Source of the DNA: Frankiaceae bacterium
Lineage (GTDB): Bacteria > Actinomycetota > Actinomycetes > BP-191
Assembly (NCBI GenBank): GCA_035556555.1
Contig: DATMES010000027.1
Span: 62,001-126,000, forward strand
Reading direction: 5' to 3'
Length of the DNA stretch: 64,000 bases
Of the stretch, positions 1 through 64,000 are shown piece by piece. How positions within the stretch are numbered: the stretch's first letter is position 1; every line of letters starts with the position of its first letter. The position numbers and the translations under genes are program-made. Below the pieces are notes generated by a model. The model did no database searches, had not been told where the DNA came from, and worked only from the letters and a program-made list of their open reading frames with translations.

Positions 1-215
1 GGCACGTGGACGTCGTCGTGTCGGGCAACGGCGGGCGGGTGTCGTTCGAGACGACGGCGGAGGCGTTCGTGCACGACCTCAACGCGCTCGTGCACCACTA
101 CCTCACGCTGAGCAGGGCCGCGCCGGGCGTGCGGACGATCGTCCTGCCGGACACCGAGGCCGCGGCGCGTCAGCCGATCGCGCGCGCCGCGTTGACCCGC
201 CCCGCGCCGAAGTAG
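1..215 (+). CDS. Unknown protein, C-terminal part only
   Basis: The 5' end lies outside the window. The open frame runs from the first complete codon at position 3 to a TAG at 213-215 and gives about 70 residues with ordinary codon use, including a helix-like stretch rich in His and Leu and then an IVLPDTEAA motif. I do not recognise the family. The last 46 bases overlap, tail to tail, the end of the subtilisin-like protease gene on the minus strand, whose C-terminus looks genuine, so the true stop is a little uncertain. There is no terminator between the two genes. Confidence 0.5.
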   Translation, partial: HVDVVVSGNGGRVSFETTAEAFVHDLNALVHHYLTLSRAAPGVRTIVLPDTEAAARQPIARAALTRPAPK

Positions 216-1375
216 TCGTCCTTCCCGCGCGTGCCGCGGTCGTCGGACGTCTTGACGATCCGGTCCATCACCTGGTCCGGCGTCCACGTGGGGTTGCGCG
301 ACATGAGCAGCGCGGCCAGCCCGGCGACGTACGGCGCCGCCATCGACGTGCCGCTCATCGCGACGTACGTGTGCCTGCCGGTCATGGCCTGGTATCCGGT
401 CGAGAGGATCCCGACGCCGGGGGCGCTGACGTCGACGTACGGGTGGTGCGTCGAGAACTTCGCGATCTTGTCGGCCGGGTCGGTGGCGCCGACGGTGAGG
501 ACGCCGTCGCAGTTGGCGGGCGTCGTGACCGGGTTGCCGTCCTTGGCGCTGCCGGAGTTGCCGGCGGAGACGACAGGCAGCGAGCCCGCGTCGCGCGCGT
601 AGTCGATCGCCGCCTGCGTGACGAGCCCGCACCGGGTGCCGGTCGAGCCGAGGCTCATGTTCAGGACCCGCGCGCCGGCGTCGGCGGCGCCGACCATGCC
701 GAGTGCGATGTCGCAGTCGCTTCCCTCGCCGTTGGCGGCGAGCACCTTCACCGCGAGGACCTTGGCGCCCCACGACATGCCGGCGACGCCGACACGGTTG
801 TTGGTCTTCGCCGCGACGATGCCGGCGACGTGGGTGCCGTGGCCGTGGTCGTCGGACGGGTCGGGGTCGTTCGCCACGATGTCGTCACCGGCAATGACGC
901 GGCCGGCGAGGTCGGGGTGCTTGAGGTCGACACCGGTGTCGAGCACGGCGACGGTGACCGGGGTCTTGCCGCCGGTCTCCTTGTTCCACGCCTTCATCGC
1001 GCCGATCTTGAACAGGCCCCACTGGTAGCGCCAGAACGTGTCGTTCGGGTTCCTGTGGACACTGAACACGCGCTCGGCCTCGGCGTAGCGCACGCCCGGG
1101 GCGCGGCGGACGACGGGCAGCGCCGCGTCCCTCGCCACCCTGCTCGGGAACGCCACCTGCAGCACGTCCAGCCGCTCGATGCCGCCGACGACCCGCCCGC
1201 CCGCGGCGCGCACGGCCCGGAGGGCGGCGGGGGAGGCGTCGTACGCCACCATGGCCCGCGTGTCGACGGGCGCCGCGGCGACGTTGCAGACGCTGGGGAG
1301 CAGGGCGGTCGCGGGCGCGGCGACGACGCCGCCGGCGATCAGCGACGCGGCGACCAGCACGATCCTCGCCCGCAC
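170..1375 (-). CDS. Exported S8 (subtilisin-like) serine protease
   Basis: Secreted endopeptidase of the S8/S53 superfamily. Counting from the GTG at 1375, the catalytic triad is visible as Asp146 in VLDTG, His179 in HGTHVAG and Ser344 in GTSMAAP, with an oxyanion Asn in AGNSG near 273. Residues 1-25 form a signal peptide (basic start, hydrophobic core, APATA cleavage region). Residues 40-110 resemble an I9-type propeptide, which normally acts as intramolecular chaperone and inhibitor. An upstream ATG at 1432 is possible, but the GTG follows a GAGGGAG ribosome site at the right distance and puts the signal peptide at the N-terminus. About 400 residues is normal for a single-domain bacterial subtilase. 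The substrate is unknown. Confidence 0.93.
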   Translation of the reverse strand: MRARIVLVAASLIAGGVVAAPATALLPSVCNVAAAPVDTRAMVAYDASPAALRAVRAAGGRVVGGIERLDVLQVAFPSRVARDAALPVVRRAPGVRYAEAERVFSVHRNPNDTFWRYQWGLFKIGAMKAWNKETGGKTPVTVAVLDTGVDLKHPDLAGRVIAGDDIVANDPDPSDDHGHGTHVAGIVAAKTNNRVGVAGMSWGAKVLAVKVLAANGEGSDCDIALGMVGAADAGARVLNMSLGSTGTRCGLVTQAAIDYARDAGSLPVVSAGNSGSAKDGNPVTTPANCDGVLTVGATDPADKIAKFSTHHPYVDVSAPGVGILSTGYQAMTGRHTYVAMSGTSMAAPYVAGLAALLMSRNPTWTPDQVMDRIVKTSDDRGTRGKDDYFGAGRVNAARAIG

Positions 1376-1492
1376 GGTGCGCTCCCTCTCTCGGCGTCCC
1401 GGCTGTGAGTCGCGGGACCGGCCGGGGTTCACTTCTCCGCGCGCGGCCTCGCCCCTGCCCCGGCGGCGCTGCGGGCCTGGCGCCCCGCCTTT

Positions 1493-1548
1493 CGTGACCT
1501 TGGCAACGTCTGTGCTGTCCGGGCAGCAGAAACGTCACCAAGATCACG
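1493..1548. repeat. 56-bp palindrome, family A copy 1
   Basis: Imperfect inverted repeat: the left arm begins CGTGACCTTGGCAACGT and the right arm ends CACCAAGATCACG, around a loop containing CCGGGCA. It is the most diverged of five copies, all exactly 56 bp. It lies between the STAS gene and the protease gene, both on the minus strand, so it could end STAS-operon transcription, but no T-run follows. Confidence 0.85.
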
Positions 1549-1577
1549 ACAAGCGCGCCGCGCGCGGCGGCGCATCC

Positions 1578-1913
1578 CTACAGGGAGGCCACCGCGTCGT
1601 CGAGGGTGTCGTACACGTCGATGACGCTGTCGACCTGGACGAGCCGCAGGGCGTTGCGGACGATCCGCTGCGGGCGGGCGATGACGAGGCGCCGGTCCGT
1701 GGCCGCCGCGCGGTTGTACGCCGCCACGAGCACGCCCAGGCCCGTCGAGTCCATGAACTCCACGCCCGCGAGGTCGACCACGACGGCGGGGTGGCGTTCG
1801 ACGGCCCCCGCGAGGCACGTACGCAGCTCCGGTGCGCTCGCGAGGTCGACGTCGCCGGTCAGGGCGAGGACGACCCAGGCGGTCCCCGGCCGGTCCTCGA
1901 TCGCGAACGCCAT
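1578..1913 (-). CDS. STAS-domain anti-sigma factor antagonist
   Basis: A 111-residue protein that is almost entirely one STAS domain of the SpoIIAA/RsbV kind. These proteins bind an anti-sigma kinase and release a sigma factor; a partner kinase phosphorylates a conserved Ser, here in FMDSTGLGV near residue 60. The ATG at 1911-1913 puts the first beta strand at the N-terminus. The gene follows a 77-codon gene by 10 bp and is probably cotranscribed with it. No anti-sigma kinase is nearby, but a PP2C phosphatase of the class that reactivates such antagonists is encoded at 14654-16660, and two sigma factors lie in the window. Pairing any of these would be inference. Confidence 0.9.
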   Translation of the reverse strand: MAFAIEDRPGTAWVVLALTGDVDLASAPELRTCLAGAVERHPAVVVDLAGVEFMDSTGLGVLVAAYNRAAATDRRLVIARPQRIVRNALRLVQVDSVIDVYDTLDDAVASL

Positions 1914-1923
1914 GCCGCGCCCG

Positions 1924-2157
1924 CTACCCGGTACCGCGCGTACCACCCGCCGGCGGCGTCCAGCCGAGCTCCGTGAGCGTCTGGTGGAACACCAGCCGCG
2001 CCAGCGTCGCGCGCTCCGACAGCTCCATGACGACCGCGACGTCCTCGCCGTCGCGGTGCGCCGCGGCCAGGTCGTCGGCGGCGCCGAGCCAGGCGCGTAC
2101 GGCACCGCGCAGCCGCTCCTCCTGCTGCTCCGTCATCCCGTTCCGGCTCACGGTCAC
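1924..2157 (-). CDS. Small soluble protein of unknown function
   Basis: A 77-residue acidic, mostly helical protein with no membrane segment or cysteine. I do not recognise it. The GTG at 2157 is preceded by an AAGGAG site eight bases upstream and so is preferred over the internal ATG eight codons later. It is the first gene of a pair with the STAS gene 10 bp downstream, which suggests a role in the same partner-switching pathway, but nothing in the sequence shows a kinase ATP-binding site. The 84 bp between it and the DUF4261 gene hold no clear terminator. Confidence 0.7.
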   Translation of the reverse strand: MTVSRNGMTEQQEERLRGAVRAWLGAADDLAAAHRDGEDVAVVMELSERATLARLVFHQTLTELGWTPPAGGTRGTG

Positions 2158-2241
2158 CCCGTCTCCTTGGCTGCGTGACCCGCCGATAAAAGCATGTCCG
2201 CGCAGGTGATGGGTGACACCGGGCCGCAGGGTCAGGCCTGC

Positions 2242-2997
2242 CTACCCCTGGTCCACGCGGTAGACGAGGCCCGGCCGCCCGAGCGAGGACGGCGCGAACG
2301 TCACCCGCGCGCGCTCGTCGTCGGCGGCGCCGACGGTGTTGCCGTCCTCCAGGACGGGGCCCTCGGCGACGAGGTACGACGCCAGGTCGCACACCCACGC
2401 CTTGAGGTCGCCGGGGCGCTTCGGCGAGTTCACGACCTCGATGTCCATGAGCCCGAACTGCGCCATCCCCGCCGTGTACACCGCGAGCCGCTTGCGCAGC
2501 CTGCCCTCCTGGACGGCGCCGACGTTGAGCCACAGCGGGGCGGGCACGGACAGCGTCGCCGCCAGCTCGCGCCACACCTCGGCGGGTACGAGCATCCCGG
2601 CGCCGCCGACGTACACGCCCAGCGCGCCCGTCGCCGCGAGCACCGCGGCGGTGAGCCTCGTGTTCGCGAGGAGCGTGGCCGTACGGTCCTCGCTGTCCTG
2701 CGCGAAGACGACGGCGTGCGCGCCGTAGCCCGCGATCGCCTCGAGGGCGTGCGGCCAGAGCCACGACGCCTCCGCCGCCTCGCCGACCTCGGTCCCTGGG
2801 ATCGGCTGGGGCAGCACCGTCACGGCGCACATGAGGTCGCCGAAGTCGGCCGCCAGCGCCCCCTCGTGCTCGCTCACCGACGGCGCGGGGACGTCCGGCC
2901 AGGCCTCCCGCCACGCCGTACGCAGCGCGGTGGCGGACAGCGTCGCGGGGGAGCGGAGGAGAGGCATGCAGAGGAGCGGCTTCGGCACGCGCGCCAT
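2242..2997 (-). CDS. DUF4261 domain protein
   Basis: A 251-residue soluble protein matching the DUF4261 family by its overall pattern: an N-terminal segment with a PLPQPIPG-like loop, a tryptophan-rich middle (EASWLWPHA), and a C-terminal half with PAPLWLNVG and a MDIEVVNS motif. The function of the family is not known; members often sit beside unrelated housekeeping genes. It starts at the ATG at 2995-2997 and diverges from thrS, whose start lies 77 bp away, so the two genes share a short regulatory region. No signal peptide or catalytic motif is seen. Confidence 0.8.
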
Positions 2998-3074
2998 CGT
3001 CGCGCGAAAAACGGGAGGACGCGCGCTACTACGATCAGCGGACGTCCGTTACCGACCCTGAAGGAGCGCTCCCC

Positions 3075-5051
3075 GTGGCCGACATCCGCCTGACCCTCGA
3101 CGGCTCGCCGTACGTGGTCGAGGCGGGTACGACGGCCGGCGGCGCGCTCAAGAACGCCGGCGTCAAGGCGATCGCGGTACGCGACGCCGACGGTGACCTG
3201 CACGACCTCGCCTGGGAGGTCGCCGACGGCGCCGACCTGACCTCCGTGCCGATGGCGAGCGACGAGGGCCGGCACATCCTGCGGCACTCCGCCGCGCACG
3301 TCATGGCGCAGGCCGTGACCCAGCTCTTCCCCGACGCGAAGGTCGCCATCGGCCCGCCCGTGCAGGACGGCTTCTACTACGACTTCGACGTCGAGAAGCC
3401 GTTCACCCCGGACGACGTCGAGCGCATCGAGGCGAGGATGCGCGAGATCGTCGCGGCCAACCAGCGGTTCGCCCGCCGCGTGGTCTCGCGCGAGGAGGCG
3501 GAGACCCTCTTCGCCGACCAGCCGTACAAGCTCGACATCATCGAACGCGCCTCCGCCGGCGCCATCGAGGGCGAGGAGGCCGTCGACGCGGCGGCCGGCG
3601 AGATCACCGTCTACGACAACGACGGCGGCTTCACCGACCTCTGCCGCGGCCCGCACCTGCCCAACACCAAGGCGATCCCGGCGTTCAAGCTGATGCGCAC
3701 CGCGGCGGCGTACTGGCGCGGCGACGACAAGAACAAGCAGCTCCAGCGCATCTACGGCACCGCGTGGGAGTCCAAGGACGCGCTCGCGGAGCACCTGCAC
3801 CGCCTCGAAGAGGCGGAGAAGCGCGACCACCGCAAGCTCGGCGTCGAGCTCGACCTGTTCTCGTTCCCCGACGAGATCGGCAGCGGGCTCGCGGTGTTCC
3901 ATCCCAAGGGCGGCACCATCCGCCGGGTCATGGAGGACTACTCGCGGCAACGTCACATCGAGGCCGGCTACGAGTTCGTCAACACCCCGCACATCACCAA
4001 GCAGAACCTGTTCGAGATCTCCGGGCACCTCCAGTCGTTCGCGGACGGGATCTTCCCGCCGATGGAGATGGAGGGCGCCAACTACTACCTCAAGCCGATG
4101 AACTGCCCGTTCCACATCCTCATCTACCGGGCCCGCGGGCGGTCGTACCGCGAGCTGCCGCTGCGGCTGTTCGAGTTCGGCACCGTCTACCGTTACGAGA
4201 AGTCGGGCGTCATCCACGGCCTCACCCGCGTCCGCGGCCTGACCATGGACGACTCGCACATCTTCTGCACCCGCGAGCAGATGGCCGGCGAGCTGAAGAA
4301 CCTGCTCGACTTCGTGCTCGACCTGCTGCGCGACTACGGCCTCACCGACTTCTACCTGGAGCTGTCGACCCGCGGCACCTCGGAGAAGTTCCTCGGCACC
4401 GACGAGGAGTGGGCCGAGGCCACCGAGGCGCTGCGGGTGGCGGCCGAGGACTCGGGGCTGGAGCTGGTGCCCGACCCGGGCGGCGCGGCGTTCTACGGCC
4501 CGAAGATCAGCGTCCAGGCGAAGGACGCCATCGGCCGTACCTGGCAGATGTCGACCATCCAGGTCGACTTCCAGCTGCCGCAGCGGTTCGACCTCGAGTA
4601 CCAGTCGGCGACCAACGACCGGCAGCGGCCGTTCATGATCCACCGCGCGCTGTTCGGCTCCGTCGAACGGTTCTTCGGCGTGCTGACCGAGCACTACGCG
4701 GGCGCGTTCCCGGCCTGGCTCGCGCCGGTGCAGGTGCTCGGCATCCCGATCGCCGACCGGCACGTCGACTACCTGGCCGACATCGCCGCGCGGCTGCGGT
4801 CGCAGGGCATCCGGATGGACGTGGACTCCTCCGACGAACGGATGCAGAACAAGATCCGCAAGGCGCAGGAGCAGAAGGTGCCGTTCATGCTCGTCGCCGG
4901 CGACCGCGACGTGGAGAGCGAGGCGGTGTCGTTCCGCTACCGCAACGGCGACGAACGCCGCGGCGTCCCCGTCGACGACGCCGTCGCCGAGATCCTCGCG
5001 GTCGTCGAGCGGCGCCTCGTCGAGCCGGACGCGCTGCGCCCGGTCGAGTGA
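3075..5051 (+). CDS. thrS: Threonyl-tRNA synthetase
   Basis: Cytosolic class II synthetase that charges tRNA-Thr; 658 residues, full length. It has an N-terminal TGS domain (about 1-60), the second additional domain with the editing motifs HSAAH and CRGPH (about 75-230), then the catalytic core with the zinc ligand motif MNCPFH and motif 2 in YRYEKSG, motif 3 in ERFFGVL, and a C-terminal anticodon-binding domain from about 545. The GTG at 3075 follows AAGGAGCG. No T-box leader is visible in the 77 bp upstream. It heads a chain of NTGA-overlapping genes (HIT protein, permease). In mycobacteria the same order thrS-HIT continues straight into pgsA. Confidence 0.98.
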
Positions 5052-5566
5052 CCTCCGAGCAGCGGGGCTGCGGCGACCCGGACGCGTTCCAGCGGCTCTG
5101 GGCGCCGGACCGGCTGACCTACGTCAAGGGGGAGAAGGGCGACGGCTGCCCGTTCTGCTCGATCCCCGGGCTCTCGGACTCCGAGGGCCTCGTCGTGCAC
5201 CGGGGGATCGGCTGCTACGTCGTCCTCAACCTCTACCCGTACAACCCCGGCCACCTCATGGTGGTGCCGTACCGGCACGTCGCGGAGTACGAGGCGCTGA
5301 CCGCTGACGAGGTCGCCGAGGTCGGTGCGCTGACGCAGGCTGCTCTGGTCGCGCTGAAGGCGGCGTCGGGCGCGCACGGCTTCAACGTCGGCCTCAACCT
5401 CGGCGGCGTCGCGGGCGCCGGCATCGCCCAGCACCTGCACCAGCACGTCGTCCCGCGGTGGGGCGGCGACACGAACTTCATGCCCGTCGTCGGGCAGACC
5501 CGCGTGCTGCCGCAGCTGCTCGCGGAGACGCGGGACATGCTCGTGGCGGCCTGGCCTGTGCCGTGA
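5048..5566 (+). CDS. HIT-family hydrolase or AP4A phosphorylase
   Basis: A 172-residue histidine-triad protein. The triad [10 protein letters not shown] lies near residues 132-141 and a CPFC zinc knuckle near residue 36. Close relatives between thrS and pgsA in mycobacteria act on diadenosine tetraphosphate, which aminoacyl-tRNA synthetases produce as a side product. That makes the coupling to thrS functionally sensible; the activity here is inferred from family. Translation starts at a GTG whose last two bases plus the next A form the thrS stop (GTGA). The gene overlaps the following permease in the same way, although that permease belongs to a sugar transporter rather than to phospholipid synthesis. 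Confidence 0.93.
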
Positions 5567-6375
5567 GCAGGGCCGTGCGGGTCGCGCTGCGGGCGCTGCT
5601 GATCCTGGTCTTCCTGGCACCGGTGGCGTTCATGGTGATCGGGTCGCTGCGCTCGCCGGGCGGCGCGCCGCCGAAGGGCCTGGAGCTGTTCCCCCGCGGT
5701 GCAGGCATGTCGGCGTACGACCGCCTGGCCGAGGCCGTCCCGCTCGGCACGCTGCTGAAGAACTCCGCCCTCGTGACGTTCGTCGCCGTGCCGGTGACGG
5801 TGCTGATCGCGTCGTGGGCGGGGTTCGCGACGGCGCAGCTGGAGCGGCGTCCCCGGCGGGCGATGCTGACGTTCCTCGTCGTGCTCCTGCTGCTGCCGGT
5901 GCCGGTCGTGTGGGTGCCGCGCTTCGCGGCGTACGTGCGCCTCGGGGTGCTCGACTCGTACGTCCCCCTGCTCGCGCCCGCGCTGGCGGCGACGACGCCG
6001 TTCACGGTGCTGCTTGCCTATAGGGCGTTCCGGCGGGTGCCGCCGGAGCTGTTCCAGGCGGCGCGTCTCGAGGGCGCCTCGGCCTTTGCCACCTGGTGGC
6101 GGGTGGGGCTGCCGCTGGTGCGTTCGACGACGACGGCGATCGCGGCGATCGCGTTCGCGTTCCACTGGGGCAACTACCTCGACGCGCTGCTGTACGTGCA
6201 GACGCCCGAGCACCGCACGCTGCCGCTCGGCGTGGGCGAGCTGGCCGGGCTGGACGCGGCGGACTTCCCGATCCTGCTGGCGGGGGCGGTGGTGCTGACG
6301 CTGCCGCCGCTGCTCGCGCTGGCGCTGGTGCAACGCCGCCTGCTCGGCGCCGTCGACATCGCCGGTGACCGCTGA
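5563..6375 (+). CDS. Sugar ABC transporter permease (MalG-like)
   Basis: A 270-residue inner-membrane protein with six predicted membrane segments and the cytoplasmic EAA loop (QAARLEGASA, near residues 165-175) that docks onto the ATPase. This is the second permease of a CUT1-type importer. Its partners, the binding protein, ATPase and first permease (7824-10920), lie on the other side of a minus-strand sigma-factor pair, so the transporter genes are split. The GTG start overlaps the HIT stop as GTGA. It ends just before a 62-bp palindrome. Being placed in the thrS transcription unit rather than with its own operon suggests rearrangement. Confidence 0.92.
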   Translation: MSRAVRVALRALLILVFLAPVAFMVIGSLRSPGGAPPKGLELFPRGAGMSAYDRLAEAVPLGTLLKNSALVTFVAVPVTVLIASWAGFATAQLERRPRRAMLTFLVVLLLLPVPVVWVPRFAAYVRLGVLDSYVPLLAPALAATTPFTVLLAYRAFRRVPPELFQAARLEGASAFATWWRVGLPLVRSTTTAIAAIAFAFHWGNYLDALLYVQTPEHRTLPLGVGELAGLDAADFPILLAGAVVLTLPPLLALALVQRRLLGAVDIAGDR

Positions 6376-6387
6376 GGGCCTCCCACC

Positions 6388-6449
6388 GTGCAAGCGTTTC
6401 CTGCAGCGAACGCCAGCACGGTGCTCTTCGCTCCAGGAAACGCTTGCAC
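6388..6449. repeat. 62-bp palindrome, family B copy 1
   Basis: Arms of 23 bp with one mismatch; the left arm begins GTGCAAGCGTTTCCTGCA and the loop is 16 bases. It lies between two convergent genes (permease and minus-strand membrane protein), which fits a bidirectional terminator, but neither side has a T-run. A second 62-bp copy is at 16679. Confidence 0.9.
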
Positions 6450-6451
6450 GG

Positions 6452-7210
6452 TCAGGCGGCGGCGAGCCCCAGCGGCGCGCAGAGGTGGACCTCGTCGAGG
6501 ACCCACGAGCCCGGCTCCGGCATGGCGTGCCAGAGCGCCACGGCGACGACGCGTGAGCCGTCGCGGACGCGGACGGCGCGCCGGCCCGACGCCGCCGGAT
6601 AGCCCGCGGGCTCCACGGCGGCATCCGACGGCACGCCGCGCAGCCGCGCGTACGTCAGCGCCACCGGGTCGCCCTGCTCGACCCGCCCGTCGCCGCGCAG
6701 GTCGCGCACCTCGCGGGCCGCGCAGTCGACGCGGTCCTCGACGTAGAGCCCGGCCGGGTCGCGCACGGTGAGCGAGGCCGGTACGGCGCCCGCGCGCCCC
6801 GTGTCGCACGACACCGTCACCCGCCCGGGCCGCAGCGCGACGTCCACCGCCGAGAGACCCGGCGGCACGATCGCGACGGCGTCGCCCGCGACGAGCAGCA
6901 CGACGTCGGACGTGGCGTTGTGGACCGTGAGCCGTACGCCTTCCCGCCCGACCCGCGCCTGCCCGCGGGCGACGGCACGGTCGGCGTAGCAGGAGACGGC
7001 GGCCTCGGCGGGGGCGGTCGGCAGCACGACGCCGGACACCGCGACGACGCCGGCGAGGACCGCGGCCACGCCGCCCGCCCGACGAAGCGCACGGCGCCGC
7101 CGCAGCTTCACACGCCCGCGCGCGACCGCGGCCTCCGCGACCCCGGAGCCCAGCCCGGGCAGCGCGGCGCCCGCCTCGCGCAGCGAGGCGCGGACGTCGC
7201 CCGGCGTCAC
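6452..7210 (-). CDS. Single-pass membrane protein, sigma-factor partner
   Basis: A 252-residue protein read after the SigE-family sigma gene through a GTGA overlap. Residues 1-40 are cytoplasmic and basic at the end (KLRRRRALRR); a membrane segment follows at about 44-65; the remaining 190 residues lie outside and look beta-rich, with cysteines near 70, 134 and 163. Genes placed like this after SigE-family sigma genes often encode membrane regulators of the sigma factor, but no zinc anti-sigma motif (HxxxCxxC) is present, so an anti-sigma role is only an inference. It is convergent with the upstream permease gene. Confidence 0.82.
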   Translation of the reverse strand: MTPGDVRASLREAGAALPGLGSGVAEAAVARGRVKLRRRRALRRAGGVAAVLAGVVAVSGVVLPTAPAEAAVSCYADRAVARGQARVGREGVRLTVHNATSDVVLLVAGDAVAIVPPGLSAVDVALRPGRVTVSCDTGRAGAVPASLTVRDPAGLYVEDRVDCAAREVRDLRGDGRVEQGDPVALTYARLRGVPSDAAVEPAGYPAASGRRAVRVRDGSRVVAVALWHAMPEPGSWVLDEVHLCAPLGLAAA

Positions 7211-7722
7211 CACGTCGGCTCCACGCCCGCCACGCGGATGCCCGCGGTCTCGCCGTCGACGAGCCGCCGCAGCCGCGCGAGGCCGCGCGCGGTGTGCCGC
7301 TTCACGGTCCCGACGGAGCAGTTCATCGCGGCCGCCGTGTCGGCCTCGCTGAGGTCGTCGTAGAAGCGCAGGACCAGCGCCGTACGCTGCCGCGCCGGCA
7401 GCTCCCGCAACGCCGCCACGATCGGCTCGCGCTCCGCCACCGCGGCGGTGTCGTCGGGGCCGGGCACGTCGGGCGTCGTACGGACGGGCACCTCGGACGC
7501 CGACCGACGGCGCCACCAGGCGGCGTTGGCGCTGACGAGCGCGCGGCGGGCGTACGCCGCCGGGTCGTCGATCGATGTCCAGCGGACGTACGTCTCCGCG
7601 AGCGCCGTCTGGACGAGGTCCTCGGCCAGGTGCCGGTCGCCGGCGAGGAAGTACGCCGTCCGCGCGAGCGCGTCGCCGCGGAGCCGCACGAACGCCGTGA
7701 ACGCCGCCTCGCGTGCGTCCAC
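7207..7722 (-). CDS. SigE-family ECF RNA polymerase sigma factor
   Basis: A 171-residue sigma-70-like protein with region 2 at about 5-70 (FLAGDRHLAEDLVQTAL, then the helix ending RALVSANAAWWRRR) and region 4 at about 105-155 (LPARQRTALVLRFYDDLSEADTA, then the recognition helix CSVGTVKRHTARG). The short linker and the WWRRR signature match the actinobacterial SigE family of small ECF sigma factors. The gene is divergent from the transporter binding-protein gene about 100 bp away and heads a two-gene operon with a membrane protein. Whether it controls the transporter is unknown. Confidence 0.93.
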   Translation of the reverse strand: MDAREAAFTAFVRLRGDALARTAYFLAGDRHLAEDLVQTALAETYVRWTSIDDPAAYARRALVSANAAWWRRRSASEVPVRTTPDVPGPDDTAAVAEREPIVAALRELPARQRTALVLRFYDDLSEADTAAAMNCSVGTVKRHTARGLARLRRLVDGETAGIRVAGVEPTW

Positions 7723-7809
7723 CGACCCTCCTCCGAGATCGCTCCGACAAGGCTACGGTGCGCCGGCAAACCGCTGGGGTTGACAGGTTTTCAGAACTTT
7801 TTTTCGGGC

Positions 7810-7815
7810 TAGAGT
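7810..7815 (+). promoter_or_regulatory. -10 hexamer for leaderless binding-protein mRNA
   Basis: TAGAGT ends eight bases before the ATG at 7824, so transcription should begin at or next to the start codon. A TTGACA lies at 7780 but is 24 bases from this hexamer, too far for a normal -35. Confidence 0.55.
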
Positions 7816-7823
7816 GCGGCACC

Positions 7824-9083
7824 ATGCGCCGCTACCTCGTCATTCTCGCCCTCCTCCTGACCTCCTGCTCCAGCGGTGCCGGCGACCCCGGTGGCTCCGG
7901 TTCGTTCACCCCGCCGAGCGGGCTGCCGACCGGCACGATCCGCGTCCAGGCGGCCGGCGGCGAGGGCGAGCTCAACGCGCTCGAGGAGATGATCGAGGCG
8001 TTCGAGGCCGCGCATCCCGGCGCGAAGGTGGAGTTCACCAGGCTCGCCGAGCAGAGCGAGCACATCGCCAAGCTCGGTACGGCGTTCGCGGGCGGCAGCC
8101 CGCCCGACGTCTTCCTGCTCAACTACCGCCGCTTCGGCCGCTTCGCGCAGCAGGGCGTCATCGACCCGGCGAGGCTGCCCGGCGACCCGGCCGACTACTA
8201 CCCGCAGACGCTCGAGGCGTTCACCCTCGACGGCACGCTGCTCTGCTCGCCGCAGAACCTCTCCAGCAGCGTCGTCTACTACAACACCGACCTGTTCGAG
8301 AAGGCCGACGTGGACCTGCCGAAGGCCGGCTGGACCACCGACGACCTCAAGAAGGCCGCCGACGCGTTCGCCGCCAAGAAGGTCAAGTCCATCGGGTACG
8401 AGACCGGCATGCGCACGGTGGCGCCGTTCGTCTGGATCTTCGGCGGCGATGTCGTGGACGACCTGAACAAGCCGACCAGGATCACGCTGGGCACGCCCGA
8501 GGCGCGCGAGGCGCTGACGTACATGAAGGGCCTGCTCGACAACGGCGGCGTCACCGCGACCGACGCGGCGGCGGCCCCCGCGGAGGACCGGTTCGCGCAG
8601 GGCGAGCTCGCCATGCTGATCGACAGCCGCCGCGCGGTGCCGGCGCTGCGCAAGGCCGAGGGGCTGAGCTTCGACGTCGCGCCGATGCCCAAGGGCACGA
8701 CCGAGGCGACGCTGCTGGCCTCCGACGCGTACTGCGTCGCCAAGAAGGCGAAGAACCCCGAGCTGGCGCACGCGTTCACGCGCTTCGCGGTCGGCGAGGT
8801 CGGCGGCACGGTGCTCGCCGAGTCGGGCCGTACGGTGCCCTCGCTCAAGTCGCTGGCCGAGAGCCCGGCGTTCCTGGCGCCCGACAAGGCCCCGAAGTCC
8901 TCGCGCGTCTGGCTCGACATCGCGCCCACCGTGCGCAGGTTGCCTAATGTGGCGGCGTGGAACGAGACGGAGAGCACGGCGAGCGACGCGCTCGAGCAGT
9001 TCTTCGCGGGCAAGCAGAGCCTGGACGCCACCGTGGCGGCGATCGAGAAGGACTCGCGGCGGCTGCTGGCCGCGGAGGGCTGA
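7824..9083 (+). CDS. ABC transporter sugar-binding lipoprotein
   Basis: A 419-residue extracellular solute-binding protein, family 1. A lipoprotein signal peptide ends at LLLTSC, so Cys15 would be lipidated and the protein held on the outer face of the membrane. Family features include the early GELNALEEMIEAFEAAHPG segment, FAGGSPPDVFLLNY, and YNTDLFEKA in the hinge region. It delivers an unknown carbohydrate to the permeases at 5563 and 10042. No ribosome site precedes the ATG; instead a -10 hexamer sits eight bases upstream. The stop overlaps the probable CTG start of the ATPase gene. Confidence 0.95.
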   Translation: MRRYLVILALLLTSCSSGAGDPGGSGSFTPPSGLPTGTIRVQAAGGEGELNALEEMIEAFEAAHPGAKVEFTRLAEQSEHIAKLGTAFAGGSPPDVFLLNYRRFGRFAQQGVIDPARLPGDPADYYPQTLEAFTLDGTLLCSPQNLSSSVVYYNTDLFEKADVDLPKAGWTTDDLKKAADAFAAKKVKSIGYETGMRTVAPFVWIFGGDVVDDLNKPTRITLGTPEAREALTYMKGLLDNGGVTATDAAAAPAEDRFAQGELAMLIDSRRAVPALRKAEGLSFDVAPMPKGTTEATLLASDAYCVAKKAKNPELAHAFTRFAVGEVGGTVLAESGRTVPSLKSLAESPAFLAPDKAPKSSRVWLDIAPTVRRLPNVAAWNETESTASDALEQFFAGKQSLDATVAAIEKDSRRLLAAEG

Positions 9084-10045
9084 CGCTCGACGGCCTCGGC
9101 TACCGGTACGGCCACACCGGCGACTGGGCGCTGCGCGACGTCACGCTGTCCGTCGGCGCCGGTGAGGTGCTCGCCGTCGTCGGGCCTTCCGGCTCCGGCA
9201 AGTCCACGCTGCTGCGGCTGCTGACAGGCCTGCTCTCCCCGTCGGCGGGAACGGTCGCCATCGGCGGCGCCGACGTCACCCGCGTCGCCCCCGAGCGCCG
9301 TCCCGTCGCGATGGTGTTCCAGGGCTTCGCGCTGATGCCGCACCTGACGGTGCGCGACAACATCGCGTTCGGGCCTCGCGTACGCCGCGAGCCGCGCGCG
9401 TCCGTGGCCCCGCGCGTGACCGCCGTGGCCTCCTCGCTCGGCCTCGGCGCGCTGCTCGACCGCTACCCGGGGCAGCTCTCCGGCGGCGAACGCCAGCGGG
9501 TCGCGCTGGCGAGGTCGCTCGTCCGCGACCCCGTCGTGTTCTGCCTGGACGAGCCGCTGTCGAGCCTCGACCCGCAGCTGCGTACGGACGCCCGCAAGCT
9601 GCTCGCGCCGCTGCTGCGCGCCGACGGCCGCTGCGCCGTCTACGTCACCCACGACCAGGCCGAGGCCATGACCATGGGCGACCGCGTGGCGGTCCTGCGC
9701 GCGGGCCGCCTGGAGCAGGTCGCGACGCCGCGCGAGCTGTACGACGCGCCGGCGACGACGTTCGTCGCGTCGTTCGTCGGGTCGCCGCCGATGTCGCTGC
9801 TCCCTGTCCCCGAGGGCGGCTGGGTCGGCGTGCGTCCTGAGGACGTACGGCTCGTGCCCGGCGACGACGGCACCGTCGTCGACGTCGAGGACCTCGGCCA
9901 CGAACGCCACGTCGCCGTCGACCTCCCGGGCCGCGGCCGCGTCGTCGCGCGGCTCGGCGCCGGCCCGCACCCGCCGCTCGGTACGCCGACCGGCGTCGAG
10001 ATCGGCACCACGCGCGCGTTCGACGCCGAGGGGCGGGCCGTGTGA
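9080..10045 (+). CDS. Sugar ABC transporter ATPase (MalK/UgpC-like)
   Basis: A roughly 321-residue ATPase that powers import. Visible motifs in order are Walker A GPSGSGKST, the Q loop VFQGF, the signature LSGGERQR, Walker B VFCLDEP, the D loop SSLD and the switch THDQAEAM, then a C-terminal TOBE-like domain from about 235 (VGVRPEDVRL). The start is unusual: no ATG, GTG or TTG lies in frame near the family's N-terminus, and the CTG at 9080, whose last bases form the preceding stop (CTGA), gives the expected beginning LTLDGLGYRYG. An ATG at 8957 would add an unlikely Arg-rich leader that overlaps the binding-protein gene. Confidence 0.9.
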   Translation: MTLDGLGYRYGHTGDWALRDVTLSVGAGEVLAVVGPSGSGKSTLLRLLTGLLSPSAGTVAIGGADVTRVAPERRPVAMVFQGFALMPHLTVRDNIAFGPRVRREPRASVAPRVTAVASSLGLGALLDRYPGQLSGGERQRVALARSLVRDPVVFCLDEPLSSLDPQLRTDARKLLAPLLRADGRCAVYVTHDQAEAMTMGDRVAVLRAGRLEQVATPRELYDAPATTFVASFVGSPPMSLLPVPEGGWVGVRPEDVRLVPGDDGTVVDVEDLGHERHVAVDLPGRGRVVARLGAGPHPPLGTPTGVEIGTTRAFDAEGRAV

Positions 10046-10920
10046 GGCAGCGGCACTACCGGCGCGGGTTGCGGCTGCTCATGGCGCCGTACGTCCTCGG
10101 CGCCGTGCTGCTCGTCGTCCTCCCTGCGATCGCGAGCTTCGCCTTCGCGTTCACGCGCTTCGACGGGATCGGGGCGCCGCGCTTCGACGGGCTCGACGTG
10201 TTCGCGGACCTGTTCGCGTCGTCGGAGTTCCACGACTCGCTGCGCGCGACGGCGGTCATCGCGGCGGTGGCGGTGCCGTTGCGCGTCGTCGGGGCGATCG
10301 CGTTCGCGATGCTGCTGCACCGTTCCGAACGCCTCGCCTCGCCGGGCCGCATCGCGGCGTTCGCCCCGGTGGTCGTCCCCGACGCCGCGACGGCGCTCGT
10401 CTGGCTCTGGGTCGTGAACCCGGTGTACGGCCCCCTCGGCATCGCGGCGCGGGCGATGGGCTTCGACGCGGGGCCGCTGCTGCTCGACCCGTGGGGGGCG
10501 CGGTTCGTCTTCATCGCGGTGAGCGTGCTGGCGCTCGGGGAGGGGTTCCTCGTCGTGCTGGCGGCGCGGCGCGAGCTGCCCGGCGCGGTGTACGACGTGG
10601 CGCGGCTGGAGGGCGCGGGGGCGTGGCAGACGTTCCGGCGGGTGACGTTGCCGCTGCTGACGCCGGTGGTGGCGTTCCTCGTCGTGCGGGACACGGTGGC
10701 GAGCGTGCAGGTGCCGCTGGTGCCGACCCTGGTGCTCACCGAAGGCGGGCCGCTCAACGCCACCAAGACGCTGCCGGTGCTCGTCTACGAGAAGGGCTTC
10801 GCCGAGCTGCGCTTCGGCGACGCGGCGGCCGTGGCGATGCTCATGTTCGGGCTGGCGCTCGCGGTGGCGGCAGTGCAGCTGCTGTTCCTGCGGCGGCGGC
10901 TGCGGTGGGAGTCAAGATGA
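10042..10920 (+). CDS. Sugar ABC transporter permease (MalF-like)
   Basis: A 292-residue membrane protein with six predicted segments and an EAA loop (VARLEGAGAWQTF, near 190-203), typical of the first permease of CUT1 importers. The GTG start overlaps the ATPase stop (GTGA), so binding protein, ATPase and this permease form one tightly coupled unit. Its usual partner, the MalG-like permease, is at 5563-6375 instead of directly downstream. A hairpin at 11040 and a family A palindrome at 11134 follow before the convergent minus-strand gene. Confidence 0.93.
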   Translation: MRQRHYRRGLRLLMAPYVLGAVLLVVLPAIASFAFAFTRFDGIGAPRFDGLDVFADLFASSEFHDSLRATAVIAAVAVPLRVVGAIAFAMLLHRSERLASPGRIAAFAPVVVPDAATALVWLWVVNPVYGPLGIAARAMGFDAGPLLLDPWGARFVFIAVSVLALGEGFLVVLAARRELPGAVYDVARLEGAGAWQTFRRVTLPLLTPVVAFLVVRDTVASVQVPLVPTLVLTEGGPLNATKTLPVLVYEKGFAELRFGDAAAVAMLMFGLALAVAAVQLLFLRRRLRWESR

Positions 10921-11039
10921 TCCGAACGGGCTATGGAGGCTGGGTTCTCACCCGGCGCACACTTCCTCCACCACGGCGGTCCTGACCCCGGACGGCGTGC
11001 CAACCCGGCACCCGCAGATGGAGGGAACGTCGCAGAGAC

Positions 11040-11084
11040 AAGACGACCGGCCGGAGCATCCCCCCGCATCCCGCCGGTCGTCTT
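11040..11084 (+). terminator. Hairpin after transporter operon
   Basis: Perfect 12-bp stem, AAGACGACCGGC at 11040-11051 with GCCGGTCGTCTT at 11073-11084, and a 21-base loop. A plausible terminator for the transporter operon, although no T-run follows. The gap 10921-11211 (291 bp) holds only this hairpin, the next palindrome and unremarkable sequence. Confidence 0.5.
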
Positions 11085-11133
11085 GGCGTTCCGGGCCGGC
11101 GGCGCCGCCGCGCCTTGCGCGCGCGCCGAAAAT

Positions 11134-11189
11134 CGTGATCTTGGCGACGTTCGTGTGTGCCGAGCAGCACGAACGTCGCCAAGATCACG
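11134..11189. repeat. 56-bp palindrome, family A copy 2
   Basis: The best-preserved copy: 22-bp perfect arms (left arm begins CGTGATCTTGGCGACGTT) around a 12-base loop. It lies between two convergent genes. No T-run on either side. Confidence 0.92.
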
Positions 11190-11211
11190 AAATCCGGCCG
11201 GCCCGACCCCG

Positions 11212-12462
11212 CTACGGGCCGATCGCCACGCGCAGGATCCGCCCCTGGGCGTCGAGGATCAGCCACAACGGCTCGGGTACGGCGCGCCGCCGCTGCGCGC
11301 GGACCCACCGCCCCAGCGTCTGACCGGTCTGCGCGGGCGCGCCCACGCCGGTCACCCCGAAGCCGAGGACGATCTCGGCGTCGCGCCGCACGACGTAGTC
11401 CCTGATCCCCCCGCGGACGTCCTCCATCACCGTCGCCCACTCGTCGAGCACGACCGGCGGCGGACCCGACGGGCTGTCGTCCTTGGGCGTGCCGCTCGCG
11501 TGCTGGAACGGGTTGAAGCGCAGGTGCAGCACGCCATCGCGAGAGTACGTCGCCACCGGGACCCCGATCCGCGTCTCCACGCCGACGCTCTCCCTGCGCA
11601 CCAGCCGCGAGTCGCCGAGCCGGATCACCGAGATGCCGCCGCCGAGGTCGGTGCGGACGAGGAACCGCCCCTCCCACGTGTACGACCCCACGAGGTCGTC
11701 GGGCCGCAGCGTCCACTCCGACCCGGGGCCGTACCGCTCCCACCCCTGGTCGGCGCAGCCGGTCTCGCGCACCGCCTCGCAGAACGCCGTCCGCTCGGTC
11801 GACACGACGTACCGCCCGCGCACCCGGAAGTACGCCCCCGCCGCGTCGTGCACGTCGCGCACCGCCGGGGGTAGCGGCGGCAGCCGCACACCGCCGGGAC
11901 ACCGCGTCCCGTCCGCCCGCTCGACCTCGCCGTCGGTCGGCCCGTCGGTGACGCCGATCTCGACGTGCCCGGGGTTGAACGGGTCGGGCCGCACGGGCGG
12001 GCGTTCGAGGCCCATGCCGCTCTCCACGACGCCGCCGTCGCGCCGGTACCGGTACGTCCCCGCCTCGTCCTCGAACGTCCCCGATGCGGCGCACCAGCCG
12101 AGCAGCACCTGGTCGTTGAGCGGGCCGCCGACGGCGTGCAGCGCGTACGCCGCGCCGTTGCCCTGCCCGACGACGAACCCGGGAACGCCCTCCGCCAGCA
12201 GCACCCCGCGCACCTCGCCCGCGGGCGGCACCGGCACGCGCACGAACTTCGTGAACGGGTTCCGCCGCGGCCCGCGGGGGACCGGCGACTCGCTCGGGTA
12301 CTCCGTGAACGGCGTCGGCGTCGGCCGCGCCTCCGGCTCGGGGGAGCGGGACGCCGCGAGGCCGTACGCCACCAGCGCCGCGACCGCCGCCACGCCGATG
12401 ACCACGGACAGCGGCCGGCGCGGCGGCCTCTCCTCGCCGGACGCGAGGACCTCAGCGGTCAC
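11212..12462 (-). CDS. Membrane-anchored outer protein, unknown
   Basis: A 416-residue protein with a short cytoplasmic N-terminus, one membrane segment at about 19-38 (VVIGVAAVAALVAYGLAA), a Pro/Thr/Ser-rich linker (about 40-75) and a large outer domain of about 340 residues. Three or more cysteines in that domain could form disulfides. I do not recognise the family. The GTG start overlaps the stop of the EF-G-like gene (GTGA), so the two are cotranslated, but no shared function is obvious. It ends beside a convergent palindrome. Confidence 0.85.
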   Translation of the reverse strand: MTAEVLASGEERPPRRPLSVVIGVAAVAALVAYGLAASRSPEPEARPTPTPFTEYPSESPVPRGPRRNPFTKFVRVPVPPAGEVRGVLLAEGVPGFVVGQGNGAAYALHAVGGPLNDQVLLGWCAASGTFEDEAGTYRYRRDGGVVESGMGLERPPVRPDPFNPGHVEIGVTDGPTDGEVERADGTRCPGGVRLPPLPPAVRDVHDAAGAYFRVRGRYVVSTERTAFCEAVRETGCADQGWERYGPGSEWTLRPDDLVGSYTWEGRFLVRTDLGGGISVIRLGDSRLVRRESVGVETRIGVPVATYSRDGVLHLRFNPFQHASGTPKDDSPSGPPPVVLDEWATVMEDVRGGIRDYVVRRDAEIVLGFGVTGVGAPAQTGQTLGRWVRAQRRRAVPEPLWLILDAQGRILRVAIGP

Positions 12463-14567
12463 TCCTTGGCGGCCGCCGCCAGCACCTTCTGCGCGTGGCC
12501 GTGCGGCATCGGCTCGTGCCGCGCGTACTGCCGTGTGAACGTCCCCGTGCCGTGGCTGATGGACCGCAGGTCGATGGCGTACCGCACGACCTCGGTCTCC
12601 GGCACCTCGGCCTTGATGAGCGTGCGGCCGCCGTTGCCGACGGGCTCGGTGCCGGCCACGCGCCCGCGCCGCCCGGACAGGTCGCTCATGACGGCGCCGA
12701 CGTACTCGTCGGGCACCAGCACGCCGATCTCCAGGACGGGCTCCAGCAGGACGACGTTGCCGGACTTGGCGGCGTCCTTGAGCGCGAGCCCGCCCGCGAT
12801 CTGGAACGCCATGTCGGAGGAGTCGACGGAGTGCGCCTTGCCGTCGGTGAGCGTCACCTTGATGTCGACGACGGGGTAGCCCGCGACCGCGCCGTGCTCC
12901 ATCTGCGCGCGCATCCCCTTCTCGATGGAGGGGATGAACTGGTTGGGTACGGCGCCGCCGAAGACCTTGTCGACGAACTCGAAGCCCCCGCCCGACGGCA
13001 GCGGCTCGATGGTGACGTCGCAGACGGCGTACTGGCCGTGGCCGCCGGACTGCTTGACGTGCCGGCCGTGGCCCTGCGCCGGCGCGGAGAACGTCTCCCG
13101 CAGCGGTACGCGCACGTCGACCTTCTCGACCTCGACGCCGTACTTGGTCTTGAGCCGGTCGAGGAGGACGTCGGCGTGCGCCTCGCCCATGGTCCAGAGG
13201 ACGAGCTGGTGGGTCTCCGCGTTGCGCTCGAGGCGGACCGTCGGGTCCTCGGCGACGATGCGGTTGAGCCCGGTGCCGAGCTTGTCCTCGTCGGTCTTGG
13301 TCTTGGCCTGGATGGCGACGGGCAGCAGCGGCTCGGGCATCTCCCACGGCTCGATGAGCAGCGGGTTGTCCTTGTCCGAGAGGGTGTCGCCGGTCTCGGC
13401 GCGCTGCAGCTTGGCGATGGCGCAGATGTCGCCGGCGCCGCACTCGGTGACCGGGCGCTGCGTCTTGCCGAGCGGCGACGAGAGCGTGACGACGCGCTCG
13501 TCGACGTCGTGGTCCTCGTGGCCGCGCTCCGCGAGGCCGTGGCCGGACACGTGCACGACGGTCTCGGGCTTGAGCGTCCCGCTGAACACCCGCACCAGGC
13601 TGATGCGGCCGACGTACGGGTCCGTGGTCGTCTTGATGACCTCGGCGGCGAGGGGGCCGTTGGGGTCGCACTCGATCGGCGGCTTCGGCTCGCCGGCGGG
13701 CGACGTCACGACCGGGCACGGGTGCTCCAGCGGCGACGGGAACGCGCTCGTCAGCACCTCCAGCAGCTCCGTCATGCCGAGCCCCGTGACCGCAGCGGTG
13801 GCGATGACCGGGTAGAACGAACCCCGCGCGACCGCCGTCTCCAGGTCGTCGACGAGCACCTTCGTCTCGATGTCCTCGCCGCCGAGGTAGCGGTCCATGA
13901 GGGTCTCGTCCTCGCTCTCGGCGATGATCCCCTCGATGAGCGACGCGCGGCTGTCGGCGATGAGCGGCAGGTGCTCGGGGTCGGGGTCGCGCTCCACGCG
14001 CGTACCCGACGAGTAGTCGAAGATCCTCTGGGACAGCAGGCCGATGACACCGCCGACGTGCTCGTCGTCGGTGTGCAGCGGGAGGTACAGCGGCTGTACG
14101 CCGTCGCCGAACACCCGCTGGCACAGCGCCAGCGTCTCCTCGAAGTCGGCCCGGTCGCGGTCGAGCTTGCTGACGACGATGGCGCGCGGCATGCCGACCG
14201 CCGCGCACTCGTCCCAGATCATCCGCGTGGCGCCGTCGATGCCGTCCACGGCGGAGACGACGAACAGCGCCGCGTCCGCCCCGCGCAGGCCCGCGCGCAG
14301 GTCGCCGACGAAGTCGGCGTAGCCGGGCGCGTCGAGCAGGTTGACCTTGATGCCGGCGTGCTCGATCGGCGCGAGCGCCAGCGAGACGGAACGGTGCTGG
14401 CGCAGCTCGGCGTCGTCGAAGTCGGTGACGGTGTTGCCGTCCTCGACCCGGCCGGCGCGGGTGAGCGCCCCGGTCGCGACGAGGAGGGCCTCGACGAGCG
14501 TCGTCTTGCCGGCGCCGGAGTGACCGACCAGCACCACGTTGCGCACATTGCCGGGTGAGAGCGTCAC
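12459..14567 (-). CDS. Elongation factor G-like protein (EF-G2 type)
   Basis: A 702-residue translational GTPase with all five EF-G domains. The G1 motif is GHSGAGKTT (about 15-23), G3 is DAPGYADF, and G4 is SKLD in place of the usual NKMD, a change common in the EF-G2 branch. Like Mycobacterium FusA2, these paralogues lack a clear role in bulk translocation; some act in ribosome recycling or stress. The canonical fusA should lie elsewhere, near rpsL-rpsG, which is not in this window. An ATG preceded by a GGAGG site gives the start. It is divergent from the PAS-PP2C gene, 86 bp apart. Confidence 0.93.
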   Translation of the reverse strand: MTLSPGNVRNVVLVGHSGAGKTTLVEALLVATGALTRAGRVEDGNTVTDFDDAELRQHRSVSLALAPIEHAGIKVNLLDAPGYADFVGDLRAGLRGADAALFVVSAVDGIDGATRMIWDECAAVGMPRAIVVSKLDRDRADFEETLALCQRVFGDGVQPLYLPLHTDDEHVGGVIGLLSQRIFDYSSGTRVERDPDPEHLPLIADSRASLIEGIIAESEDETLMDRYLGGEDIETKVLVDDLETAVARGSFYPVIATAAVTGLGMTELLEVLTSAFPSPLEHPCPVVTSPAGEPKPPIECDPNGPLAAEVIKTTTDPYVGRISLVRVFSGTLKPETVVHVSGHGLAERGHEDHDVDERVVTLSSPLGKTQRPVTECGAGDICAIAKLQRAETGDTLSDKDNPLLIEPWEMPEPLLPVAIQAKTKTDEDKLGTGLNRIVAEDPTVRLERNAETHQLVLWTMGEAHADVLLDRLKTKYGVEVEKVDVRVPLRETFSAPAQGHGRHVKQSGGHGQYAVCDVTIEPLPSGGGFEFVDKVFGGAVPNQFIPSIEKGMRAQMEHGAVAGYPVVDIKVTLTDGKAHSVDSSDMAFQIAGGLALKDAAKSGNVVLLEPVLEIGVLVPDEYVGAVMSDLSGRRGRVAGTEPVGNGGRTLIKAEVPETEVVRYAIDLRSISHGTGTFTRQYARHEPMPHGHAQKVLAAAAKE

Positions 14568-14640
14568 CGTTCCTCCAGGGATGGGTAGGGGCGGGGGTCC
14601 GATGCTTCACCTCCCTGGCCGCCCCCCGCAAGACCTCCGA

Positions 14641-14646
14641 TACCGT
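14641..14646 (+). promoter_or_regulatory. -10 hexamer for leaderless PAS-PP2C mRNA
   Basis: TACCGT ends seven bases before the GTG at 14654, and there is no ribosome site between. This fits a leaderless transcript. Confidence 0.45.
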
Positions 14647-14653
14647 TGGCCCG

Positions 14654-16660
14654 GTGTTCGACCTCAACGCGCTAGGGCTGAGCGACCTCGTGCGCATCAG
14701 CGCCGCCCTGCGCGTACCCCCGCCGGTCGGCACGATGGAGCAGGCCGCGGAGTACGTCGTCCGCTACCTCTACGACAACCTCCTCGACAAGCAGACCGGC
14801 GAGCGCTCGTCGGCGCTCGTGCGCTGCTACAAGACGCATCCGTACGCCGCGCTCGACGACGACCTGCGGGCGTTCGCCGACGGGATGCTCGACGGCGACG
14901 CCGATCGAGACGCGCTGCGCTGCCTCACGCTGCTCGCCACCGCAGGCGAACGCCCGGAGTGGAACGACCGCCGCCGCTCCTTCTCGCACCAGGCCATCCC
15001 GCTGCTCAGCGCCGAGGCCGTCGCCCGCTCGCCCATGATCAACGAGCTGATCGTCCAGCTCGGCGTGGACGTCGAGGGGCTGCTCCGGCCCCGCGGCCTG
15101 CTCGTCGACGTGCAGCCGCGGACGTTCAACGTGTTCCACGTCCCCGACGCGCTGGGCAGCCCGTACGTCCCCGACCAGGACGACTTCGTGGTGCCGTACG
15201 GCATCCGCTCGGTCGTCGGTTTCGGCGGCCTGCTGCCCGACGGGGAGCTGTACGCCGTCATCCTCTTCTCGCGGACGCCGATCAACCGCGAGACCGCCGA
15301 GCAGTTCCGCACGGTGACGGCGACGGTGGGGCTCGCGCTGCTCCCGTACATCGAGAGCGTCTTCGACGGTGCGCCTGGTCGCGAGGTGCCCGCGGAGTCG
15401 CTCGCGGCGTGGCGCATGGCGGCGCTGGACCAGCTGCTCCAGGTCCGCGAGGTGTCGATCCTCGAGCAGTCGCTGCGCATCGAGCAGGCGCTCGCCGACG
15501 TCGAGGACCGTGCCGCCGAGCTGACCCGCTCGCGCGCCGTGCTCGCCGACAGCGAGGCGCGCAAGGCGGCGATCCTCTCGGCGTCGATCGACGCGATCGT
15601 CACCATCGACGCCGACGGCACGGTCGTCGACTTCAACGCCGCCGCCGAGCGGATGTTCGGCTACGCCGCCGCCGACGCCCTCGGCGCGTCCATGGCGTCG
15701 TTGATCGTCCCCGAGCGGCTGCGCCCGGCGCACCATGCGGGCATGGCGCGCCACCTCACCACCGGCGAGGCGCGGATCCTCGGCCAGCGCGTCGAGATCG
15801 AGGCGCTGCGGTCGGACGGCACGGAGTTCCCCGTCGAGCTGACCGTGTCGCGGATCGACGTGGCGGGGCCGCCGATGTTCACGGCGACCATTCGTGACCT
15901 CACGCACGCGCGGCGTACGGAGGCGGAGCTGCGCGAGCTCGCCGACACGTTGCAGGCCGGCCTGCTGCCGCCGCGGCCGCCGCGGATGCCGGGAGTCGAG
16001 GTCGCCACGCACTACCGCGCCGGCGGCCGTGGGCTGCAGGTCGGCGGCGACTTCTACGACGTGTTCCGGCTCGCCGACGACCAGTGGGGCGTCATCATCG
16101 GCGACGTCTGCGGCAAGGGGGCCAAGGCCGCGTCGGTCACCTCCCTCGTGCGCTACACCGCCCGCGCGGCCGCCGCGCACTCCGGCGAGCCGTCCGACGT
16201 CATGCACGAGATCAACGCCGCCCTCGCCGACGGCCCGGACGCCGACGACCGCTACTGCTCGGCCGTCTTCGCCAAGCTCTGCCTGTCGCCGGGCTCGGTC
16301 GAGGTGTCGATGTGCTCGGGCGGCCACCCCTCGCCGCTGGTGGTGCGTACCGACGGCACCGTCGAGGCAGTCTCCGCGGCGGGCGGGCAGCTCATCGGGC
16401 TGTTCGAGGAGTACGAGGCGTCCTGCGAGGAGCTCACGCTGCGCACGGGGGACGTGCTCGTCCTCTACACCGACGGCGTCACCGAGGCGCGGGACGCGGC
16501 GGGGGACCTGTTCGGGCAGGACCGGCTCGCCGCGCTGCTGGCGCGGACGGCCGGGTCGTCGGCGCACGACGTCGTCGCGGCCGTCACGCGCGCCCTCCAG
16601 GACTGGACCGACGCCCCCGGCGACGACATCGCGATCGTCGCCCTCCGCCCCCTCGCCTGA
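14654..16660 (+). CDS. PAS and PP2C (SpoIIE/RsbU-type) phosphatase
   Basis: A 668-residue signalling protein. Residues 1-270 form a sensor domain I do not recognise, with a conserved-looking CYKTHPYA segment. A short coiled stretch follows, then a PAS domain at about 300-415 (ILSASIDAIVTIDADG, FNAAAERMFGY) and a C-terminal PP2C/SpoIIE phosphatase at about 435-668 with the metal-binding motifs VGGDFYDV, GDVCGKGAKAA and GGHPSPLV, and the closing DDIAIVAL. Such enzymes dephosphorylate STAS antagonists to free a sigma factor; the STAS protein at 1578-1913 is one possible substrate, though unlinked. No membrane segments are present, so it is cytosolic. Confidence 0.93.
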   Translation: MFDLNALGLSDLVRISAALRVPPPVGTMEQAAEYVVRYLYDNLLDKQTGERSSALVRCYKTHPYAALDDDLRAFADGMLDGDADRDALRCLTLLATAGERPEWNDRRRSFSHQAIPLLSAEAVARSPMINELIVQLGVDVEGLLRPRGLLVDVQPRTFNVFHVPDALGSPYVPDQDDFVVPYGIRSVVGFGGLLPDGELYAVILFSRTPINRETAEQFRTVTATVGLALLPYIESVFDGAPGREVPAESLAAWRMAALDQLLQVREVSILEQSLRIEQALADVEDRAAELTRSRAVLADSEARKAAILSASIDAIVTIDADGTVVDFNAAAERMFGYAAADALGASMASLIVPERLRPAHHAGMARHLTTGEARILGQRVEIEALRSDGTEFPVELTVSRIDVAGPPMFTATIRDLTHARRTEAELRELADTLQAGLLPPRPPRMPGVEVATHYRAGGRGLQVGGDFYDVFRLADDQWGVIIGDVCGKGAKAASVTSLVRYTARAAAAHSGEPSDVMHEINAALADGPDADDRYCSAVFAKLCLSPGSVEVSMCSGGHPSPLVVRTDGTVEAVSAAGGQLIGLFEEYEASCEELTLRTGDVLVLYTDGVTEARDAAGDLFGQDRLAALLARTAGSSAHDVVAAVTRALQDWTDAPGDDIAIVALRPLA

Positions 16661-16678
16661 GGCCGGCCGCTTACCCTT

Positions 16679-16740
16679 GCGCAAGCGTTTCCTGCAGCGA
16701 ACGCCGTACTGTCCGCCGTCGCTGCAGGAAACGCTTGCGC
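16679..16740. repeat. 62-bp palindrome, family B copy 2
   Basis: Perfect 22-bp arms, the left beginning GCGCAAGCGTTTCCTGCA, with an 18-base loop. It lies between two same-strand genes (PP2C and pgsA), where it could end the first transcript. Same length and arm sequence as the copy at 6388. Confidence 0.92.
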
Positions 16741-16818
16741 GGTTGCCGGGCGGGTCGCCGGGCCGGAGCGGGGTGAGGGGCCGCGCGCGCCGTGACGGGA
16801 ACGGCGCTCGCCCGCCGG

Positions 16819-16824
16819 TAGGCT
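16819..16824 (+). promoter_or_regulatory. -10 hexamer for leaderless pgsA mRNA
   Basis: TAGGCT ends seven bases before the pgsA ATG at 16832. pgsA therefore has its own promoter here instead of being read from thrS-HIT as in mycobacteria. Confidence 0.6.
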
Positions 16825-16831
16825 GGTCCCC

Positions 16832-17422
16832 ATGCCTCGCTTCAAGGCCGCGTTCTTCGCGCCACCGTTGCGGGCACTCGGCCGGGCGCTCGTGAAGACG
16901 CCGATCACGCCCGACATGATCACCGCGACCGCGCTGCTCGGGACCGTGACCGGCGCCGCGCTCATCGCCACCGGCCACCTCGTCGCCGGCGGGATCACGT
17001 GCTGGCTCTTCGCGATGCTCGACAGCGTCGACGGCGCGCTGGCCCGCGCCCGCGGTACGTCGTCCTCCTGGGGCGCGCTGCTCGACTCGACCAGCGACCG
17101 CGTCGCCGACGGCGCGATCTTCGGCGCGCTCGTCCTCAACTTCGCGGTCGACGAGCCGTGGCTCGCCAGGCTGGCGCTGTTCTGCCTCGTGTTCGGCGTC
17201 GTCGTGTCGTACGTCAAGGCGCGGGCGGAGGGCCTCGGCGCCACGTGCGACGTGGGCTTCGCCGAACGCGCCGAGCGCCTCATCATCATCCTCGGCGGCG
17301 TCATCCTCGGCGCCTGGGTGCCGTACGTCCTCGCCGCCTGCCTGTGGTTCCTCGCCGTCGCGACGGTCGTCACGGTGGGCCAGCGGCTGGCGCACGTCCA
17401 CCGCCAGCTCGCGCTGCGATGA
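16832..17422 (+). CDS. pgsA: Phosphatidylinositol phosphate synthase (PgsA1-like)
   Basis: A 196-residue CDP-alcohol phosphatidyltransferase in the cytoplasmic membrane. The family motif is complete: DSVDGALARARG followed by GALLDSTSD, matching D-G-x2-A-R-x8-G-x3-D-x3-D, with four to six membrane helices around it. In actinobacteria the enzyme between the HIT gene and an acyltransferase makes phosphatidylinositol phosphate, precursor of PI and PI mannosides; that assignment rests on gene order. The ATG follows a promoter-like hexamer and not a ribosome site. Its stop overlaps the next gene (ATGA). Confidence 0.95.
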   Translation: MPRFKAAFFAPPLRALGRALVKTPITPDMITATALLGTVTGAALIATGHLVAGGITCWLFAMLDSVDGALARARGTSSSWGALLDSTSDRVADGAIFGALVLNFAVDEPWLARLALFCLVFGVVVSYVKARAEGLGATCDVGFAERAERLIIILGGVILGAWVPYVLAACLWFLAVATVVTVGQRLAHVHRQLALR

Positions 17423-18273
17423 GAGACCGGGTCGTCCTCGCGGCGTACGTCGCCGGCTGGGCCCTCCTCAAGGCCCTGCCCGAACGCCTCGCGCGCAGGC
17501 TGTTCGACCTCGCCGCCGTCTACGCGGCCCGCAGGCAGGGCAAGGGGACGCGGCGGCTGCGCACCAACCTCGCCCGCGTCGCCCCCGACGCCGACCTCGA
17601 CGCGCTGACGCTGGCCGGCCTGAAGTCGTACGGCCGCTACTGGCTCGAGATGTTCCGGCTCCCGACGATGCCGCGGGAGAGGGTCGTCCGCGACCTCCGC
17701 TGCGAGGGCGAGGAACGCCTCCGCGACGCGGCCACCCACGGCGGCGTCGCCGCGCTGCCGCACATGGGCAACTGGGACCTCGCCGGCGCGTGGGCGTCGA
17801 TGACGGGGATGAAGTTCACGACGGTCGCGGAGCGGCTGAAGCCGGAGGGGCTGTTCGACCGGTTCGTGGCGTTCCGCGAGTCGCTCGGGATGGAGGTCGT
17901 GCCGCTGACCGGCGGCGTCAACCCGTTCGACGTCCTCGTCGACCGCGTCCGCAGCGGGCACCTCGTCTGCCTCATGGCCGACCGCGACCTGACCGAGCGC
18001 GGGGTCGAGGTGACGTTCTTCGGGGAGACGGCGAAGTTCCCCGCGGGCCCCGCCGCGCTGGCGCTCAAGACCGGCACGCCGCTGCTGCCCGCGACGCTGT
18101 GGTTCGAGGGCGACGGGTGGGTCGTGCGCATCCACGAGGCCATTCCGCACACCGACGTCGCGACGATGACGCAGGGCCTCGCGAACGTCTTCGAGGAGGG
18201 CATCCGCGAGCACCCCGAGGACTGGCACATGCTCCAGCGGCTCTGGCTCTCGGACCTGACACCGCGCGCATGA
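17419..18273 (+). CDS. PI mannoside acyltransferase (PatA-like)
   Basis: A 284-residue membrane-associated acyltransferase of the LpxL/HtrB superfamily. The catalytic motif is LPHMGNWDLAG near residue 113 (His and Asp four residues apart). In mycobacteria the enzyme at this position adds a fatty acyl chain to the mannose of PIM1 or PIM2 on the inner face of the membrane. It is joined to pgsA and pimA by ATGA overlaps on both sides, so the three are made together. The length is typical, though mycobacterial PatA carries extra residues at both ends. Confidence 0.93.
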   Translation: MRDRVVLAAYVAGWALLKALPERLARRLFDLAAVYAARRQGKGTRRLRTNLARVAPDADLDALTLAGLKSYGRYWLEMFRLPTMPRERVVRDLRCEGEERLRDAATHGGVAALPHMGNWDLAGAWASMTGMKFTTVAERLKPEGLFDRFVAFRESLGMEVVPLTGGVNPFDVLVDRVRSGHLVCLMADRDLTERGVEVTFFGETAKFPAGPAALALKTGTPLLPATLWFEGDGWVVRIHEAIPHTDVATMTQGLANVFEEGIREHPEDWHMLQRLWLSDLTPRA

Positions 18274-19382
18274 GGGTGGGCCTGGTCTGCCCGTACACCT
18301 GGGACGTCCCCGGTGGGGTCCAGGCGCACGTCCGCGACCTCGCGGAGACGCTGCTCGCGCTCGGCCACGACGTCGACGTCGCGACGCCCGCCGACGACGA
18401 CGCCGTCCTGCCGCCGTACGTCACCTCCATGGGCCGCGCGCTCGCCGTCCCGTACAACGGCTCGGTGGCCAGGCTGTCGTTCGGGCCCGTCACCGCCGCG
18501 CGGGTGCGGAGGTGGCTGCGCCACGGAGAGTTCGACGTCCTGCACATCCACGAGCCGTTCGCGCCGAGCGTCTCCGTGCTCGCGCTCTGGTCCGCGCGCG
18601 GGCCGGTCGTGGGGACGTTCCACGCCTCGGTCGAACGCTCCCGCGCCCTGCTCGCCGCGAAGGTCGGCCTGCAGCCCGCGCTCGAGAAGATCAACGCCCG
18701 CATCGCGGTCTCGCCCGCCGCGCGGAAGTACGCCGTCGAGCACCTCGGCGGCTCCGTCGTCCTCATCCCGAACGGCGTCTCGGTGTCGCAGTTCGCGGCC
18801 GCCGAGCCGCTGCCCGGCTGGCCGGGGCAGAGCGGCGCGGTCGGCTTCCTCGGGCGCATCGACGAGCCGCGCAAGGGGCTCCAGGTGCTGCTCGCGGCGC
18901 TGCCGCTGATGACGTCCCCTGCTCGCCTGCTGGTGGCCGGGCCGGGCGACGTCGACGAGGTCTGCGAGGACCTGTCGCCGGAGGTCCGCGACCGCGTCAC
19001 CTTCCTGGGTCAGGTGACCGAGGAGGACAAGCGGCGGTTCTTCCACTCGGTCGACGTGTACTGCGCGCCCAACACCGGAGGCGAGTCGTTCGGCATCGTG
19101 CTCATCGAGGCGATGGCGGCGGGTGCGCCGATCGTGGCGTCGGAGCTCGACGCGTTCCGGCGGGTGCTCGACGAGGGCGACGCGGGGGAGCTGGTGCCGG
19201 TCGAGGACCCCGCCGCGCTGGCGGCCGCGCTGGACGCGCTGCTCGCCGACCCGGCGCGACGCCGTGCCGTCGCCAAGCGAGGCTCCGCGCTGGTACGCCG
19301 CTACGACTGGCCGGCCATCGCGGAGGCGATCGTCGGGGTGTACGAGACCGTCGTCGGCACGCCCGTCGGAGCCGTCGAGTGA
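18270..19382 (+). CDS. pimA: PI alpha-mannosyltransferase (PimA-like)
   Basis: A 370-residue GT-B glycosyltransferase of family GT4. It transfers mannose from GDP-mannose to phosphatidylinositol, the first step of PI mannoside synthesis on the inner membrane face. The N-terminal Rossmann lobe begins MRVGLVCPYTWDVPGGVQ, with the glycine loop that contacts GDP; the C-terminal lobe holds FLGRIDEPRKG and the nucleotide-binding ESFGIVLIEAMAAG, in which the E-x7-E pair is complete. Identification as PimA instead of a related GT4 enzyme rests on sequence style plus the pgsA-PatA context. Confidence 0.95.
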   Translation: MRVGLVCPYTWDVPGGVQAHVRDLAETLLALGHDVDVATPADDDAVLPPYVTSMGRALAVPYNGSVARLSFGPVTAARVRRWLRHGEFDVLHIHEPFAPSVSVLALWSARGPVVGTFHASVERSRALLAAKVGLQPALEKINARIAVSPAARKYAVEHLGGSVVLIPNGVSVSQFAAAEPLPGWPGQSGAVGFLGRIDEPRKGLQVLLAALPLMTSPARLLVAGPGDVDEVCEDLSPEVRDRVTFLGQVTEEDKRRFFHSVDVYCAPNTGGESFGIVLIEAMAAGAPIVASELDAFRRVLDEGDAGELVPVEDPAALAAALDALLADPARRRAVAKRGSALVRRYDWPAIAEAIVGVYETVVGTPVGAVE

Positions 19383-20422
19383 GCCGTCGCCAGGTGCTCG
19401 CGTACCGGGCCGCGCTGCACGGCTTCACCGGTGCTCCCCATGACGCGCTGCTCGACCTCGGCGTGCAGGACAGCCCCGTCGGCTCGGCCGCGCTGGCGCT
19501 GTCCGCGCGCGGCCTGCCCGAGCGCGGGCTCACCACCGTGTGGTCCTTCCGGGGGGCGCCGCACCGGCACCGTTCTTCCGATCTGAAGGCGCTGGCACAG
19601 GCGCTGTGGCCGCTCTCCGACGCCGACGCGCGGGCCCGTCTCGGCGGCCTCGGACCGACGTTGAGGAAGGCCGGGCGCGACGCCGTCTCCGCCATCCGTG
19701 AGACCGCCGAGGCCGTGGCCGGCCTGCTGACCGACGGCATGGCCAAGGGCGATCTCAGCGCGGGCGTGACCAGGCGGATCGACGAGGCGTACTCGTTCTG
19801 GTGCCGGGGCTGCGCCGCGACGCACGTGCACGACCAGCTGCTCCGGCTCTCCGCGCTGCACGGCGGCGCGCGGATCGAGGAGCCGACGCCCCTGACGTTC
19901 GGGCGCATCCCGACGTGGCCGGGAGTGCCCGAGGCTCCGAAGGGCACCGAACGCCTGCTGCTCGCGTACCTCACACTGCACGGCCCCGCGACGCAGGCCG
20001 ACGCGGCGGCGTTCCTCGGGACGACAGGCCCGCGCGTGACCGGCGTCTGGCCGGAGGGCCTGCACGCGGTCGGCAAGACCTGGCTGCCGGAGTCGCGGGT
20101 GGCGGCGTACGAGAGCGCGGAGCCGGCGCGCTTCGTCCGGCTCGTGCCGCCGTCGGACCCGTACCTCCAGATGCGCGACCGTCCTCTGCTCGTACCCGAC
20201 GAGAGGCACCGCAAGGCGCTCTGGCCGATCCTCGGCGCGCCGGGCGCGGTCGTCATGGACGGCGACGTCGTCGGCCTGTGGCGCGCGAAGAAGTCCGGCA
20301 AGCGGCTGGCGCTGACGGTGACGCCGTTCGGCAAGGTCAGGAAGAACGACGTCGAGGAGGACGCCGCGCGGGTCGCCGAGGTGCGCGGCGCGCCGTCGTT
20401 CGAGGTGTCGTACGACGGCTAG
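19379..20422 (+). CDS. Winged-helix DNA-binding protein (HTH_42/AlkZ family)
   Basis: A 347-residue protein of the winged-helix DNA-binding family HTH_42, the superfamily of the DNA glycosylases AlkZ and YcaQ. Features are the LTLHGPATQADAAAFLG winged-helix segment (near 200), the RGLPERGLTTVWSFRGAPHRH region near 40-60, and FVRLVPPSDPYLQ, which is conserved in the family. The QxQ/QxD catalytic motif of true AlkZ enzymes is not evident, so glycosylase activity is uncertain. The GTG start overlaps the pimA stop. Its own stop codon TAG forms the first half of the next gene's -10 hexamer. Confidence 0.85.
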   Translation: MSRRQVLAYRAALHGFTGAPHDALLDLGVQDSPVGSAALALSARGLPERGLTTVWSFRGAPHRHRSSDLKALAQALWPLSDADARARLGGLGPTLRKAGRDAVSAIRETAEAVAGLLTDGMAKGDLSAGVTRRIDEAYSFWCRGCAATHVHDQLLRLSALHGGARIEEPTPLTFGRIPTWPGVPEAPKGTERLLLAYLTLHGPATQADAAAFLGTTGPRVTGVWPEGLHAVGKTWLPESRVAAYESAEPARFVRLVPPSDPYLQMRDRPLLVPDERHRKALWPILGAPGAVVMDGDVVGLWRAKKSGKRLALTVTPFGKVRKNDVEEDAARVAEVRGAPSFEVSYDG

Positions 20423-20425
20423 GCT
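20420..20425 (+). promoter_or_regulatory. -10 hexamer for leaderless LemA-like mRNA
   Basis: TAGGCT ends six bases before the ATG at 20432. Its TAG is also the stop codon of the preceding gene, an economical double use. Confidence 0.55.
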
Positions 20426-20431
20426 CGCCCC

Positions 20432-20983
20432 ATGGGCATCGTCGTCGCGGTGGTGCTGATCGTCTGCGGCGTCGGCTCGTACGTCACGTGGACCGCGGGC
20501 CGGCTCGACCGCCTGCTCGCGCGCGTGGACGCCGCGTGGAACGCCCTCGACGCGCAGCTCGTCCGCCGCGCCGCCGTCGCCGGCGAGCTCGCCGCGCACC
20601 TTCGCCGGCACAAGATGGTCGACGAGGAGCGGGCGAAGGCGTTGCAGCACGCCGCGCACGCGATCCGTAACGCCGGGGCCGGCGAGCGAGAGTCGCGCGA
20701 GAACGCCCTCGGCCACGAGATCCGCGGCCTGCTCGACGACCTGACCGGGCGCGGCGGCAAGACCGAGGCGCTGGCCGACGAGCTGCGCGCGGCGGCGACG
20801 CGGGTGCAGCTCGCGCGGCAGTTCTACAACGACGCCGTCCGCGACAACCGCGCGCGACGCGCCCGCTGGCTGCCGCGGCTGCTGACCGTGCGGCACCGGG
20901 ACGAGGCGCAGCGGACGTTCTTCGAGATCGACGACAGCGTGGAGCCGTACGCCGCGGAGAAACCGGCCGACAGCCGGGCGTAA
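20432..20983 (+). CDS. LemA-family membrane protein
   Basis: A 183-residue protein with a membrane segment at residues 3-22 and then a long helical domain typical of LemA: AWNALDAQLVRRA near 35-48, a central helix pair, and ARQFYNDAVRDN near 130, the usual closing signature. LemA-type proteins have a single N-terminal membrane helix with the bundle on one side; their function in bacteria is not settled. A -10 hexamer directly upstream predicts a separate, leaderless transcript, and a short hairpin follows the stop. Confidence 0.85.
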   Translation: MGIVVAVVLIVCGVGSYVTWTAGRLDRLLARVDAAWNALDAQLVRRAAVAGELAAHLRRHKMVDEERAKALQHAAHAIRNAGAGERESRENALGHEIRGLLDDLTGRGGKTEALADELRAAATRVQLARQFYNDAVRDNRARRARWLPRLLTVRHRDEAQRTFFEIDDSVEPYAAEKPADSRA

Positions 20984-20989
20984 CCGGCA

Positions 20990-21007
20990 TCTGACCCCTC
21001 GGTCAGA
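20990..21007 (+). terminator. Short hairpin after LemA-like gene
   Basis: Stem TCTGACC with GGTCAGA, four-base loop, seven bases after the stop codon. No T-run, so its strength is doubtful. Confidence 0.45.
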
Positions 21008-21044
21008 CCTCGTGTCATTCCCTGCCGGGGACGGGGCGCTCACC

Positions 21045-21050
21045 TAGTGT
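21045..21050 (+). promoter_or_regulatory. -10 hexamer for leaderless DUF3048 mRNA
   Basis: TAGTGT ends six bases before the GTG at 21057; no ribosome site lies between. Confidence 0.5.
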
Positions 21051-21056
21051 CGAGCC

Positions 21057-22088
21057 GTGACCACGTACCGCCGCCTGCCCGCCGTCCTCGCGGCGCTCGC
21101 GCTCGTCGCCAGCGGCTGCTCGTCGGGCAAGAAGCCGGCCGCGCAGCCGACCCCGAGCCCGTCGTCCGCCACTCCCTCGCCGACGCCGAGCCCGTCCCCG
21201 ACGAAGGCGCAGCTGCTGTCGCCGCTCACCGGCCGCCCCGTCGACCGGCTGCGTCCCGTCGTCGCGGTCAAGGTCGACAACGCCGTCCTCGCCCGCCCGC
21301 AGTGGGGCCTCGAGTTCGCGGACGTCGTCTACGAGGAGGCCGTCGAGGCGAGGACGACGCGGTTCGTCGCGATGTACTCGTCGAACGCCGTCCCCGAGGT
21401 CGGCCCGGTGCGCAGCGTGCGCGAGAGCGACGTCGAGCTGCTGCGGATGTACGGCAAGGTGGCGTTCGCGTTCTCCGGCGGCAACCGCGGCGTCCTCGGC
21501 GGCGTGCGCGCCAGCGGCGCGGTGTACGAGGTGTCGTACAACAACACGCCGAGCGCGTACACGATCGCGGGCAAACGCAAGGACGCGTACAACTTCGTCA
21601 CCGGCTACGACCGCATCGTCCAGCGCGCCCCGCAGGCCGCGGTCGCGAAGGACGTCGGGTTCCGCTTCGGCGCCTTGCCGGCGGGTGGCAACTCCGGCCG
21701 GCAGGTCTCGCTGACGTGGTCGACGTTCGCGCGGACGTCGTGGGTCTACAGCCCGACCAAGAAGCTGTACATGCGCTACATGGACGGCCGCCCGGCGATG
21801 CTGCGCAACGGCAAGCAGCAGTCCGCGCCGACCGTGATCATCCAGTACTGCCGCGTCCGCAACTCCCGCTACAGCGACGTGAGCGGCATCGCCTCGCCGT
21901 ACACGACGACGACCGGCTCGGGGAACGTCGTGGTGTTCCGCGACGGCAAGCGCTTCGCCGGGACGTGGAAGCGCAGCGGCCTCGGGCCCACGCGCTTCCT
22001 CGACAAGAAGGGCAAGGACATCAAGCTCAAGGCCGGCCCGGTCTGGATCATGCTCGCCCCGAACGACCTCACCGCCAAGATCAGCTAG
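21057..22088 (+). CDS. DUF3048 lipoprotein (YerB-like)
   Basis: A 343-residue lipoprotein. The signal peptide ends at LVASGCSS (Cys21 lipidated), followed by a Pro/Ser/Thr spacer to about residue 50 and then the two-part DUF3048 fold: LSPLTGRPVDRLRPVVAVKVDN, FADVVYEEAVEARTTRF, GPVRSVRESDVELL, and the C-terminal half with GNVVVFRDGK and GPVWIML. The Bacillus relative YerB has a known structure but no firm function. The conserved binding-cleft style suggests a cell-envelope ligand. The gene is leaderless and stands alone; two repeats separate it from convergent leuD. Confidence 0.93.
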   Translation: MTTYRRLPAVLAALALVASGCSSGKKPAAQPTPSPSSATPSPTPSPSPTKAQLLSPLTGRPVDRLRPVVAVKVDNAVLARPQWGLEFADVVYEEAVEARTTRFVAMYSSNAVPEVGPVRSVRESDVELLRMYGKVAFAFSGGNRGVLGGVRASGAVYEVSYNNTPSAYTIAGKRKDAYNFVTGYDRIVQRAPQAAVAKDVGFRFGALPAGGNSGRQVSLTWSTFARTSWVYSPTKKLYMRYMDGRPAMLRNGKQQSAPTVIIQYCRVRNSRYSDVSGIASPYTTTTGSGNVVVFRDGKRFAGTWKRSGLGPTRFLDKKGKDIKLKAGPVWIMLAPNDLTAKIS

Positions 22089-22110
22089 CGCTTGGCGTCG
22101 CCCGAGCACG

Positions 22111-22163
22111 CCCGCAACCGGGTTGCGGGCCGTGCGGCGAGAAAGACGCAGATCGCACCCCGA
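22111..22163 (+). repeat. Family E repeat, copy 1 (compact form)
   Basis: A 19-bp perfect palindrome, CCCGCAACCGGGTTGCGGG, is followed by CCGTGCGGCGAGAAAGACGC and then AGATCGCACCCCGA. Related copies are at 48254 and 56854 (the latter on the opposite strand). It sits just after the DUF3048 stop. Confidence 0.75.
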
Positions 22164-22176
22164 TCAGTGAACACGT

Positions 22177-22232
22177 CGTGATCTTGGCGACGTTTCTGCC
22201 GGCCGGGCATCACGAACGTTGCCAAGATCACG
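22177..22232. repeat. 56-bp palindrome, family A copy 3
   Basis: The left arm begins CGTGATCTTGGCGACGTT and the right arm ends GTTGCCAAGATCACG. It is convergent between DUF3048 and leuD, and the last five bases of the palindrome include the leuD stop codon, so transcripts from both sides would enter the hairpin. Confidence 0.9.
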
Positions 22233-22800
22233 ACTTGGCGCGGTGCGCCGTCCGGGCCTCGTACGCCGCGATGTCGGCCTCGTGCCGCAGGGTCAGGCCG
22301 ATGTCGTCCAGCCCCTCCACCAGCCGCGTGCGCGTGAAGTCGTCGATCTCGAACGACGCCACGACGTCGCCGCAGGTCACCGTCCGCGCGTCCAGGTCGA
22401 CGGTCGCCGACGCGGGCGCCGCGTCCTGCAGCGCGGTCACCACGTCCTCGGGCAGCACGACCGTGAGCAGGCCGACCTTGGCGGCGTTGCCGCGGAAGAT
22501 GTCCGCGAACGACGGTGCGATGACGACGCGGAAGCCGTAGTCGTCCAGCGCCCACACCGCGTGCTCGCGCGACGACCCGCAGCCGAACGACGGCCCCGCC
22601 ACGAGGACCGACCCCCCGGCGTACGCCGGGTCGTTCAGCACGAACGACGGGTCCTCCCGCCACTGCCCGAACAACCCCTCCCCGTAGCCGGTCCGCGACA
22701 CCCGCTTGAGCCACTCCGACGCGATGATCTGGTCGGTGTCCACGCTCGCCCGCCGCAGCGGCACGAGCCCGCCGGCGTACGGCACGGGAAACGCCCTCAC
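22228..22800 (-). CDS. leuD: 3-isopropylmalate dehydratase small subunit
   Basis: A 190-residue subunit that pairs with LeuC to isomerise 2- to 3-isopropylmalate in leucine synthesis. It shows the family landmarks [14 protein letters not shown] near 20-33, [13 protein letters not shown] near 70 and [13 protein letters not shown] near 100. The GTG start overlaps the leuC stop (GTGA). It is the last gene of leuABCD, and its stop codon lies inside the edge of a palindrome that may end the operon. Confidence 0.97.
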
Positions 22801-24140
22801 GACAGGTCCGCGGGCGTCGCGAAGCGGCCGAGCACGGCGGTCGCCGCGGCGACCGGGGGAGAGACGAGGTGGGTACGACCGCCCGGCCCCTGCCGCCCCT
22901 CGAAGTTGCGGTTCGACGTGGACGCGCAGCGCTCGCCGGGCGCGAGGACGTCGGGGTTCATGCCGAGGCACATCGAGCACCCCGCCGACCGCCACTCGAA
23001 GCCCGCGTCGCGGAACACGACGTCGAGACCCTCCGCCTCCGCCTGCGCCTTGACGAGCATCGAGCCCGGCACGACCAGCGCCCGCACCCCGTCGGCGACG
23101 TGCCGCCCCCGCAGGACGGAAGCCGCCGCGCGGAGGTCGGAGAGGCGGGCGTTGGTGCACGACCCCACGAACACCGCGTCCACCGCTACGTCACGCATCG
23201 CCGTCCCCGGCGTGAGGCCCATGTACGCCAGCGCGTGCGGGTCGCCGTCGGGCACCACCCCGGAGACCGGCACGGCCTGCGCGGGGTTGGTGCCCCATGT
23301 CACGAACGGCCGCACCGACGCCGCGTCCACGGTCACCGTCGTGTCGAACGACGCACCGTCGTCGGTCACCAGCGACGACCACTCCGCCTCCCTGCCCGAG
23401 GGTGCGTGCGGGCGGCCGCGCAGGTAGGCGTACGTCGTCTCGTCCGGCGCCACCATGCCCGCCCGCGCGCCGGCCTCGATCGACATGTTGCACAGCGTCA
23501 TGCGGCCCTCCATGGAGAGGCCGCGCACGGCGTCGCCGCGGTACTCGATCACGTGCCCCGCCCCGCCGCCCGTGCCCAGCGCGGCGACGACCGCGAGCGC
23601 CAGGTCCTTCGCCGTGACGTCGTCCGCCAGGTCTCCGACGACCTCGACGGCCATCGACTTCGGCCGGGAGACGGGAAGCGTCTGCGTCGCGAGCACGTGC
23701 TCGACCTCGGTCGTCCCGATCCCGAACGCCAGCGCCCCGAACGCCCCGTGCGTCGACGTGTGCGAGTCGCCGCAGACGATCGTCATGCCGGGCTGCGTAC
23801 GGCCCTGCTCCGGCGCGACGACGTGCACGATGCCCTGCCCGTCGGAGCCGCGCGCGTAGAGCTTGATGCCGAACTCCGCGCAGTTCTTCCGCAGCGCCTC
23901 GAGCTGGGCCAGCGACACGGGGTCGGTGACGGGGCCGTCGGTCGTGGGGACGTTGTGGTCCTCGACGGCGAGCGTCAGGTCGGGCCGCCGCACGCCCCGT
24001 CCCGCGAGCCGCAGCCCGTCGAACGCCTGCGGCGACGTCACCTCGTGCACGAGGTGGAGGTCCACGTACAGCAGGTCCGGCTCGCCGGGCGCGGAGCGGA
24101 CGACGTGCGCGTCCCAGACCTTCTCGAACAGCGTCCTCAT
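22797..24140 (-). CDS. leuC: 3-isopropylmalate dehydratase large subunit
   Basis: A 447-residue aconitase-family subunit. Its 4Fe-4S cluster ligands are Cys in [11 protein letters not shown] (near 332) and the pair in CSMCLG (near 392-395); substrate motifs include [13 protein letters not shown] and [10 protein letters not shown]. It works with LeuD. The ATG overlaps the leuB stop (ATGA) and is immediately preceded by a copy of the 52-bp spacer repeat, which here is read as the last codons of leuB. Confidence 0.98.
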
Positions 24141-25153
24141 TCCGGGGCCCCCGCGGCCGCGCGCAGCGCGGTCGTGGGGTGGAGCCGGCCCACGATCTCG
24201 TCGCCCGCGACCTTCGTCGGTACGCCGCCGGAGGGCCGGTCGCGCAGCCACGACTCCACCGCCGCGTCCACCCGCGCGGCCGCGGCGTCCTCGCCGAGAT
24301 GTGAGAGCAGCAGCGCGGCCGAGCGCACCGCCGCGACCGGGTCGGCCACGCCCTGCCCGGCGATGTCCGGCGCCGAGCCGTGCACCGGCTCGAACATGCT
24401 CGGGTTGGCACGCGTCGTGTCGACGTTGCCGCTCGCGGCCATGCCGATGCCGCCCGAGACCGCGGCCGCGAGGTCGGTGAGGATGTCGCCGAACAGGTTG
24501 TCCGTCACGACGACGTCGAAGCGCCCGGGATCGTTGACGAGATGGAGGCAGGCGGCATCCACGTGGCAGTACGCCGTCTCGACGTCGGGGAACTCCTCGC
24601 CGACCTCCGTGAACGTCCGCGACCAGAGGTAGCCGGCGTACGCCAGCACGTTCGTCTTGTGCACGAGGGTCAGGTGCCCGCGCCGCTGCCCCGCCCGCCG
24701 GAACGCGTCGCGCACGACCCGCTCGACGCCGTACCGCGTGTTGATGCTCTCCTCGGTCGCGACCTCGTACGGCGTCCCCTCGCGCAGCGTGCCTCCGGCG
24801 CCGACGTACGGGCCCTCGGTCCCCTCGCGCACGAACACGCAGTCGATCCCGGGACCGACGACCGGGCGCAGGTTGACGTGGTGGTCGAGCGCGAAGCGCA
24901 GCTTCAGCAGCAGCCCGCGCTCCAGAACACCGGGGGGTACGGCGGGGTCCCCGACCGCGCCGAGCAGCAGCGCGTCGTACGTCCGCAGCTCCTCCAGGGT
25001 CGCGTCGGGCAAGGTCTCCCCGGTCGCCAGCCACCGCTGAGCGCCGAGGTCGAACGACGTCGCGTCCACGTGCGTCACCGCGCGCAGCACCTGCAGCGCG
25101 ACGTCCGTGACCTCCGGCCCGATCCCGTCGCCGGGGATGACTCCGAGTCTCAT
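24137..25153 (-). CDS. leuB: 3-isopropylmalate dehydrogenase
   Basis: A 338-residue NAD-dependent oxidative decarboxylase, third step of leucine synthesis. It starts [15 protein letters not shown] and shows the substrate/metal motif [11 protein letters not shown] (near 232-242) and the NAD-binding [13 protein letters not shown] (near 263). The C-terminus, about 12 residues ([10 protein letters not shown] and just before), is encoded by a degenerate copy of the 52-bp spacer repeat, so the gene seems to have grown into a repeat that once separated it from leuC. Another copy fills the gap between leuA and this gene. Confidence 0.97.
24141..24187 (-). repeat. Family G spacer repeat, copy 1 (inside leuB end)
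   Basis: Reading in the direction of transcription it starts CCACCCCACGACCGCG and ends GGCCGCGGGGGCCCCGGA directly before the leuC ATG. It is about five bases shorter than the other copies and is translated as the leuB C-terminus. Confidence 0.75.
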
Positions 25154-25205
25154 CTCGGGGCCCCCGCCGCGGCGCGAGCGCAGCGAGCGGCGTCGTGGGG
25201 ATACC
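25154..25205 (-). repeat. Family G 52-bp spacer repeat, copy 2
   Basis: Fills the entire 52-bp space from the leuA stop to the leuB ATG. In transcription direction: CCCCACGACGCCGCTCGCTG, then CGCTCGCGCC, ending GGCGGGGGCCCCGAG before ATG. CCCC-ACGAC can pair with the GC-rich GGGG near the start codon. No normal AGGAGG site is present. Confidence 0.85.
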
Positions 25206-26750
25206 TCATGGCTTGTCCGTGCGGTGGGGGACGGCGGTGCCGCCGAGAGCCTTGTTGACGGCGTTGAGGAACGCCCGTGCCGACGCCTCCACGACGTCCG
25301 CCGAGACGCCGCGCGCGACGACGCGCGAGCCGCCGACCTCGACGGTGACGGACACGTCGCCGACGGCGTCCGACCCCTCGTCGACCGCCGCGACCTGGAA
25401 CGCCAGCAGCCGCGCGGGCACGCCCACCGCGGCGACGACGGCGTTGCACGCGGCGTCCACCATGCCGTCGCCCGTGGCGGTCTCCGACACGACGACGCCG
25501 TCGCGCGAGAGCCGTACGGTCGCCGTCGGGTCGCTGTCGGTCGAGTGCGCGACAGAGAGCGCATCGAACACCCACGCGCCGACGTCGGACGACGCGCCGA
25601 AGCCCGCCTCCTCGGTGACGAGCGCGATGAGGTCGTTGTCGGTGACGGTCGCCTTGCGGTCGGCGAGGGTCTTGAAGCGCACGAACGCCCGCTCCACCGC
25701 GTCGGCGTCGTGGCCGTACCCGAGCCTGGTCAGCGCGTCGACGAACGCGTGCCGCCCCGAGTGCTTGCCGAGCACGATCGTGGAGCCGGTGAGGCCGACG
25801 TCCTCGGGGTTCATGATCTCGTACGTCGTCCGCTCCATGAGGACACCGTGCTGGTGGATGCCGGACTCGTGGGAGAAGGCGTTGGCGCCGACGACGGACT
25901 TGTTCGGCTGCACGGGGTAGCCCGCGAGCATCGACACGAGCCGCGACGTGCGTGTGATCTCGCGGGTGTCGATGCCGGTCTCGAAGCCGAGCGTGGGGGA
26001 GTGCGTCCGCAGCGCCATGACGACCTCCTCGAGGGCGGCGTTGCCCGCCCGCTCGCCGATGCCGTTGACGCAGACCTCGACCTGCCGGGCACCGGCCCGT
26101 ACGGCGGCGAGGGAGTTGGCGGTCGCGAGGCCGAGGTCGTTGTGGCAGTGGACCGACCAGACGACGTTCTCGGCGCCGGGGACGCGTGCCCGCAGCGTGT
26201 CGAGGATCGCGACGAACTCCTCCGGCATGACGAAGCCGACGGTGTCGGGGACGTTGATGGTGGTGGCGCCGTTCTCGATCGCGGCGGTGAACACGTCGAC
26301 GAGGAACGCCATCTCCGTCCGCGTCGCGTCCTCCGCGGAGAACTCGACGTCGGGTGTGAGCGACGAGGCATGACGTACCGCGCGCACGGTCTCCGCGAGC
26401 ACCTGCTCCGGCGTCATGCGCAGCTTCTTCTCGCGATGGATCGGCGAGGTCGAGATGAACGTGTGGATGCGCGGCCGCTCGGCCGGCTTGATCGCGTCCC
26501 AGGCGCGTTCGACGTCCTCCTCGCGGGTACGGCACAGCGCCGCGACGGTCGCGCCGCGCACCTCCTCGGCGATGGCGCGGACGCCCTCGAAGTCGCCGTC
26601 GCTCGCGGCGGGGAAGCCCGCCTCGATGACGTCCACGCCGAGGCGCGCGAGCTGGTGGGCGATCTCGAGCTTCTCGGTGACGTTGAGCGCGATGCCTGGG
26701 GACTGCTCGCCGTCGCGGAGGCTGGTGTCGAAGATCGTCACGCGTTCCAT
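25206..26750 (-). CDS. leuA: 2-isopropylmalate synthase
   Basis: A 514-residue enzyme that condenses acetyl-CoA with 2-oxoisovalerate, the committed step of leucine synthesis and normally inhibited by leucine. The TIM-barrel domain carries [13 protein letters not shown] near the N-terminus, the metal ligands in [13 protein letters not shown] (near 200) and [13 protein letters not shown], and [11 protein letters not shown] (near 295). The C-terminal 120 residues form the LeuA regulatory domain. The length matches the E. coli-type enzyme and not the roughly 600-residue form of mycobacteria. It is preceded by a leader-peptide attenuator and heads leuABCD. Confidence 0.97.
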
Positions 26751-26773
26751 CGGTGGACCCTTCTGCAGGAAAC

Positions 26774-26803
26774 AAAAAACCTCCCGTCCCAGTGGACGAG
26801 AGG
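26774..26803 (-). terminator. Attenuator terminator before leuA
   Basis: In transcription direction, stem CCTCTCGTCC and GGACGGGAGG (10 bp, one G-U pair) with a four-base loop, directly followed by six Ts, ending 23 bp before the leuA ATG. It is the only classical T-tailed terminator I found in the window. Together with the leader peptide upstream it forms an attenuator. Confidence 0.88.
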
Positions 26804-26805
26804 TC

Positions 26806-26835
26806 AGCGCGCCGGCGAGGTGCCGCGGGCGCGCT
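26806..26835 (-). promoter_or_regulatory. Alternative stem of the leu leader
   Basis: Perfect 8-bp stem (AGCGCGCC with GGCGCGCT, 14-base loop) that begins directly after the leader-peptide stop codon and ends two bases before the terminator stem. A ribosome at the stop codon would cover it, whereas one stalled on the leucine codons would leave it free, so it may be part of the switching structure. The exact antiterminator pairing is not settled by eye. Confidence 0.5.
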
Positions 26836-26859
26836 CTACGTAAGGAGCAGGTTCGTCAT
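26836..26859 (-). CDS. Leucine leader peptide MTNLLLT
   Basis: An 8-codon frame with ATG at 26857-26859: Met-Thr-Asn, then three successive leucine codons (CTG, CTC, CTT), Thr, TAG. It lies between the end of the cyclic-nucleotide-binding gene and the leuA terminator hairpin. When charged tRNA-Leu is scarce a ribosome should stall on these codons and change the downstream fold so that the terminator does not form. Three leucines in seven residues at this exact place are very unlikely by chance. The ribosome site is weak. Confidence 0.82.
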
Positions 26860-26868
26860 CGCGGCCGA

Positions 26869-27363
26869 CTATGCCACAGCGTCTCGGGCCGCGTACGCCC
26901 AATGCGTGTACGCGGGCGAGTCGCTCGCCTCGCGCAACCTGCGGGCCAGCGTCGCGAGCAGCCGCTTGGCGACCGACGGGTGGCGGTCGAGCAGGTCGCC
27001 GAACGACCTCGGCTCCAGCACCAGCAGCTCCATGTCGGTCAGTGCCGTGACGGTCGCGGTGCGCGGCGCGGTGTCGAGCAGCGCCATCTCGCCGACGCAC
27101 TCGCCGGCGCCGATCGTCGCGATGCGCTTGCCGCGTACGGTCGCCTCGGCCTCGCCCGACACGACGACGAAGCACTCGCGCCCCGGCGTCCCCTCGGTGG
27201 TCAGCGCGTCGCCTTGCTTGACCGACAGCTCGTCGACGAGGCCGGCGATGTCGTTGAGCTCCTTCCGCGTGCAGAGCCCGAAGAGTGCGACGTCGCGCAG
27301 GATCTCGACCTTGCGGCTCTTGCTGCGCACGACGCGCCTCCCCTTGTCCGGATGTGTCCGCAT
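26869..27363 (-). CDS. Stand-alone cyclic nucleotide-binding domain protein
   Basis: A 164-residue protein consisting of a CRP-type cyclic nucleotide-binding fold (about 20-145), with the phosphate-binding cassette region around [19 protein letters not shown] (near 93-111), where Gly-Glu and Arg-Thr in the ligand-binding positions are retained. There is no DNA-binding domain after it, so it is not a complete CRP regulator; it may sense cAMP or cGMP and act on a partner protein. The ATG at 27363 gives a basic start; a GTG 11 codons in is an alternative. It is divergent from pdxS. Confidence 0.88.
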
Positions 27364-27441
27364 GGTGGCCGGTTACGGACGGGCGGCACAAGAGAAACGG
27401 GCCGTAACATGGGTCACACCCCGTCGAGAGGCAGAACAGCA

Positions 27442-28332
27442 GTGACCACCGAGGAGCGCGGCACCGCCCGCGTGAAGCGCGGCATGGCCGAGATGCTCAA
27501 GGGCGGCGTCATCATGGACGTCGTCACCCCCGAGCAGGCGAAGATCGCGGAGGACGCGGGGGCCGTCGCGGTCATGGCGCTCGAACGCGTTCCGGCCGAC
27601 ATCCGCCGCGACGGCGGCGTGGCGCGGATGAGCGACCCCGACATGATCGACGGCATCGTCGCCGCGGTCTCCATCCCGGTCATGGCGAAGGCGCGCATCG
27701 GCCACTTCGTCGAGGCGCAGGTCCTCCAGTCGCTCGGCGTGGACTACGTCGACGAGTCCGAGGTGCTCACGCCCGCCGACGAGGCGCACCACATCGACAA
27801 GTGGCAGTTCACGGTGCCGTTCGTGTGCGGCGCGACCAACCTCGGCGAGGCGCTGCGCAGGCTCACCGAGGGCGCGGCGATGATCCGCTCCAAGGGCGAG
27901 GCCGGCACGGGCAACGTCGTCGAGGCCACCCGCCACATGCGCGCCATCCGCGGTGACATCGCGCGGCTGTCCACCCTCGACGAGACCGAGCTGTACGCCG
28001 CTGCCAAGGAGCTGCGCGCGCCGTACGACCTCGTCGCCGAGGTGGCCAAGGCCGGCAAGCTGCCGGTCGTGCTGTTCACCGCGGGCGGCATCGCGACGCC
28101 CGCAGACGCCGCGATGATGATGCAGCTCGGCGCCGACGGTGTGTTCGTCGGGTCCGGGATCTTCAAGTCCGGCGACCCGGCCGCGCGGGCGCGCGCCATC
28201 GTCGAGGCGACGACGTTCTTCAACGACCCCGACGTCATCGCCAAGGTCTCGCGCGGCCTCGGCGAGCCGATGGTCGGCATCAACATCGAGACGCTGCCCG
28301 CCTCGGAGCGCTACGCCGGCCGCGGCTGGTAG
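27442..28332 (+). CDS. pdxS: Pyridoxal 5'-phosphate synthase subunit PdxS
   Basis: A 296-residue TIM-barrel subunit that makes pyridoxal phosphate from ribose 5-phosphate, glyceraldehyde 3-phosphate and ammonia supplied by PdxT. It begins [19 protein letters not shown]; the catalytic lysines fall in VMAKARIGH (near 77) and in the [11 protein letters not shown] loop (near 145). The GTG at 27442 has a GAGAGG ribosome site and fits the family N-terminus; an ATG at 27409 is possible but lacks one. PdxT follows after one intervening gene, an unusual arrangement since pdxS and pdxT are normally adjacent. Confidence 0.97.
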
Positions 28333-28334
28333 GC

Positions 28335-29000
28335 GTGCGCATCGGGGGGGTCCGCGTCCAGACCGTGCTCATCGCGCTCGTGCTGCTCGTGGGCGGCGCG
28401 CGGGCGGCGACGTACGAGCCGCCGCGACCGCCCGGCGTACCCGGCACGCAGTTCTGGGCGGCGCTGCTCAACGCCCGCTCCGCGCGGGTCGAGATGTGGG
28501 TGAACGAGCCGGCCAGGAAGCCGTACTACGCGGAAGGCACGATCGAGTTCGCGGCGCGGCGGACGTCCCTGACCGTGAGCGATGCGAAGGGCCAGGGCGG
28601 CACCCGCCTGTACGACGAGGTCACCGACCGCACGCTGGTCTACCAGCGGGGGAAGCCCGGCCGCTGGTACCGGTTCGTGGAGGCCGCCGACAACCGGGCG
28701 CGGCCGCTGCACCTGCTGACGCTGCTGACCGAGGTGAGGTCGTTCGAGGTGGTCGGTGCGGCGACGCTGCACAACGGCGCCGACACCAGGATCTACGTCG
28801 CGACGGACAAGCGGCCCGCGGTGTCGTTCGAGGCGTACGTCGATGACGCGGGTCTCCCGCGCAGGCTGCTGCTCGCCACGGCGAACGGCCGCCTCGACGT
28901 CTACCTCTCCGACTTCCTGGCCCCGGCGCCGGTCGTGCCGCCGCTGCGTTCGGTCCCCGTCGCGGACCGCGAGGCGGCGCGGCAGCTCGTCGTCACGTGA
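28335..29000 (+). CDS. Exported LolA/LppX-like protein
   Basis: A 221-residue protein with a signal peptide ([12 protein letters not shown], cleavage near residue 25) and no lipobox. The mature part has the alternating beta-strand pattern of LppX/LprG- and LolA-like lipid-binding folds ([23 protein letters not shown], later [20 protein letters not shown]), but that is a judgement from pattern, not a firm family match. It is placed between pdxS (2 bp upstream) and pdxT (GTGA overlap), so it is cotranscribed with pyridoxal phosphate synthesis for no evident reason. Confidence 0.8.
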
Positions 29001-29581
29001 CGCGCGTCGGGGTGCTGGCGCTCCAGGGGGACGTCCGCGAGCACGAGGCGGCGCTGCGCGACGTAGGAGCCTCGCCGGTCCCGGTCAAGACCGTGGTCGA
29101 GCTCGCGGCGGTGGACGCGATCGTCGTGCCCGGCGGCGAGTCGACGACCATCGGCAAGCTGCTGACGATCTTCGGGCTGCTCGACCCGTTGCGGGAGGCC
29201 ATCCGCGGCGGCATGCCGGCGTACGGCTCCTGCGCCGGGATGATCCTGCTCGCCGACGAGGTGCTCGACGGCGTACCCGGGCAGCCGACGATCGGCGGGC
29301 TCGACGTGACCGTGCGGCGCAACGCGTTCGGGCGGCAGGTGCACTCGTTCGAGACCGACCTCGACGTGGTCGGTGTCGACGGCGGGCCGCTGCACGCGGT
29401 GTTCATCCGCGCGCCGTGGGTCGAGCGCGCGGGTGAGGGCGTCGAGGTGCTGGCCTCGGCGGCGGGGCACCCCGTGGCCGTCCGTCAGGGGCATCTCCTG
29501 GCGACGTCGTTCCACCCGGAGCTGACGGGCGACCGCAGGGTGCACGAGCTGTTCGTGCGGATGGTCGCTACGGGCAGGTGA
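28997..29581 (+). CDS. pdxT: Pyridoxal 5'-phosphate synthase glutaminase PdxT
   Basis: A 194-residue class I glutaminase that releases ammonia for PdxS. The nucleophile is in [10 protein letters not shown] (Cys near 79); the His/Glu pair is in FHPELTGD (near 172-174); [11 protein letters not shown] near 47 is the family's substrate loop. The GTG overlaps the stop of the exported-protein gene. Its last 14 bp overlap, tail to tail, the end of a minus-strand gene. Confidence 0.97.
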
Positions 29582-30155
29582 CGACGACCGCGATGCACTG
29601 CTTCGGCACGTCCGTCGTCACCGGGACGCCGAGCAGCTGGACCGACACGAACGGCGTGGCGTCCTGGCCGGTCGTGACCTTGACGCCGGGGACGTACGCG
29701 ACGCAGCCCGAGCCGAGCGAGACGAGGCAGATCGAGCTCGGCGGCGTGGCGACGGCGACGTCGCCGACGGTGAGGTTCGCGGAGTTGGCGAAGGCGCACT
29801 CGGGGCCTACGCCCGTCACGAAGTCGGGGTAGCACCCGATGCCGACGTACGCACCGGGGTACGCCGTGCCCGTGTTGGTCCACACGTCGACGGCGACGGC
29901 GCCGCTCGTGACGCTCGCGGGCTGGCCGGGCGACGACGTGCTGTAGCAGACCAGGACGTTCTGGTGGGTGGTGTTCGGGGCGTAGCTGATCTCGACCGCG
30001 ACCGTGACGGGCGAGGTGAGGACGACGACCTCGCGGTAGCCGACCCCGTCGCTGCAGGCGCCGGACGAGCCGGTGCCTGCCGTGGCAGGGGTCGCCGTGA
30101 GGCCGGCGAGCAGGCTTGCCGCGGCGAGCGCGGCGAACGCGTTGCGGACACGCAT
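29568..30155 (-). CDS. Exported protein with multiple cysteines
   Basis: A 195-residue protein with a clear signal peptide (ends TATPATAG near 27) and an excellent AAGGAG ribosome site. The mature part, about 168 residues, contains eight cysteines (for example [44 protein letters not shown] and the final VTCP), an even number consistent with four disulfides. I do not recognise it. It is convergent with pdxT, overlapping it by 14 bp, and divergent from yebC. Confidence 0.85.
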
Positions 30156-30270
30156 GAAGGGGCTCCTTCGGATGTTGGGAGGCAGGGCTGCCAGGTGACA
30201 GAGCCGTGACGGCCGGTGAAGGTTCGGCCCGGTACGCTGGCAGCCAGCGGTTTTGTCGAGGGAGGCACCT

Positions 30271-31020
30271 TTGAGCGGCCACTCCAAGTGGGCGACCACC
30301 AAGCACCAGAAGGCGGCCAAGGACGCCAAGCGGGGCAAGGCGTTCGCCAAGCTCATCAAGACGATCGAGGTCGCGGCGCGCACCGGCGGCGGCGACCCGG
30401 CGGGCAACCCCACGCTCGCCGACGCGATCGTCAAGGCGCGCAAGGAGTCGGTGCCCCTCGACAACATCGAGCGCGCCGTCAAGCGCGGCTCCGGCGAGCT
30501 GGCCGACGGGGTGTCGTACGAGTCGATCATGTACGAGGGGTACGCCCCCGGCGGCGTCGCCGTCCTCGTCGAGTGCCTCACCGACAACCGCAACCGCGCG
30601 GCGTCCGAGGTCCGTACGGTCTTCTCCCGCAACGGCGGCAACCTCGCCGACCCGGGCTCGGTGGCGTACCTGTTCTCGCGCAAGGGCGTGGCGCTCGTAC
30701 CCAAGAAGGACGGCCTCACCGAGGACGACGTGCTCGGTGCCGTGCTCGAGGCCGGCGCCGAGGAGGTCAACGATCTCGGGGACGCGTTCGAGGTCGTCTG
30801 CGAGGCGAGCGACGTGCACGCGGTCCGTCTGGCGCTGGAGGCCGCGGGGATCGAGCCGGACTCGGCGGAGATGACGTTCCTGCCGTCGATGTCGGTGGAG
30901 CTCGACGACGACACGGCGAAGAAGGTCCTCAAGCTCGTGGACCTCCTCGACGACCTCGACGACGTCCAGAACGTCTGGGCCAACTTCGACGTCTCCGACG
31001 AGGTCCTCGAATCCGTCTGA
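30271..31020 (+). CDS. yebC: YebC/PmpR-family regulatory protein
   Basis: A 249-residue protein of the YebC/TACO1 family, long annotated as transcription regulators and now linked to easing ribosome stalling at proline-rich stretches. It begins [22 protein letters not shown], the invariant N-terminus, and has [10 protein letters not shown] and [10 protein letters not shown] in the first domain. The start is TTG at 30271, preceded by GAGGGAGGC at 30258-30266; no ATG or GTG fits. In most actinobacteria it lies just before ruvCAB, as here, with one lipoprotein gene between. Confidence 0.96.
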
Positions 31021-31379
31021 CGTCGGCCGCCCTGGTGCTCGCGCTCGTCGCCTGCGACCGCGGCGGCCCGACGCGCTACACCTCGCCGGAGGCGCTGCGC
31101 GCCGCTCTCGAACGTGGCGGTGCGGGCTGCGAGACCGACCAGGCCAGGCCCGGCCTGGTCGAACGCGGCGGGGTCGTCCTCTGCACGAGCACAGGCCCCG
31201 GCAGCGACGGCACGAGCTACGCGCTCGTCGTCTGGCAGGGCGAGCGGCCGGACGTCGGCGCGTTCGACGACGGCACGCGGGTCGAGGGCACGAACTGGAT
31301 CGTCGTGCTCTCGGCCGGCAACCGGGCCCAGGGCGACCGGGTGCGCGCGGCGGTGGGCGGGACGTACCGCGACCGCTGA
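31017..31379 (+). CDS. Small lipoprotein, probable CTG start
   Basis: A protein of about 120 residues with a lipobox LALVAC soon after the start and a roughly 105-residue mature part ([17 protein letters not shown], then TSYALVVWQ and [10 protein letters not shown]). Three cysteines in all. Unknown family. No ATG, GTG or TTG in frame would give a normal signal peptide; the CTG at 31017 overlaps the yebC stop as CTGA and gives a short hydrophobic leader. That leader lacks the usual positive charge, so the exact start is uncertain. The frame keeps coding-like codon use to the stop just before ruvC's promoter. Confidence 0.7.
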
Positions 31380-31415
31380 CGTGCGCGCCTCCGCGCCGAA
31401 CGCCGCGACATGCCC

Positions 31416-31421
31416 TAGGGT
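31416..31421 (+). promoter_or_regulatory. -10 hexamer of ruvCAB
   Basis: TAGGGT, 28 bases before the ruvC ATG, abutting the LexA box so that bound repressor would cover it. Confidence 0.5.
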
Positions 31422-31436
31422 CGAACACACGTTCGT
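31421..31436. promoter_or_regulatory. LexA SOS box upstream of ruvC
   Basis: TCGAACACACGTTCGT matches the actinobacterial and Bacillus LexA consensus TCGAAC-N4-GTTCGA at 15 of 16 positions counting the free spacer. It overlaps the -10 region of ruvCAB, so the Holliday-junction genes should be induced by DNA damage. Confidence 0.85.
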
Positions 31437-31449
31437 TCCGGAGGTGGCG

Positions 31450-31965
31450 ATGCGCGTGCTCGGGGTGGACCCCGGCCTGACCCGCTGCGGTCTCGGCGTC
31501 GTCGACTCCGGCGCCGGTGGCCGGCTCGCGCTGGTCGCGGTCGGCGTGGCGCGTACGCCGCACACCGACGACGTCGCCGTACGCCTGCACGCCCTCGCCG
31601 CCACGATCGACGACTGGATCGCGCTGCACCGCCCCGACGTCGTCGCCGTCGAACGCGTCTTCAGCCAGCACAACGTCCGCACGGTCATGGGCACCGCGCA
31701 GGCCGGCGCCGTCGCGATCCTGGGCGCCGCCCGCGCCGGCATCCCGGTCGTCCTGCACACGCCGTCCGAGGTCAAGGCCGCGGTCACCGGCAACGGCCGC
31801 GCCGACAAGGCCCAGGTCGCCACGATGGTCACCCGCCTCCTGCGCCTCACCGCGGCGCCCAAGCCCGCGGACGCCGCCGACGCGCTCGCGCTGGCGATCT
31901 GCCAGCAGTGGCGCGGCCCCGCGACGGCCCGACTGGCCGCGGCGACGGCGAAGGTGGCCCGGTGA
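31450..31965 (+). CDS. ruvC: Holliday junction resolvase RuvC
   Basis: A 171-residue nuclease that cuts Holliday junctions. The metal-binding acidic residues are in [14 protein letters not shown] (Asp7), VVAVERVF (Glu near 67) and the closing [12 protein letters not shown] (two Asp near 144-147). ATG with GGAGGTG at ideal distance. First gene of ruvCAB, joined to ruvA by GTGA, behind a LexA box. Confidence 0.98.
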
Positions 31966-32552
31966 TCGCGTTCGTCAGCGGCCGCGTCGCCGCCGTGGCC
32001 CCCGACTCCGCGGTCGTCGAGGTCGGCGGCGTCGGGATGCTCGTCCAGTGCGCGCCCGGCACGATCGCGCGGCTACGTGTCGGCGAGACCGCGACGCTGC
32101 ACACGGCGCTCGTCGTGCGGGAGGACAGCCTGACGCTGTACGGCTTCGCGTCGGCCGACGAGCGGAGCACGTTCGAGCTGCTGCAGACAGCGAGCGGCGT
32201 CGGCCCGCGCCTCGCGCAGTCGATCCTCGCGGTCCACTCGCCGGACGCTGTACGCCGCGCCGTCGCCACCGAGGACCTCGGCGCGCTGACGCTCGTCCCC
32301 GGCATCGGCCGCAAGGGCGCGCAGCGCATCGTCCTGGAGCTGCGCGACCGGCTGGGGGAGCCCGAGGCGACGGGCGAGGCCGCGCTCGGCACACGCGGCG
32401 AGTCCTCCGTCAGGGCCCAGGTCCGCGACGCCCTCGTCAGCCTCGGCTACGCCGCCCGCGAGGCCGACGAGGCCGCCCGCGCGCTGCCCGACGACCAGCA
32501 GGACACGGGCCTCGCGCTCAAGGCCGCGCTGCGTTCCCTGGGCCGCCGGTGA
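31962..32552 (+). CDS. ruvA: Holliday junction DNA helicase subunit RuvA
   Basis: A 196-residue protein that holds the junction and loads RuvB. It has an OB-fold first domain ([11 protein letters not shown]), helix-hairpin-helix motifs ([11 protein letters not shown] near 78-88 and [12 protein letters not shown] near 108-119) and a C-terminal RuvB-binding helix domain. GTGA overlaps tie it to both ruvC and ruvB. Confidence 0.98.
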
Positions 32553-33577
32553 ACGACGAGACGGTCGACCTCACCCCGGTCTCCCTCCCCGACGAGCGGG
32601 AGGTCGAGGCGGGCCTGCGCCCGCGAACGCTCGACGAGTTCGTCGGCCAGGAACGCGTTCGCGAGCAGCTCTCCGTCGTCCTCGAGAGCGCCCGCCTGCG
32701 CGGTACGAGCCCCGACCACCTGCTGTTCTCCGGCCCGCCCGGCCTGGGCAAGACCAGCCTCGCGATGATCGTCGCCGCCGAGATGAACGTCCCCATCCGC
32801 GTCACCAGCGGCCCCGCCATCGAGCGCGCCGGCGACCTGGCGGCGGTGCTGACGGCCGTCGCGGCAGGCGAGGTGCTGTTCATCGACGAGGTCCACCGCA
32901 TGTCGCGGCCCGCCGAGGAGCTGCTCTACAGCGCCATGGAGGACTTCCGCATCGACGTGGTGGTCGGCAAGGGGCCCGGCGCGACCGCGATCCAGGTGCC
33001 GCTGGAGCCGTTCACCCTGATCGGCGCGACGACGCGGTCCGGCCTGCTGACGGGGCCGTTGCGGGACCGCTTCGGGTTCGTGGGGCGGATGGAGTTCTAC
33101 GAGCCCGAGGAGCTCGAACGCGTCCTCGCCCGCTCCGCAGCCTTGCTCAACGTGCGCGTCGAGCCCGAGGGCGCCGCCGAGATCGCCCGCCGCTCCCGCG
33201 GGACGCCCCGCATCGCCAACCGCCTGCTCAGACGCGTACGCGACTTCGCCGAGGTCCGCGGCAACGGCCTCGTCACCGAGGACGTCGCCCGCGCGGCCCT
33301 GCAGCTCTACGACGTCGACCTGCTCGGCCTCGACCGGCTCGACCGGGCGGTGCTGGACGCCGTCGTACGGCGCTTCGGCGGGGGGCCCGTGGGGCTCAGC
33401 ACCGTCGCGGTGGCCGTGGGGGAGGAGCCGGAGACGGTGGAGACGGTCGCGGAGCCGTTCCTCGTGCGGGCCGGGCTGCTGGCCCGTACGCCGCGCGGGC
33501 GCGTGGCGACGCGGGCGGCGTTCGCGCACCTGGGGCTGGTGGCGCCCCCTACGGCGGGCACGCTGTTCGAGGACTGA
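32549..33577 (+). CDS. ruvB: Holliday junction branch-migration ATPase RuvB
   Basis: A 342-residue AAA+ motor. Walker [10 protein letters not shown] (near 62), Walker B FIDEVHR (near 112), sensor 1 IGATTRSG, the arginine finger region GPLRDRFG, and a C-terminal winged helix. Starts on a GTG overlapping the ruvA stop. A family A palindrome follows the stop by 15 bp. Confidence 0.98.
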
Positions 33578-33592
33578 CGCGCGCGCAGAAGT

Positions 33593-33648
33593 CGTGATCT
33601 TGGCAACGTTCGTGCGACCCGGGCAGCACGAACGTCGCCAAGATCACG
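33593..33648. repeat. 56-bp palindrome, family A copy 4
   Basis: Arms of 23 bp with a single mismatch around a 10-base loop (GACCCGGGCA). It lies between ruvB and a convergent small gene. Confidence 0.92.
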
Positions 33649-33678
33649 AGAAGCGGGCGCCCGCCTGCGGCGGCGCCG

Positions 33679-33819
33679 CTACTCGGAGAGCGCGGCGGCG
33701 ATGGCGGCGAGCACCTTCGCGGCGGCCGTGGTGTCGCTGGCGGCGGTGACGGGCAGGTCGACCGGGTCGCCGGGGCCACCGGAACGGCGCGCCCGCCGGA
33801 CGATCTGCATCTGCTTCAC
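33679..33819 (-). CDS. Small 46-residue protein
   Basis: A short frame with GTG at 33817-33819 and a strong GGAGG site five to six bases upstream. The product starts VKQMQIVRRARRSGGPG and ends in an alanine-rich helix, AAAKVLAAIAAALSE. Third positions are almost all G or C, as in neighbouring genes. The N-terminus is basic and the C-terminus helical. No family is recognised. It is convergent with ruvB across a palindrome. Confidence 0.55.
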   Translation of the reverse strand: MKQMQIVRRARRSGGPGDPVDLPVTAASDTTAAAKVLAAIAAALSE

Positions 33820-34003
33820 CGCGAGCCTCCGATCCTTGGTGCCGTGTCCGATACGGCTCCATCGGTGCGTATGACGAGAAGCAGAAGGACAAGTGACGCG
33901 AATCGGCGGGTGGTTCGGGAAACCCCCCGCTCTGACTAGTCACCGGGACGCCCGGGGCACTCCGCCGCACGGACGTTCGTTGATGGGCTGTCCGGGCGAT
34001 GGC

Positions 34004-34009
34004 TAGACT
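34004..34009 (+). promoter_or_regulatory. -10 hexamer of the sec operon
   Basis: TAGACT with a start predicted near 34016, giving a 60-base leader. The region 33820-34003 otherwise shows nothing I can identify. Confidence 0.45.
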
Positions 34010-34017
34010 CCCCGGCA

Positions 34018-34042
34018 CGGCCACGGCGGACTGTCGTGGCCG
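34018..34042 (+). promoter_or_regulatory. Hairpin at the 5' end of the yajC leader
   Basis: Perfect 8-bp stem CGGCCACG with CGTGGCCG around a nine-base loop, located within a few bases of the predicted transcription start. It could stabilise the mRNA or regulate the sec operon; no known riboswitch is recognised. Confidence 0.4.
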
Positions 34043-34076
34043 CATGCACGTCCGCACCCAGACCGGAAGGCCTTCG

Positions 34077-34421
34077 TTGAACGCGATCACCGTGCTGGCC
34101 CAGGAGAACCAGAGCAGCCCGCTCGGCAGCCTGGTGGTCCTGATCCCGCTGGTCCTGGCGTTCTACTTCGTGGCGATCCGCCCGGGGCGCCGCCGGATGC
34201 AGGCGATGCAGCAGGTCCAGTCCACCCTCGCGCCAGGGCGTGAGGTCGTGACGACGGCGGGCTTGTACGGCACCGTCTCCGAGGTCGACGACGCCGCGGG
34301 GACGGTCACGCTGGAGATCGCGCCGGGCGTACCCGTGAAGTTCGCCCGCGGCGCCGTGATGAAGGTCGTCGACGAGCCGGTGCCCGACGAGACGCCGGCC
34401 CTCGCGGCCGACGACGAATAG
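34077..34421 (+). CDS. yajC: Preprotein translocase subunit YajC
   Basis: A 114-residue protein with one membrane segment (about 15-33) and the family signature FYFVAIRPGRRRMQAMQQ, then LAPGREVVTTAGLYGTV. It associates with SecD-SecF and helps pull proteins across the membrane. The TTG at 34077 has GGAAGG six bases upstream and gives the expected N-terminus; upstream starts would add a non-conserved leader. secD follows after 11 bp. Confidence 0.95.
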   Translation: MNAITVLAQENQSSPLGSLVVLIPLVLAFYFVAIRPGRRRMQAMQQVQSTLAPGREVVTTAGLYGTVSEVDDAAGTVTLEIAPGVPVKFARGAVMKVVDEPVPDETPALAADDE

Positions 34422-34432
34422 CAGAGGGAACG

Positions 34433-36130
34433 ATGGCCACCAGACCAACCGCCTCGCGCGCCCGCCGGGCCAGGCCCACCAGGCCGCTCGGGCTGATCCT
34501 CGTCACGCTCGTCGCGCTCGCGACGCTCGTGTTCGTCAAGCACTGGGAGCCGCGCCAGGGGCTCGACCTCGTCGGCGGCACCAGCGTCATCCTCACGCCG
34601 AAGGGCGCGTCCCCGCCGAAGGGCGCTCTCAACTCGGCGGTCGAGATCATCCGCCGCCGCGTCAACGGCACCGGCGTCACCTCCGCCGAGGTCGTGACCG
34701 AGGGCCAGAACGTCCGCGTCTCCCTCCCCAACGTCGGCCGCGCCGAGGCGCTCAAGATCGTCGGCACGACCGCGGAGCTGACGTTCCGGCCGGTCCAGCA
34801 GACGACCGACCCCGGCCCGCAGACCCTCCAGACGGCGACGCCGACGCCGAGCGGCACCGCGAAGCCGTCGGGCACGGCCACGCCGAAGCCCAAGGCGACC
34901 CCGAAGGTCTCCGCGTCGGCCACCGCGCGCCCGCGCCCCGTGACCGGCGCGCTGCTGCCGGCGCAGACCTCGCCGAGCCCCACGCCGACCGCCACGGCCA
35001 CGCCGAAGGCCACCGCCACCCCGAAGGCCACCGCCACCCCGAAGGCAACTGCGACGCCGACCGGCGCGCCGGCGCCTGGGGAGATCACGGTCCAGGAGGC
35101 CATCGAGAAGTACGACTGCGGCGACCCGACCAACCGGGCGGACCTGGCGGCGTGGTTCGGCGACCCGAAGCGCAACGCCGAGCCGATCGTCAGCTGCTCG
35201 GTCGAGGGCGACGCCAAGTACCTCCTCGGCCCCGCGGAGATGACCGGCAAGGAGGTCAAGGGCGCCACCGCGACCGTCAACGTCGACTCCGGCGGCATCT
35301 CCACGGGCGAGTGGATCGTCGAGCTCAGCCTCAAGAGCGCGAAGAAGTGGAGCGACCTGACCGAGAAGTACACCGGTCAGCAGATCGCGATCGTCCTCGA
35401 CGGCGTCACGCAGTCGGCGCCGCAGGTCCAGGAGAAGATCCCCAACGGCATCGCGACGATCAGCGGCGACTTCACCGAGTCGTCGGCCAAGACGCTCGGC
35501 AACGTCCTCAAGTACGGCTCGCTGCCCGTGCAGTTCGAGCAGTCGCAGACGCAGACGATCTCCCCGACGCTCGGCAAGGAGTCCCTCGACGGCGCGCTGC
35601 TTGCCGGCCTGCTGGGTCTCGGCGCGGTCCTGCTGTACGCGATCCTGTACTACCGCGCACTCGGCGTCGTGACGATCGTCGGCATGCTGATCTTCGCCGC
35701 GCTGAACTTCCTCGCCATCGTCATCCTCGGCGAGACGATGGGCTTCACGCTGACCCTCGCGGGCATCGCGGGCCTCATCGTCTCCGTCGGCATCAGCGCC
35801 GACTCGTACGTCGTCTTCTACGAACGATTGCGCGACGAGGTCCGCGAGGGACGCTCGGTCCAGGCGTCCGTGGAGCGCGGCTTCAACCGCGCCTTCCGCA
35901 CGATCCTCGCGGCCGACTTCGTGTCGTTCCTCGCGGCGGCCACGCTGTACTGGCTGTCCGTCGGCGAGGTCCGCGGCTTCGCGTTCACGCTGGGTCTCGC
36001 GACGCTCATCGACGTCGCGGTCGCCTGGCTCTACACCCGTCCCGTCGTCACGCTGCTCGCCCGCACGAAGATGTTCCGCGAGGGCCGCTACGGCGCCCTC
36101 GCCGGCAGCCACGCCCTGAAGGGGGCCTGA
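34433..36130 (+). CDS. secD: Protein translocase subunit SecD
   Basis: A 565-residue membrane protein that drives late steps of protein export with the proton gradient. The first membrane helix is at about 19-37, followed by GLDLVGGTSVIL. The outer P1 region is interrupted from about 120 to 215 by a long Thr/Ala/Pro/Lys-rich linker. Then come LKSAKKWSDLT, QIAIVLDGVTQSAPQV, and five membrane helices from about 385 (IVSVGISADSYVVFYERLRDE contains the conserved loop). The low-complexity linker is typical of actinobacterial SecD in kind, but it holds exact DNA repeats here. Stop and secF start share one base (TGATG). Confidence 0.97.
   Translation: MATRPTASRARRARPTRPLGLILVTLVALATLVFVKHWEPRQGLDLVGGTSVILTPKGASPPKGALNSAVEIIRRRVNGTGVTSAEVVTEGQNVRVSLPNVGRAEALKIVGTTAELTFRPVQQTTDPGPQTLQTATPTPSGTAKPSGTATPKPKATPKVSASATARPRPVTGALLPAQTSPSPTPTATATPKATATPKATATPKATATPTGAPAPGEITVQEAIEKYDCGDPTNRADLAAWFGDPKRNAEPIVSCSVEGDAKYLLGPAEMTGKEVKGATATVNVDSGGISTGEWIVELSLKSAKKWSDLTEKYTGQQIAIVLDGVTQSAPQVQEKIPNGIATISGDFTESSAKTLGNVLKYGSLPVQFEQSQTQTISPTLGKESLDGALLAGLLGLGAVLLYAILYYRALGVVTIVGMLIFAALNFLAIVILGETMGFTLTLAGIAGLIVSVGISADSYVVFYERLRDEVREGRSVQASVERGFNRAFRTILAADFVSFLAAATLYWLSVGEVRGFAFTLGLATLIDVAVAWLYTRPVVTLLARTKMFREGRYGALAGSHALKGA
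34991..35062 (+). repeat. 18-bp tandem repeat in secD
   Basis: Four head-to-tail units of GCCACCGCCACCCCGAAG, two identical and two diverged, encoding Ala-Thr-Ala-Thr-Pro-Lys. Length change by slippage would stay in frame. Confidence 0.9.
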
Positions 36131-37314
36131 TGTCCGTCTTCAGCAAGCTCTACCAGGGCGAGACCAACGTCGACTTCATCGGCCGGCGGCGTACCTGGTA
36201 CGCCGTCTCCGCCGTGCTCCTGATGATCTCCATCGGCGGGTTCATCGTCCGCGGCGGCTTCAACCTCGGCGTCGACTTCACCGGCGGTGCGGTGTTCGAG
36301 TTCGAGCCGGCCGCAGCGACGACCGTCGTCGACGTCAGGGAGACCATCGAGGGCGTCGTCGAGTCCGACCCCATCGTCGAGAAGATCGGCTCGGGCGTCG
36401 GGTCGTACCGCGTCAAGACCAAGGCGCTCACGGGCGCGCAGGTCGACGAGGTGGCCGCGGCCATCTCCAGGGAGTACGGCGTCGCGCAGGACTCCATCAA
36501 CCCGACCTCGGTGAGTCCGACCTGGGGGCAGCAGATCACCCAGAAGGCCCTGCTCGGCCTCGTGGTGTTCCTGGCGCTGGTCATCCTGTACATCTCGATG
36601 CGGTTCGAGCCGAAGATGGCCGTCGCGTCCATCGCCGCGCTCTTCCACGACATCATCATCACGGCGGGCATCTACGCCCTCGTCGGCTTCGAGGTGACGC
36701 CGTCGACCGTCATCGCGTTCCTGACGATCCTGGGCTACTCGCTGTACGACAACATCGTCGTCTTCGACAAGGTTCGCGAGAACACCGTGGGCCTCGCCGG
36801 CAGCAACCGGATGACGTACTCCGATGCCGCCAACCTCTCGATCAACCAGACGATCATGCGCTCGATCAACACGACGCTGACGTCGCTGCTGCCGGTCGCG
36901 TCGCTGCTGTTCGTCGGCGTGTTCCTGCTCGGCGCGGGCTCGCTCAAGGACCTCTCGCTGTCGCTGTTCGTCGGCATGGCGGCGGGTGCGTACTCGTCGG
37001 TGTTCTTCGCGACGCCGCTGCTCGTGGAGATGAAGGAGCGGGAGCCGCAGTTCAAGGCGCTGGCCTCGCGCATCGCCGCCCGCGGCGCGAGCGGCGCGGG
37101 CCGTACGCCCGCCGTCGCGACCGCCGGAGCCCGCGGCGGCACGGTCTCGGCGTCCGCGTCGAGCGTCGCCGCGGCGGCCGCGACCGCCGACGCCGCCGAG
37201 GAGGCCCCCGCTCGGCCCGCCAAGGCCACCGGCGCTCCGAACCGCCCGCAGCCGCGTCCCGCCAAGCGCAAGCCCCACAAGGGCGGGCGCCCGCACGGGA
37301 AGAAGCGGCGCTGA
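36130..37314 (+). CDS. secF: Protein translocase subunit SecF
   Basis: A 394-residue six-helix membrane protein, partner of SecD. Landmarks are FNLGVDFTGGAVFE near 45-58, the helices from about 140, FHDIIITAGIYAL, and GYSLYDNIVVFDKVREN near 208-224 (the conserved D-x6-R region). After residue 315 comes an Ala/Pro-rich, strongly basic cytoplasmic tail ending KGGRPHGKKRR, as in many actinobacterial SecF proteins. The apt gene overlaps the stop through CTGA. Confidence 0.97.
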   Translation: MSVFSKLYQGETNVDFIGRRRTWYAVSAVLLMISIGGFIVRGGFNLGVDFTGGAVFEFEPAAATTVVDVRETIEGVVESDPIVEKIGSGVGSYRVKTKALTGAQVDEVAAAISREYGVAQDSINPTSVSPTWGQQITQKALLGLVVFLALVILYISMRFEPKMAVASIAALFHDIIITAGIYALVGFEVTPSTVIAFLTILGYSLYDNIVVFDKVRENTVGLAGSNRMTYSDAANLSINQTIMRSINTTLTSLLPVASLLFVGVFLLGAGSLKDLSLSLFVGMAAGAYSSVFFATPLLVEMKEREPQFKALASRIAARGASGAGRTPAVATAGARGGTVSASASSVAAAAATADAAEEAPARPAKATGAPNRPQPRPAKRKPHKGGRPHGKKRR

Positions 37315-37847
37315 GCGGCCCGCTCGACGTCGGCGCGCTGCTGCGCGGGCGGATCCGCGACGTACCCGACTTCCCGCGGCGGGGGATCCTCTTCAAGGAC
37401 ATCGCGCCGCTGCTCGCCGACCCCGCGGCGTTCGCGCACGCGGTCGACGCGATCGTCGCCCACCAGGGCCGCGGCAACGTCGACAAGGTCGTCGGCATCG
37501 AGGCGCGCGGCTTCATCGTCGCGGCGCCGGTGGCGTACCACTTCGGCGCGGGCTTCGTGCCCGTCCGCAAGGCCGGCAAGCTGCCGTCGGCGACGCACAG
37601 CAGGACGTACGACCTCGAGTACGGCACCGCGACGCTGGAGGTCCACCGCGACGCGTTCGAGCCGGGGGACCGGGTGCTCGTCGTCGACGACGTGCTCGCC
37701 ACCGGCGGCACCGTCGAGGCGGCCTCCTGGCTCATCTCCGAGGCCGGCGGCAAGGTCGTCGGCTGCTCCGTCGTCCTCGAGCTCTCGGCCCTCGGCGGCC
37801 GTCAGCGGCTCGCCGGGCTGGACGTGCACAGCCTCGTCACGTACTGA
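37311..37847 (+). CDS. apt: Adenine phosphoribosyltransferase, CTG start
   Basis: A 178-residue purine salvage enzyme: adenine plus PRPP to AMP. It has the N-terminal VPDFPRRGILFKDI, the middle VVGIEARGFIVAAPVA, and the PRPP loop VLVVDDVLATGGT (near 120-132). No ATG, GTG or TTG occurs in frame between the secF coding end and the conserved N-terminus; CTG at 37311 overlaps the secF stop (CTGA) and gives a family-standard length. This is the clearest of three CTG starts in the window. It is followed by rel, the common actinobacterial order secD-secF-apt-rel. Confidence 0.95.
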   Translation: MSGPLDVGALLRGRIRDVPDFPRRGILFKDIAPLLADPAAFAHAVDAIVAHQGRGNVDKVVGIEARGFIVAAPVAYHFGAGFVPVRKAGKLPSATHSRTYDLEYGTATLEVHRDAFEPGDRVLVVDDVLATGGTVEAASWLISEAGGKVVGCSVVLELSALGGRQRLAGLDVHSLVTY

Positions 37848-37889
37848 GCGTCGTACGATGGAGGCTCCGCCCGCCCGCAGGGAGCCGCC

Positions 37890-40214
37890 GTGCCGTCTGA
37901 CGTAGCGCCCACTACGTCGGATCCGGCTGTCCCCGGGGTGCCGGCGCCGGAGCCGCGCGCCGAGCCGAAGGCCGAGGCACCCGCCCCGCCGCGACGGGTC
38001 CGTGCCGCCCTCGGCCGCCTCACGCCCGGCACCCGGCCGCAGAGCCCGCCCGAGCTGGAGCCGCTGCTCCGTACGCTGCGCAACACCCACCCCAAGGCCG
38101 ACCTGCGTCCCGTCCTGCGGGCGTACGAGGTCGCCGTCGAAGGTCACAAGGGCCAGGTCAGGCGCAGCGGCGAGCCGTACGTCACGCACCCCCTCGCCGT
38201 CGCGGAGATCCTCGCCGACCTCGGCATGCTGCCCACGCCGATCGTGGCGGCGTTGCTGCACGACCTCGTCGAGGACACCCCGGCGACGCTGGAGAGCGTC
38301 CGCGCGGAGTTCGGCGAGGAGGTCGCGACGCTCGTCGACGGCGTGACCAAGCTCGACAAGGTCAAGTACGGCGAGGCGGCGCAGGCCGAGTCGATCCGCA
38401 AGATGGTCGTCGCGATGGCGAAGGACGCGCGCGTCCTCGTCATCAAGCTCGCCGACCGGCTGCACAACATGCGCACGCTGCGACATCTCAAGCCCGAGAA
38501 GCAGGAGCGGGTGGCGCGGGAGACGCTGGAGATCTTCGCGCCGCTCGCTCACCGCCTGGGCATGAACACCATCAAGTGGGAGCTCGAGGACCTCGCGTTC
38601 GCGACGCTCTACCCGAAGCGCTACGACGAGATCGTCCGCCTCGTCGCGGACCGCGCGCCGAGCCGCGACACGTACCTCGCGAACGTCATCGAGGAGGTCA
38701 GCAGCAACCTCGCCGACATGAAGGTCAAGGCCGAGGTCACCGGCCGGCCGAAGCACTACTACTCGATCTACCAGAAGATGATCGTGCGCGGCCGCGACTT
38801 CACGGACATCTACGACCTCGTCGGCATCCGCGTCCTCGTCGACTCGGTCCGCGACTGCTACGCCGCCCTCGGCGCGATCCACGCGATCTGGAGCCCGATC
38901 CCCGGGCGCTTCAAGGACTACATCGCGCGGCCCAAGTTCAACATGTACCAGTCGCTGCACACGACCGTCATCGGGCCCGAGGGCAAGGCCGTCGAGCTGC
39001 AGATCAGGACGTTCGCGATGCACAAGATCGCCGACTACGGCATCGCCGCGCACTGGAAGTACAAGGAGGCCAAGGGCGAGTCGGCCCCGGCCGAGAACCT
39101 CGACTGGCTCAAGCAGATCCTCGACTGGCAGAAGGAGACGTCCGACCCGGGCGAGTTCCTCGACTCGCTGCGCTTCGACCTCGGCGGCGCGGAGGTCTAC
39201 GTCTTCACGCCGCGCGGCGACGTCATCTCGCTGCCGTCCGGCGCCACCGCCGTCGACTTCGCGTACGCCGTCCACACCGAGGTCGGGCACCGCTGCATCG
39301 GTGCGCGCGTCAACGGCAGGCTCGTGCCCCTGGAGAGCCCGCTCGACAACGGCGACGTCGTCGAGGTGTTCACGTCCAAGGCCGCGACGGCCGCGCCGAG
39401 CCAGGACTGGCTGTCGTTCGTCAAGACGCCGCGGGCCCGCAACAAGATCCGCCAGTGGTTCGCGAAGGAGCGCCGCGAGGACGCCATCGAGGCCGGCAAG
39501 GAGGCGCTGTCGCGGGCCATGCGCAAGCAGGGGCTGCCGTTGCAGCGGCTGCTCTCCGGCGAGGCGCTGGTCACGCTGTCGAAGGACCTGCGCTACCCCG
39601 ACATCGGGTCGCTGTACGCCGCCATCGGCGAGAACCACGTCTCCGCGCAGACCATCGTGCACCGCCTCGTGCAGTCGCTCGGCGGGGCCGAGGGGGCGGT
39701 CGAGGACATCGCCGAGGCGACCATGCCGACGCGCACCGCGCGGCCGCGGCAGGTCGGCGACCCCGGCGTGGTCGTCAAGGGCGTGTCCGACGTCTGGGTC
39801 AAGCTCGCCCGCTGCTGCACGCCGGTGCCCGGCGACCCCATCCTCGGCTTCGTCACCCGCGGCAACGGCGTCTCCGTCCACCGCACCGACTGCGTCAACG
39901 TCGAGGGGCTGCGCGCCCAGCCGGGCCGGCTCGTCGAGGTCGAGTGGGCGCCGTCGGCGGGGTCGGTGTTCCTCGTCGCGATCCAGGTCGAGGCGCTCGA
40001 CCGGACGCGCCTGCTCTCCGACGTCACGAAGGCCCTGTCGGACCACCACGTCAACATCCTGTCGGCGTCGGTCACGACGACCCGCGACCGGGTGGCGGTG
40101 TCGCGGTTCACGTTCGAGATGGCCGACCCCAAGCACCTCGGCCACGTGCTCAACGGCGTACGCCAGGTCGAGGGCGTCTACGACGCGTACCGCGTGGTGT
40201 CCGCGAAGGGCTAG
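37890..40214 (+). CDS. rel: Bifunctional (p)ppGpp synthetase/hydrolase Rel
   Basis: A 774-residue stringent-response enzyme. A Pro-rich N-terminus (1-45) precedes the HD hydrolase domain ([13 protein letters not shown] near 123-135, intact), the synthetase domain ([20 protein letters not shown] near 290-309, with the conserved [19 protein letters not shown] segment), TGS (about 430-490), zinc-finger-like (CCTPVPGD) and C-terminal ACT domains. Both activities should be present. GTG start with GGAG upstream. It ends before a convergent palindrome. Confidence 0.97.
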
Positions 40215-40236
40215 CGGCCCGCGCGCCTCGCCGGAG

Positions 40237-40307
40237 GTTACTGGTGAGTAGCGGGGCGAGCCGAGCACGAACTGGTGAACGACGACGTCGCTACTCACCA
40301 GTAACCG
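40237..40307. repeat. 71-bp palindrome after rel (single copy)
   Basis: Perfect 18-bp arms (GGTTACTGGTGAGTAGCG and its complement) with a 35-base loop, between convergent rel and a minus-strand membrane gene. No T-run. Same design as the repeated palindromes but a different sequence. Confidence 0.85.
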
Positions 40308-40313
40308 CAAGAG

Positions 40314-40988
40314 TCAGGCGGCGGGAGTCTCGGGAAGCAGCAGCACGAGCCGCAACGGCACGCCGCAGGCACCGGCCTCGCTCATCCTGCCGGGGACCGA
40401 ACGCCCGTCACCGTCGAGCGGCACCTCGAACCGCGCCGGGTCCGGGCCGCCGAGCGACGTGGCGTACCGCTCCCGCGCCGCGACCAGCGCCTCCCAGCCG
40501 GCGACCCAGTCCGCGGCGGGCGGGTCGGCGGCGAGGCGCTCTTGGCCGAGGCCGCGCATCCTGTCCACGAGCCGCTCGACGGCGGCGTTCTCGGCGTCGA
40601 TCGCGGCCCGCCGGCGCGCGGCGGGGGCGGTGAGCGGCGCGCGCGGGATGCGTTCGAGGTCCTCGTGCAAGGTGGCGCAGGCCAGCCCGGCGGTGCTGCG
40701 GACGACGGGGTCGTCGAAGGCGCGTTCCGGGCCTGGCGGCGCCGCGCGCTCCTGTCGCGCCCACGAGACGACGACCATGAGGAGCACGATCACGGACACG
40801 AGCACGAACGCGCCGATGGCCGCCACGACGACGGCCAGCTGTGACCGCGTCGGCGCGGGGTCGACAGGGGCCCACGGGTCCTGCCCGGGGACGTACGACG
40901 GCGGCGGCGGCGCGGGCGCGAACGCGGGCGGCTTCGGACGCGGCGGCGTCGCGCCGTGCCGGTACCGCCCGTTCGCCACGACGCCCAC
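40314..40988 (-). CDS. Single-pass membrane protein, Pro-rich N-terminus
   Basis: A 224-residue protein of unknown function: a Pro/Ala-rich cytoplasmic start (PPRPKPPAFAPAPPPP), one membrane segment at about 53-73 and an outer helical domain of about 150 residues with cysteines near 105 and 209. Proteins with this layout are common in actinobacteria without known function. It lies between rel and the cyclophilin gene, in the same direction as the latter and 48 bp downstream of it, so they may be cotranscribed. Confidence 0.82.
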   Translation of the reverse strand: MGVVANGRYRHGATPPRPKPPAFAPAPPPPSYVPGQDPWAPVDPAPTRSQLAVVVAAIGAFVLVSVIVLLMVVVSWARQERAAPPGPERAFDDPVVRSTAGLACATLHEDLERIPRAPLTAPAARRRAAIDAENAAVERLVDRMRGLGQERLAADPPAADWVAGWEALVAARERYATSLGGPDPARFEVPLDGDGRSVPGRMSEAGACGVPLRLVLLLPETPAA

Positions 40989-41036
40989 CTCCCCGCGCCC
41001 GACGGTAGCCGCGGGAGCGGGGGAGGTCAGCGATAT

Positions 41037-41888
41037 TTACGACTCCTTGACCGTCACGTCTTCCAGGTAGACGGCCTGCTTCGGGTGGCCGCCGCCGGGG
41101 CTGGGGTCGAACGCGCCGTCCGTACCCAGCTTGATGATCTTGTCGAGGACCTCGATGCCCTTGGTGATCTTGCCGGCAACCGTGTAGTTGGGCGGCAGCT
41201 CGGTGGCGGGCTTGCTGAGCAGGAAGAACTGGCTGCCCGTGCTCGTCGGCTGGCCGGTGTTGGCCATGGCGAGCGTGCCGCGCTCGTACTTGGCGCCCTC
41301 GGTGTTCTCCTCGGCGAGCTTGTAGCCGGGGGCGTCGCCCGCGCCCGTGCCGCTCGGGTCGCCGCACTGGATGAACGAGAACGTCGGCTGGTCGCTCATC
41401 CGGTGGCAGATCGAGCCGTCGTAGAAGTCCTTGCCGGCGAGGAAGTGGAACGAGTTGACGGTGTTGGGCGCGTTCTTCGCGTCGAGCGCCACGACGATGT
41501 CGCCGCACGACGTCTTCAACGTCATCTCGTACGTCTTCGCCTTGTCGATCGTCATCTTCGGCGGCTTGTCGCCGAACGACTGCGGCTTCGCCTCCTTGGG
41601 CCGCTTCGCCCCGCAGGCGACAGGGAACTTCTTGAACGCCTCCTCGTCGGCGGAGGCGCTCGGCGTCGGCGTGGCACTCGGGTCGTCCAGCGCCTCGGAG
41701 CCCTTGTCGTCGTCGTTGAGCGTCGTGAGCACGAGGAGCAGCACGACGACGGCGGCGGCGACGCCACCGATCGTGAGGCCCAGGATCGTGCGGCGCTTGC
41801 GGCGGCGGGCGCGCTCGGCGGCGCGGCGCGCGGCCTGCCGCTCGGCACGGCGGCGGGCGAGCTCCTTCTGGCGCTTGTTGCTCGGCAC
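41037..41888 (-). CDS. Membrane-anchored cyclophilin-type peptidyl-prolyl isomerase
   Basis: A 283-residue protein with an Arg-rich cytoplasmic start (1-33), a membrane helix at about 35-57, an acidic Ser/Pro spacer and an outer cyclophilin domain (about 110-280) that helps exported proteins fold. Domain features are SFHFLAGKDFYDGSICHR, FSFIQCGDPSGTG, GTLAMANTGQPTSTGSQFF and the final VYLEDVTV. The active-site Arg is retained in CHR. In actinobacteria this gene regularly lies between rel and hisS with a metallo-hydrolase gene, as here. Its start is divergent from that hydrolase. Confidence 0.95.
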   Translation of the reverse strand: MPSNKRQKELARRRAERQAARRAAERARRRKRRTILGLTIGGVAAAVVVLLLVLTTLNDDDKGSEALDDPSATPTPSASADEEAFKKFPVACGAKRPKEAKPQSFGDKPPKMTIDKAKTYEMTLKTSCGDIVVALDAKNAPNTVNSFHFLAGKDFYDGSICHRMSDQPTFSFIQCGDPSGTGAGDAPGYKLAEENTEGAKYERGTLAMANTGQPTSTGSQFFLLSKPATELPPNYTVAGKITKGIEVLDKIIKLGTDGAFDPSPGGGHPKQAVYLEDVTVKES

Positions 41889-41981
41889 TGGATGTCTCCC
41901 GTGTCATCGGATGGACCGTGCGGGAGTCTACGGGGCGGGCGCGGGTACCGGGCCATCGGGCCAGGTCCGCGCCCCGGTTTT

Positions 41982-42037
41982 CGTGATCTTGGCGACGTCT
42001 GTGCTGCCCGGGCATCATGAACGTCGCCAAGATCACG
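41982..42037. repeat. 56-bp palindrome, family A copy 5
   Basis: Perfect 17-bp outer arms beginning CGTGATCTTGGCGACGT and a larger loop. Unlike the other copies it lies between two divergent gene starts, 44 bp from a -10 hexamer, so a terminator role does not explain it. The 204-bp gap 41889-42092 holds this and the promoter only. Confidence 0.9.
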
Positions 42038-42080
42038 ACGTGCGCCCGGAACTCGTTTTCCGCGCGCCACGGGCCGTCGC

Positions 42081-42086
42081 TAGGCT
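42081..42086 (+). promoter_or_regulatory. -10 hexamer for leaderless hydrolase mRNA
   Basis: TAGGCT ends six bases before the ATG at 42093, with no ribosome site. Confidence 0.55.
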
Positions 42087-42092
42087 CCGGCC

Positions 42093-42767
42093 ATGCTCAT
42101 CGCCGGGTTTCCCGCGGGGTCGTGGGGCACCAACTGCTACGTCGTCGCGCCCGCGGCCGGCGAGCAGTGCGTCGTCATCGACCCCGGCCAGGACGCCGTA
42201 CCCGGCATCGAGGAGATCCTCCGCGAGCACAGGCTCAAGCCCGCCGCCGTGCTCCTCACGCACGGCCACATCGACCACGTGTGGAGCGTCGTGCCGGTCT
42301 GCGGCACCCACGACGTGCCCGCGTACGTCCACCCGGCCGACCGCTACATGCTCAGCGACCCCGCCGCCGGGATCGGCATGCCGGGGCGCGACCTGTTCGG
42401 GATGGCGTTCGCCGAGCCGTCCGCCGTGATCGAGCTGACCGGGCACGACGAGATCGACCTCGCGGGCCTCGGCTTCGTCGTCGACTACGCGCCGGGGCAC
42501 ACGGAGGGGTCGGTGACGTTCCGGCTGGGGGAGACGGCATTGTTCTCGGGCGACCTCGTGTTCGCGGGCTCGATCGGGCGCACGGACCTCCCTGGCGGCT
42601 CGTACGACGCCATCCTCGACTCGCTGCGCCGGGTCGTCCTGCCGCTGCCCGACGACCTGCCGATCCTGTCCGGCCACGGTCCCGCCACCACGGTCGGCCG
42701 CGAGCGCGCGACCAACCCCTACCTGCGCGAGGCCGTCACGGCCGCGCCGACTTCCCGAGGGCTGTAG
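42093..42767 (+). CDS. Metallo-beta-lactamase fold hydrolase (glyoxalase II-like)
   Basis: A 224-residue enzyme with the di-metal site THGHIDH (near 56-62), a further His in YAPGHTEGS (near 135) and Asp in FSGDLVF (near 154). Relatives include hydroxyacylglutathione hydrolases and persulfide dioxygenases; the substrate is not determined here. It starts MLIAGFPAGSWGTNCYVV, the usual N-terminus of the version found next to hisS in actinobacteria. hisS begins two bases after its stop. Confidence 0.95.
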   Translation: MLIAGFPAGSWGTNCYVVAPAAGEQCVVIDPGQDAVPGIEEILREHRLKPAAVLLTHGHIDHVWSVVPVCGTHDVPAYVHPADRYMLSDPAAGIGMPGRDLFGMAFAEPSAVIELTGHDEIDLAGLGFVVDYAPGHTEGSVTFRLGETALFSGDLVFAGSIGRTDLPGGSYDAILDSLRRVVLPLPDDLPILSGHGPATTVGRERATNPYLREAVTAAPTSRGL

Positions 42768-42769
42768 CC

Positions 42770-44077
42770 ATGTTCTCCGCACCCAAGGGCGCCAGCGACC
42801 TCTTGCCCGAGGAGTCAGGCCGGTGGTCGGCGACGGTCACCGGCCTGCTCGCGCCGAGCGTCCGCGCCGGCTACCGGCTCGTCGACACGCCGATCTTCGA
42901 GGAGACCGGCGTGTTCCTGCGCGTCGGCGAGGCGACCGACATCGTCACGAAGGAGATGTACACCTTCGAGGACAAGGGCGGCCGCTCCCTCACGCTGCGC
43001 CCCGAGGGCACCGCGGGCGTCGTCCGCGCGGCCATCGAGCACCACGTGGACCGCGGCCCGCTGCCGTGGAAGGTCCGCTACGCGGGCCCGATGTTCCGCT
43101 ACGAGCGCCCGCAGGCGGGGCGCACCCGGCAGTTCTTCCAGGTCGGCGTCGAGGCGCTCGGCGTCGACGACCCCGCGATCGACGCGGAGGTCGTGACGCT
43201 GGGCGTGCGCGCGTTCGAGGAGGTCGGGCTCTCCAACGTCACCCTCCTCCTCAACTCCATGGGCGACGAGGCGTGCCGTCCCACCTACATCGCGACGCTG
43301 CAGTCGTACCTGCGCGCCAACGCCGCCACGCTCTGCCGCGAGTGCCAGGGGCGCACCGAGACCAACCCGCTGCGCGCGCTCGACTGCAAGCGCGCCGAGT
43401 GCCAGGCGGTGCTCGCGACCGCGCCGGTCATCACCGACCACCTCTGTGTCCCCTGCAAAGATCACTATGCCGAGGTGCGGTCGTACCTCTCCGCCCTCGG
43501 CGTCATCTGGACCGAGGCGCCGCGGCTGGTGCGCGGGCTCGACTACTACCGGCGGACGACGTTCGAGTTCCAGCACGACGGTCTCGGCGCGCAGAACGCC
43601 GTGGGTGGCGGCGGCCGGTACGACGGCCTGTCCGAGGCGCTCGGCGGCCCCAGCCTGCCCGGCATCGGGTGGGCGCTGGGCCTCGAACGCATCGCGCTCG
43701 CGCTCGACGCGGAGGGCGTCGTACCCGGGTCCGACGAGGGCATCGAGGTCTTCGTCATCCCCATCGGGCCTGAGTCACGCACGAACGCCGTCACGATCGT
43801 CGACGAGCTGCGCAGCAGCGGCGTCCGCGCCGACATGGTGTTCGGCGACCGCGGCATGAAGGGCGCCATGAAGGCGGCCGACCGTTCCGGCGCGCGTATC
43901 TCACTGATCGTGGAGCCGGCCGGCACGGTGCAGCTCAAGCACATGGACACCGGGGAGCAGTACGCCGTCCCCCTGGCCGAGGCGGCCGCCCGCGCCGCCG
44001 CCGCGGAGCAGCGAGATCAGGAGGCGCACGACGCCGCCCCGCCCGCTGCCCCAGAGACCGAAGAGGACGACGCATGA
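42770..44077 (+). CDS. hisS: Histidyl-tRNA synthetase
   Basis: A 435-residue class II synthetase. Motif 2 is in [23 protein letters not shown] (near 98-120), the histidine-specific motifs are [14 protein letters not shown] (near 255) and GGGGRYDGL, and motif 3 contains [11 protein letters not shown]. The anticodon-binding domain begins near 325. After residue 405 there is a non-conserved Ala/Glu/Asp-rich tail. It is joined to aspS by an ATGA overlap, a standard pairing. Confidence 0.97.
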
Positions 44078-45840
44078 TCCGCACGCACGAAGCCGGCACG
44101 CTCCGCCCCGAGCACGCCGGCACCGAGGTCACGCTGGCCGGCTGGGTCGCGCGCAGGCGCGACCACGGCGGGGTGGTGTTCATCGACCTGCGCGACGCGA
44201 GCGGCGTGGTGCAGGTGGTGTTCCGCGAGGGCGCGCCCGCCGAGGCCGCGCACGTGCTCCGCAACGAGTTCTGCGTGCTCGTCCGCGGCGAGGTCGGCAC
44301 CCGGCCGGCCGGCAACGAGAACCCCGACCTCCCCACGGGCGCCATCGAGGTCACCGCATCGTCGGTCGAGGTGCTGTCGGCGGCCGCGCCGCTGCCGTTC
44401 CAGGTGGAGGGGCAGCAGGGCGAGGTCGACGAGCAGACCCGCCTCCGTTACCGCTACCTCGACATGCGCCGCGCCGACGCCGCGCGCGCCATGCGGATCC
44501 GCGCGCACCTGACCCGTGTCATCCGCACGGTCATGGACGAGCACGGCTTCCTCGACATCGAGACGCCGACGCTGACCCGCTCCACCCCCGAGGGCGCGCG
44601 CGACTTCCTCGTGCCCTGCCGGCTGCAGCCGGGCACGTGGTACGCCCTCCCGCAGTCGCCGCAGCTGTTCAAGCAGCTGCTCATGGTCGCGGGCTTCGAG
44701 CGGTACTACCAGATCGCCCGCTGCTACCGCGACGAGGACCTGCGCGCCGACCGCCAGCCGGAGTTCACGCAGCTCGACGTGGAGCTGTCGTTCCTCGACG
44801 AGGAGGACGTGTACGGCCTCATCGAGGAGCTGGTCCCGCGCGTCTGGCGCGAGGTGCTCGACGTCGAGATCCCCGTGCCGTTCCCGCGGATGCCGTTCTG
44901 GGAGGCGATGCGCAGGTACGGCTCCGACAAGCCCGACCTCCGCTTCGAGCTCGAGCTCGTCGACCTCGGCCCGCTGTTCGCGTCGACCGAGGTGGGTGTT
45001 TTCAAGTCGTCGCTCGACGCCGGCGGCCACGTCGGCGCGGTGCTGGTGCCCGGGGGCGCCAGCCTCACGCGCAAGCAGCTCGACGGCTGGGTCGACTGGG
45101 CCAAGGGCCGCGGCGGCAAGGGCCTCGCGTGGGTGGCCGTCGAGGCAGACGGCACGCTGCGTTCGCCGCTCGCGAAGTTCTTCTCGGACAGCGAGTCCGC
45201 GGGCTTCGCGGCGGCCTGCGGCGCGAGCGCCGGGGACCTCGTGTTCGTCGTCGCGGACACCAACCGCACCAAGGCGCTGGAGATGCTCGGCGCGCTGCGC
45301 GTGGCCGTCGCGAAGGACCGCGGGCTGGTGCGCGAGGACGAGTGGCGGTTCCTCTGGATCGTCGACGCGCCGATGTTCGAGCCGACCGACGACGGCGGCT
45401 GGACGGCGGTGCACCACCCGTTCACGGCTCCGGCGGTCGAGTGGGAGGAGACGTTCGACTCGCGTCCTGGGGAGGCGCTGGCGAGGGCGTACGACCTCGT
45501 CCTCAACGGCGTCGAGCTCGGCGGCGGGTCGATCCGTATCCACCGCAGCGAGATGCAGCGCCGCGTGTTCGACACCATCGGGCTGACCGAGGGGGAGGCG
45601 AAGGACAAGTTCGGCTTCCTGCTCGAGGCGTTCGAGTACGGCCCGCCGCCGCACGGCGGCATCGCGTTCGGCATCGACCGGCTCGCCGCGATGCTCGCGG
45701 GGGAGGAGTCGATCCGCGAGGTGATGGCGTTCCCCAAGACGTCGTCGGGCGGCGACCCGCTCACCGGTGCCCCGACGCCCATCACGAAGGAGCAGCGCAA
45801 GGAGGCGGGGGTCGACGCGCCGCCGCCCGGCGCGGCATGA
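44074..45840 (+). CDS. aspS: Aspartyl-tRNA synthetase
   Basis: A 588-residue bacterial-type class II enzyme: an OB-fold anticodon domain (1-110, [19 protein letters not shown]), the catalytic domain with motif 2 in [20 protein letters not shown] (near 215), the bacterial GAD insertion (about 290-420), and motif 3 in [13 protein letters not shown] (near 528). Whether it also charges tRNA-Asn cannot be judged by eye. The C-terminus is Pro-rich. The first of two small exported-protein genes follows 41 bp later. Confidence 0.98.
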
Positions 45841-45881
45841 TCCGGGGCAATCCGTACGTCTCTACGTAAAGGACACCCCTC

Positions 45882-46103
45882 ATGCGTCTCCAGCTCACCG
45901 CCGCGTTCGGCGCGGTCGCCCTCGCGGCCGGCCTCGCCATCAGCATGGCCGCCCCCTCCGCCGGTGCCGCCGTCTGCCCGCCCGGCACCATCGAGAAGCG
46001 GATCAAGAACCCCGTCACGGGCGGCACGCACACGATCTGCGTCCCCGGCCAGCAGTGCGACCCGGGTCCGTGCGACCCGACCGCCGTGCCGAACCCGGAG
46101 TAG
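45882..46103 (+). CDS. Small exported four-cysteine protein 1
   Basis: A 73-residue precursor with a signal peptide (cut after SAGA, near 29) and a mature part of about 44 residues holding four cysteines in the order C-P-x-G-T-x-E ... C-V-P-x4-C-D-P-G-x-C. An AAAGGA site lies 10 bases before the ATG. The next gene encodes a protein with the same signature, so the two are paralogues. Unknown family; two disulfides are likely. Confidence 0.82.
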   Translation: MRLQLTAAFGAVALAAGLAISMAAPSAGAAVCPPGTIEKRIKNPVTGGTHTICVPGQQCDPGPCDPTAVPNPE

Positions 46104-46107
46104 CCGA

Positions 46108-46296
46108 ATGAGGATCGCGCTGGCCCTCGTCGCCGCGGCGGCCACCGCCGCTGCCGCCGTCGTCCTCTCGGCGCCGTCCGCGTCGGCGATCCCGTGCCCC
46201 AAGGGCACCGAGTACCGCGTGGTGGCGCTCGGCGTGGGCACCTGCGTGCCGACGACGGCCTGCGACCCCGGCTGCACGCCGCCGCCGGTCGACTAG
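46108..46296 (+). CDS. Small exported four-cysteine protein 2
   Basis: A 62-residue precursor, four bases after the previous gene. It has an alanine-rich signal peptide (cut after SASA, near 27) and a mature part of only 35 residues: C-P-K-G-T-E, a 13-residue stretch, C-V-P-x4-C-D-P-G-C. The cysteine pattern matches protein 1. The precursor ends in a Pro-rich tail. It is followed by a strong hairpin. Neither a toxin nor a pheromone motif is recognisable, so the role is open. Confidence 0.8.
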   Translation: MRIALALVAAAATAAAAVVLSAPSASAIPCPKGTEYRVVALGVGTCVPTTACDPGCTPPPVD

Positions 46297-46303
46297 GAAC
46301 GCA

Positions 46304-46339
46304 CGAGAGCCCGGCCCCTTCGCGGGACCGGGCTCTCGT
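46304..46339. terminator. Bidirectional hairpin terminator
   Basis: Stem CGAGAGCCCGG with CCGGGCTCTCG, 11 bp or more, between the small exported-protein genes and the convergent carboxypeptidase gene; the stops lie 8 and 13 bases away. No long T-run. Confidence 0.75.
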
Positions 46340-46351
46340 CGTGCCTGGGCT

Positions 46352-47977
46352 TCAGAGGCGGATCGAGCCGAGGCGTACGGTCTGGCCGCGGCGGGCGAGG
46401 ATCCGGAACGTCTTCGTCCGGCCGCCGTACGACACCGACAGCGTGTACGTCTCGCTGCCCGCGCCTGCGAGCCACGGGCGGACCGACGGGTTGACGTGCC
46501 AGGCGAACGCGCCGTTGCCGCCCGCGAGCGTCGTCGCCTTGAGCGAGTCGGTGCTCTTGTCGGTGCCCGACGGGTTGCCCGGCCAGAGCGGGTTGACGAT
46601 CTTCTTCGTGAGCGTGAGCTTGGCGCGGACCGGCTTGCCGCGGTGCGTCACCGTGCCGGTGACGACCGAGTGCAGGCGCGGGTTGGCGGCGGCGTTGGCG
46701 GCGATGTCGAACGCCTTGAGCACGTCCTCGTAGATCACGCCGACGCCGGTGCCGTACGCCGGGTGGAACGACGACCCGTGCTCGAACGTGTAGGTCAGCG
46801 TCCCCAGCGCGCCGTAGCCCCAGTCACGGCTGCCGCCGGAGGTGAGGTAGAGGTCGATGGCGCTGATGTTCTGGTAGCCGCCCATGACGTCGGCCATCTT
46901 CGCGCCGAGGCCCATGAAGGTCCGCTCCTCGGCGGACGGCGTCTTGTTCTTCGTCCACCCCCACGGGTGCATGACGAGGCGGCCGCTCGTGTGGTTGGTG
47001 ACGAGCGCCGTGACCGGCCGGCCGAGCAGCAGCTGGCGGATGTTGCGGCTCTCCGGCTCGGAGAACGGCGCCGCCCCGCGGTGCGTCTCGTCGACCGGCA
47101 CCTCGGACGAGCCGCCCTGGTCGTCGCCCCACATGTAGCCGTAGTTGCGGTTGGGGTCGACGCCGTACGCGTCGGGGTTGAGCCGCTTCCCGTCCGGCAT
47201 CGTGGACACGGTGAGGCCGGTGAGGGAGCGCTTGTTCTTGCGCCAGTACGCCGCCTGGCCGACGGCGCTGTTGCCGTCGACGGGCGCCTCGCGCGAGTAG
47301 TCGAAGCCGTCGACGTTGACGACGGGCACGACGAAGACGCGGAGCTTCTTCAGCAGCTTCGTGATCGCGGCCTTCTTGCCGTAACCCTCGGCGAGCTGGT
47401 GCGCGTAGATCATCGGGAACTCGCCCGACGGCCACTCGCGGGCGTGGTGCACGCCGTCGACGAGGAACGCGGGACGGCCGTCGGTCGCCTTGACGTCGTG
47501 CGCGATCTCGACGCCGTAGACGGTGCGGCCCTCGAGGGTCTTGTTCGGCATCGTTACGAGGCGGACGTGGCGGGGGTACCGCTTCGCGAGGTCCTTCAGC
47601 TCCTTCTCGAAGTCGGGGAGCCTGCGGTAGTCGCTGCGGTCCGGGCCGGGCATCGCGATCGGCGCGCCGGGGCCGGTCATCTCGTCGTGGGCGGTACGCA
47701 GGTCCGGCGTGACGACGGTCCACGTCAGGCCGAGCTTCGCCAGGCGCGCGGCGTCGCCCGGCCAGAGGACCAGCTCGACGAAGCCGGGGCGGTGCTCGTG
47801 CGTCTCGTCGAAGTTGTTCGCGACGTACGCCGCCATCCGCGCGTCCGGCACCTTGACCAGCACGAGCGGGAGCGCGGGGCCGGCGGTGGCGGGGGTGACG
47901 TTAGCGGGTACGGCCGTGGGCGCGGCCACGACGGCGGCGAGCGCGCAGGCGGCGAGCGCGAGCAAGGTCCTCTGCAT
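46352..47977 (-). CDS. Exported M14 zinc carboxypeptidase
   Basis: A 541-residue secreted enzyme. A signal peptide (1-32) is followed by a propeptide-like region (VLVKVPDARMAAYVANNF) and an M14 catalytic domain (about 130-420). The zinc ligands are in VHHAREWPSGE (H-x2-E) and the later His in LVTNHTSGRLV; the substrate Arg/Asn site is in VDPNRNYGY; the catalytic Glu is in YTFEHGSS. A C-terminal beta domain of about 120 residues (VVTGTVTHRGKPVRAKL) resembles carboxypeptidase regulatory repeats. It removes C-terminal residues from outer peptides. ATG at 47977. Confidence 0.95.
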   Translation of the reverse strand: MQRTLLALAACALAAVVAAPTAVPANVTPATAGPALPLVLVKVPDARMAAYVANNFDETHEHRPGFVELVLWPGDAARLAKLGLTWTVVTPDLRTAHDEMTGPGAPIAMPGPDRSDYRRLPDFEKELKDLAKRYPRHVRLVTMPNKTLEGRTVYGVEIAHDVKATDGRPAFLVDGVHHAREWPSGEFPMIYAHQLAEGYGKKAAITKLLKKLRVFVVPVVNVDGFDYSREAPVDGNSAVGQAAYWRKNKRSLTGLTVSTMPDGKRLNPDAYGVDPNRNYGYMWGDDQGGSSEVPVDETHRGAAPFSEPESRNIRQLLLGRPVTALVTNHTSGRLVMHPWGWTKNKTPSAEERTFMGLGAKMADVMGGYQNISAIDLYLTSGGSRDWGYGALGTLTYTFEHGSSFHPAYGTGVGVIYEDVLKAFDIAANAAANPRLHSVVTGTVTHRGKPVRAKLTLTKKIVNPLWPGNPSGTDKSTDSLKATTLAGGNGAFAWHVNPSVRPWLAGAGSETYTLSVSYGGRTKTFRILARRGQTVRLGSIRL

Positions 47978-48025
47978 GGACTGTGCTTCTGCGGCGGGTG
48001 CTTCCGGTCCTGCCCGCGTCAGGTG

Positions 48026-48261
48026 CGCAACCGGGAGCCATTTCCATCCTGACGGCGTGGTCGGCCCCGGCCTCAGTCGTTCTTTGAAGATCACTACGCG
48101 TGAGACCGGCTGCTGGGCTGCAGGGTCGGGCCGGCGCGGGTGCGCGGGCGCCGCTCGTCCGAGGTCGACCGGCGTTCTTGTGGCGGTCCAGCGCCGAAGG
48201 GGCTCGTGCCCAGCACGATCCAGGCCCGGCGCGAGCCAGATGGAAAGGGCTCCAGGTTGCG
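48026..48261. repeat. Inverted-repeat-bounded 236-bp element
   Basis: The segments at 48026-48048 and 48239-48261 are inverted copies of each other with two mismatches in 23 bases (one arm CGCAACCGGGAGCCATTTCC). The inside, about 190 bp, has no gene-like frame. The outer seven bases of each arm equal the two halves of the compact palindrome in the family E repeats, and the right arm runs straight into a family E core. It looks like a family E repeat opened by extra DNA. It occupies most of the 326-bp gap between the carboxypeptidase and GNAT genes. Confidence 0.7.
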
Positions 48262-48297
48262 GGCCGTGCGGCGGACAAGCGCAAAACGCACCCCGAA
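48254..48297 (+). repeat. Family E repeat, copy 2 (split form)
   Basis: GGTTGCGGGCCGTGCGGCG followed by GACAAGCGCAAAACGCACCCCGAA with small differences from copy 1. It ends six bases before the GNAT stop codon. Confidence 0.7.
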
Positions 48298-48303
48298 CGC
48301 CGC

Positions 48304-49023
48304 TCAGGCGGGCCGGACCACGGCCATCCGGTGCTCGTCGGCGTAGCCGAGGCGCGTGTAGAGGCGGTCGGCGACGGCGTTGCCGGCCATCAGCCAGAGC
48401 CCGCAGTGGCCGTGCTCCAGGGTTAGCTCCCTCGTCGCCCAGGCGGTGACCGCCACGCCGGCGCCGGTGCCGCGCGCCTCGGGGAGCGTCGTGATCGACG
48501 CGAGGAAGCCGAGCCCCTCCACCTGGCTGGCGTCGGCGGCGACCGCCACGAGCGTGCCGTCCCTGCGCAGGGCGGCCCAGCGGCGTACGTCGGGGTGTCC
48601 CACCGGCATCGACGCGTCGGGGAAGCCCGCCGTGAGGACGTGGCGTACCTCGTCGTCGCGCGCGTCCAGCCACGTGGCGTTCTCGGGGGCCGGCGGCGGG
48701 GTGGCGGTCCAGCGGAACGCCCAGCCCTCCTCGCGCTCGTACCCCTCGACCCGGTCCGCGGCCTTCTCGGGGAGCGAGAACCGCCGCGGCCCGATCTCGG
48801 CGCGGTAGTGCTCGACGAGCGCGGCCGCGTCGTCGGGGTGGCCGAGGACCACCACGTCGCCGTCGCCCCAGTGGTGGTGCAGCAGCACGGCGCCGCCGAG
48901 GGCGTACGCCGGCAGGTCGTCGGCCCAGCGGTGCGCGATCTGGCGGAGCAGCCAGTCGCCGGGGAGGGCGTCGTACAGCGCCTCGCGGCTGGTGATGAGA
49001 CGTGGCGCCTTCACGTCCCGCAC
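48304..49023 (-). CDS. GNAT-family (FR47-like) acetyltransferase
   Basis: A 239-residue protein with a C-terminal GNAT fold. The acetyl-CoA loop is LPEARGTGAGVAVTAW (near 187-202), followed by LMAGNAVADRLYTRLGY, which is the usual late helix-strand pair. The N-terminal half is a degenerate second domain. The substrate is unknown. GTG at 49023 is preferred because upstream starts would run into the promoter region shared with the divergent antitoxin gene. Confidence 0.85.
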   Translation of the reverse strand: MRDVKAPRLITSREALYDALPGDWLLRQIAHRWADDLPAYALGGAVLLHHHWGDGDVVVLGHPDDAAALVEHYRAEIGPRRFSLPEKAADRVEGYEREEGWAFRWTATPPPAPENATWLDARDDEVRHVLTAGFPDASMPVGHPDVRRWAALRRDGTLVAVAADASQVEGLGFLASITTLPEARGTGAGVAVTAWATRELTLEHGHCGLWLMAGNAVADRLYTRLGYADEHRMAVVRPA

Positions 49024-49051
49024 GCTAGCTTCGCCTGCCGACCGTGGCATG

Positions 49052-49061
49052 TGTGTACACA
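49052..49061. promoter_or_regulatory. Palindrome, possible antitoxin operator
   Basis: TGTGTACACA, a perfect 10-bp palindrome six bases upstream of the antitoxin -10 hexamer. Phd/YefM antitoxins repress their own operons by binding such sites. Confidence 0.5.
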
Positions 49062-49067
49062 ACCGCG

Positions 49068-49073
49068 TACGCT
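49068..49073 (+). promoter_or_regulatory. -10 hexamer for leaderless antitoxin mRNA
   Basis: TACGCT ends six bases before the antitoxin ATG at 49080. Confidence 0.5.
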
Positions 49074-49079
49074 ACGTCC

Positions 49080-49367
49080 ATGAGCAAGACCGTGCCCGTC
49101 CGCGAGTTCCGCCAGGACCTCGCGCACCTGCTCGACGAGGTCGCGGACAGGCGTGAGCACGTCGTCGTCACCAGGCACGGCCGTCCGGCGGCCGTCCTCA
49201 TCCCCGTGGACGAGTACGACTCCCTCGAGGAGACCGCCGAGATCCTCTTCGACCCGGACGACGTCAGGGCAGTCGCGCAGGGCCTGGCCGAGCTCGACCG
49301 CGACGAGGTCGTCTCCCTCGCGGACCTCCGCGCGCGGCTCGCCGAGCGCCGCCAGGGCCGCGAGTAG
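49080..49367 (+). CDS. Phd/YefM-family antitoxin
   Basis: A 95-residue antitoxin. Its N-terminal DNA-binding domain (KTVPVREFRQDLAHLLDEV, then HVVVTRHGRPAAVLIPVDEY, about 3-50) is the YefM fold; the acidic C-terminal half would wrap and block the toxin. The ATG at 49080 gives the standard N-terminus and sits behind a -10 hexamer and a palindrome. The toxin gene begins four bases after the stop. Confidence 0.93.
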   Translation: MSKTVPVREFRQDLAHLLDEVADRREHVVVTRHGRPAAVLIPVDEYDSLEETAEILFDPDDVRAVAQGLAELDRDEVVSLADLRARLAERRQGRE

Positions 49368-49370
49368 CCG

Positions 49371-49613
49371 TTGCCCAGGGTCGTCCTCGCCCGCCGGGCG
49401 GCCGAGGAGGTCCTCGCGTGCCCGCGGCCGCTCGCCGACGCCGTCGAGGGCGCCCTCGGCCTGCTCGAACGCGACCCCGACGCCGGTCACCCGCTCCGCG
49501 GCCGGCTGCGCGGCCTGCGTTCGCTGCGAGTGGGCTCGTACCGCGTGATCTACGTCGTAGACGGCGGAGTGGTGCGAGTCGCCACCACCCGTCATCGCGG
49601 TGCTCGCGGGTAG
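49371..49613 (+). CDS. RelE/ParE-superfamily toxin
   Basis: An 80-residue basic protein with the RelE/ParE pattern: [13 protein letters not shown] near the start, a helix pair, [25 protein letters not shown] (core strands) and the closing strand [10 protein letters not shown]. The final His-Arg-Gly segment is typical of RelE ribonucleases that cut mRNA on the ribosome. TTG start, four bases after the antitoxin stop. The last codon region overlaps the rarA -10 hexamer. Confidence 0.9.
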
Positions 49614-49616
49614 GGT
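49611..49616 (+). promoter_or_regulatory. -10 hexamer for leaderless rarA mRNA
   Basis: TAGGGT ends seven bases before the GTG at 49624 and includes the toxin gene's TAG stop. Confidence 0.5.
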
Positions 49617-49623
49617 CGGACGC

Positions 49624-50955
49624 GTGGAGCGGTCGCTGTTCGACGGCGCGCGTGAGGAGGCGGAGGCGCGGGTCGCGCCGCTCGCCGTCCGGCTGCGCCC
49701 CCGGACGCTCGACGAGGTCGTCGGCCAGGCCCACCTCCTCGGCCCCGGCACCCCGCTGCGCCGGCTGGTCGAGGGCGACTCGCCCGTCTCCGTGCTCCTC
49801 TGGGGCCCGCCGGGCACGGGCAAGACCACGCTCGCGTACGTCGTCGCGGCCGGCACGCAACGGCGCTTCCGCGAGCTCTCCGCCGTCACGGCCGGCGTCA
49901 AGGACGTCCGCGCCGTCATCGAGGAGGCCCGCCAGACCCTCGGGGCCAACGGCGCGCAGACCGTGCTCTTCATCGACGAGGTGCACCGCTTCTCCAAGAC
50001 CCAGCAGGACGCGCTGCTGCCGGCCGTCGAGAACCGCTGGGTGACGCTCATCGCCGCCACGACCGAGAACCCGTTCTTCTCGGTCATCTCGCCGCTCATG
50101 TCCCGCAGCCTGCTGCTGCGGCTGGAGCCGCTGACCGACGACGACGTCCGTACGCTCGTCCGCCGCGCCCTCGCCGACGAGCGCGGCCTGGACGGCGCGT
50201 ACACCCTCGACGACGACGCCGAGGACCACCTCGTCCGCATCGCCGGCGGCGACGCGCGACGCGCCATCACCGCACTCGAAGCGGCGGCCGGCGCCGACCC
50301 CCACATCACCCTCGAACGACTCGAAGAGGCCGTCGACCGCGCCGCGGTCCGCTACGACCGCGACGGTGACGAGCACTACGACGTCGCGAGCGCGTTCATC
50401 AAGAGCCTCCGCGGCTCCGACGTGGACGCGGCGCTGCACTACCTGGCCCGCATGATCGAGGCGGGGGAGGACCCGCGCTTCGTGGCACGAAGGCTGATGA
50501 TCTTCGCCAGCGAGGACGTCGGCCTCGCCGACCCCACCTCCCTGCAAGCAGCCGTCGCCGCCGCGCAGGCGCTGGAGATGGTCGGCCTGCCCGAGGCGCG
50601 GCTCAACCTCGCCCAGGCCACGATCCACCTCGCGCTGGCTCCGAAGTCCAACGCCGTCATCACCGCGATCGGCAAGGCGCAGGACGACGTACGCCGCGGC
50701 GACATCGGCCGCGTGCCCCCTCACCTGCGCGACAGCCACTACGCGGGCGCTAAGAAGATCGCGCACGGCAAGGGGTACCGATATCCTCACGACTTCCCGG
50801 CCGGGGTCGTGGCCCAGCAGTACGCACCGGACGTCGTCCACGGCCGGGAGTACTACGCACCGAGCGACCACGGCGCCGAACGCGACGCCAGGGAACGCCT
50901 GACCCGCATCCGCGCCGCGTTGCGGGCCGACCCCGAGGAGCAGACCAACAGATGA
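49624..50955 (+). CDS. rarA: Replication-associated recombination protein A
   Basis: A 443-residue AAA+ ATPase (MgsA/WRNIP1 family) acting at stalled forks. [19 protein letters not shown] near 20-38, Walker [10 protein letters not shown] (near 61), Walker B FIDEVHRF (near 117), sensor [10 protein letters not shown], and the tetramerisation domain with [16 protein letters not shown] and [14 protein letters not shown]. It is leaderless by position of the -10 hexamer. It is the first gene before the spacer-repeat-linked alaS group. Confidence 0.97.
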
Positions 50956-51007
50956 CCCACCCCCACGACGACACTCGCTGCGCTCGCGTCGCCGCGGGGA
51001 CCCCGTC
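50956..51007 (+). repeat. Family G 52-bp spacer repeat, copy 3
   Basis: Exactly the 52 bp from the rarA stop to the next ATG: CCCCACGACGACACTCGCTG, CGCTCGCGTCGCCGCGGGGA, CCCCGTC, then ATG. CCCC-ACGAC can pair with GTCG-CCG-CGGGG. Confidence 0.88.
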
Positions 51008-51439
51008 ATGATCGGTCCTGGCGGATATGCCGTCCTCGCTCTCGCCTTCGGGTGGGTCGTGCTGGTGGGCTTCCTGGCCTACGTCCTCGTCAAGCTCGGC
51101 GGCGTCCTCCAGTCGAGCGCGGAGCTCGTCGACGGCATCACGGAGAAGACCGTGCCGCTGCTCGGCGAGGTCACGACGAGCGTCGTCCACGTGAACATGG
51201 AGCTCGAACGCGTCGACGCCATCACCGAGAACGTCCAGAACATGACGTCCAACGTCGCCGGCCTCACGACGCTGTTCGCGGCGACGCTCGGCAGCCCGAT
51301 CGTCAAGGTGGCGGCGTTCTCGTACGGCGTCCGCCGGGCCGCGGGCCGCAAGGCCAAGAGCGACTTCGAAGACCGCGTGAAGTCGGAGATGAAGGCCGAC
51401 AAGGCCGCCAGGAAGTCACAGCGGAAGGGACGGACGTAG
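51008..51439 (+). CDS. DUF948 membrane protein
   Basis: A 143-residue protein with an N-terminal membrane helix (about 7-30), an amphipathic heptad-rich stretch (VDGITEKTVPLLGEVTTSVVHVNMELERVDAITENVQNMTSNV) typical of DUF948, and a basic C-terminal tail (KADKAARKSQRKGR). Members in actinobacteria lie directly upstream of alaS; the function is not known. It is separated from rarA by a 52-bp spacer repeat and has no conventional ribosome site in it. Confidence 0.92.
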   Translation: MIGPGGYAVLALAFGWVVLVGFLAYVLVKLGGVLQSSAELVDGITEKTVPLLGEVTTSVVHVNMELERVDAITENVQNMTSNVAGLTTLFAATLGSPIVKVAAFSYGVRRAAGRKAKSDFEDRVKSEMKADKAARKSQRKGRT

Positions 51440-51441
51440 TC

Positions 51442-51705
51442 ATGCGGCGCGTGTTCTGGACCGGCATCGGCATCGGCCTGGGTGCCACCGCCGGCATCGT
51501 CGTCGCCAAGCGGCTGCGCAAGACCCGCGAGGCGCTGACTCCGAGCGGCATCGCGGGCGCGCTGGCCGGCGCCGTCTCCGGCCTCACCGAGGCGATCCGC
51601 GACTTCGGCGCCGAGGTCCGCGCGGGCATGGCTGAGCGCGAGGCCGAGCTCAACGACGCCCTCGGCTTCTCCGGCGACCCCTATCCGGACGAGGTCACAC
51701 GATGA
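51442..51705 (+). CDS. Small membrane protein (DUF6167-like)
   Basis: An 87-residue protein with an N-terminal membrane helix ([22 protein letters not shown]) and a helical acidic tail. It matches in size and position the short proteins that follow DUF948 genes upstream of alaS in streptomycetes; I recognise it by context more than by sequence. ATG two bases after the DUF948 stop; a second 52-bp spacer repeat follows its stop. Confidence 0.8.
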
Positions 51706-51757
51706 GCACACCCCACGACACCACTCGCTGCGCTCGTGCTGCCGCGGGGGCCCCGGA
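51706..51757 (+). repeat. Family G 52-bp spacer repeat, copy 4
   Basis: Exactly 52 bp from stop to the alaS ATG: ACCCCACGACACCACTCGCTG in outline, then CGCTCGTGCTGCCGCGGGGG, CCCCGGA, ATG. Same orientation relative to transcription as all other copies. Confidence 0.88.
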
Positions 51758-54421
51758 ATGAAGTCGGCGGAGATCAAGCGGCGGTTCCTCGACTACTTCG
51801 GCAACCGCGACCACACCGTCGTCCCGAGCGCGAGCCTCATCGCGGACGACCCGACGCTGCTGCTCGTCAACGCCGGCATGGTGCCGTTCAAGCCGTACTT
51901 CCTCGGCGAGCAGCCTGCCCCGTGGCCGCGCGCCGCGAGCATCCAGAAGTGCGTCCGCACCCTCGACATCGACGAGGTCGGCAAGACCACGCGGCACAAC
52001 AGCTTCTTCCAGATGGCCGGCAACTTCTCGTTCGGCGACTACTTCAAGGACCGCGCGATCCCGCTCGCCTGGGAGCTGCTGACCAAGCCGACGCACGAGG
52101 GCGGCTTCGGCTTCGACGAGTCGCGGCTGTGGGCCACCGTCTACCTCGACGACGACGAGTCGTACGGCATCTGGCGCTCGGTCGGCGTCCCCGAGGACCG
52201 CATCCAGCGCCGCGGCATGGACGACAACTTCTGGTCGATGGGCGTGCCCGGTCCCTGCGGCCCCTGCTCGGAGATCTACTTCGACCGCGGCCCGGCGTAC
52301 GGCATCGACGGCGGCCCGATCAAGGACGAGGAGCGCTTCCTCGAGGTCTGGAACAACGTCTTCATGCAGTACGAGCGCGGCCCCCAGACCGGTCCGGGCA
52401 AGAGCGACTACGACATCCTCGGCGACCTGCCCAGCAAGAACATCGACACCGGCATGGGCTTCGAGCGCATGGCGACGATCCTGCAGGGCGTCGAGAACCT
52501 CTACGAGATCGACACCACCCGCCTCATCCTCGACAAGGCGGCGGAGCTGACCGGCACGCGGTACGGCGCCGGCAACGACTCCGACGTGCGCCTGCGCGTC
52601 GTCGCCGACCACGCCCGCACCGCCGTCATGCTCATCGGCGACGGCGTGACCCCCGGCAACGAAGGCCGCGGCTACGTCCTCCGCCGGATCATGCGGCGTA
52701 CGACGCGTGCCATGCGCCTGCTCGGCGCGCACGAGCCGACGATGCGCGAGCTGGTGCAGGCCGGCATCGACGCGATGGGCCCGCAGTACCCCGAGCTGGT
52801 CACCGACGCCGGGCGCATCCACACGGTGGCGGCGGCCGAGGAGGCGTCGTTCCTGGAGACGCTGACGAAGGGCGTCACGCTGTTCGAGGCCGCGGTGCCC
52901 GAGGCCAAGGCCAAGGGCGTGCTGTCGGGCGAGCGGGCGTTCGCGCTGCACGACACGTACGGCTTCCCCATCGACCTCACGCTCGAGATGGCCGCCGAGC
53001 AGGGGCTGAAGGTCGACGAGGCGGAGTTCCGCCTGCTCATGGACGAGCAGCGCCGCCGCGCCAAGCAGGCGCACAAGGCGCGCGCGCTCGGGCACACCGA
53101 CGTGGCTGCGTACCGCGCGCTGCTCGACCGGGTCGGCGCGACGACGTTCACCGGGTACGCCGAGGTCGACTCGGAGGCCACGGTCCGCGGGCTGCTCGCC
53201 GAGTCGGGCCAGGTCGACGTGGCGCAGGAGGGCGACGAGGTCGAGCTGGTGCTCGATCGGACGCCGTTCTACGCCGAGGCCGGCGGCCAGCTCGCCGACA
53301 CCGGCTGGCTGGAGGTGCCGTACGCCGAGGTCGAGGTTCTCGACACGCAGCGCCCGCTGCCCGACCTCGTCGTGCACCGGATCCGCGTCAAGGCCGGCGA
53401 GGTCCGCGCCGGCGCGCAGGTCGGCGCGCACGTCGACGTCGAACGCCGCCGCGCCATCTCCCGCGCCCACACCGCGACCCACCTGGTGCACAAGGCGTTC
53501 CGTGCCGCTCTCGGTGACTCGGCCACCCAGGCAGGCTCGCTCAACGCCCCAGGCCGCCTGCGCTTCGACTTCGCCTCGCCGTCGGCCGTGCCGCCGTCGG
53601 TGCTCGCCGACGTCGAGGACACCATCAACGCCGTCCTCATCGACGACCTCGAGGTCCGCGCGTTCGTCACGACGCAGGACGAGGCGCGGCGGATCGGCGC
53701 GATGGCGCTGTTCGGCGAGAAGTACGGCGAGGCCGTCCGCGTCGTCGAGGTCGGCGACTACGCCCGCGAGCTCTGCGGCGGCACCCACGCCGCGCGTTCC
53801 GGGCAGCTCGGCCTCGTCAAGCTGCTCGGCGAGGCCTCCATCGGCGCCGGCGTACGCCGCGTCGAGGGACTGGTCGGGCTCGACGCGTTCCGGTTCCTGG
53901 CCAAGGAGCACGTGCTGGTCTCGCAGCTCGCGGAGCAGTTCAAGGCGCAGCCCGAGGAGATCCCCGACCGGATCGCGGCGCTGACGGCTCGGCTGCGCGA
54001 CGCCGAGAAGGAGCTCGAACGCCTCAAGGCCGGCGCCGTCCTCGCCGCGTCCGGCGGGCTCGCCGACCAGGCCACCGACGTCGACGGCGTCGCGGTCGTC
54101 GCCACCGAGGCGCCCCAGGGCACCAGCGTCGACGACGCGCGCAAGCTCGCTCTCGACATCCGCGGCCGCATCGAGCCGAAGCGCCCCGCCGTCGTCGTCG
54201 TCGCCGTGCGCGGCGACGGCAAGGCCAACGTCGTCGTCACCGTCGGCCAGACCGCGCAGCAGCGCGGGCTCAAGGCCGGCGCGCTCGTCCGCGAGCTGGC
54301 CCCCGTGCTCGGCGGCGGTGGCGGCGGCAAGGACGAGCTGGCCATCGCCGGCGGCTCCAGGGCCGAGGGCGTCCCCGACGCGCTCGCGATGGTCACCCGC
54401 CTGGTCTCCGCGGCGCTGTGA
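51758..54421 (+). CDS. alaS: Alanyl-tRNA synthetase
   Basis: An 887-residue class II synthetase, full length. Catalytic domain 1-440 ([18 protein letters not shown] near 72-89, then [18 protein letters not shown]), editing domain with the zinc ligands HTATH (near 572-576) and CGGTH (near 671-675), and a C-terminal domain with DHH-like C-Ala ([15 protein letters not shown]). The ATG directly follows a family G spacer repeat. No T-box or other leader is seen. It is overlapped by ruvX through GTGA. Confidence 0.98.
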
Positions 54422-54825
54422 GGCGAGGGGTGCGCATCGGGGTCGACGTGGGCACCGTCCGCGTCGGCGTCGCCGCGAGCGACCCCGACGGCATCCTCGC
54501 CACACCCGTTGCCACGCTGGACCGCGCATCGGCGCTCGACGACCTCGTCGCGCTCGTGACCGAGCGCGCGGCCGTCGAGGTGGTCGTCGGCCACCCGCGC
54601 CACCTCTCCGGCGCGAGCGGCGTCTCCGCGCGCGACGCGGAGGCGTTCGCGGAGTCACTGCGGGAGCGGGTCGAGGTGCCCGTACGCCTCGTCGACGAGC
54701 GCCTCACCACCGTCACCGCCACCCGCACGCTCGCCGAGCGCGGCGTCCGCGGGAAGGCGCAGCGCGCCGTCGTGGATCAGGCCGCCGCCGTCGCCATCCT
54801 CCAGTCGGCCCTGGACGGGTCATGA
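54418..54825 (+). CDS. ruvX: RuvX/YqgF pre-16S rRNA nuclease
   Basis: A 135-residue RNase H-fold protein of the YqgF family, needed in E. coli for 5' end maturation of 16S rRNA. It shows [13 protein letters not shown] at the start (first Asp), [10 protein letters not shown] near 59, [10 protein letters not shown] near 92-101 (Asp-Glu-Arg) and [11 protein letters not shown] near 118. It is overlapped by alaS and mltG, the normal actinobacterial order. Confidence 0.95.
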
Positions 54826-55919
54826 GCGACTTCCTCGCCGAGGACACAGGCCCGGCGCCGCGCAAGAAGCGCGGCGCCACCGGCGTGATCGTGGCGCTGG
54901 TCGTGCTGCTCGTCATCGGCGGGGGAGCGGTGCTCGGCGGGAAGGCGCTGCTGTCGCGCTTCGGCGGCCCGGCGCCCGACTACGACGGTCCCGGCACCGG
55001 CGAGGCGAAGGTCCAGGTCGTCAAGGGCGCCAGCGCGTCGGCGATCGGCGAGGCGCTCGAACGCGCCGGCGTCGTCAAGAGCGCCGCGGCGTTCCGCGAC
55101 GTCGCCCGCGACGACGAGCGCGCGCTGAAGATCCAGCCTGGCTGGTACCGCCTGCGCCTGCAGATGAAGGCCGCGCTCGCGCTCGACCTGCTCCTCGACC
55201 CCAAGGCGCGGCTGCGCTCGCGCGTGACGATCCCCGAGGGCACGACCGTCGCACGCACGCTGGAGCTCATCGCGAAGAACGTCTCCGAGGTCCCGCTGGC
55301 ATCCCTCAAGGAGGCCGCCAAGAACACCGCCGCGCTCGGCCTCCCGCCGTACGCCAAGGGCCGGCTCGAAGGCTTCCTCTTCCCGGCGACGTACGACTTC
55401 GAGCCAGGCACGTCCGCCGTCGAGATCCTCAGCACGCTCGTCGCGGAGTTCGAGGTGCGCGCCGAACGCCTGCAGATCGAGGAGCGCGCGAAGGCGCTGA
55501 AGATCACGCCGTACCAGGCGCTCATCATCGCCTCGCTCGTCGAGGGCGAGACCGGCGACGCGAGCGACCGCGGCAAGGTCGCGCAGGTCGTCTACAACCG
55601 GCTCGAGCTGCCCATGCGGCTGCAGTTCGACTCGACGGTGAAGTACGCGTACGGCCTCCAGGGCGTCGTCAAGACGCGGCTGCTGTACCGCGACCTCGAG
55701 ATCGACTCGGCGTACAACACGTACCGCCACGACGGCCTCCCGCCGGCACCGATCAACTCGCCGGGCGAGGCGGCGTTCGACGCGGCGCTGAACCCCACCC
55801 CGGGGGACTGGCTCTACTTCGTGGTCATCGACAAGAACGGCAAGTCGGCGTTCGCGGAGACCGCGGAGGAGTTCGCGGTCCTCAAGGAGCGGTACCGAAG
55901 GGAAGTGCTCGGACAGTGA
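54822..55919 (+). CDS. mltG: Endolytic murein transglycosylase MltG
   Basis: A 365-residue membrane-anchored enzyme that cuts new glycan strands and is thought to set their length. A membrane helix lies at about 22-44, a LysM-like segment at about 65-115 ([12 protein letters not shown]) and the YceG catalytic domain follows: [24 protein letters not shown], and [10 protein letters not shown], where Glu near 237 is catalytic, then [25 protein letters not shown] and GTGA overlaps join it to ruvX and aroE. Confidence 0.97.
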
Positions 55920-56695
55920 AGGCCGCGATCGTCGGGTCGCCCGTGCAGCACTCGTTGTCACCCGTGATCTGGCGGGCGGCGTACGAGTCGCTGGGGCTGA
56001 AGGACTGGACGTACGACGTCGTCGAGACCGACGAGCCTGGCCTGGCGCGGCACCTGCGGGTGCGCGACTACGCGGGGCTGTCCGTGACGATGCCGCTCAA
56101 GCACGCCGCCGCGCGGCTCGTCGACCGGCGGGTGGGACGTACCGGCGGGTCGGTCAACACGATCGTCTTCACCGACGACGGGACCGAGGGCCACAACACC
56201 GACGTCGACGGCGTCTCCGCCGCGCTGACGCAGGTCGCGCCGTCCGGCGTGGGGCGGGTGGCGATCCTCGGCGCGGGTGGCACCGCGGCCGCGGCGGTCC
56301 TGGCGGCGAGCGCGCTTCGCGCCACGGCCATCACCCTCGTCGCCCGCAACGCCGGGCCCGCCAACGACCTCCGCGAGAAGACCGGCGGCGTCGCGCACTT
56401 CGCGCCGTGGACGCACGTACGCGAGGAGGTCGACAAGGCCGACGTCGTCGTCAACACCACACCCAAGCACGCCGCCGACGAGCTCGCGAAGGGCTGGCGC
56501 GGCAAGCCGCTGGTCGACGTCCTGTACGACCCGTGGCCGACGGCGCTCGCCGCCGCCGCCCAGGCGGGCGGGCACCCCGTCGCGGGCGGGCTCGTGGTGC
56601 TCGTGCACCAGGCCGTACGCCAGATCGAGCTCGTCACGGGCAAGCGCCCCGACCCGGCTGTCCTCATGGCCGCCGCCGAGGCCGCCGCCCGCTGA
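55916..56695 (+). CDS. aroE: Shikimate dehydrogenase
   Basis: A 259-residue NADP-linked enzyme reducing 3-dehydroshikimate in aromatic amino-acid synthesis. Substrate motifs are GSPVQHSLSPVIWR (near 6-19) and SVTMPLKHAA (near 58-67, with the catalytic Lys-His); NTDVDGVSAAL near 91 follows, and the NADP loop is LGAGGTAAAAVL near 119. Slightly shorter than the E. coli enzyme but complete. It ends the alaS operon, followed by two tandem palindromes. Confidence 0.96.
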   Translation: MKAAIVGSPVQHSLSPVIWRAAYESLGLKDWTYDVVETDEPGLARHLRVRDYAGLSVTMPLKHAAARLVDRRVGRTGGSVNTIVFTDDGTEGHNTDVDGVSAALTQVAPSGVGRVAILGAGGTAAAAVLAASALRATAITLVARNAGPANDLREKTGGVAHFAPWTHVREEVDKADVVVNTTPKHAADELAKGWRGKPLVDVLYDPWPTALAAAAQAGGHPVAGGLVVLVHQAVRQIELVTGKRPDPAVLMAAAEAAAR

Positions 56696-56711
56696 TCCAG
56701 GCCGCGGTCAC

Positions 56712-56764
56712 CCAACCTGGGATGGCTGGCCGTCCCGCGCGTGCGTTGCGGCATCCCACGTTGG
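56712..56764. repeat. 53-bp palindrome after aroE (first of two)
   Basis: Arms CCAACCTGGGATG and CATCCCACGTTGG, 13 bp with one mismatch, 27-base loop, 16 bp after the aroE stop. The 329-bp gap 56696-57024 holds this, the next palindrome, a family E repeat and a promoter motif. Confidence 0.75.
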
Positions 56765-56782
56765 CGCCGCCCCCCGCTAAAG

Positions 56783-56839
56783 GATCACCTGTGTCCCTCG
56801 CGCGTGCTCGCGACCGTCGCTGAGAGGACACAGGTGATC
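56783..56839. repeat. 57-bp palindrome after aroE (second of two)
   Basis: Perfect 14-bp arms GATCACCTGTGTCC and GGACACAGGTGATC with a 29-base loop. Same design as families A and B, different sequence. Confidence 0.85.
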
Positions 56840-56853
56840 ATCCAGCGCGAGGG

Positions 56854-56904
56854 TTCGGGGTGCGATTTGCGTCTTCTCGCCGCACGGGGCGCAACCGGGT
56901 TGCG
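56854..56904 (-). repeat. Family E repeat, copy 3 (compact form)
   Basis: On the minus strand it reads CGCAACCCGGTTGCG, CCCCGTGCGGCGAGAAGACG, CAAATCGCACCCCGAA, closely matching the copy at 22111. Confidence 0.75.
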
Positions 56905-56955
56905 TTTCGTACCCGCCGCGACGCTCCGGTAAGGCCACTAGCCCGAACGGGTCAT

Positions 56956-56983
56956 TCAAGGGTTCTCCGGCCACGGCCGATGC
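56956..56983 (+). promoter_or_regulatory. FliA/WhiG-type promoter of the pilus control operon
   Basis: TCAA, 16 bases, GCCGATGC: the layout of sigma-28 class promoters (-35 TAAA or TCAA, -10 GCCGATAA). It is 42 bp upstream of the Roadblock ATG. A second copy with the same 16-base spacing and the same following CTCCG occurs at 63905. Confidence 0.68.
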
Positions 56984-57024
56984 TCCGTACTGACGCGAGA
57001 GCCGAGTTCCCGAGGAGTCTCCCC

Positions 57025-57534
57025 ATGGCCGAGGTGCGCAGCGAGTCCCGAGCGGTACGACTGGACCGGGCCATCCGGGATCTGCTCACGCAGACCGCGG
57101 AGATCGAGGCCGCGGCGGTCGTGTCGTTCGACGGCCTCCCCATGGCCTCGGCGCTGCCCGCCGGCATGGACGAGGACCGCGTGGCCGCGATGAGCGCCGC
57201 GCTGCTCTCCCTGGGTGAGCGCGCGACCGTCGGCCTCGGCCGCGGCGAGCTCAACCAGGTCTTCATCGAGGGCGAGGACGGCACCGTCTTCCTCGTCTCC
57301 GCCGACAACGAGGCCGTGCTCGTCGCCGTCGCCGCCAAGGGCGCCAAGACCGGCATGATGCTGTACGAGGTGAAGCGCACCGCCGCCACCGTCGCCGACG
57401 TCCTCCGCGGCGACGACCCGAGCTCCGACGAGGCGGCCTTCGAGGCGCTGGCCGCGATGAGCAGCGAGCCCACCCCGGCGTACGCCCCCCTGCCGGCCGC
57501 CGTGCCCGAGGCCAACGGCTCGGCCTGGGCCTAG
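57025..57534 (+). CDS. Roadblock/LC7 (MglB-like) protein
   Basis: A 169-residue protein with a Roadblock/LC7 domain at about 15-125: LDRAIRDLLTQTAEIEAAAVVSFDGLPMASAL, then MDEDRVAAMSAALLSLGERA, and a late strand pair VFIEGEDGTVFLVSADN. In Myxococcus the Roadblock protein MglB is the GTPase-activating partner of MglA; streptomycete homologues (CvnB) sit with small GTPases too. A GTPase gene follows two genes later in this operon. The C-terminal 40 residues are a flexible Pro/Ala tail. ATG with CGAGGAG upstream. Confidence 0.93.
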   Translation: MAEVRSESRAVRLDRAIRDLLTQTAEIEAAAVVSFDGLPMASALPAGMDEDRVAAMSAALLSLGERATVGLGRGELNQVFIEGEDGTVFLVSADNEAVLVAVAAKGAKTGMMLYEVKRTAATVADVLRGDDPSSDEAAFEALAAMSSEPTPAYAPLPAAVPEANGSAWA

Positions 57535-57561
57535 GCGGAGAAGGCGACGGAGAACCGTTCC

Positions 57562-58626
57562 ATGACTCTCGAAGGCTCGCTCGACGCGTTCAGCCTCCCT
57601 GACATCTTCCAGTTGCTGTCGTTCACGAAGAAGACGGGCGCGCTGCACATCACCGGCCCCGCGACGAAGGGCATCGTCCACTTCGCCACGGGCTCGGTGA
57701 CCGGCGCCGCCTCCGACGTGAGCCGCCAGTCGCTGGGCCGCCGCCTCGTCGGCGCCGGGCTGCTGGACGACGCGCAGCTCTCGGCCGCCCTGGAGGCGGT
57801 CCGCAACGACCCCACGCTCGGCCTCGGCAAGGCCGCCCACGACGCGGGCGCGGTCGACGACGGCGTGCTCCACGAGCTGGTCGTCGAGCAGGCCACCGAC
57901 GCGGTGTTCGACCTGCTGCGCTGGACGCGGGGCGACTTCGCGTTCATGGCCGACGAGGCCAACCCCGACGACCTCGGCGTCTCCCTGAACGTCGAGGAGG
58001 TCATCACCGAGGGCCGCCGCCGGATGGAGGAGTGGGAGGGCCTCACCAAGGCCGTCCCCGCCCCCGACGCGGTCGTCAGCGTGGTGCTCACCCCCGGCGA
58101 GGACACGTCCGTCACGACCGACGAGTGGGCGCTGCTCGCGCTCGCCGACGGGCACCGTACGGTCGCCGACCTCGTCCGCCTCACGGGCCGCGGTGAGTTC
58201 GCCACCGTGAAGACGCTCGCCGCGCTGGTGGACCGCAAGCTGGTCACGATCCGCCGCGGCGACAACGACGCCAACGACTCCGTCGCCGCGCTCGTACGCC
58301 GGCAGGCCGAGCTGTCGGCGCTGGAGGGCCGCCCCGAGCCCGCCGCTCAGCCGCGCAGGTCCGAGCCCGCCCGCGAGACCGCCAGGAAGCCGGAGAACGT
58401 CCCCGACGTCGTGCCGCAGCGCCCCGAGCCGATCGTGTCGCGACGCCCCGACTACCCGGAGGAGCGCGTCTCCGTCCCCGGCACGCGCCGGCCACCGGCC
58501 GACACGACCGAGACCGACGGCTCCGCGGCCATCGCCACCGAGACCGTCGCCGCGCTGATCGAGCGCGACCCCAGCGTCAACAAGAGCCTGCTGCTGCGTC
58601 TCATCGCCGGTGTGAGGGGGTTGTAA
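57562..58626 (+). CDS. DUF4388 (PATAN) domain protein
   Basis: A 354-residue protein with a DUF4388/PATAN domain at the N-terminus (MTLEGSLDAFSLPDIFQLLSF, TKKTGALHITG, about 1-130), a helical winged-helix-like middle (about 190-240, EWALLALADGHRTVADLVRLTGR) and a Pro/Arg-rich, probably disordered region (250-330) before a final helix. In cyanobacteria, PATAN response regulators bind the pilus motor PilB to steer motility, and PilB is encoded three genes downstream here. There is no receiver domain in this version. It overlaps the GTPase start by one base (TAATG). Confidence 0.92.
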   Translation: MTLEGSLDAFSLPDIFQLLSFTKKTGALHITGPATKGIVHFATGSVTGAASDVSRQSLGRRLVGAGLLDDAQLSAALEAVRNDPTLGLGKAAHDAGAVDDGVLHELVVEQATDAVFDLLRWTRGDFAFMADEANPDDLGVSLNVEEVITEGRRRMEEWEGLTKAVPAPDAVVSVVLTPGEDTSVTTDEWALLALADGHRTVADLVRLTGRGEFATVKTLAALVDRKLVTIRRGDNDANDSVAALVRRQAELSALEGRPEPAAQPRRSEPARETARKPENVPDVVPQRPEPIVSRRPDYPEERVSVPGTRRPPADTTETDGSAAIATETVAALIERDPSVNKSLLLRLIAGVRGL

Positions 58627-59192
58627 TGGCGCCTCGCAAGAAGCTCAACGCCGGCAAGAAGATCGTGGTCACCGGGCCGTTCTCGGCCGGCAAGACCACG
58701 CTCATCCGGACGATCAGCGAGATCACCGTGCTGTCGACCGAGAAGGACATCACCGACGACACGCGGTCGCGCAAGACCGAGACGACCGTCGCGATGGACT
58801 TCGGCCGCATCACGATCGACCGCGAGCTCGTGCTCTACCTGTTCGGCACGCCCGGGCAGGAGCGCTTCGACTTCATGTGGGAGATCCTCGGCGAGGGGAT
58901 GCTCGGCTACGTCCTCCTGCTCGACTCCAGCAGGCCGGAGTCGGCGGAGGAGGGCCGGACGATCCTCGAGGCGTTCCGCCGGATGGCGCGGGTGCCGTAC
59001 GTCGTCGCCCTCAACCGCTCCGACGGCATCGACCCGGCCGAGGAGGCGCGAGTTCGCGAGACGCTCGACCTCGACCCCGACGTCCCCGTCGTGCCGTGCG
59101 ACGCCACCGACCGCGAGAGCGTCAAGGCCGTCCTGCTCGCCCTCCTGTACGCGGTCCTCGACTCCCTCGAAGCCGAACCGGCCAGGGCGTAG
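58626..59192 (+). CDS. Small Ras-like GTPase (MglA/CvnD-like)
   Basis: A 188-residue GTPase. P-loop GPFSAGKTT (near 17-25), a switch I region with two Thr (SRKTETTVAMDFG), G3 FGTPGQERFDFMWE (near 73-86) with Gly-Gln in the usual place, and G4 as NRSD (near 134) in place of NKxD, followed by DATDRES. It belongs to the bacterial small GTPases paired with Roadblock proteins: MglA in Myxococcus sets cell polarity and pilus placement; CvnD in Streptomyces belongs to conservons. Here no histidine kinase is present, unlike a true conservon. Confidence 0.94.
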   Translation: MAPRKKLNAGKKIVVTGPFSAGKTTLIRTISEITVLSTEKDITDDTRSRKTETTVAMDFGRITIDRELVLYLFGTPGQERFDFMWEILGEGMLGYVLLLDSSRPESAEEGRTILEAFRRMARVPYVVALNRSDGIDPAEEARVRETLDLDPDVPVVPCDATDRESVKAVLLALLYAVLDSLEAEPARA

Positions 59193-59196
59193 CGCC

Positions 59197-59466
59197 GTGC
59201 GCTGGCCCTGGCGGCGGCGCGAGAAGTGCGGCCGCGTCGTCTTCATCGGTACGTCGCCGTTCGACGTCGCGCGCGCGATCGCGGCCGTACCCACGCCGTC
59301 GCCCGTCGTCTCGGCGTTCGTGCCGGACGAGCCCGCGGAGCCGGAGGAGGAGCACGCCGGCGTCCAGCTCGGCTTCGCCGACGGCACCGTGATGACGCTC
59401 AGTGACGACGACCCGAGGGCAGTCGCGCTGAAGGCCGCCGCGGCTCGGCTAACCGGAATAGCCTGA
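59197..59466 (+). CDS. Small acidic protein between GTPase and PilB
   Basis: An 89-residue protein with a basic start (RWPWRRREKCG) and an acidic middle (EPAEPEEEH). No family is recognised. It lies four bases after the GTPase gene and 53 bp before pilB, in the same direction, so it is part of the operon and may act with these products. Codon use matches the neighbours. Confidence 0.68.
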   Translation: MRWPWRRREKCGRVVFIGTSPFDVARAIAAVPTPSPVVSAFVPDEPAEPEEEHAGVQLGFADGTVMTLSDDDPRAVALKAAAARLTGIA

Positions 59467-59519
59467 TTCAGCAAACGGCCCAACGCGCCGATACGTCCTG
59501 CGGAGCCTGAGGAGGTGGC

Positions 59520-61184
59520 GTGAAGCAGCTCGGAGACATCCTGCTCGAAGGCGGGCTGGTCACGTCCGACCAGCTCCAGCAGGCCGTGGCGGAGCAGCAG
59601 CGCGTCGGCAAGTCCCTCGGCCGCGTGCTCGTCGAGCTCGGCATGGTCACCGAGAGCCAGCTCGTCGCGTCGCTCGCGCAGCAGATCGGCCTCCAGTTCG
59701 TCGACCTCACCGACCACCCGATCGACCCGTCCGCGTGCGCGCTCGTGCCCGACGCGGTGTCGCGCAGGCATACGGCGCTGCCGATCGGGTTCGAGGAGGG
59801 GCGCCTCGTCGTCGCGATGGCCGACCCCGCGAACGTGTTCGCGATGGACGACTTCCGCTCGATCACGGGCATGGAGGTCAAGCCTGTCGTCGCCACCAAG
59901 GCGGACGTCGTGGCGGCCATCAACCGCCTGAACCGCATGGACAGCGACATCGAGGACCTCACCGCGACGCTCGACGTCACGGACGAGGGCGACGACCTGT
60001 CCAAGGTCAAGGAGATCGTCGACGACGCGCCGATCGTCAAGTTCGTGAACCTGCTCATCACGCAGGCGATCCAGGACCGCGCCTCGGACATCCACATCGA
60101 GCCGTGCGAGCGGGACCTGCGCGTCCGCTTCCGCATCGACGGCGTGCTGCACGAGATCATGCGCTCGCCGAAGACGATCCAGTCGGGCGTGATCTCCCGA
60201 CTCAAGATCATGAGCGACATCAACATCGCCGAACGCCGCATCCCGCAGGACGGGCGCATGTCCGTCACCGCCAACGGCAAGAAGATCGACCTGCGCGTCG
60301 CGACCCTCCCCACCGTGTGGGGCGAGAAGGTCGTCATGCGAATCCTGGACAACTCCACCGCGATGCTGAAGCTCGCGGACCTCGGCTTCATGCCGGACAA
60401 CTTCACGCGCTACGAGGAGTCGTTCACCAAGCCGTACGGCATGATCCTCGTCACCGGCCCCACGGGCTCCGGCAAGTCGACGACGCTGTACGCCACGCTG
60501 AACATCGTCAACACGCCCGACCGCAACACCATCACGGTCGAGGACCCCGTCGAGTACCGCCTCCCCGGCATCAACCAGGTGCAGGTCAACGCGAAGGCCG
60601 GCCTGACGTTCGCCGCGGCGCTGCGGTCGATCCTGCGTTCCGACCCCGACATCGTGCTCATCGGTGAGATCCGCGACCACGAGACGGCGCAGATCGCCAT
60701 CGAGGCCGCGCTCACCGGTCACCTCGTGCTGACGACGCTGCACACGAACGACGCGCCGTCGGCCATCACGCGCCTCATCGAGATGGGCATCGAGCCGTTC
60801 CTCGTCGGCTCCGCCCTCGACTGCGTTCTCGCGCAACGGCTCGCCCGCCGCCTCTGCTCGAAGTGCAAGGAGGCGTACCAGCCGAGCGAGGAGTCGCTGG
60901 TGCACGCGCGGTTCCCGTGGACGCCGGGGGAGCCGGTGCCGACGCTGTACAGGCCGGTCGGCTGCTCCAACTGCTCCAAGACCGGCTACAAGGGCCGCAT
61001 GGCGCTGCACGAGGTCATGACCGTGACCGAGGACGTCGAACGCCTCGCCGTCGAGCGGCGTTCCGCCGACGAGATCGGGCGCATGGCGCGTAGCCAGGGC
61101 ATGTCGACGCTGCGCGCCGACGGCATGGGCAAGGTCCTCCTCGGGCACACGTCGCTCGAGGAGATCCTCCGCGTCGTCGTCTGA
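59520..61184 (+). CDS. pilB: Type IV pilus assembly ATPase PilB/GspE
   Basis: A 554-residue hexameric motor for pilus extension. The N-terminal MshEN domain (about 1-150; GDILLEGGLVTSDQLQQAV) can bind cyclic di-GMP in some relatives. Then come a linker, the ATPase with Walker A GPTGSGKST (near 315), the Asp box TITVEDPVEY, Walker B ILRSDPDIVLIGEIRD and the His box LTTLHTND, and the zinc site CSKC...CSNC (near 448-484). The GTG has a GAGGAGGTG site. It is the last gene of the operon; no pilC, pilT, pilin or prepilin peptidase lies in the window. Confidence 0.97.
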   Translation: MKQLGDILLEGGLVTSDQLQQAVAEQQRVGKSLGRVLVELGMVTESQLVASLAQQIGLQFVDLTDHPIDPSACALVPDAVSRRHTALPIGFEEGRLVVAMADPANVFAMDDFRSITGMEVKPVVATKADVVAAINRLNRMDSDIEDLTATLDVTDEGDDLSKVKEIVDDAPIVKFVNLLITQAIQDRASDIHIEPCERDLRVRFRIDGVLHEIMRSPKTIQSGVISRLKIMSDINIAERRIPQDGRMSVTANGKKIDLRVATLPTVWGEKVVMRILDNSTAMLKLADLGFMPDNFTRYEESFTKPYGMILVTGPTGSGKSTTLYATLNIVNTPDRNTITVEDPVEYRLPGINQVQVNAKAGLTFAAALRSILRSDPDIVLIGEIRDHETAQIAIEAALTGHLVLTTLHTNDAPSAITRLIEMGIEPFLVGSALDCVLAQRLARRLCSKCKEAYQPSEESLVHARFPWTPGEPVPTLYRPVGCSNCSKTGYKGRMALHEVMTVTEDVERLAVERRSADEIGRMARSQGMSTLRADGMGKVLLGHTSLEEILRVVV

Positions 61185-61196
61185 CGGTCGCGGCCG

Positions 61197-61649
61197 TCAG
61201 CCGATCCCGCCGACGGCGTCCAGCGCCTTCTCGTCCCAGAGAGGCGCCACCTTCGGGCAGTCCGGGTAGTTCCACGGGTCGCCCGCGGCTGGCGACCCCG
61301 ACCCCGGGCCGGGCGACGGCACCGTCACCTGGAGCTCGGTCACCGCCTCGACCGTCTGCTGGACGAGACGCTGGGTCAGCACCTGCGCGTCGTCGACGCT
61401 CTCGAACACGTCGTCGGGGTTGCGCGCCGTCATCGCCGGGACGCAGTACTGGCAGTGCCAGTCCACGAGGTACACGTGCGTGTCCTCGAACTTCTGCCGC
61501 GGCGCCAAGCGCGCCACCAGGACGTACTCCTTGGTCGGCTCGTCCCAGCGGTAGAACGAGCACGACTCGGAGGCCGCGGCAGGCGACACGGGGGCGAGCA
61601 GCGCCGCGCCGATCAGGAGGGCAGGCAGGCCGCGCCAGAGCGTTGTCAT
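61197..61649 (-). CDS. Exported CxxC protein linked to ECF sigma factor
   Basis: A 150-residue protein with a signal peptide (1-28, ends SPAAAS) and a mature part of about 120 residues. Cysteines are at SCSFYRW, DWHCQYC and PDCPK; the CQYC pair resembles a redox or metal-binding motif, but the surrounding fold is not recognisably thioredoxin. Pro/Gly/Ser-rich segment near 120. The ATG overlaps the stop of the sigma-factor gene (ATGA), so the two are translationally coupled, which points to a shared signalling task outside the cell. Confidence 0.8.
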   Translation of the reverse strand: MTTLWRGLPALLIGAALLAPVSPAAASESCSFYRWDEPTKEYVLVARLAPRQKFEDTHVYLVDWHCQYCVPAMTARNPDDVFESVDDAQVLTQRLVQQTVEAVTELQVTVPSPGPGSGSPAAGDPWNYPDCPKVAPLWDEKALDAVGGIG

Positions 61650-62602
61650 TCGTCTCCTTCGGGGGTGGGACGCCGGGACTCCTCCGGCGGGGCGGTGTTG
61701 CAGGCGAAGCCGGTGGGGCTGAACCCGTAGCGGACGCAGTTCAGGAGCGGGAGGATCGGCGGGTCGGACGGGTCGGGCTCGACGCACGGGTCCGCGAAGT
61801 AGGGCGGGAAGTCGCACGGCGACAGCGTCGGCGGCGTGCGCGTCGGGCTCGGCAACGGGCGCGCAGCCTGTGACGGCAGCGGCGGCCTCGGCGCGGACGT
61901 CAGCACCGGCACGGCGGCGACTCGTACGACCCGTGCCGGCGCCGCCGCGCGCGTCACCGCGGGAGGCGTGGGCAGGGCGGCGGGCCGCGCCAGGGGCGGG
62001 GTCGCGAGCAGCGCGGCGGTACCCGCCGTGGCGACCGCGAGGCCTGCCGCGCCGACGGCGCCGACGTCGGGACGCGCCCAGCGCGCCACCAGGACCGAGA
62101 TCCCGGCGTACGTCCGCTCCAGCTCCGTGCGGGCACGCACGCGGACCCGGTACAGCAGCGTCTCGACGGTCTTGTACGACACCGCGAGGTGCTCGGCGAT
62201 CTCCTGCGGCGACTGCCCGGCGGCCCGCGCCAGGACGACGTCGCGCTGGCGGGCCGGCAGGTCGGCGAGGCGTTCGGTGACCCAGGCGGCCTCCGCGCGG
62301 TCGCAGACCGCCTCGTCGATGCCGGGCTCGTCCGCCGTGCGCGCCGTCAGCTTGGCCGTCACGCGGGTGGTGTGGGCGTGCGCCCGGTAGTGGTCGGTGC
62401 AGAGCCTGCGGGTGGTCACGACGAGGAAGCCGGCGACGTTGGACTCGTCGAGCCCGGGAAACGTGACGCAGCGGGTCAGCGCCTCCTGCACGCACGCCTC
62501 GGCGTCGCCGGGGTCGTGGACCAGGTGCCGGGCGATCGCGAGCAGGCGGGCGCGGTGCGGCAGCACGAGGTCCCAGCGCCTCGCGCGGTCGTCGTCGTCC
62601 AC
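61646..62602 (-). CDS. ECF sigma factor fused to membrane helix and outer tail
   Basis: A 318-residue protein. Region 2 lies at about 5-75 (RLLAIARHLVHDPGDAEACVQEAL, VVTTRRLCTDHYRAH) and region 4 at about 115-165 (LPARQRDVVLARAAGQSPQEIAEHL with recognition helix SYKTVETLLYRVR). After this comes a membrane segment (about 185-208, VGAVGAAGLAVATAG), a Pro/Ala-rich stretch and a 50-residue tail with four cysteines (SPCDFPPYFADPC, LLNC, FACNT). Anchoring a sigma factor to the membrane this way could tether or sense. GTG with GGGGAGGGG upstream. Coupled to the CxxC protein gene. Confidence 0.9.
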   Translation of the reverse strand: MDDDDRARRWDLVLPHRARLLAIARHLVHDPGDAEACVQEALTRCVTFPGLDESNVAGFLVVTTRRLCTDHYRAHAHTTRVTAKLTARTADEPGIDEAVCDRAEAAWVTERLADLPARQRDVVLARAAGQSPQEIAEHLAVSYKTVETLLYRVRVRARTELERTYAGISVLVARWARPDVGAVGAAGLAVATAGTAALLATPPLARPAALPTPPAVTRAAAPARVVRVAAVPVLTSAPRPPLPSQAARPLPSPTRTPPTLSPCDFPPYFADPCVEPDPSDPPILPLLNCVRYGFSPTGFACNTAPPEESRRPTPEGDE

Positions 62603-62628
62603 CCGTTCCCCTCCCCGTTCCGCGGTGC

Positions 62629-62645
62629 CCGTATCTCTGATACGG
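62629..62645. promoter_or_regulatory. 17-bp palindrome between divergent genes
   Basis: CCGTATCTCTGATACGG: seven-base perfect arms, three-base centre, between the ECF sigma gene and the exported protein gene. It may be an operator or an overlapping pair of promoter elements. The rest of the 156-bp gap shows no other clear signal. Confidence 0.5.
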
Positions 62646-62758
62646 CGGCGCGGCGCGCATCCCTCGGAAGAACTTTTCCCGCGGCGCGCCGTGAGGGATT
62701 CGCTGACGGCGGCCGTACCCCTGCCGTACGCAACGCCACTCAGGAGGGAAACCAACCC

Positions 62759-63835
62759 ATGCGATCCACCGCCCTGCGCCTCGGCACCGGCCTGCTGGCC
62801 GTCGCCGCCGCGTTCACCGGCATGACCGGGACGGCCACCGCCGGCGACGACCCGAAGGCAACCGGCGCCGCCGTCAGCGCCCTGTCGTCGGTGCCCTACG
62901 TCACGATCACCTCGGCCGGCCCCATCGGCTCCATCCACCTCGGCAACGAGCTCTCCTGCCAGGTCAACATCGCCTCGCCCGCGTCCACCGTCGTCGGCTC
63001 CGGTCTCGTCGGGTTCGGCGGCGGCGGGCAGGTCTACGGCCCGTCGCACGAGCCCGCGGACTGCGGCACGTTCCTGTCCTACGGGGGCATGCTGTACGGC
63101 CCCGACTTCTCGTCGCACGGGTACTCGGCGACGCCCTTCGGCTGGGGGAACCCGTACACGGCGTTCACGCCGGTCTCGCAGACGCCGCCGACGGGGTCCG
63201 GCACGCTCACCGACCCGTACATCGTCACCACGGTCGTCGACGCGGGCACGACCGGCATCCGGCTCACCCGGATCGACACGTACGTCACCGGGCGCACCGA
63301 CTACCGCAGCGACGTCGTCGTCACGAACACCACCGGCACCGCGCTGAGCGGGCTGCGGCTCTACCACGGTCTCGACTGCTACCTCGCGGGCAGCGACACC
63401 GGCACCGGCGTCGCCGTCGCCTCCGCGGCCACGGCGACGTCGCGCGTCGGCTGCACCAGCAACAACCGCACCATGCAGCTCGTCTCGCAGAGCGCCGGCA
63501 ACGGGTACTACGAGGACGACTACTGGGCCGTGTGGGAGCGGATCGACGGCCGCCTCCCGCTGCCGAACACCACGGACCCGACGCTGGTCGACAACGGCAT
63601 CGCGATCGACTGGGCGTTCGCCCTGCCGGCGCACGGGTCGGTGATCCGGTCGTTCCTCACGCAGTTCGTGAGCTCGCCGATCGTCATCTGGACCCCGGTC
63701 GACCCGATCCGGGTCGCCGTCGTCGTGCGGCCCGGCGAGTCCGCCACCGACCTGCCCGAGGCGGGGGTGCTCGTCGCCGTGTCGGCGGCCGGCGTGGAGC
63801 AGTCGTTCTCGCTGTGGGTGCCGACCGGGTCGTAA
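62759..63835 (+). CDS. Exported beta-rich protein, unknown
   Basis: A 358-residue protein with a signal peptide (cut after TATAG near 28). The mature part is rich in Thr, Ser, Gly and Tyr with many short beta strands (YVTITSAGPIGSIHLG, YRSDVVVTNTTGTALSGLRLYHGLDC), resembling adhesin or surface-layer type modules, and four cysteines. A region near 150-230 reads like a DUF11-type beta-sandwich, which is only a judgement by eye. No cell-wall anchor at the C-terminus. ATG with GGAGGG upstream. It diverges from the membrane-bound ECF sigma factor and could be its target. Confidence 0.85.
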   Translation: MRSTALRLGTGLLAVAAAFTGMTGTATAGDDPKATGAAVSALSSVPYVTITSAGPIGSIHLGNELSCQVNIASPASTVVGSGLVGFGGGGQVYGPSHEPADCGTFLSYGGMLYGPDFSSHGYSATPFGWGNPYTAFTPVSQTPPTGSGTLTDPYIVTTVVDAGTTGIRLTRIDTYVTGRTDYRSDVVVTNTTGTALSGLRLYHGLDCYLAGSDTGTGVAVASAATATSRVGCTSNNRTMQLVSQSAGNGYYEDDYWAVWERIDGRLPLPNTTDPTLVDNGIAIDWAFALPAHGSVIRSFLTQFVSSPIVIWTPVDPIRVAVVVRPGESATDLPEAGVLVAVSAAGVEQSFSLWVPTGS

Positions 63836-63844
63836 CGGCACGAA

Positions 63845-63878
63845 ACGGAGCCCCGGCGCCCAGCCGCCGGGGCTCCGT
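63845..63878 (+). terminator. Strong hairpin terminator
   Basis: Perfect 14-bp stem ACGGAGCCCCGGCG with a six-base loop, 10 bases after the stop codon of the exported protein gene. Compact and GC-rich, without a T-run. Confidence 0.8.
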
Positions 63879-63904
63879 CGTATGCGGGGAGGGGGCCGAA
63901 CGGC

Positions 63905-63932
63905 TCAAGGGGGGTTCCGCCGGTGCCGATGC
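63905..63932 (+). promoter_or_regulatory. FliA/WhiG-type promoter at the window edge
   Basis: TCAA, 16 bases, GCCGATGC, followed by CTCCG, as at 56956. Both copies are also preceded by CCGAACGG. It points right and should drive a gene starting just beyond 64000; the sequence from 63933 to 64000 holds no complete gene. Confidence 0.65.
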
Positions 63933-64000
63933 TCCGTTCGTAGTACGGCACCCGGCCCGGAGCCGGAGTGCCCCGCTGTCCGCACTGGAAGGGGCTCGAG

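Follow-up and report, generated by a model that had tools for sequence, protein, structure and literature searches.

A probable leucine attenuator with a stop-codon hairpin abutting the terminator, upstream of leuA-leuB-leuC in a Frankiaceae bacterium

Genes and features upstream of leuA

The window analyzed in this study is a stretch of 64,000 nucleotides from a Frankiaceae bacterium (contig DATMES010000027.1, positions 62,001 to 126,000), and all coordinates below are those of the window. Three leucine biosynthesis genes, leuA, leuB and leuC, lie on its minus strand, and their products all score over the curated NCBIfam cut-offs. The features considered here are listed in the direction of transcription, with the means of their identification in brackets.

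26869-27363, minus strand: upstream gene of cyclic-nucleotide-binding type, ending 9 nt before the leader ATG (open reading frame)
26868..26873, minus strand: -10-like hexamer CATAGT, 8 nt 5' of the leader ATG (sequence reading and relatives)
26836..26859, minus strand: leader open reading frame leuL, MTNLLLT and stop, from ATG to TAG (sequence reading)
26842..26850, minus strand: three adjacent leucine codons, CTG CTC CTT (sequence reading)
26806..26835, minus strand: stem-loop 1, its first base directly after the stop codon (fold prediction)
26778..26805, minus strand: intrinsic terminator hairpin with 12 pairs and a gap of 0 to stem 1 (terminator scan and fold)
26774..26779, minus strand: T6 tract of the terminator (T-run scan)
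26758..26764, minus strand: AGAAGGG, probable leuA Shine-Dalgarno sequence, outside both hairpins (by eye)
25206..26750, minus strand: leuA, 2-isopropylmalate synthase, bacterial type TIGR00973 (NCBIfam profile)
24137..25162, minus strand: leuB, 3-isopropylmalate dehydrogenase (NCBIfam profile)
22797..24200, minus strand: leuC, 3-isopropylmalate dehydratase large subunit; the interval is the searched stretch, which begins 5' of the gene (NCBIfam profile)

The leader leuL reads ATG ACG AAC CTG CTC CTT ACG TAG, that is, seven residues plus a stop codon at 26838-26836 on the minus strand. The third leucine codon, CTT, is rare and accounts for 15 of the 1050 leucine codons (1.4%) in 23 open reading frames of the window that were selected by GC-by-position rules. 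Two frames of 5 to 12 codons with three adjacent leucines were counted on both strands of the window, and a short frame of this kind is thus not rare by itself.

Stem 1 is formed by AGCGCGCC and GGCGCGCT, in which 26835-26828 pair with 26813-26806 to give 8 bp, with 3 further inner bp. The arms of the terminator that follows, 26805-26794 and 26789-26778, are paired along their whole length, and the terminator ends 23 nt 5' of leuA. Folding of the 112 nt from 26751 to 26862 gave -51.9 kcal/mol (z -3.40), a value equalled by 1 of 200 shuffled sequences. Nine terminator-like sites were detected across the whole window, about the number given by shuffles, and among these nine listed sites the combination of an unbroken T run with a 12-pair stem was found only at the leuA terminator. 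A second T run, T7 at 7798-7804 on the plus strand, is present in this window of 73% GC without a listed terminator-like hairpin.

These results bear on several claims of the initial annotation. Three adjacent leucine codons in an 8-codon frame (minus strand, 26859-26836), an 8-bp stem whose first base immediately follows the leader stop codon, and a T-tailed terminator before leuA, with 12 pairs and T6, were all borne out. The description of this terminator as the only T-tailed one in the window holds in substance in the scans of the whole window, by the comparison of the nine listed sites. The leader had further been called very short; short it is, but not outside the usual range, since the leaders of the relatives described below span 6-23 residues (mode 11).

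Distribution of the element among relatives

Upstream regions of LeuA homologues were fetched by protein similarity alone, which yielded 120 regions. A short open reading frame with three adjacent leucines was found in 28 of them and a T-tailed hairpin in 15, and both occurred within 110 nt of each other in 12 of the 120 regions, compared with 3.5 expected. A genome of the same genus, G001, carries the leader MKHLLLIESARH followed by a stop codon and nearly the same terminator as the window; its stem 1, read by eye, has 7 bp with the stop codon in the loop. Another genome of the genus, G002 (99% complete), contains no LeuA of the window type, with only a weak match (E 4e-8), and no TIGR00970 match, and its leuA may have been lost or may be missing from the assembly. 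Leaders in more distant loci include MITKNLLLLM and MITKNILLLM in the Acidimicrobiales loci L034 and L035, MRSFGLELLLR in the Acidimicrobiia locus L037 and MSQNLLLT in G107, each followed by a stop codon.

Two other arrangements were seen upstream of leuA. In five loci from Nitriliruptoraceae, Egibacteraceae and other actinobacteria (L065, L096, L212, L213 and L219), leuA leaders ending in a leucine run have a long GC stem right at the stop codon without a T tail, which is perhaps a third variant. In some families (L118, L123, L132, L128 and L138), leuA has no leader of its own and lies closely 3' of a gene that reads, by its C-terminal sequence, as ilvC.

A strict pattern (Leu-Leu-Leu-X-stop, a hairpin-sized gap, CCYC, GGRGG and T6) was then applied at the genome level. 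It matched in 63 of the 395 genomes of the class to which G333 belongs and in only 1 of 393 from the window's own class, which is the genome that contains the window, while the reversed pattern used as control gave 0 matches in both sets (0/395 in the former). The class of G333 is probably Acidimicrobiia, because the named locus L037 groups with members of the G333 family in the LeuA tree. Since the strict pattern is common in this related class and its reversal is absent from both genome sets, the arrangement at 26774-26859 is, on these comparisons, not due to chance, and its relatives are found mainly in Acidimicrobiia-like genomes rather than in the window's class. In 61 of the 63 cases, a LeuA homologue follows the match on the same strand at a distance of 39-295 nt; 23 of these homologues are of the window type and 38 of another isopropylmalate-synthase-like type, as judged by lower identity. 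In one further locus (L287, in G663), the leader, stem and terminator precede the leucyl-tRNA synthetase gene leuS, and in the last (L272) the contig stops 41 nt past the element, so that the downstream gene cannot be judged. A leucine gene thus follows all 62 judgeable matches. Alignment of leuA upstream regions of relatives for the leader and stems had been proposed as a check, and conservation was found in G001, in the homology sample and in the 63 of 395 genomes with the pattern. The terminator 3' arm beside the T tract reads GGRGG in the 63 elements, which is Shine-Dalgarno-like and complementary to leucine codons, and the same arm was present in 13 loci found without the pattern.

Codon choice in the leader is also conserved. 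The start of each leader was taken as the in-frame ATG or GTG nearest the leucine run, without use of promoter signals, and such a start is present in 63 of 63 pattern relatives. CTT is the third leucine codon in 47 of 63 elements. In 12 of 63 the second is CTA, a poor pairing partner for the G-rich arm of the terminator. This use of CTA speaks for codon speed rather than base pairing as the cause of the codon choice. Rare codons have been proposed to sharpen attenuation, a view also called an oversimplification (PMC1183508).

Promoter signals were found at a consistent distance from these starts. In 40 of 63 relatives, a [TC]AnnnT box ends 5-9 nt 5' of the start chosen in this way (6.0 expected from offset controls), and TTGAC occurs at -40 to -24 in 23 of 63 (1.0 in the control). 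The window's own -35 sequence is weak. In S. lividans, start sites in general are described as having a TAnnnT box some 6 nt upstream, and leuL2 (before leuS) and leuL1 (before leuA) are reported to be leaderless leucine-rich leaders (PMC8079986). Because of the promoter spacing in the relatives and this precedent, the leuL leader is likely to be leaderless, its transcript starting at or beside the ATG. The CATAGT box overlaps the TAG stop codon (26871-26869) of the upstream gene, and a longer transcript could thus also enter the leuL region. An explanation by the promoter only was dropped, as the terminator and stem 1 are conserved as well.

Three genomes of the window's class, G011, G012 and G008 (the Frankiaceae MAG contig of L032), encode LeuA proteins 75-76% identical to that of the window. 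In the LeuA tree they join the window and G001 at 100/100, inside an Actinomycetota group. Upstream of leuA these three genomes show, by eye, no T tail; they carry the layout of the LEU element, with a loop complementary to downstream sequence and leucine codons facing the Shine-Dalgarno sequence. From this reading of the upstream regions, two kinds of control, the terminator and the LEU element, precede sister leuA genes. A horizontal origin of leuA was considered as well; the deeper branch order of the LeuA tree is not firm, and no donor is named.

Pairing tests and alternative explanations

MAFFT alignments misplaced the stems, so no covariance model was built, and the pattern search and a hairpin-anchored comparison were used instead. 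The structure tests covered 63 elements, comprising 62 relatives and the window, with G574 left out. In every one of the 63 elements the start of stem 1 falls between -2 and +2 nt relative to the stop codon; 30 of them have no gap separating stem 1 from the terminator, and the gap never exceeds 5 nt. The stem-1 arms pair better with their own partners than with swapped ones (-18.0 versus -11.2 kcal/mol; 57 non-redundant elements, p 0.0005), and positions 1 and 3 to 10 past the stop codon show all of the pair types GC, CG and AT. At full length the two helices overlap by at least 1 nt in 37 of 63 elements, mostly by 1-3 nt; in the window the overlap is 0 and the core gap 2.

In view of the leader, the two hairpins and their conservation before leucine genes, the region 26774-26859 very probably controls leuA-leuB-leuC by leucine leader-peptide attenuation through transcription termination. 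The initial annotation had named it a ribosome-mediated attenuator; the leader, the terminator and the conservation agree with this, but the classical form does not, as stem 1 and the terminator share no competing strand. The classical attenuators of E. coli trp and leu switch through a 2:3 preemptor: once the ribosome stalls, strand 2 becomes available to pair with strand 3, the terminator's 5' arm. E. coli leuL and trpL resemble the window in having a leader peptide with regulatory codons, an intrinsic terminator and a biosynthetic operon downstream, and the pairing of strand 2 with strand 3 is marginally better for own than for swapped partners (-4.64 versus -4.36, p 0.046). However, the preemptor of the E. 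coli attenuators was not found in the window element, and the pairing of the leucine run, strand 1, loop 1 and strand 2 with strands 3 and 4 revealed no shared-strand antiterminator in the 63 elements. With a ribosome placed on the first or last leucine codon, strand 3 pairs with upstream RNA at only 0.00 and 0.01 in the window and at 0.03 and 0.18 on average over the 63 elements, compared with 0.62 (trp) and 0.66-0.67 (leu) in the E. coli positive controls under the same stall treatment. Values above 0.5 were reached in 3 of 63 elements with the last leucine codon stalled and in 14 of 63 (mean 0.33) with the ribosome at the stop codon, and the modeled folds suggest that additional pairings may exist in a few relatives. 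As stem 1 and the terminator have no common strand to compete for, we regard classical attenuation as improbable.

Translational control of the type of the LEU element, which was described upstream of leuA in Actinobacteria by Seliverstov et al. 2005 (PMC1262725), is very improbable here. In such control the leucine codons would pair with the Shine-Dalgarno sequence, a pseudoknot would form, and the T-tailed hairpin would be secondary. The likeness is considerable: both elements have a short leader with a leucine run before leuA, a strong stem right after the leucine codons and complementarity of these codons to a downstream G-rich strand, and the sister clade of G011, G012 and G008 carries the LEU layout. 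In addition, the leucine run pairs well with the Shine-Dalgarno-like GGRGG arm of the terminator (strand 4; own -7.96 versus swapped -7.54, p 0.001). As a switch this pairing was rejected, since the energy is real but the sign is wrong: a ribosome on the leucine codons would favour termination. The LEU element as described in PMC1262725 has a base stem to the leuA Shine-Dalgarno sequence, a pseudoknot and no T-tailed terminator. The window element, in contrast, has a conserved T-tailed terminator that abuts stem 1, and its probable leuA Shine-Dalgarno sequence lies outside the hairpins; a base stem is absent from the minimum-energy fold, with at most 5 pairs to AAGGG by eye. Pairing of the stem-1 loop with strand 3 or 4 was no better than in swapped controls across the 63 elements, and a 5-nt ACCUC:GAGGU loop match in the window is absent from G001. 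In most relatives of the window element the foot of stem 1 coincides with the stop codon, which in the LEU element is located inside the stem. The statement that leuA leaders are known in actinobacteria is correct, but the known ones are mostly LEU elements, described without a T-tailed terminator (PMC1262725).

Still less probable is that the hairpin is an ordinary terminator of the upstream cyclic-nucleotide-binding-type gene with a coincidental leucine frame: this gene does end close to the leader on the same strand, but in G001 it does not adjoin leuA while leader and terminator are kept, the layout precedes leuA or leuS in 62 of 63 matches (the last contig being too short), and promoter signals precede the leader start.

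Proposed mechanism and comparison with known systems

For attenuation through the leucine leader, the preferred reading, the predicted folds set a constraint. The window terminator (strand 4 with strand 3) forms at 0.999 in every imposed ribosome state, and since it is never opened by folding energies alone, the leucine control must come from outside the fold model. A ribosome covers about 13 nt from the first A-site base. This value is similar to the 26-nt ribosome occlusion used for M. tuberculosis ilvB1 (PMC13236596). Applied to the window, this footprint would leave stem 1 free at the first leucine codon, cover about 4 nt of it at the third, and cover the whole 5' arm of the 8-bp helix at the stop codon. 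As far as pairing shows, leucine would thus decide whether stem 1 is open or closed.

We propose that the transcript begins at the leader ATG or beside it and that a ribosome loads on its 5' end to translate MTN-LLL-T. When leucine is present, the ribosome would reach the stop codon, its footprint lying over the entire 5' arm of stem 1, and stem 1 would be open as RNA polymerase passes the following hairpin. The terminator would then form and transcription would end. With leucine scarce, the ribosome would wait on the leucine codons, the last of which is the rare CTT, with its leading edge reaching the foot of stem 1 or barely entering it, and stem 1 would stay closed. Closed stem 1, touching the base of the terminator, would hinder the terminator's final base pairs from forming inside the exit channel, and the polymerase would read on into leuA. 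For a biosynthetic operon the useful sign is indeed read-through with stem 1 closed and termination with it open. The steric step, in which closed stem 1 itself hinders termination, is a tentative proposal about which we are doubtful.

Parts of this scheme have parallels. In M. tuberculosis ilvB1, an antiterminator hairpin just downstream of the leader stop codon is proposed to be masked when a ribosome sits on that codon, which permits the terminator, whereas a stalled ribosome spares the hairpin, much as suggested here; the two ilvB1 folds, antiterminator and terminator, are described as excluding each other, whereas the two hairpins here are neighbours with little or no shared strand (PMC13236596). 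In the put RNA of HK022, a nascent RNA structure itself suppresses termination, as stem 1 is proposed to do, but it is described without a ribosome, a leader or a link to leucine, so that the analogy extends only to an RNA acting at the polymerase (PMC9378689). In S. lividans, a hairpin and a U stretch come after leuL2, which like the G663 element stands before leuS, and leuL1, a leuA leader reported without a typical terminator, is unlike the window (PMC8079986). According to PMC1262725, the reported leader mutations upstream of S. coelicolor leuA did not agree with classical attenuation, and leuA leaders in the phylum may thus not follow the textbook.

No match to Rfam 15 was obtained at gathering level for 11 sources including the leuA region of the window, and a permissive threshold gave only chance-level matches. 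Our literature search, which included leader peptides and attenuation in Acidimicrobiia, likewise found no description of this variant. It is conceivable, though we would not wager on it, that these elements form a class of attenuators free of strand sharing, in which a stop-codon hairpin acts by contact on the terminator, and that this class, undescribed in Rfam 15, is widespread in Acidimicrobiia before leuA, occurs at least once before leuS and has been exchanged with the LEU element between sister lineages.

Attenuators are usually found and explained by two competing RNA folds, but in the conserved set of leucine attenuators described here, with their leader, their terminator and a stop codon fixed at the foot of a hairpin that touches the terminator, no such competition could be found. 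Two explanations follow: present models lack a hidden interaction, or adjacency by itself is enough to control termination. The presence of a terminator or of a Shine-Dalgarno-blocking element before closely related leuA genes helps to explain how regulatory mechanisms change.

Follow-up and report, generated by a model that had tools for sequence, protein, structure and literature searches.

Near the 3' end of the window (the whole 64,000-nucleotide stretch of Frankiaceae DNA analysed here), five adjacent, co-directional genes on the + strand (57025-61184) encode a Roadblock protein, a DUF4388 (PATAN) protein, a Ras-like GTPase, an 89-residue protein termed X, and PilB, the motor of the type IV pilus (T4P). 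The placement of a switch GTPase and two likely controllers directly before the pilus motor gene recurs in many other actinobacteria and suggests a dedicated pilus switch closely related to the better-known conservons of streptomycetes. Our main reading, for which we put the odds slightly above even (roughly 0.55), is that these genes form a kinase-free G-protein module resembling CvnB-CvnC-CvnD, dedicated to T4P control and joined to the PilB motor. The gene order recurs in dozens of genomes, far beyond chance, and no published description of the Roadblock-DUF4388-GTPase-X-PilB arrangement was found in the literature.

The five-gene run is the opening part of a T4P locus with aroE on one side and aroC on the other. 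The upstream flank alaS-ruvX-mltG-aroE (51758-56695, + strand) is conserved and fixes the insertion site of the module. PilT, PilC, pilins, PilD, PilM, PilN and PilO are encoded just past the end of the window, and the company of PilB with PilT, PilC, PilM, PilD and pilins is that of a type IVa pilus locus. No histidine kinase adjoins the module, whose neighbours are aroE upstream and X and pilB downstream; the preliminary description, which reported a co-directional five-gene run free of such a kinase, was accurate in this respect. The successive intergenic gaps from Roadblock to PilB are 27, 0, 4 and 53 bp, and the stop codon of the DUF4388 gene overlaps the start of the GTPase gene (TAATG). 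That the genes form one operon, as was also claimed, is plausible here and in four lineages whose GTPase gene ends at or within the PilB match. In two congeners and several other genomes, however, X or the GTPase lies 8-16 kb from PilB; the inserted DNA consists of polysaccharide genes in the three inserts read.

Among 297 genomes of the class, the GTPase clade is present in 36. Wherever a close PilB is found on the same contig (30 of 30 genomes), its gene follows that of the GTPase on the same strand, at distances from 24 bp to 16 kb. The six genomes outside this count are draft assemblies, and in four of these a contig end comes within ~3 kb of the GTPase gene. All 28 homologues sampled in other actinobacterial classes occur in the same kind of pilus locus, although aroE is found between the GTPase gene and pilB in some, a second pilB before the module in others, and intervening pilin genes in one. 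Because the association of Roadblock, PATAN and MglA-type GTPase genes with PilB is genuine and is maintained from one actinobacterial class to another, the possibility that the order occurs only here fails. No actinobacterial homologue of the GTPase clade was found away from T4P where this was testable, and PilB was found near none of ~45 conservon loci. In the stretches read from Chloroflexota the DUF4388-GTPase pair occurs with no PilB, and the pair must therefore have some use besides pilus control. Eight sister genomes carry T4P without the module, with aroE joined directly to pilB. Many T4P-bearing relatives lack the module, indicating that it is not essential to the pilus machine, and this clean presence or absence at one chromosomal site provides natural controls. 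A mirror-tree (distance-correlation) test was set aside as uninformative, being dominated by species history.

The Roadblock/LC7 protein (57025-57534, + strand) is of the MglB/CvnB type (Pfam PF03259, Robl_LC7, 66.5 bits) and is the single match in the whole genome. Its PDB matches include 7f8m and the CvnB5 structure 3leq, consistent with the CvnB-type Roadblock protein of conservons. A start at 56956 was rejected: that position falls in a promoter-like site, and at 57025 a ribosome-binding site precedes an ATG. The protein is predicted to be a GAP or scaffold for the GTPase. The GTPase itself (58626-59192, + strand; TIGR00231, small_GTP, 47.6 bits, cut-off 42.5) is a CvnD-like member of the MglA family, with MglA structures among its PDB matches. 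Its motifs are GPFSAGKTT (G1), GTPGQ with the catalytic Gln (G3), and NRSD replacing NKxD. The first two are invariant or almost so in 33 aligned T4P-linked orthologues, as is typical of the MglA family. Several lineages have a degenerate G4 motif. The mark of MglA Group 1, Thr for the G3 Asp (TVPGQ), is missing: every T4P-linked sequence has GTPGQ at this place. The GTPase is closer to CvnD than to the MglA of Myxococcus, and in the tree 42 conservon GTPases form one clade (100/97 support) with the module GTPase outside it. A derivation of conservons from T4P modules was left aside, the tree root and deep forks being too weak.

The DUF4388 (PATAN) protein (57562-58626, + strand; Pfam PF14332, 91.6 bits) consists of a beta core, an MshEN-like helical insert, a winged helix, a disordered linker and a conserved C-terminal tail. 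Its AlphaFold model (pLDDT 86) gave no Foldseek match at E 0.001, and its sequence none among PDB sequences. It has no receiver domain, carrying the winged helix instead. Pfam assigns DUF4388 rather than the DUF742 domain of CvnC, for which a sub-threshold match was seen in one of 37 members. The insert resembles domains of MshE and PilF, but scores only 18.2 bits (cut-off 38) for the two 24-residue Arg/Gln motifs of the MshEN c-di-GMP receptor; the key Arg is lost in the host's class, and one full motif is present in several other classes. The winged helix has MarR-like profile matches as well as structural matches, and its profile aligns with that of CvnC at an hhalign E of 7e-5, a modest match with a probability of 63%. 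GATOR1 subunits, its best VIA-align matches (Z 9-10), were set aside as sharing a common fold.

The tail helix (58582-58623, + strand), ending NKSLLLRLIAGVRGL, is conserved in Actinomycetota, Chloroflexota and Aquificota, and also in conservon CvnC. With a tail model trained on T4P-linked DUF4388 proteins, the C-terminus was top-ranked in 21 of 21 CvnC proteins, and other CvnC windows reached the median at a rate of 0.04%. In nearly all GTPase-adjacent DUF4388 proteins of Chloroflexota, Aquificota and Caldisericota the tail is at the C-terminus or at most 4 residues from it. The second DUF4388 protein of the genome has no GTPase neighbour, and the tail is absent from it. The module's DUF4388 protein is predicted to be a GEF or partner of the GTPase.

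X (59197-59466, + strand) has no match in Pfam or NCBIfam and belongs to a 29-member family occupying the same slot. It has a basic/aromatic N-terminus (MRWPWRRR), a disordered linker, and a C-terminal beta-hairpin-helix domain with VxLxFxDG, of which residues 56-86 are modelled by AlphaFold at pLDDT ~90. Across the family the N-terminus is basic or a membrane anchor and the C-terminal domain small. The earlier suggestion that X is a candidate adaptor gains support from the conservation of this family in the slot, although X cannot be a universal link, since several lineages lack it. PilB (59520-61184, + strand) is the extension ATPase of T4P and has an MshEN domain at its N-terminus (T2SSE 482 bits, MshEN 84 bits), and scores 657 bits on TIGR02538, slightly below the 676-bit cut-off. 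Its c-di-GMP_motif score is 63.7 bits (cut-off 38); both Gln are kept, and the motif Arg are replaced by Gln and Ser.

A predicted WhiG/FliA (sigma-28)-type promoter, TCAAG-N15-GCCGATG (56956-56982, + strand), lies ~43 bp before the Roadblock ATG, and the identical element with the same spacing precedes the module in both congeners. Of 38 module loci, 13 have the pattern TCAAG...GCCGAT, or 16 if looser matches are allowed, against a chance expectation of ~0.4% per locus, and the strict pattern has only 10 matches genome-wide. A second predicted promoter of this type (63905-63931, + strand) is located ~70 bp before the PilT start, which falls at window position 64001, just outside. Further predicted examples are upstream of the second DUF4388 gene and a GGDEF-EAL gene, and several relatives also have a match directly 3' of the pilB stop. 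No Rfam elements were found upstream of the module. T4P in Rubrobacter are under WhiG control (PMC8325347), and WhiG-type promoters at T4P and GGDEF/EAL genes are common to the RsiG-WhiG switch of that genus and the present genome. However, the promoter here precedes a G-protein module, and the Rubrobacter paper does not mention a GTPase or Roadblock protein. The predicted promoters are proposed to link the module to the c-di-GMP-linked pilus regulon known from Rubrobacter.

Judged by sequence, the module and the conservon core are siblings: the module has the CvnB-CvnC-CvnD order minus the kinase. It shares with the conservon/Mfp system (CvnA-CvnB-CvnC-CvnD) the order Roadblock, winged-helix protein, MglA-family GTPase, and the GTPases are ~50% identical. 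The slot of CvnC is taken by the DUF4388 protein, which has both the winged helix and the C-terminal tail of CvnC, so the sharp contrast to conservons drawn in the preliminary description is not sustained. The module nevertheless lacks the CvnA kinase, the sensor histidine kinase by which a conservon run is recognised, has a DUF4388/PATAN head where conservons have a short DUF742 protein, and is joined to PilB and X. The MglA-MglB polarity module of Myxococcus and Thermus likewise combines a Roadblock protein and an MglA-family GTPase and has a published T4P link, but differs in its TVPGQ motif and in that its run does not include a PATAN-winged-helix protein and PilB. Makarova is said to have noted in 2006 that PATAN occurs occasionally near MglA/MglB genes. 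PATAN, MglB and MglA genes are described as occasional neighbours by Wuichet and Sogaard-Andersen (2014), whose paper, as far as consulted, describes no PilB neighbour, shared CvnC tail or X family. In cyanobacteria, PilB1 is an interaction partner of PixG, a PATAN protein, and of further PATAN regulators (PMC12288463). The module protein is similarly tied to the PilB motor, here by gene neighbourhood, but has no receiver, carries a winged helix and GTPase tail, and is encoded with a GTPase. Linkage of MglA-type GTPases to pili may thus be broader than the myxobacterial polarity system.

In the mechanism proposed, input would reach the DUF4388/PATAN protein via its PATAN/MshEN-like head, and this protein would act on the GTPase through its winged helix and tail, probably as a GEF, with the Roadblock protein serving as GAP. 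The GTP-bound GTPase would then act on PilB, helped in most lineages by X with its seemingly membrane-anchored N-terminus, and pilus assembly would be switched on or placed, with a possible effect on localisation. Module and pilus genes would be transcribed from the WhiG/FliA-type promoters. Several observations weigh against this scheme: the many T4P-bearing relatives that lack the module, the lineages lacking X, the PilB-less pair of Chloroflexota, the Arg losses in the insert and in PilB, the modest winged-helix match and the degenerate G4 motifs. We infer the GAP and GEF roles from the Mfp homologues. A 2024 study by Huang reportedly described MfpC, the CvnC homologue, as a GEF. The CvnB homologue MfpD is a GAP, and later papers cite MfpC as a GEF (PMC13343842, PMC13015309). 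Because published CvnB-type proteins are GAPs and CvnC-type proteins GEFs, the signal likely passes from the PATAN protein to the GTPase, perhaps to X, and then to PilB.

The preliminary description had the reverse, in which GTPase state would be passed to the DUF4388/PATAN protein as an effector, rather than a GEF, that binds PilB directly. This route is doubtful. The PilB1 interaction of cyanobacterial PATAN regulators (PMC12288463) is in its favour, and the tail and the DUF4388-GTPase pairing are as compatible with an effector as with a GEF. However, CvnC also carries this tail and winged helix in conservons, which do not involve a pilus, its homologue MfpC has been described as a GEF, and the Chloroflexota pair has no PilB nearby. 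Since the tail tracks the GTPase even in PilB-less loci and CvnC-type proteins are GEFs, the PATAN protein more likely stands upstream of the GTPase.

An unlikely alternative is that module and pilus genes have their locus and the WhiG regulon in common, but that the module acts on gene expression through the DUF4388 winged helix, and not on PilB. Action via the winged helix has been proposed for CvnC8/CvnD8, transcription is altered in cvn8 mutants (PMC8510531), and the MarR-like profile and structural matches would suit such a role. Against this, the GTPase and PilB genes abut or overlap in some lineages, pointing to the motor, linkage to the motor gene persists through rearrangements, and the winged helix may have a structural role. 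It appears very improbable that synteny by descent largely explains the neighbourhood (alaS-ruvX-mltG-aroE-module-pilB), the module and the pilus being functionally unconnected. The flank is indeed old and stable, and distance correlations mainly track the species tree, but the linkage outlasts aroE moves, pilB duplication and the 8-16 kb insertions, the actinobacterial clade keeps to T4P where testable, and the promoter type is common to the module and PilT.

A more specific version of the favoured reading is tentative, and we would not give it even odds: that in several classes of actinobacteria a kinase-free relay (a Roadblock GAP, a PATAN-winged-helix GEF whose tail is tethered, the GTPase and a membrane-anchored X) gates PilB directly and is co-regulated via WhiG and c-di-GMP, that the conservon is its kinase-bearing relative, and that the shared CvnC/DUF4388 tail is a general GTPase-engaging device of this exchange-protein family. 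Conservons are widespread, yet little is understood of what their CvnB-C-D core does; a sibling core linked to a single evident output, the pilus motor, makes the relay testable by pilus counts and twitching. The tail offers a concrete conserved target for studying the action of CvnC-type proteins on their GTPase, and in one DUF4388 protein (L171) of the Chloroflexota, Aquificota and Caldisericota set it is fused straight into the GTPase.

As the preliminary description had proposed, the five genes lie in a single co-directional run on the + strand, here placed at 57025-61184. They encode a Roadblock protein (57025-57534), a DUF4388 (PATAN) protein (57562-58626), an MglA-family GTPase whose start shares TAATG with the DUF4388 stop (58626-59192), the 89-residue protein X (59197-59466) and PilB, the extension ATPase of type IV pili (T4P; 59520-61184). 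Upstream are alaS, ruvX, mltG and aroE. A few further genes follow, and past the end of the window come PilT, PilC, a CdiI_2-like gene, pilins, PilD, PilM, PilN and PilO, then aroC-aroK-aroB-aroQ; the run therefore opens a complete T4P locus flanked by aroE and aroC. Genome-wide searches gave a single Roadblock match, a single GTPase of this type and a pair of DUF4388 genes, and hence detected no conservon elsewhere in the genome. The interval between PilB and PilT (61197-63840) holds secreted-protein-like genes in both orientations and, on the minus strand, one that resembles a sigma-factor gene. The CdiI_2-like immunity gene (PF18593, 66.9 bits; fetched locus L009, 5858-6205) stands between PilC and the first pilin. 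A strong inverted repeat with 27-nt arms occupies 56770-56852, between aroE and the Roadblock gene; its arm has no second place among the fetched loci and is absent from the aroE-Roadblock gaps of both congeners.

Most likely the module is a G-protein relay that resembles a conservon, has no kinase and is dedicated to T4P. The GTPase clade is present in 36 of 297 genomes sampled from the class. In 30 of these a close PilB is on the same contig, always downstream on the same strand (30/30) at 24 bp to 16 kb, and the order alaS-ruvX-mltG-aroE-Roadblock-DUF4388-GTPase-pilB-pilT-pilC recurs in the synteny maps. Each of the 28 homologues sampled from other actinobacterial classes (47-65% identical) belongs to a T4P locus of this type. 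The five-gene order sought in other actinobacteria is thus a recurrent one, with rearrangements: the linkage is kept in some families where aroE has shifted to between the GTPase gene and pilB, in others where a second pilB stands ahead of the module, and where pilins or polysaccharide genes come in between. Polysaccharide clusters of 8-11 kb separate X from PilB in three loci (L047:8900-16900, L048:8700-19300, L050:1200-10200), and in another (L145) two divergent DUF4388-GTPase pairs adjoin a single T4P locus. In eight T4P-bearing relatives aroE is followed directly by pilB, and the module therefore behaves as a unit that this one site either has or lacks; a further genome retains just a DUF4388-like gene at that place. 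Earlier work notes PATAN genes in the neighbourhood of MglA/MglB genes (PMC4316618), and no description of their combination with PilB was found in the open-licence literature.

T4P-linked GTPases show next to no variation in the P-loop, in GTPGQ (catalytic Gln), in TTVAMDFG or in the FMWE.LSEGMLG stretch. G4 reads NRSD in the window and is degenerate in several lineages. Conservon GTPases form one clade (support 100/97) that excludes the window's GTPase; deep forks between T4P-linked, Chloroflexota and conservon GTPases are weakly supported.

In the AlphaFold model, the DUF4388 protein has a confidently predicted PATAN core that carries a helical insert (57-119). A winged helix (about 186-231) comes next, then a disordered linker, and at the C-terminus a helix (341-353). 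The insert is similar to MshEN, the c-di-GMP domain found in MshE and PilF (5htl, 53 columns at 1.7 A, Z 5.3). The c-di-GMP motif model matches 22 of 37 homologues (best E 9e-16), and the window's protein scores 18 bits, below the cut-off of 38. The complete RLG...Q motif of the insert's second half (motif as defined in PMC5013675) is kept in several other classes and lost in this one. Linker length is very variable (whole proteins 321-1437 residues) and the end is conserved, being NKSLLLRLIAGVRGL in the window's protein and TKSLIMRIIDGIKRL in homologues elsewhere. The best structural matches of the winged helix (residues 162-234, model m379db912b73f) are GATOR1 subunits, regulators of Rag GTPases (Z 9-10), a mere lead since the fold is common.

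Conservon CvnC (DUF742) occupies the same gene slot, also has a winged helix (profile comparison by hhalign, E 7e-5, probability 63%), and ends in tail-like sequences such as LLERVLSGLRRL. A 14-residue model trained on T4P DUF4388 tails alone places the C-terminus first in 21 of 21 CvnC proteins, some of them closely related; the median tail score is reached by 0.04% of other CvnC windows. The contrast with conservons drawn in the preliminary description thus holds for the kinase-free run and for PilB, found in none of about 45 named conservon loci, but not for CvnC slot, winged helix and tail, which are common to both. The tail also closes nearly all GTPase-adjoining DUF4388 proteins in Chloroflexota, Aquificota and Caldisericota. 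In a Chloroflexi MAG (L171:529-1911) DUF4388, tail and GTPase share one open frame with the tail fused directly to the GTPase, either because the genes are naturally fused or because a stop codon has been lost. The genome's second DUF4388 protein (824 aa; locus L245, G000:C54, 6728-9202) has no GTPase neighbour and lacks the tail, ending in basic KKRKGLFGRG; its RLG...Q MshEN half-motif is intact. The tail therefore follows the GTPase rather than the pilus. Anaerolineae loci (L149-L169) carry DUF4388-GTPase pairs with the tail, with no PilB inside the stretch read.

The CvnB homologue MfpD is a GAP for MfpB, and the CvnC homologue MfpC is reported to be its GEF (PMC13343842, PMC13015309). By analogy, we infer that the Roadblock protein would be the GAP and the PATAN protein the input and GEF of the GTPase, which would act as the switch, with X as a putative link and PilB as the predicted output.

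Proteins from the X slot (29) share VxLxFxDG(S/T) and the helix after it. Residues 56-86 of X are modelled by AlphaFold as a beta-hairpin and helix (pLDDT about 90), the remainder being disordered. At the N-terminus, family members are basic/aromatic (MRWPWRRR), look amphipathic, or carry what appears to be a membrane helix (L124, L142). Among the fetched loci X is met only in T4P loci, and several lineages lack it, including those in which the GTPase gene abuts or overlaps pilB. X may act as a tether to the membrane or as an adaptor.

The Roadblock ATG is preceded, at 43 bp, by a sigma-28 (WhiG/FliA)-type site, TCAAG-N15-GCCGATG, and the genome has a FliA/WhiG sigma factor gene near rpsB. Such an element with GCCGAT stands upstream of the module at 13 of the 38 loci (16 if looser matches are counted); mononucleotide shuffles give a chance rate of 0.4% per locus. 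A slightly looser pattern (TCAA, spacer 15-16) has 10 matches in the window's genome and 4 in the reversed control; four of the 10 are correctly placed ahead of genes, one each at the module, PilT, the second DUF4388 gene and a GGDEF-EAL gene. Relatives have the site rarely, several of their genomes at the module and just 3' of pilB. Rubrobacter similarly has T4P and GGDEF/EAL genes under WhiG control (PMC8325347). The site is 69 bp upstream of the second DUF4388 gene and 88 bp ahead of the GGDEF-EAL gene (locus L249, G000:C21, 5151-7336).
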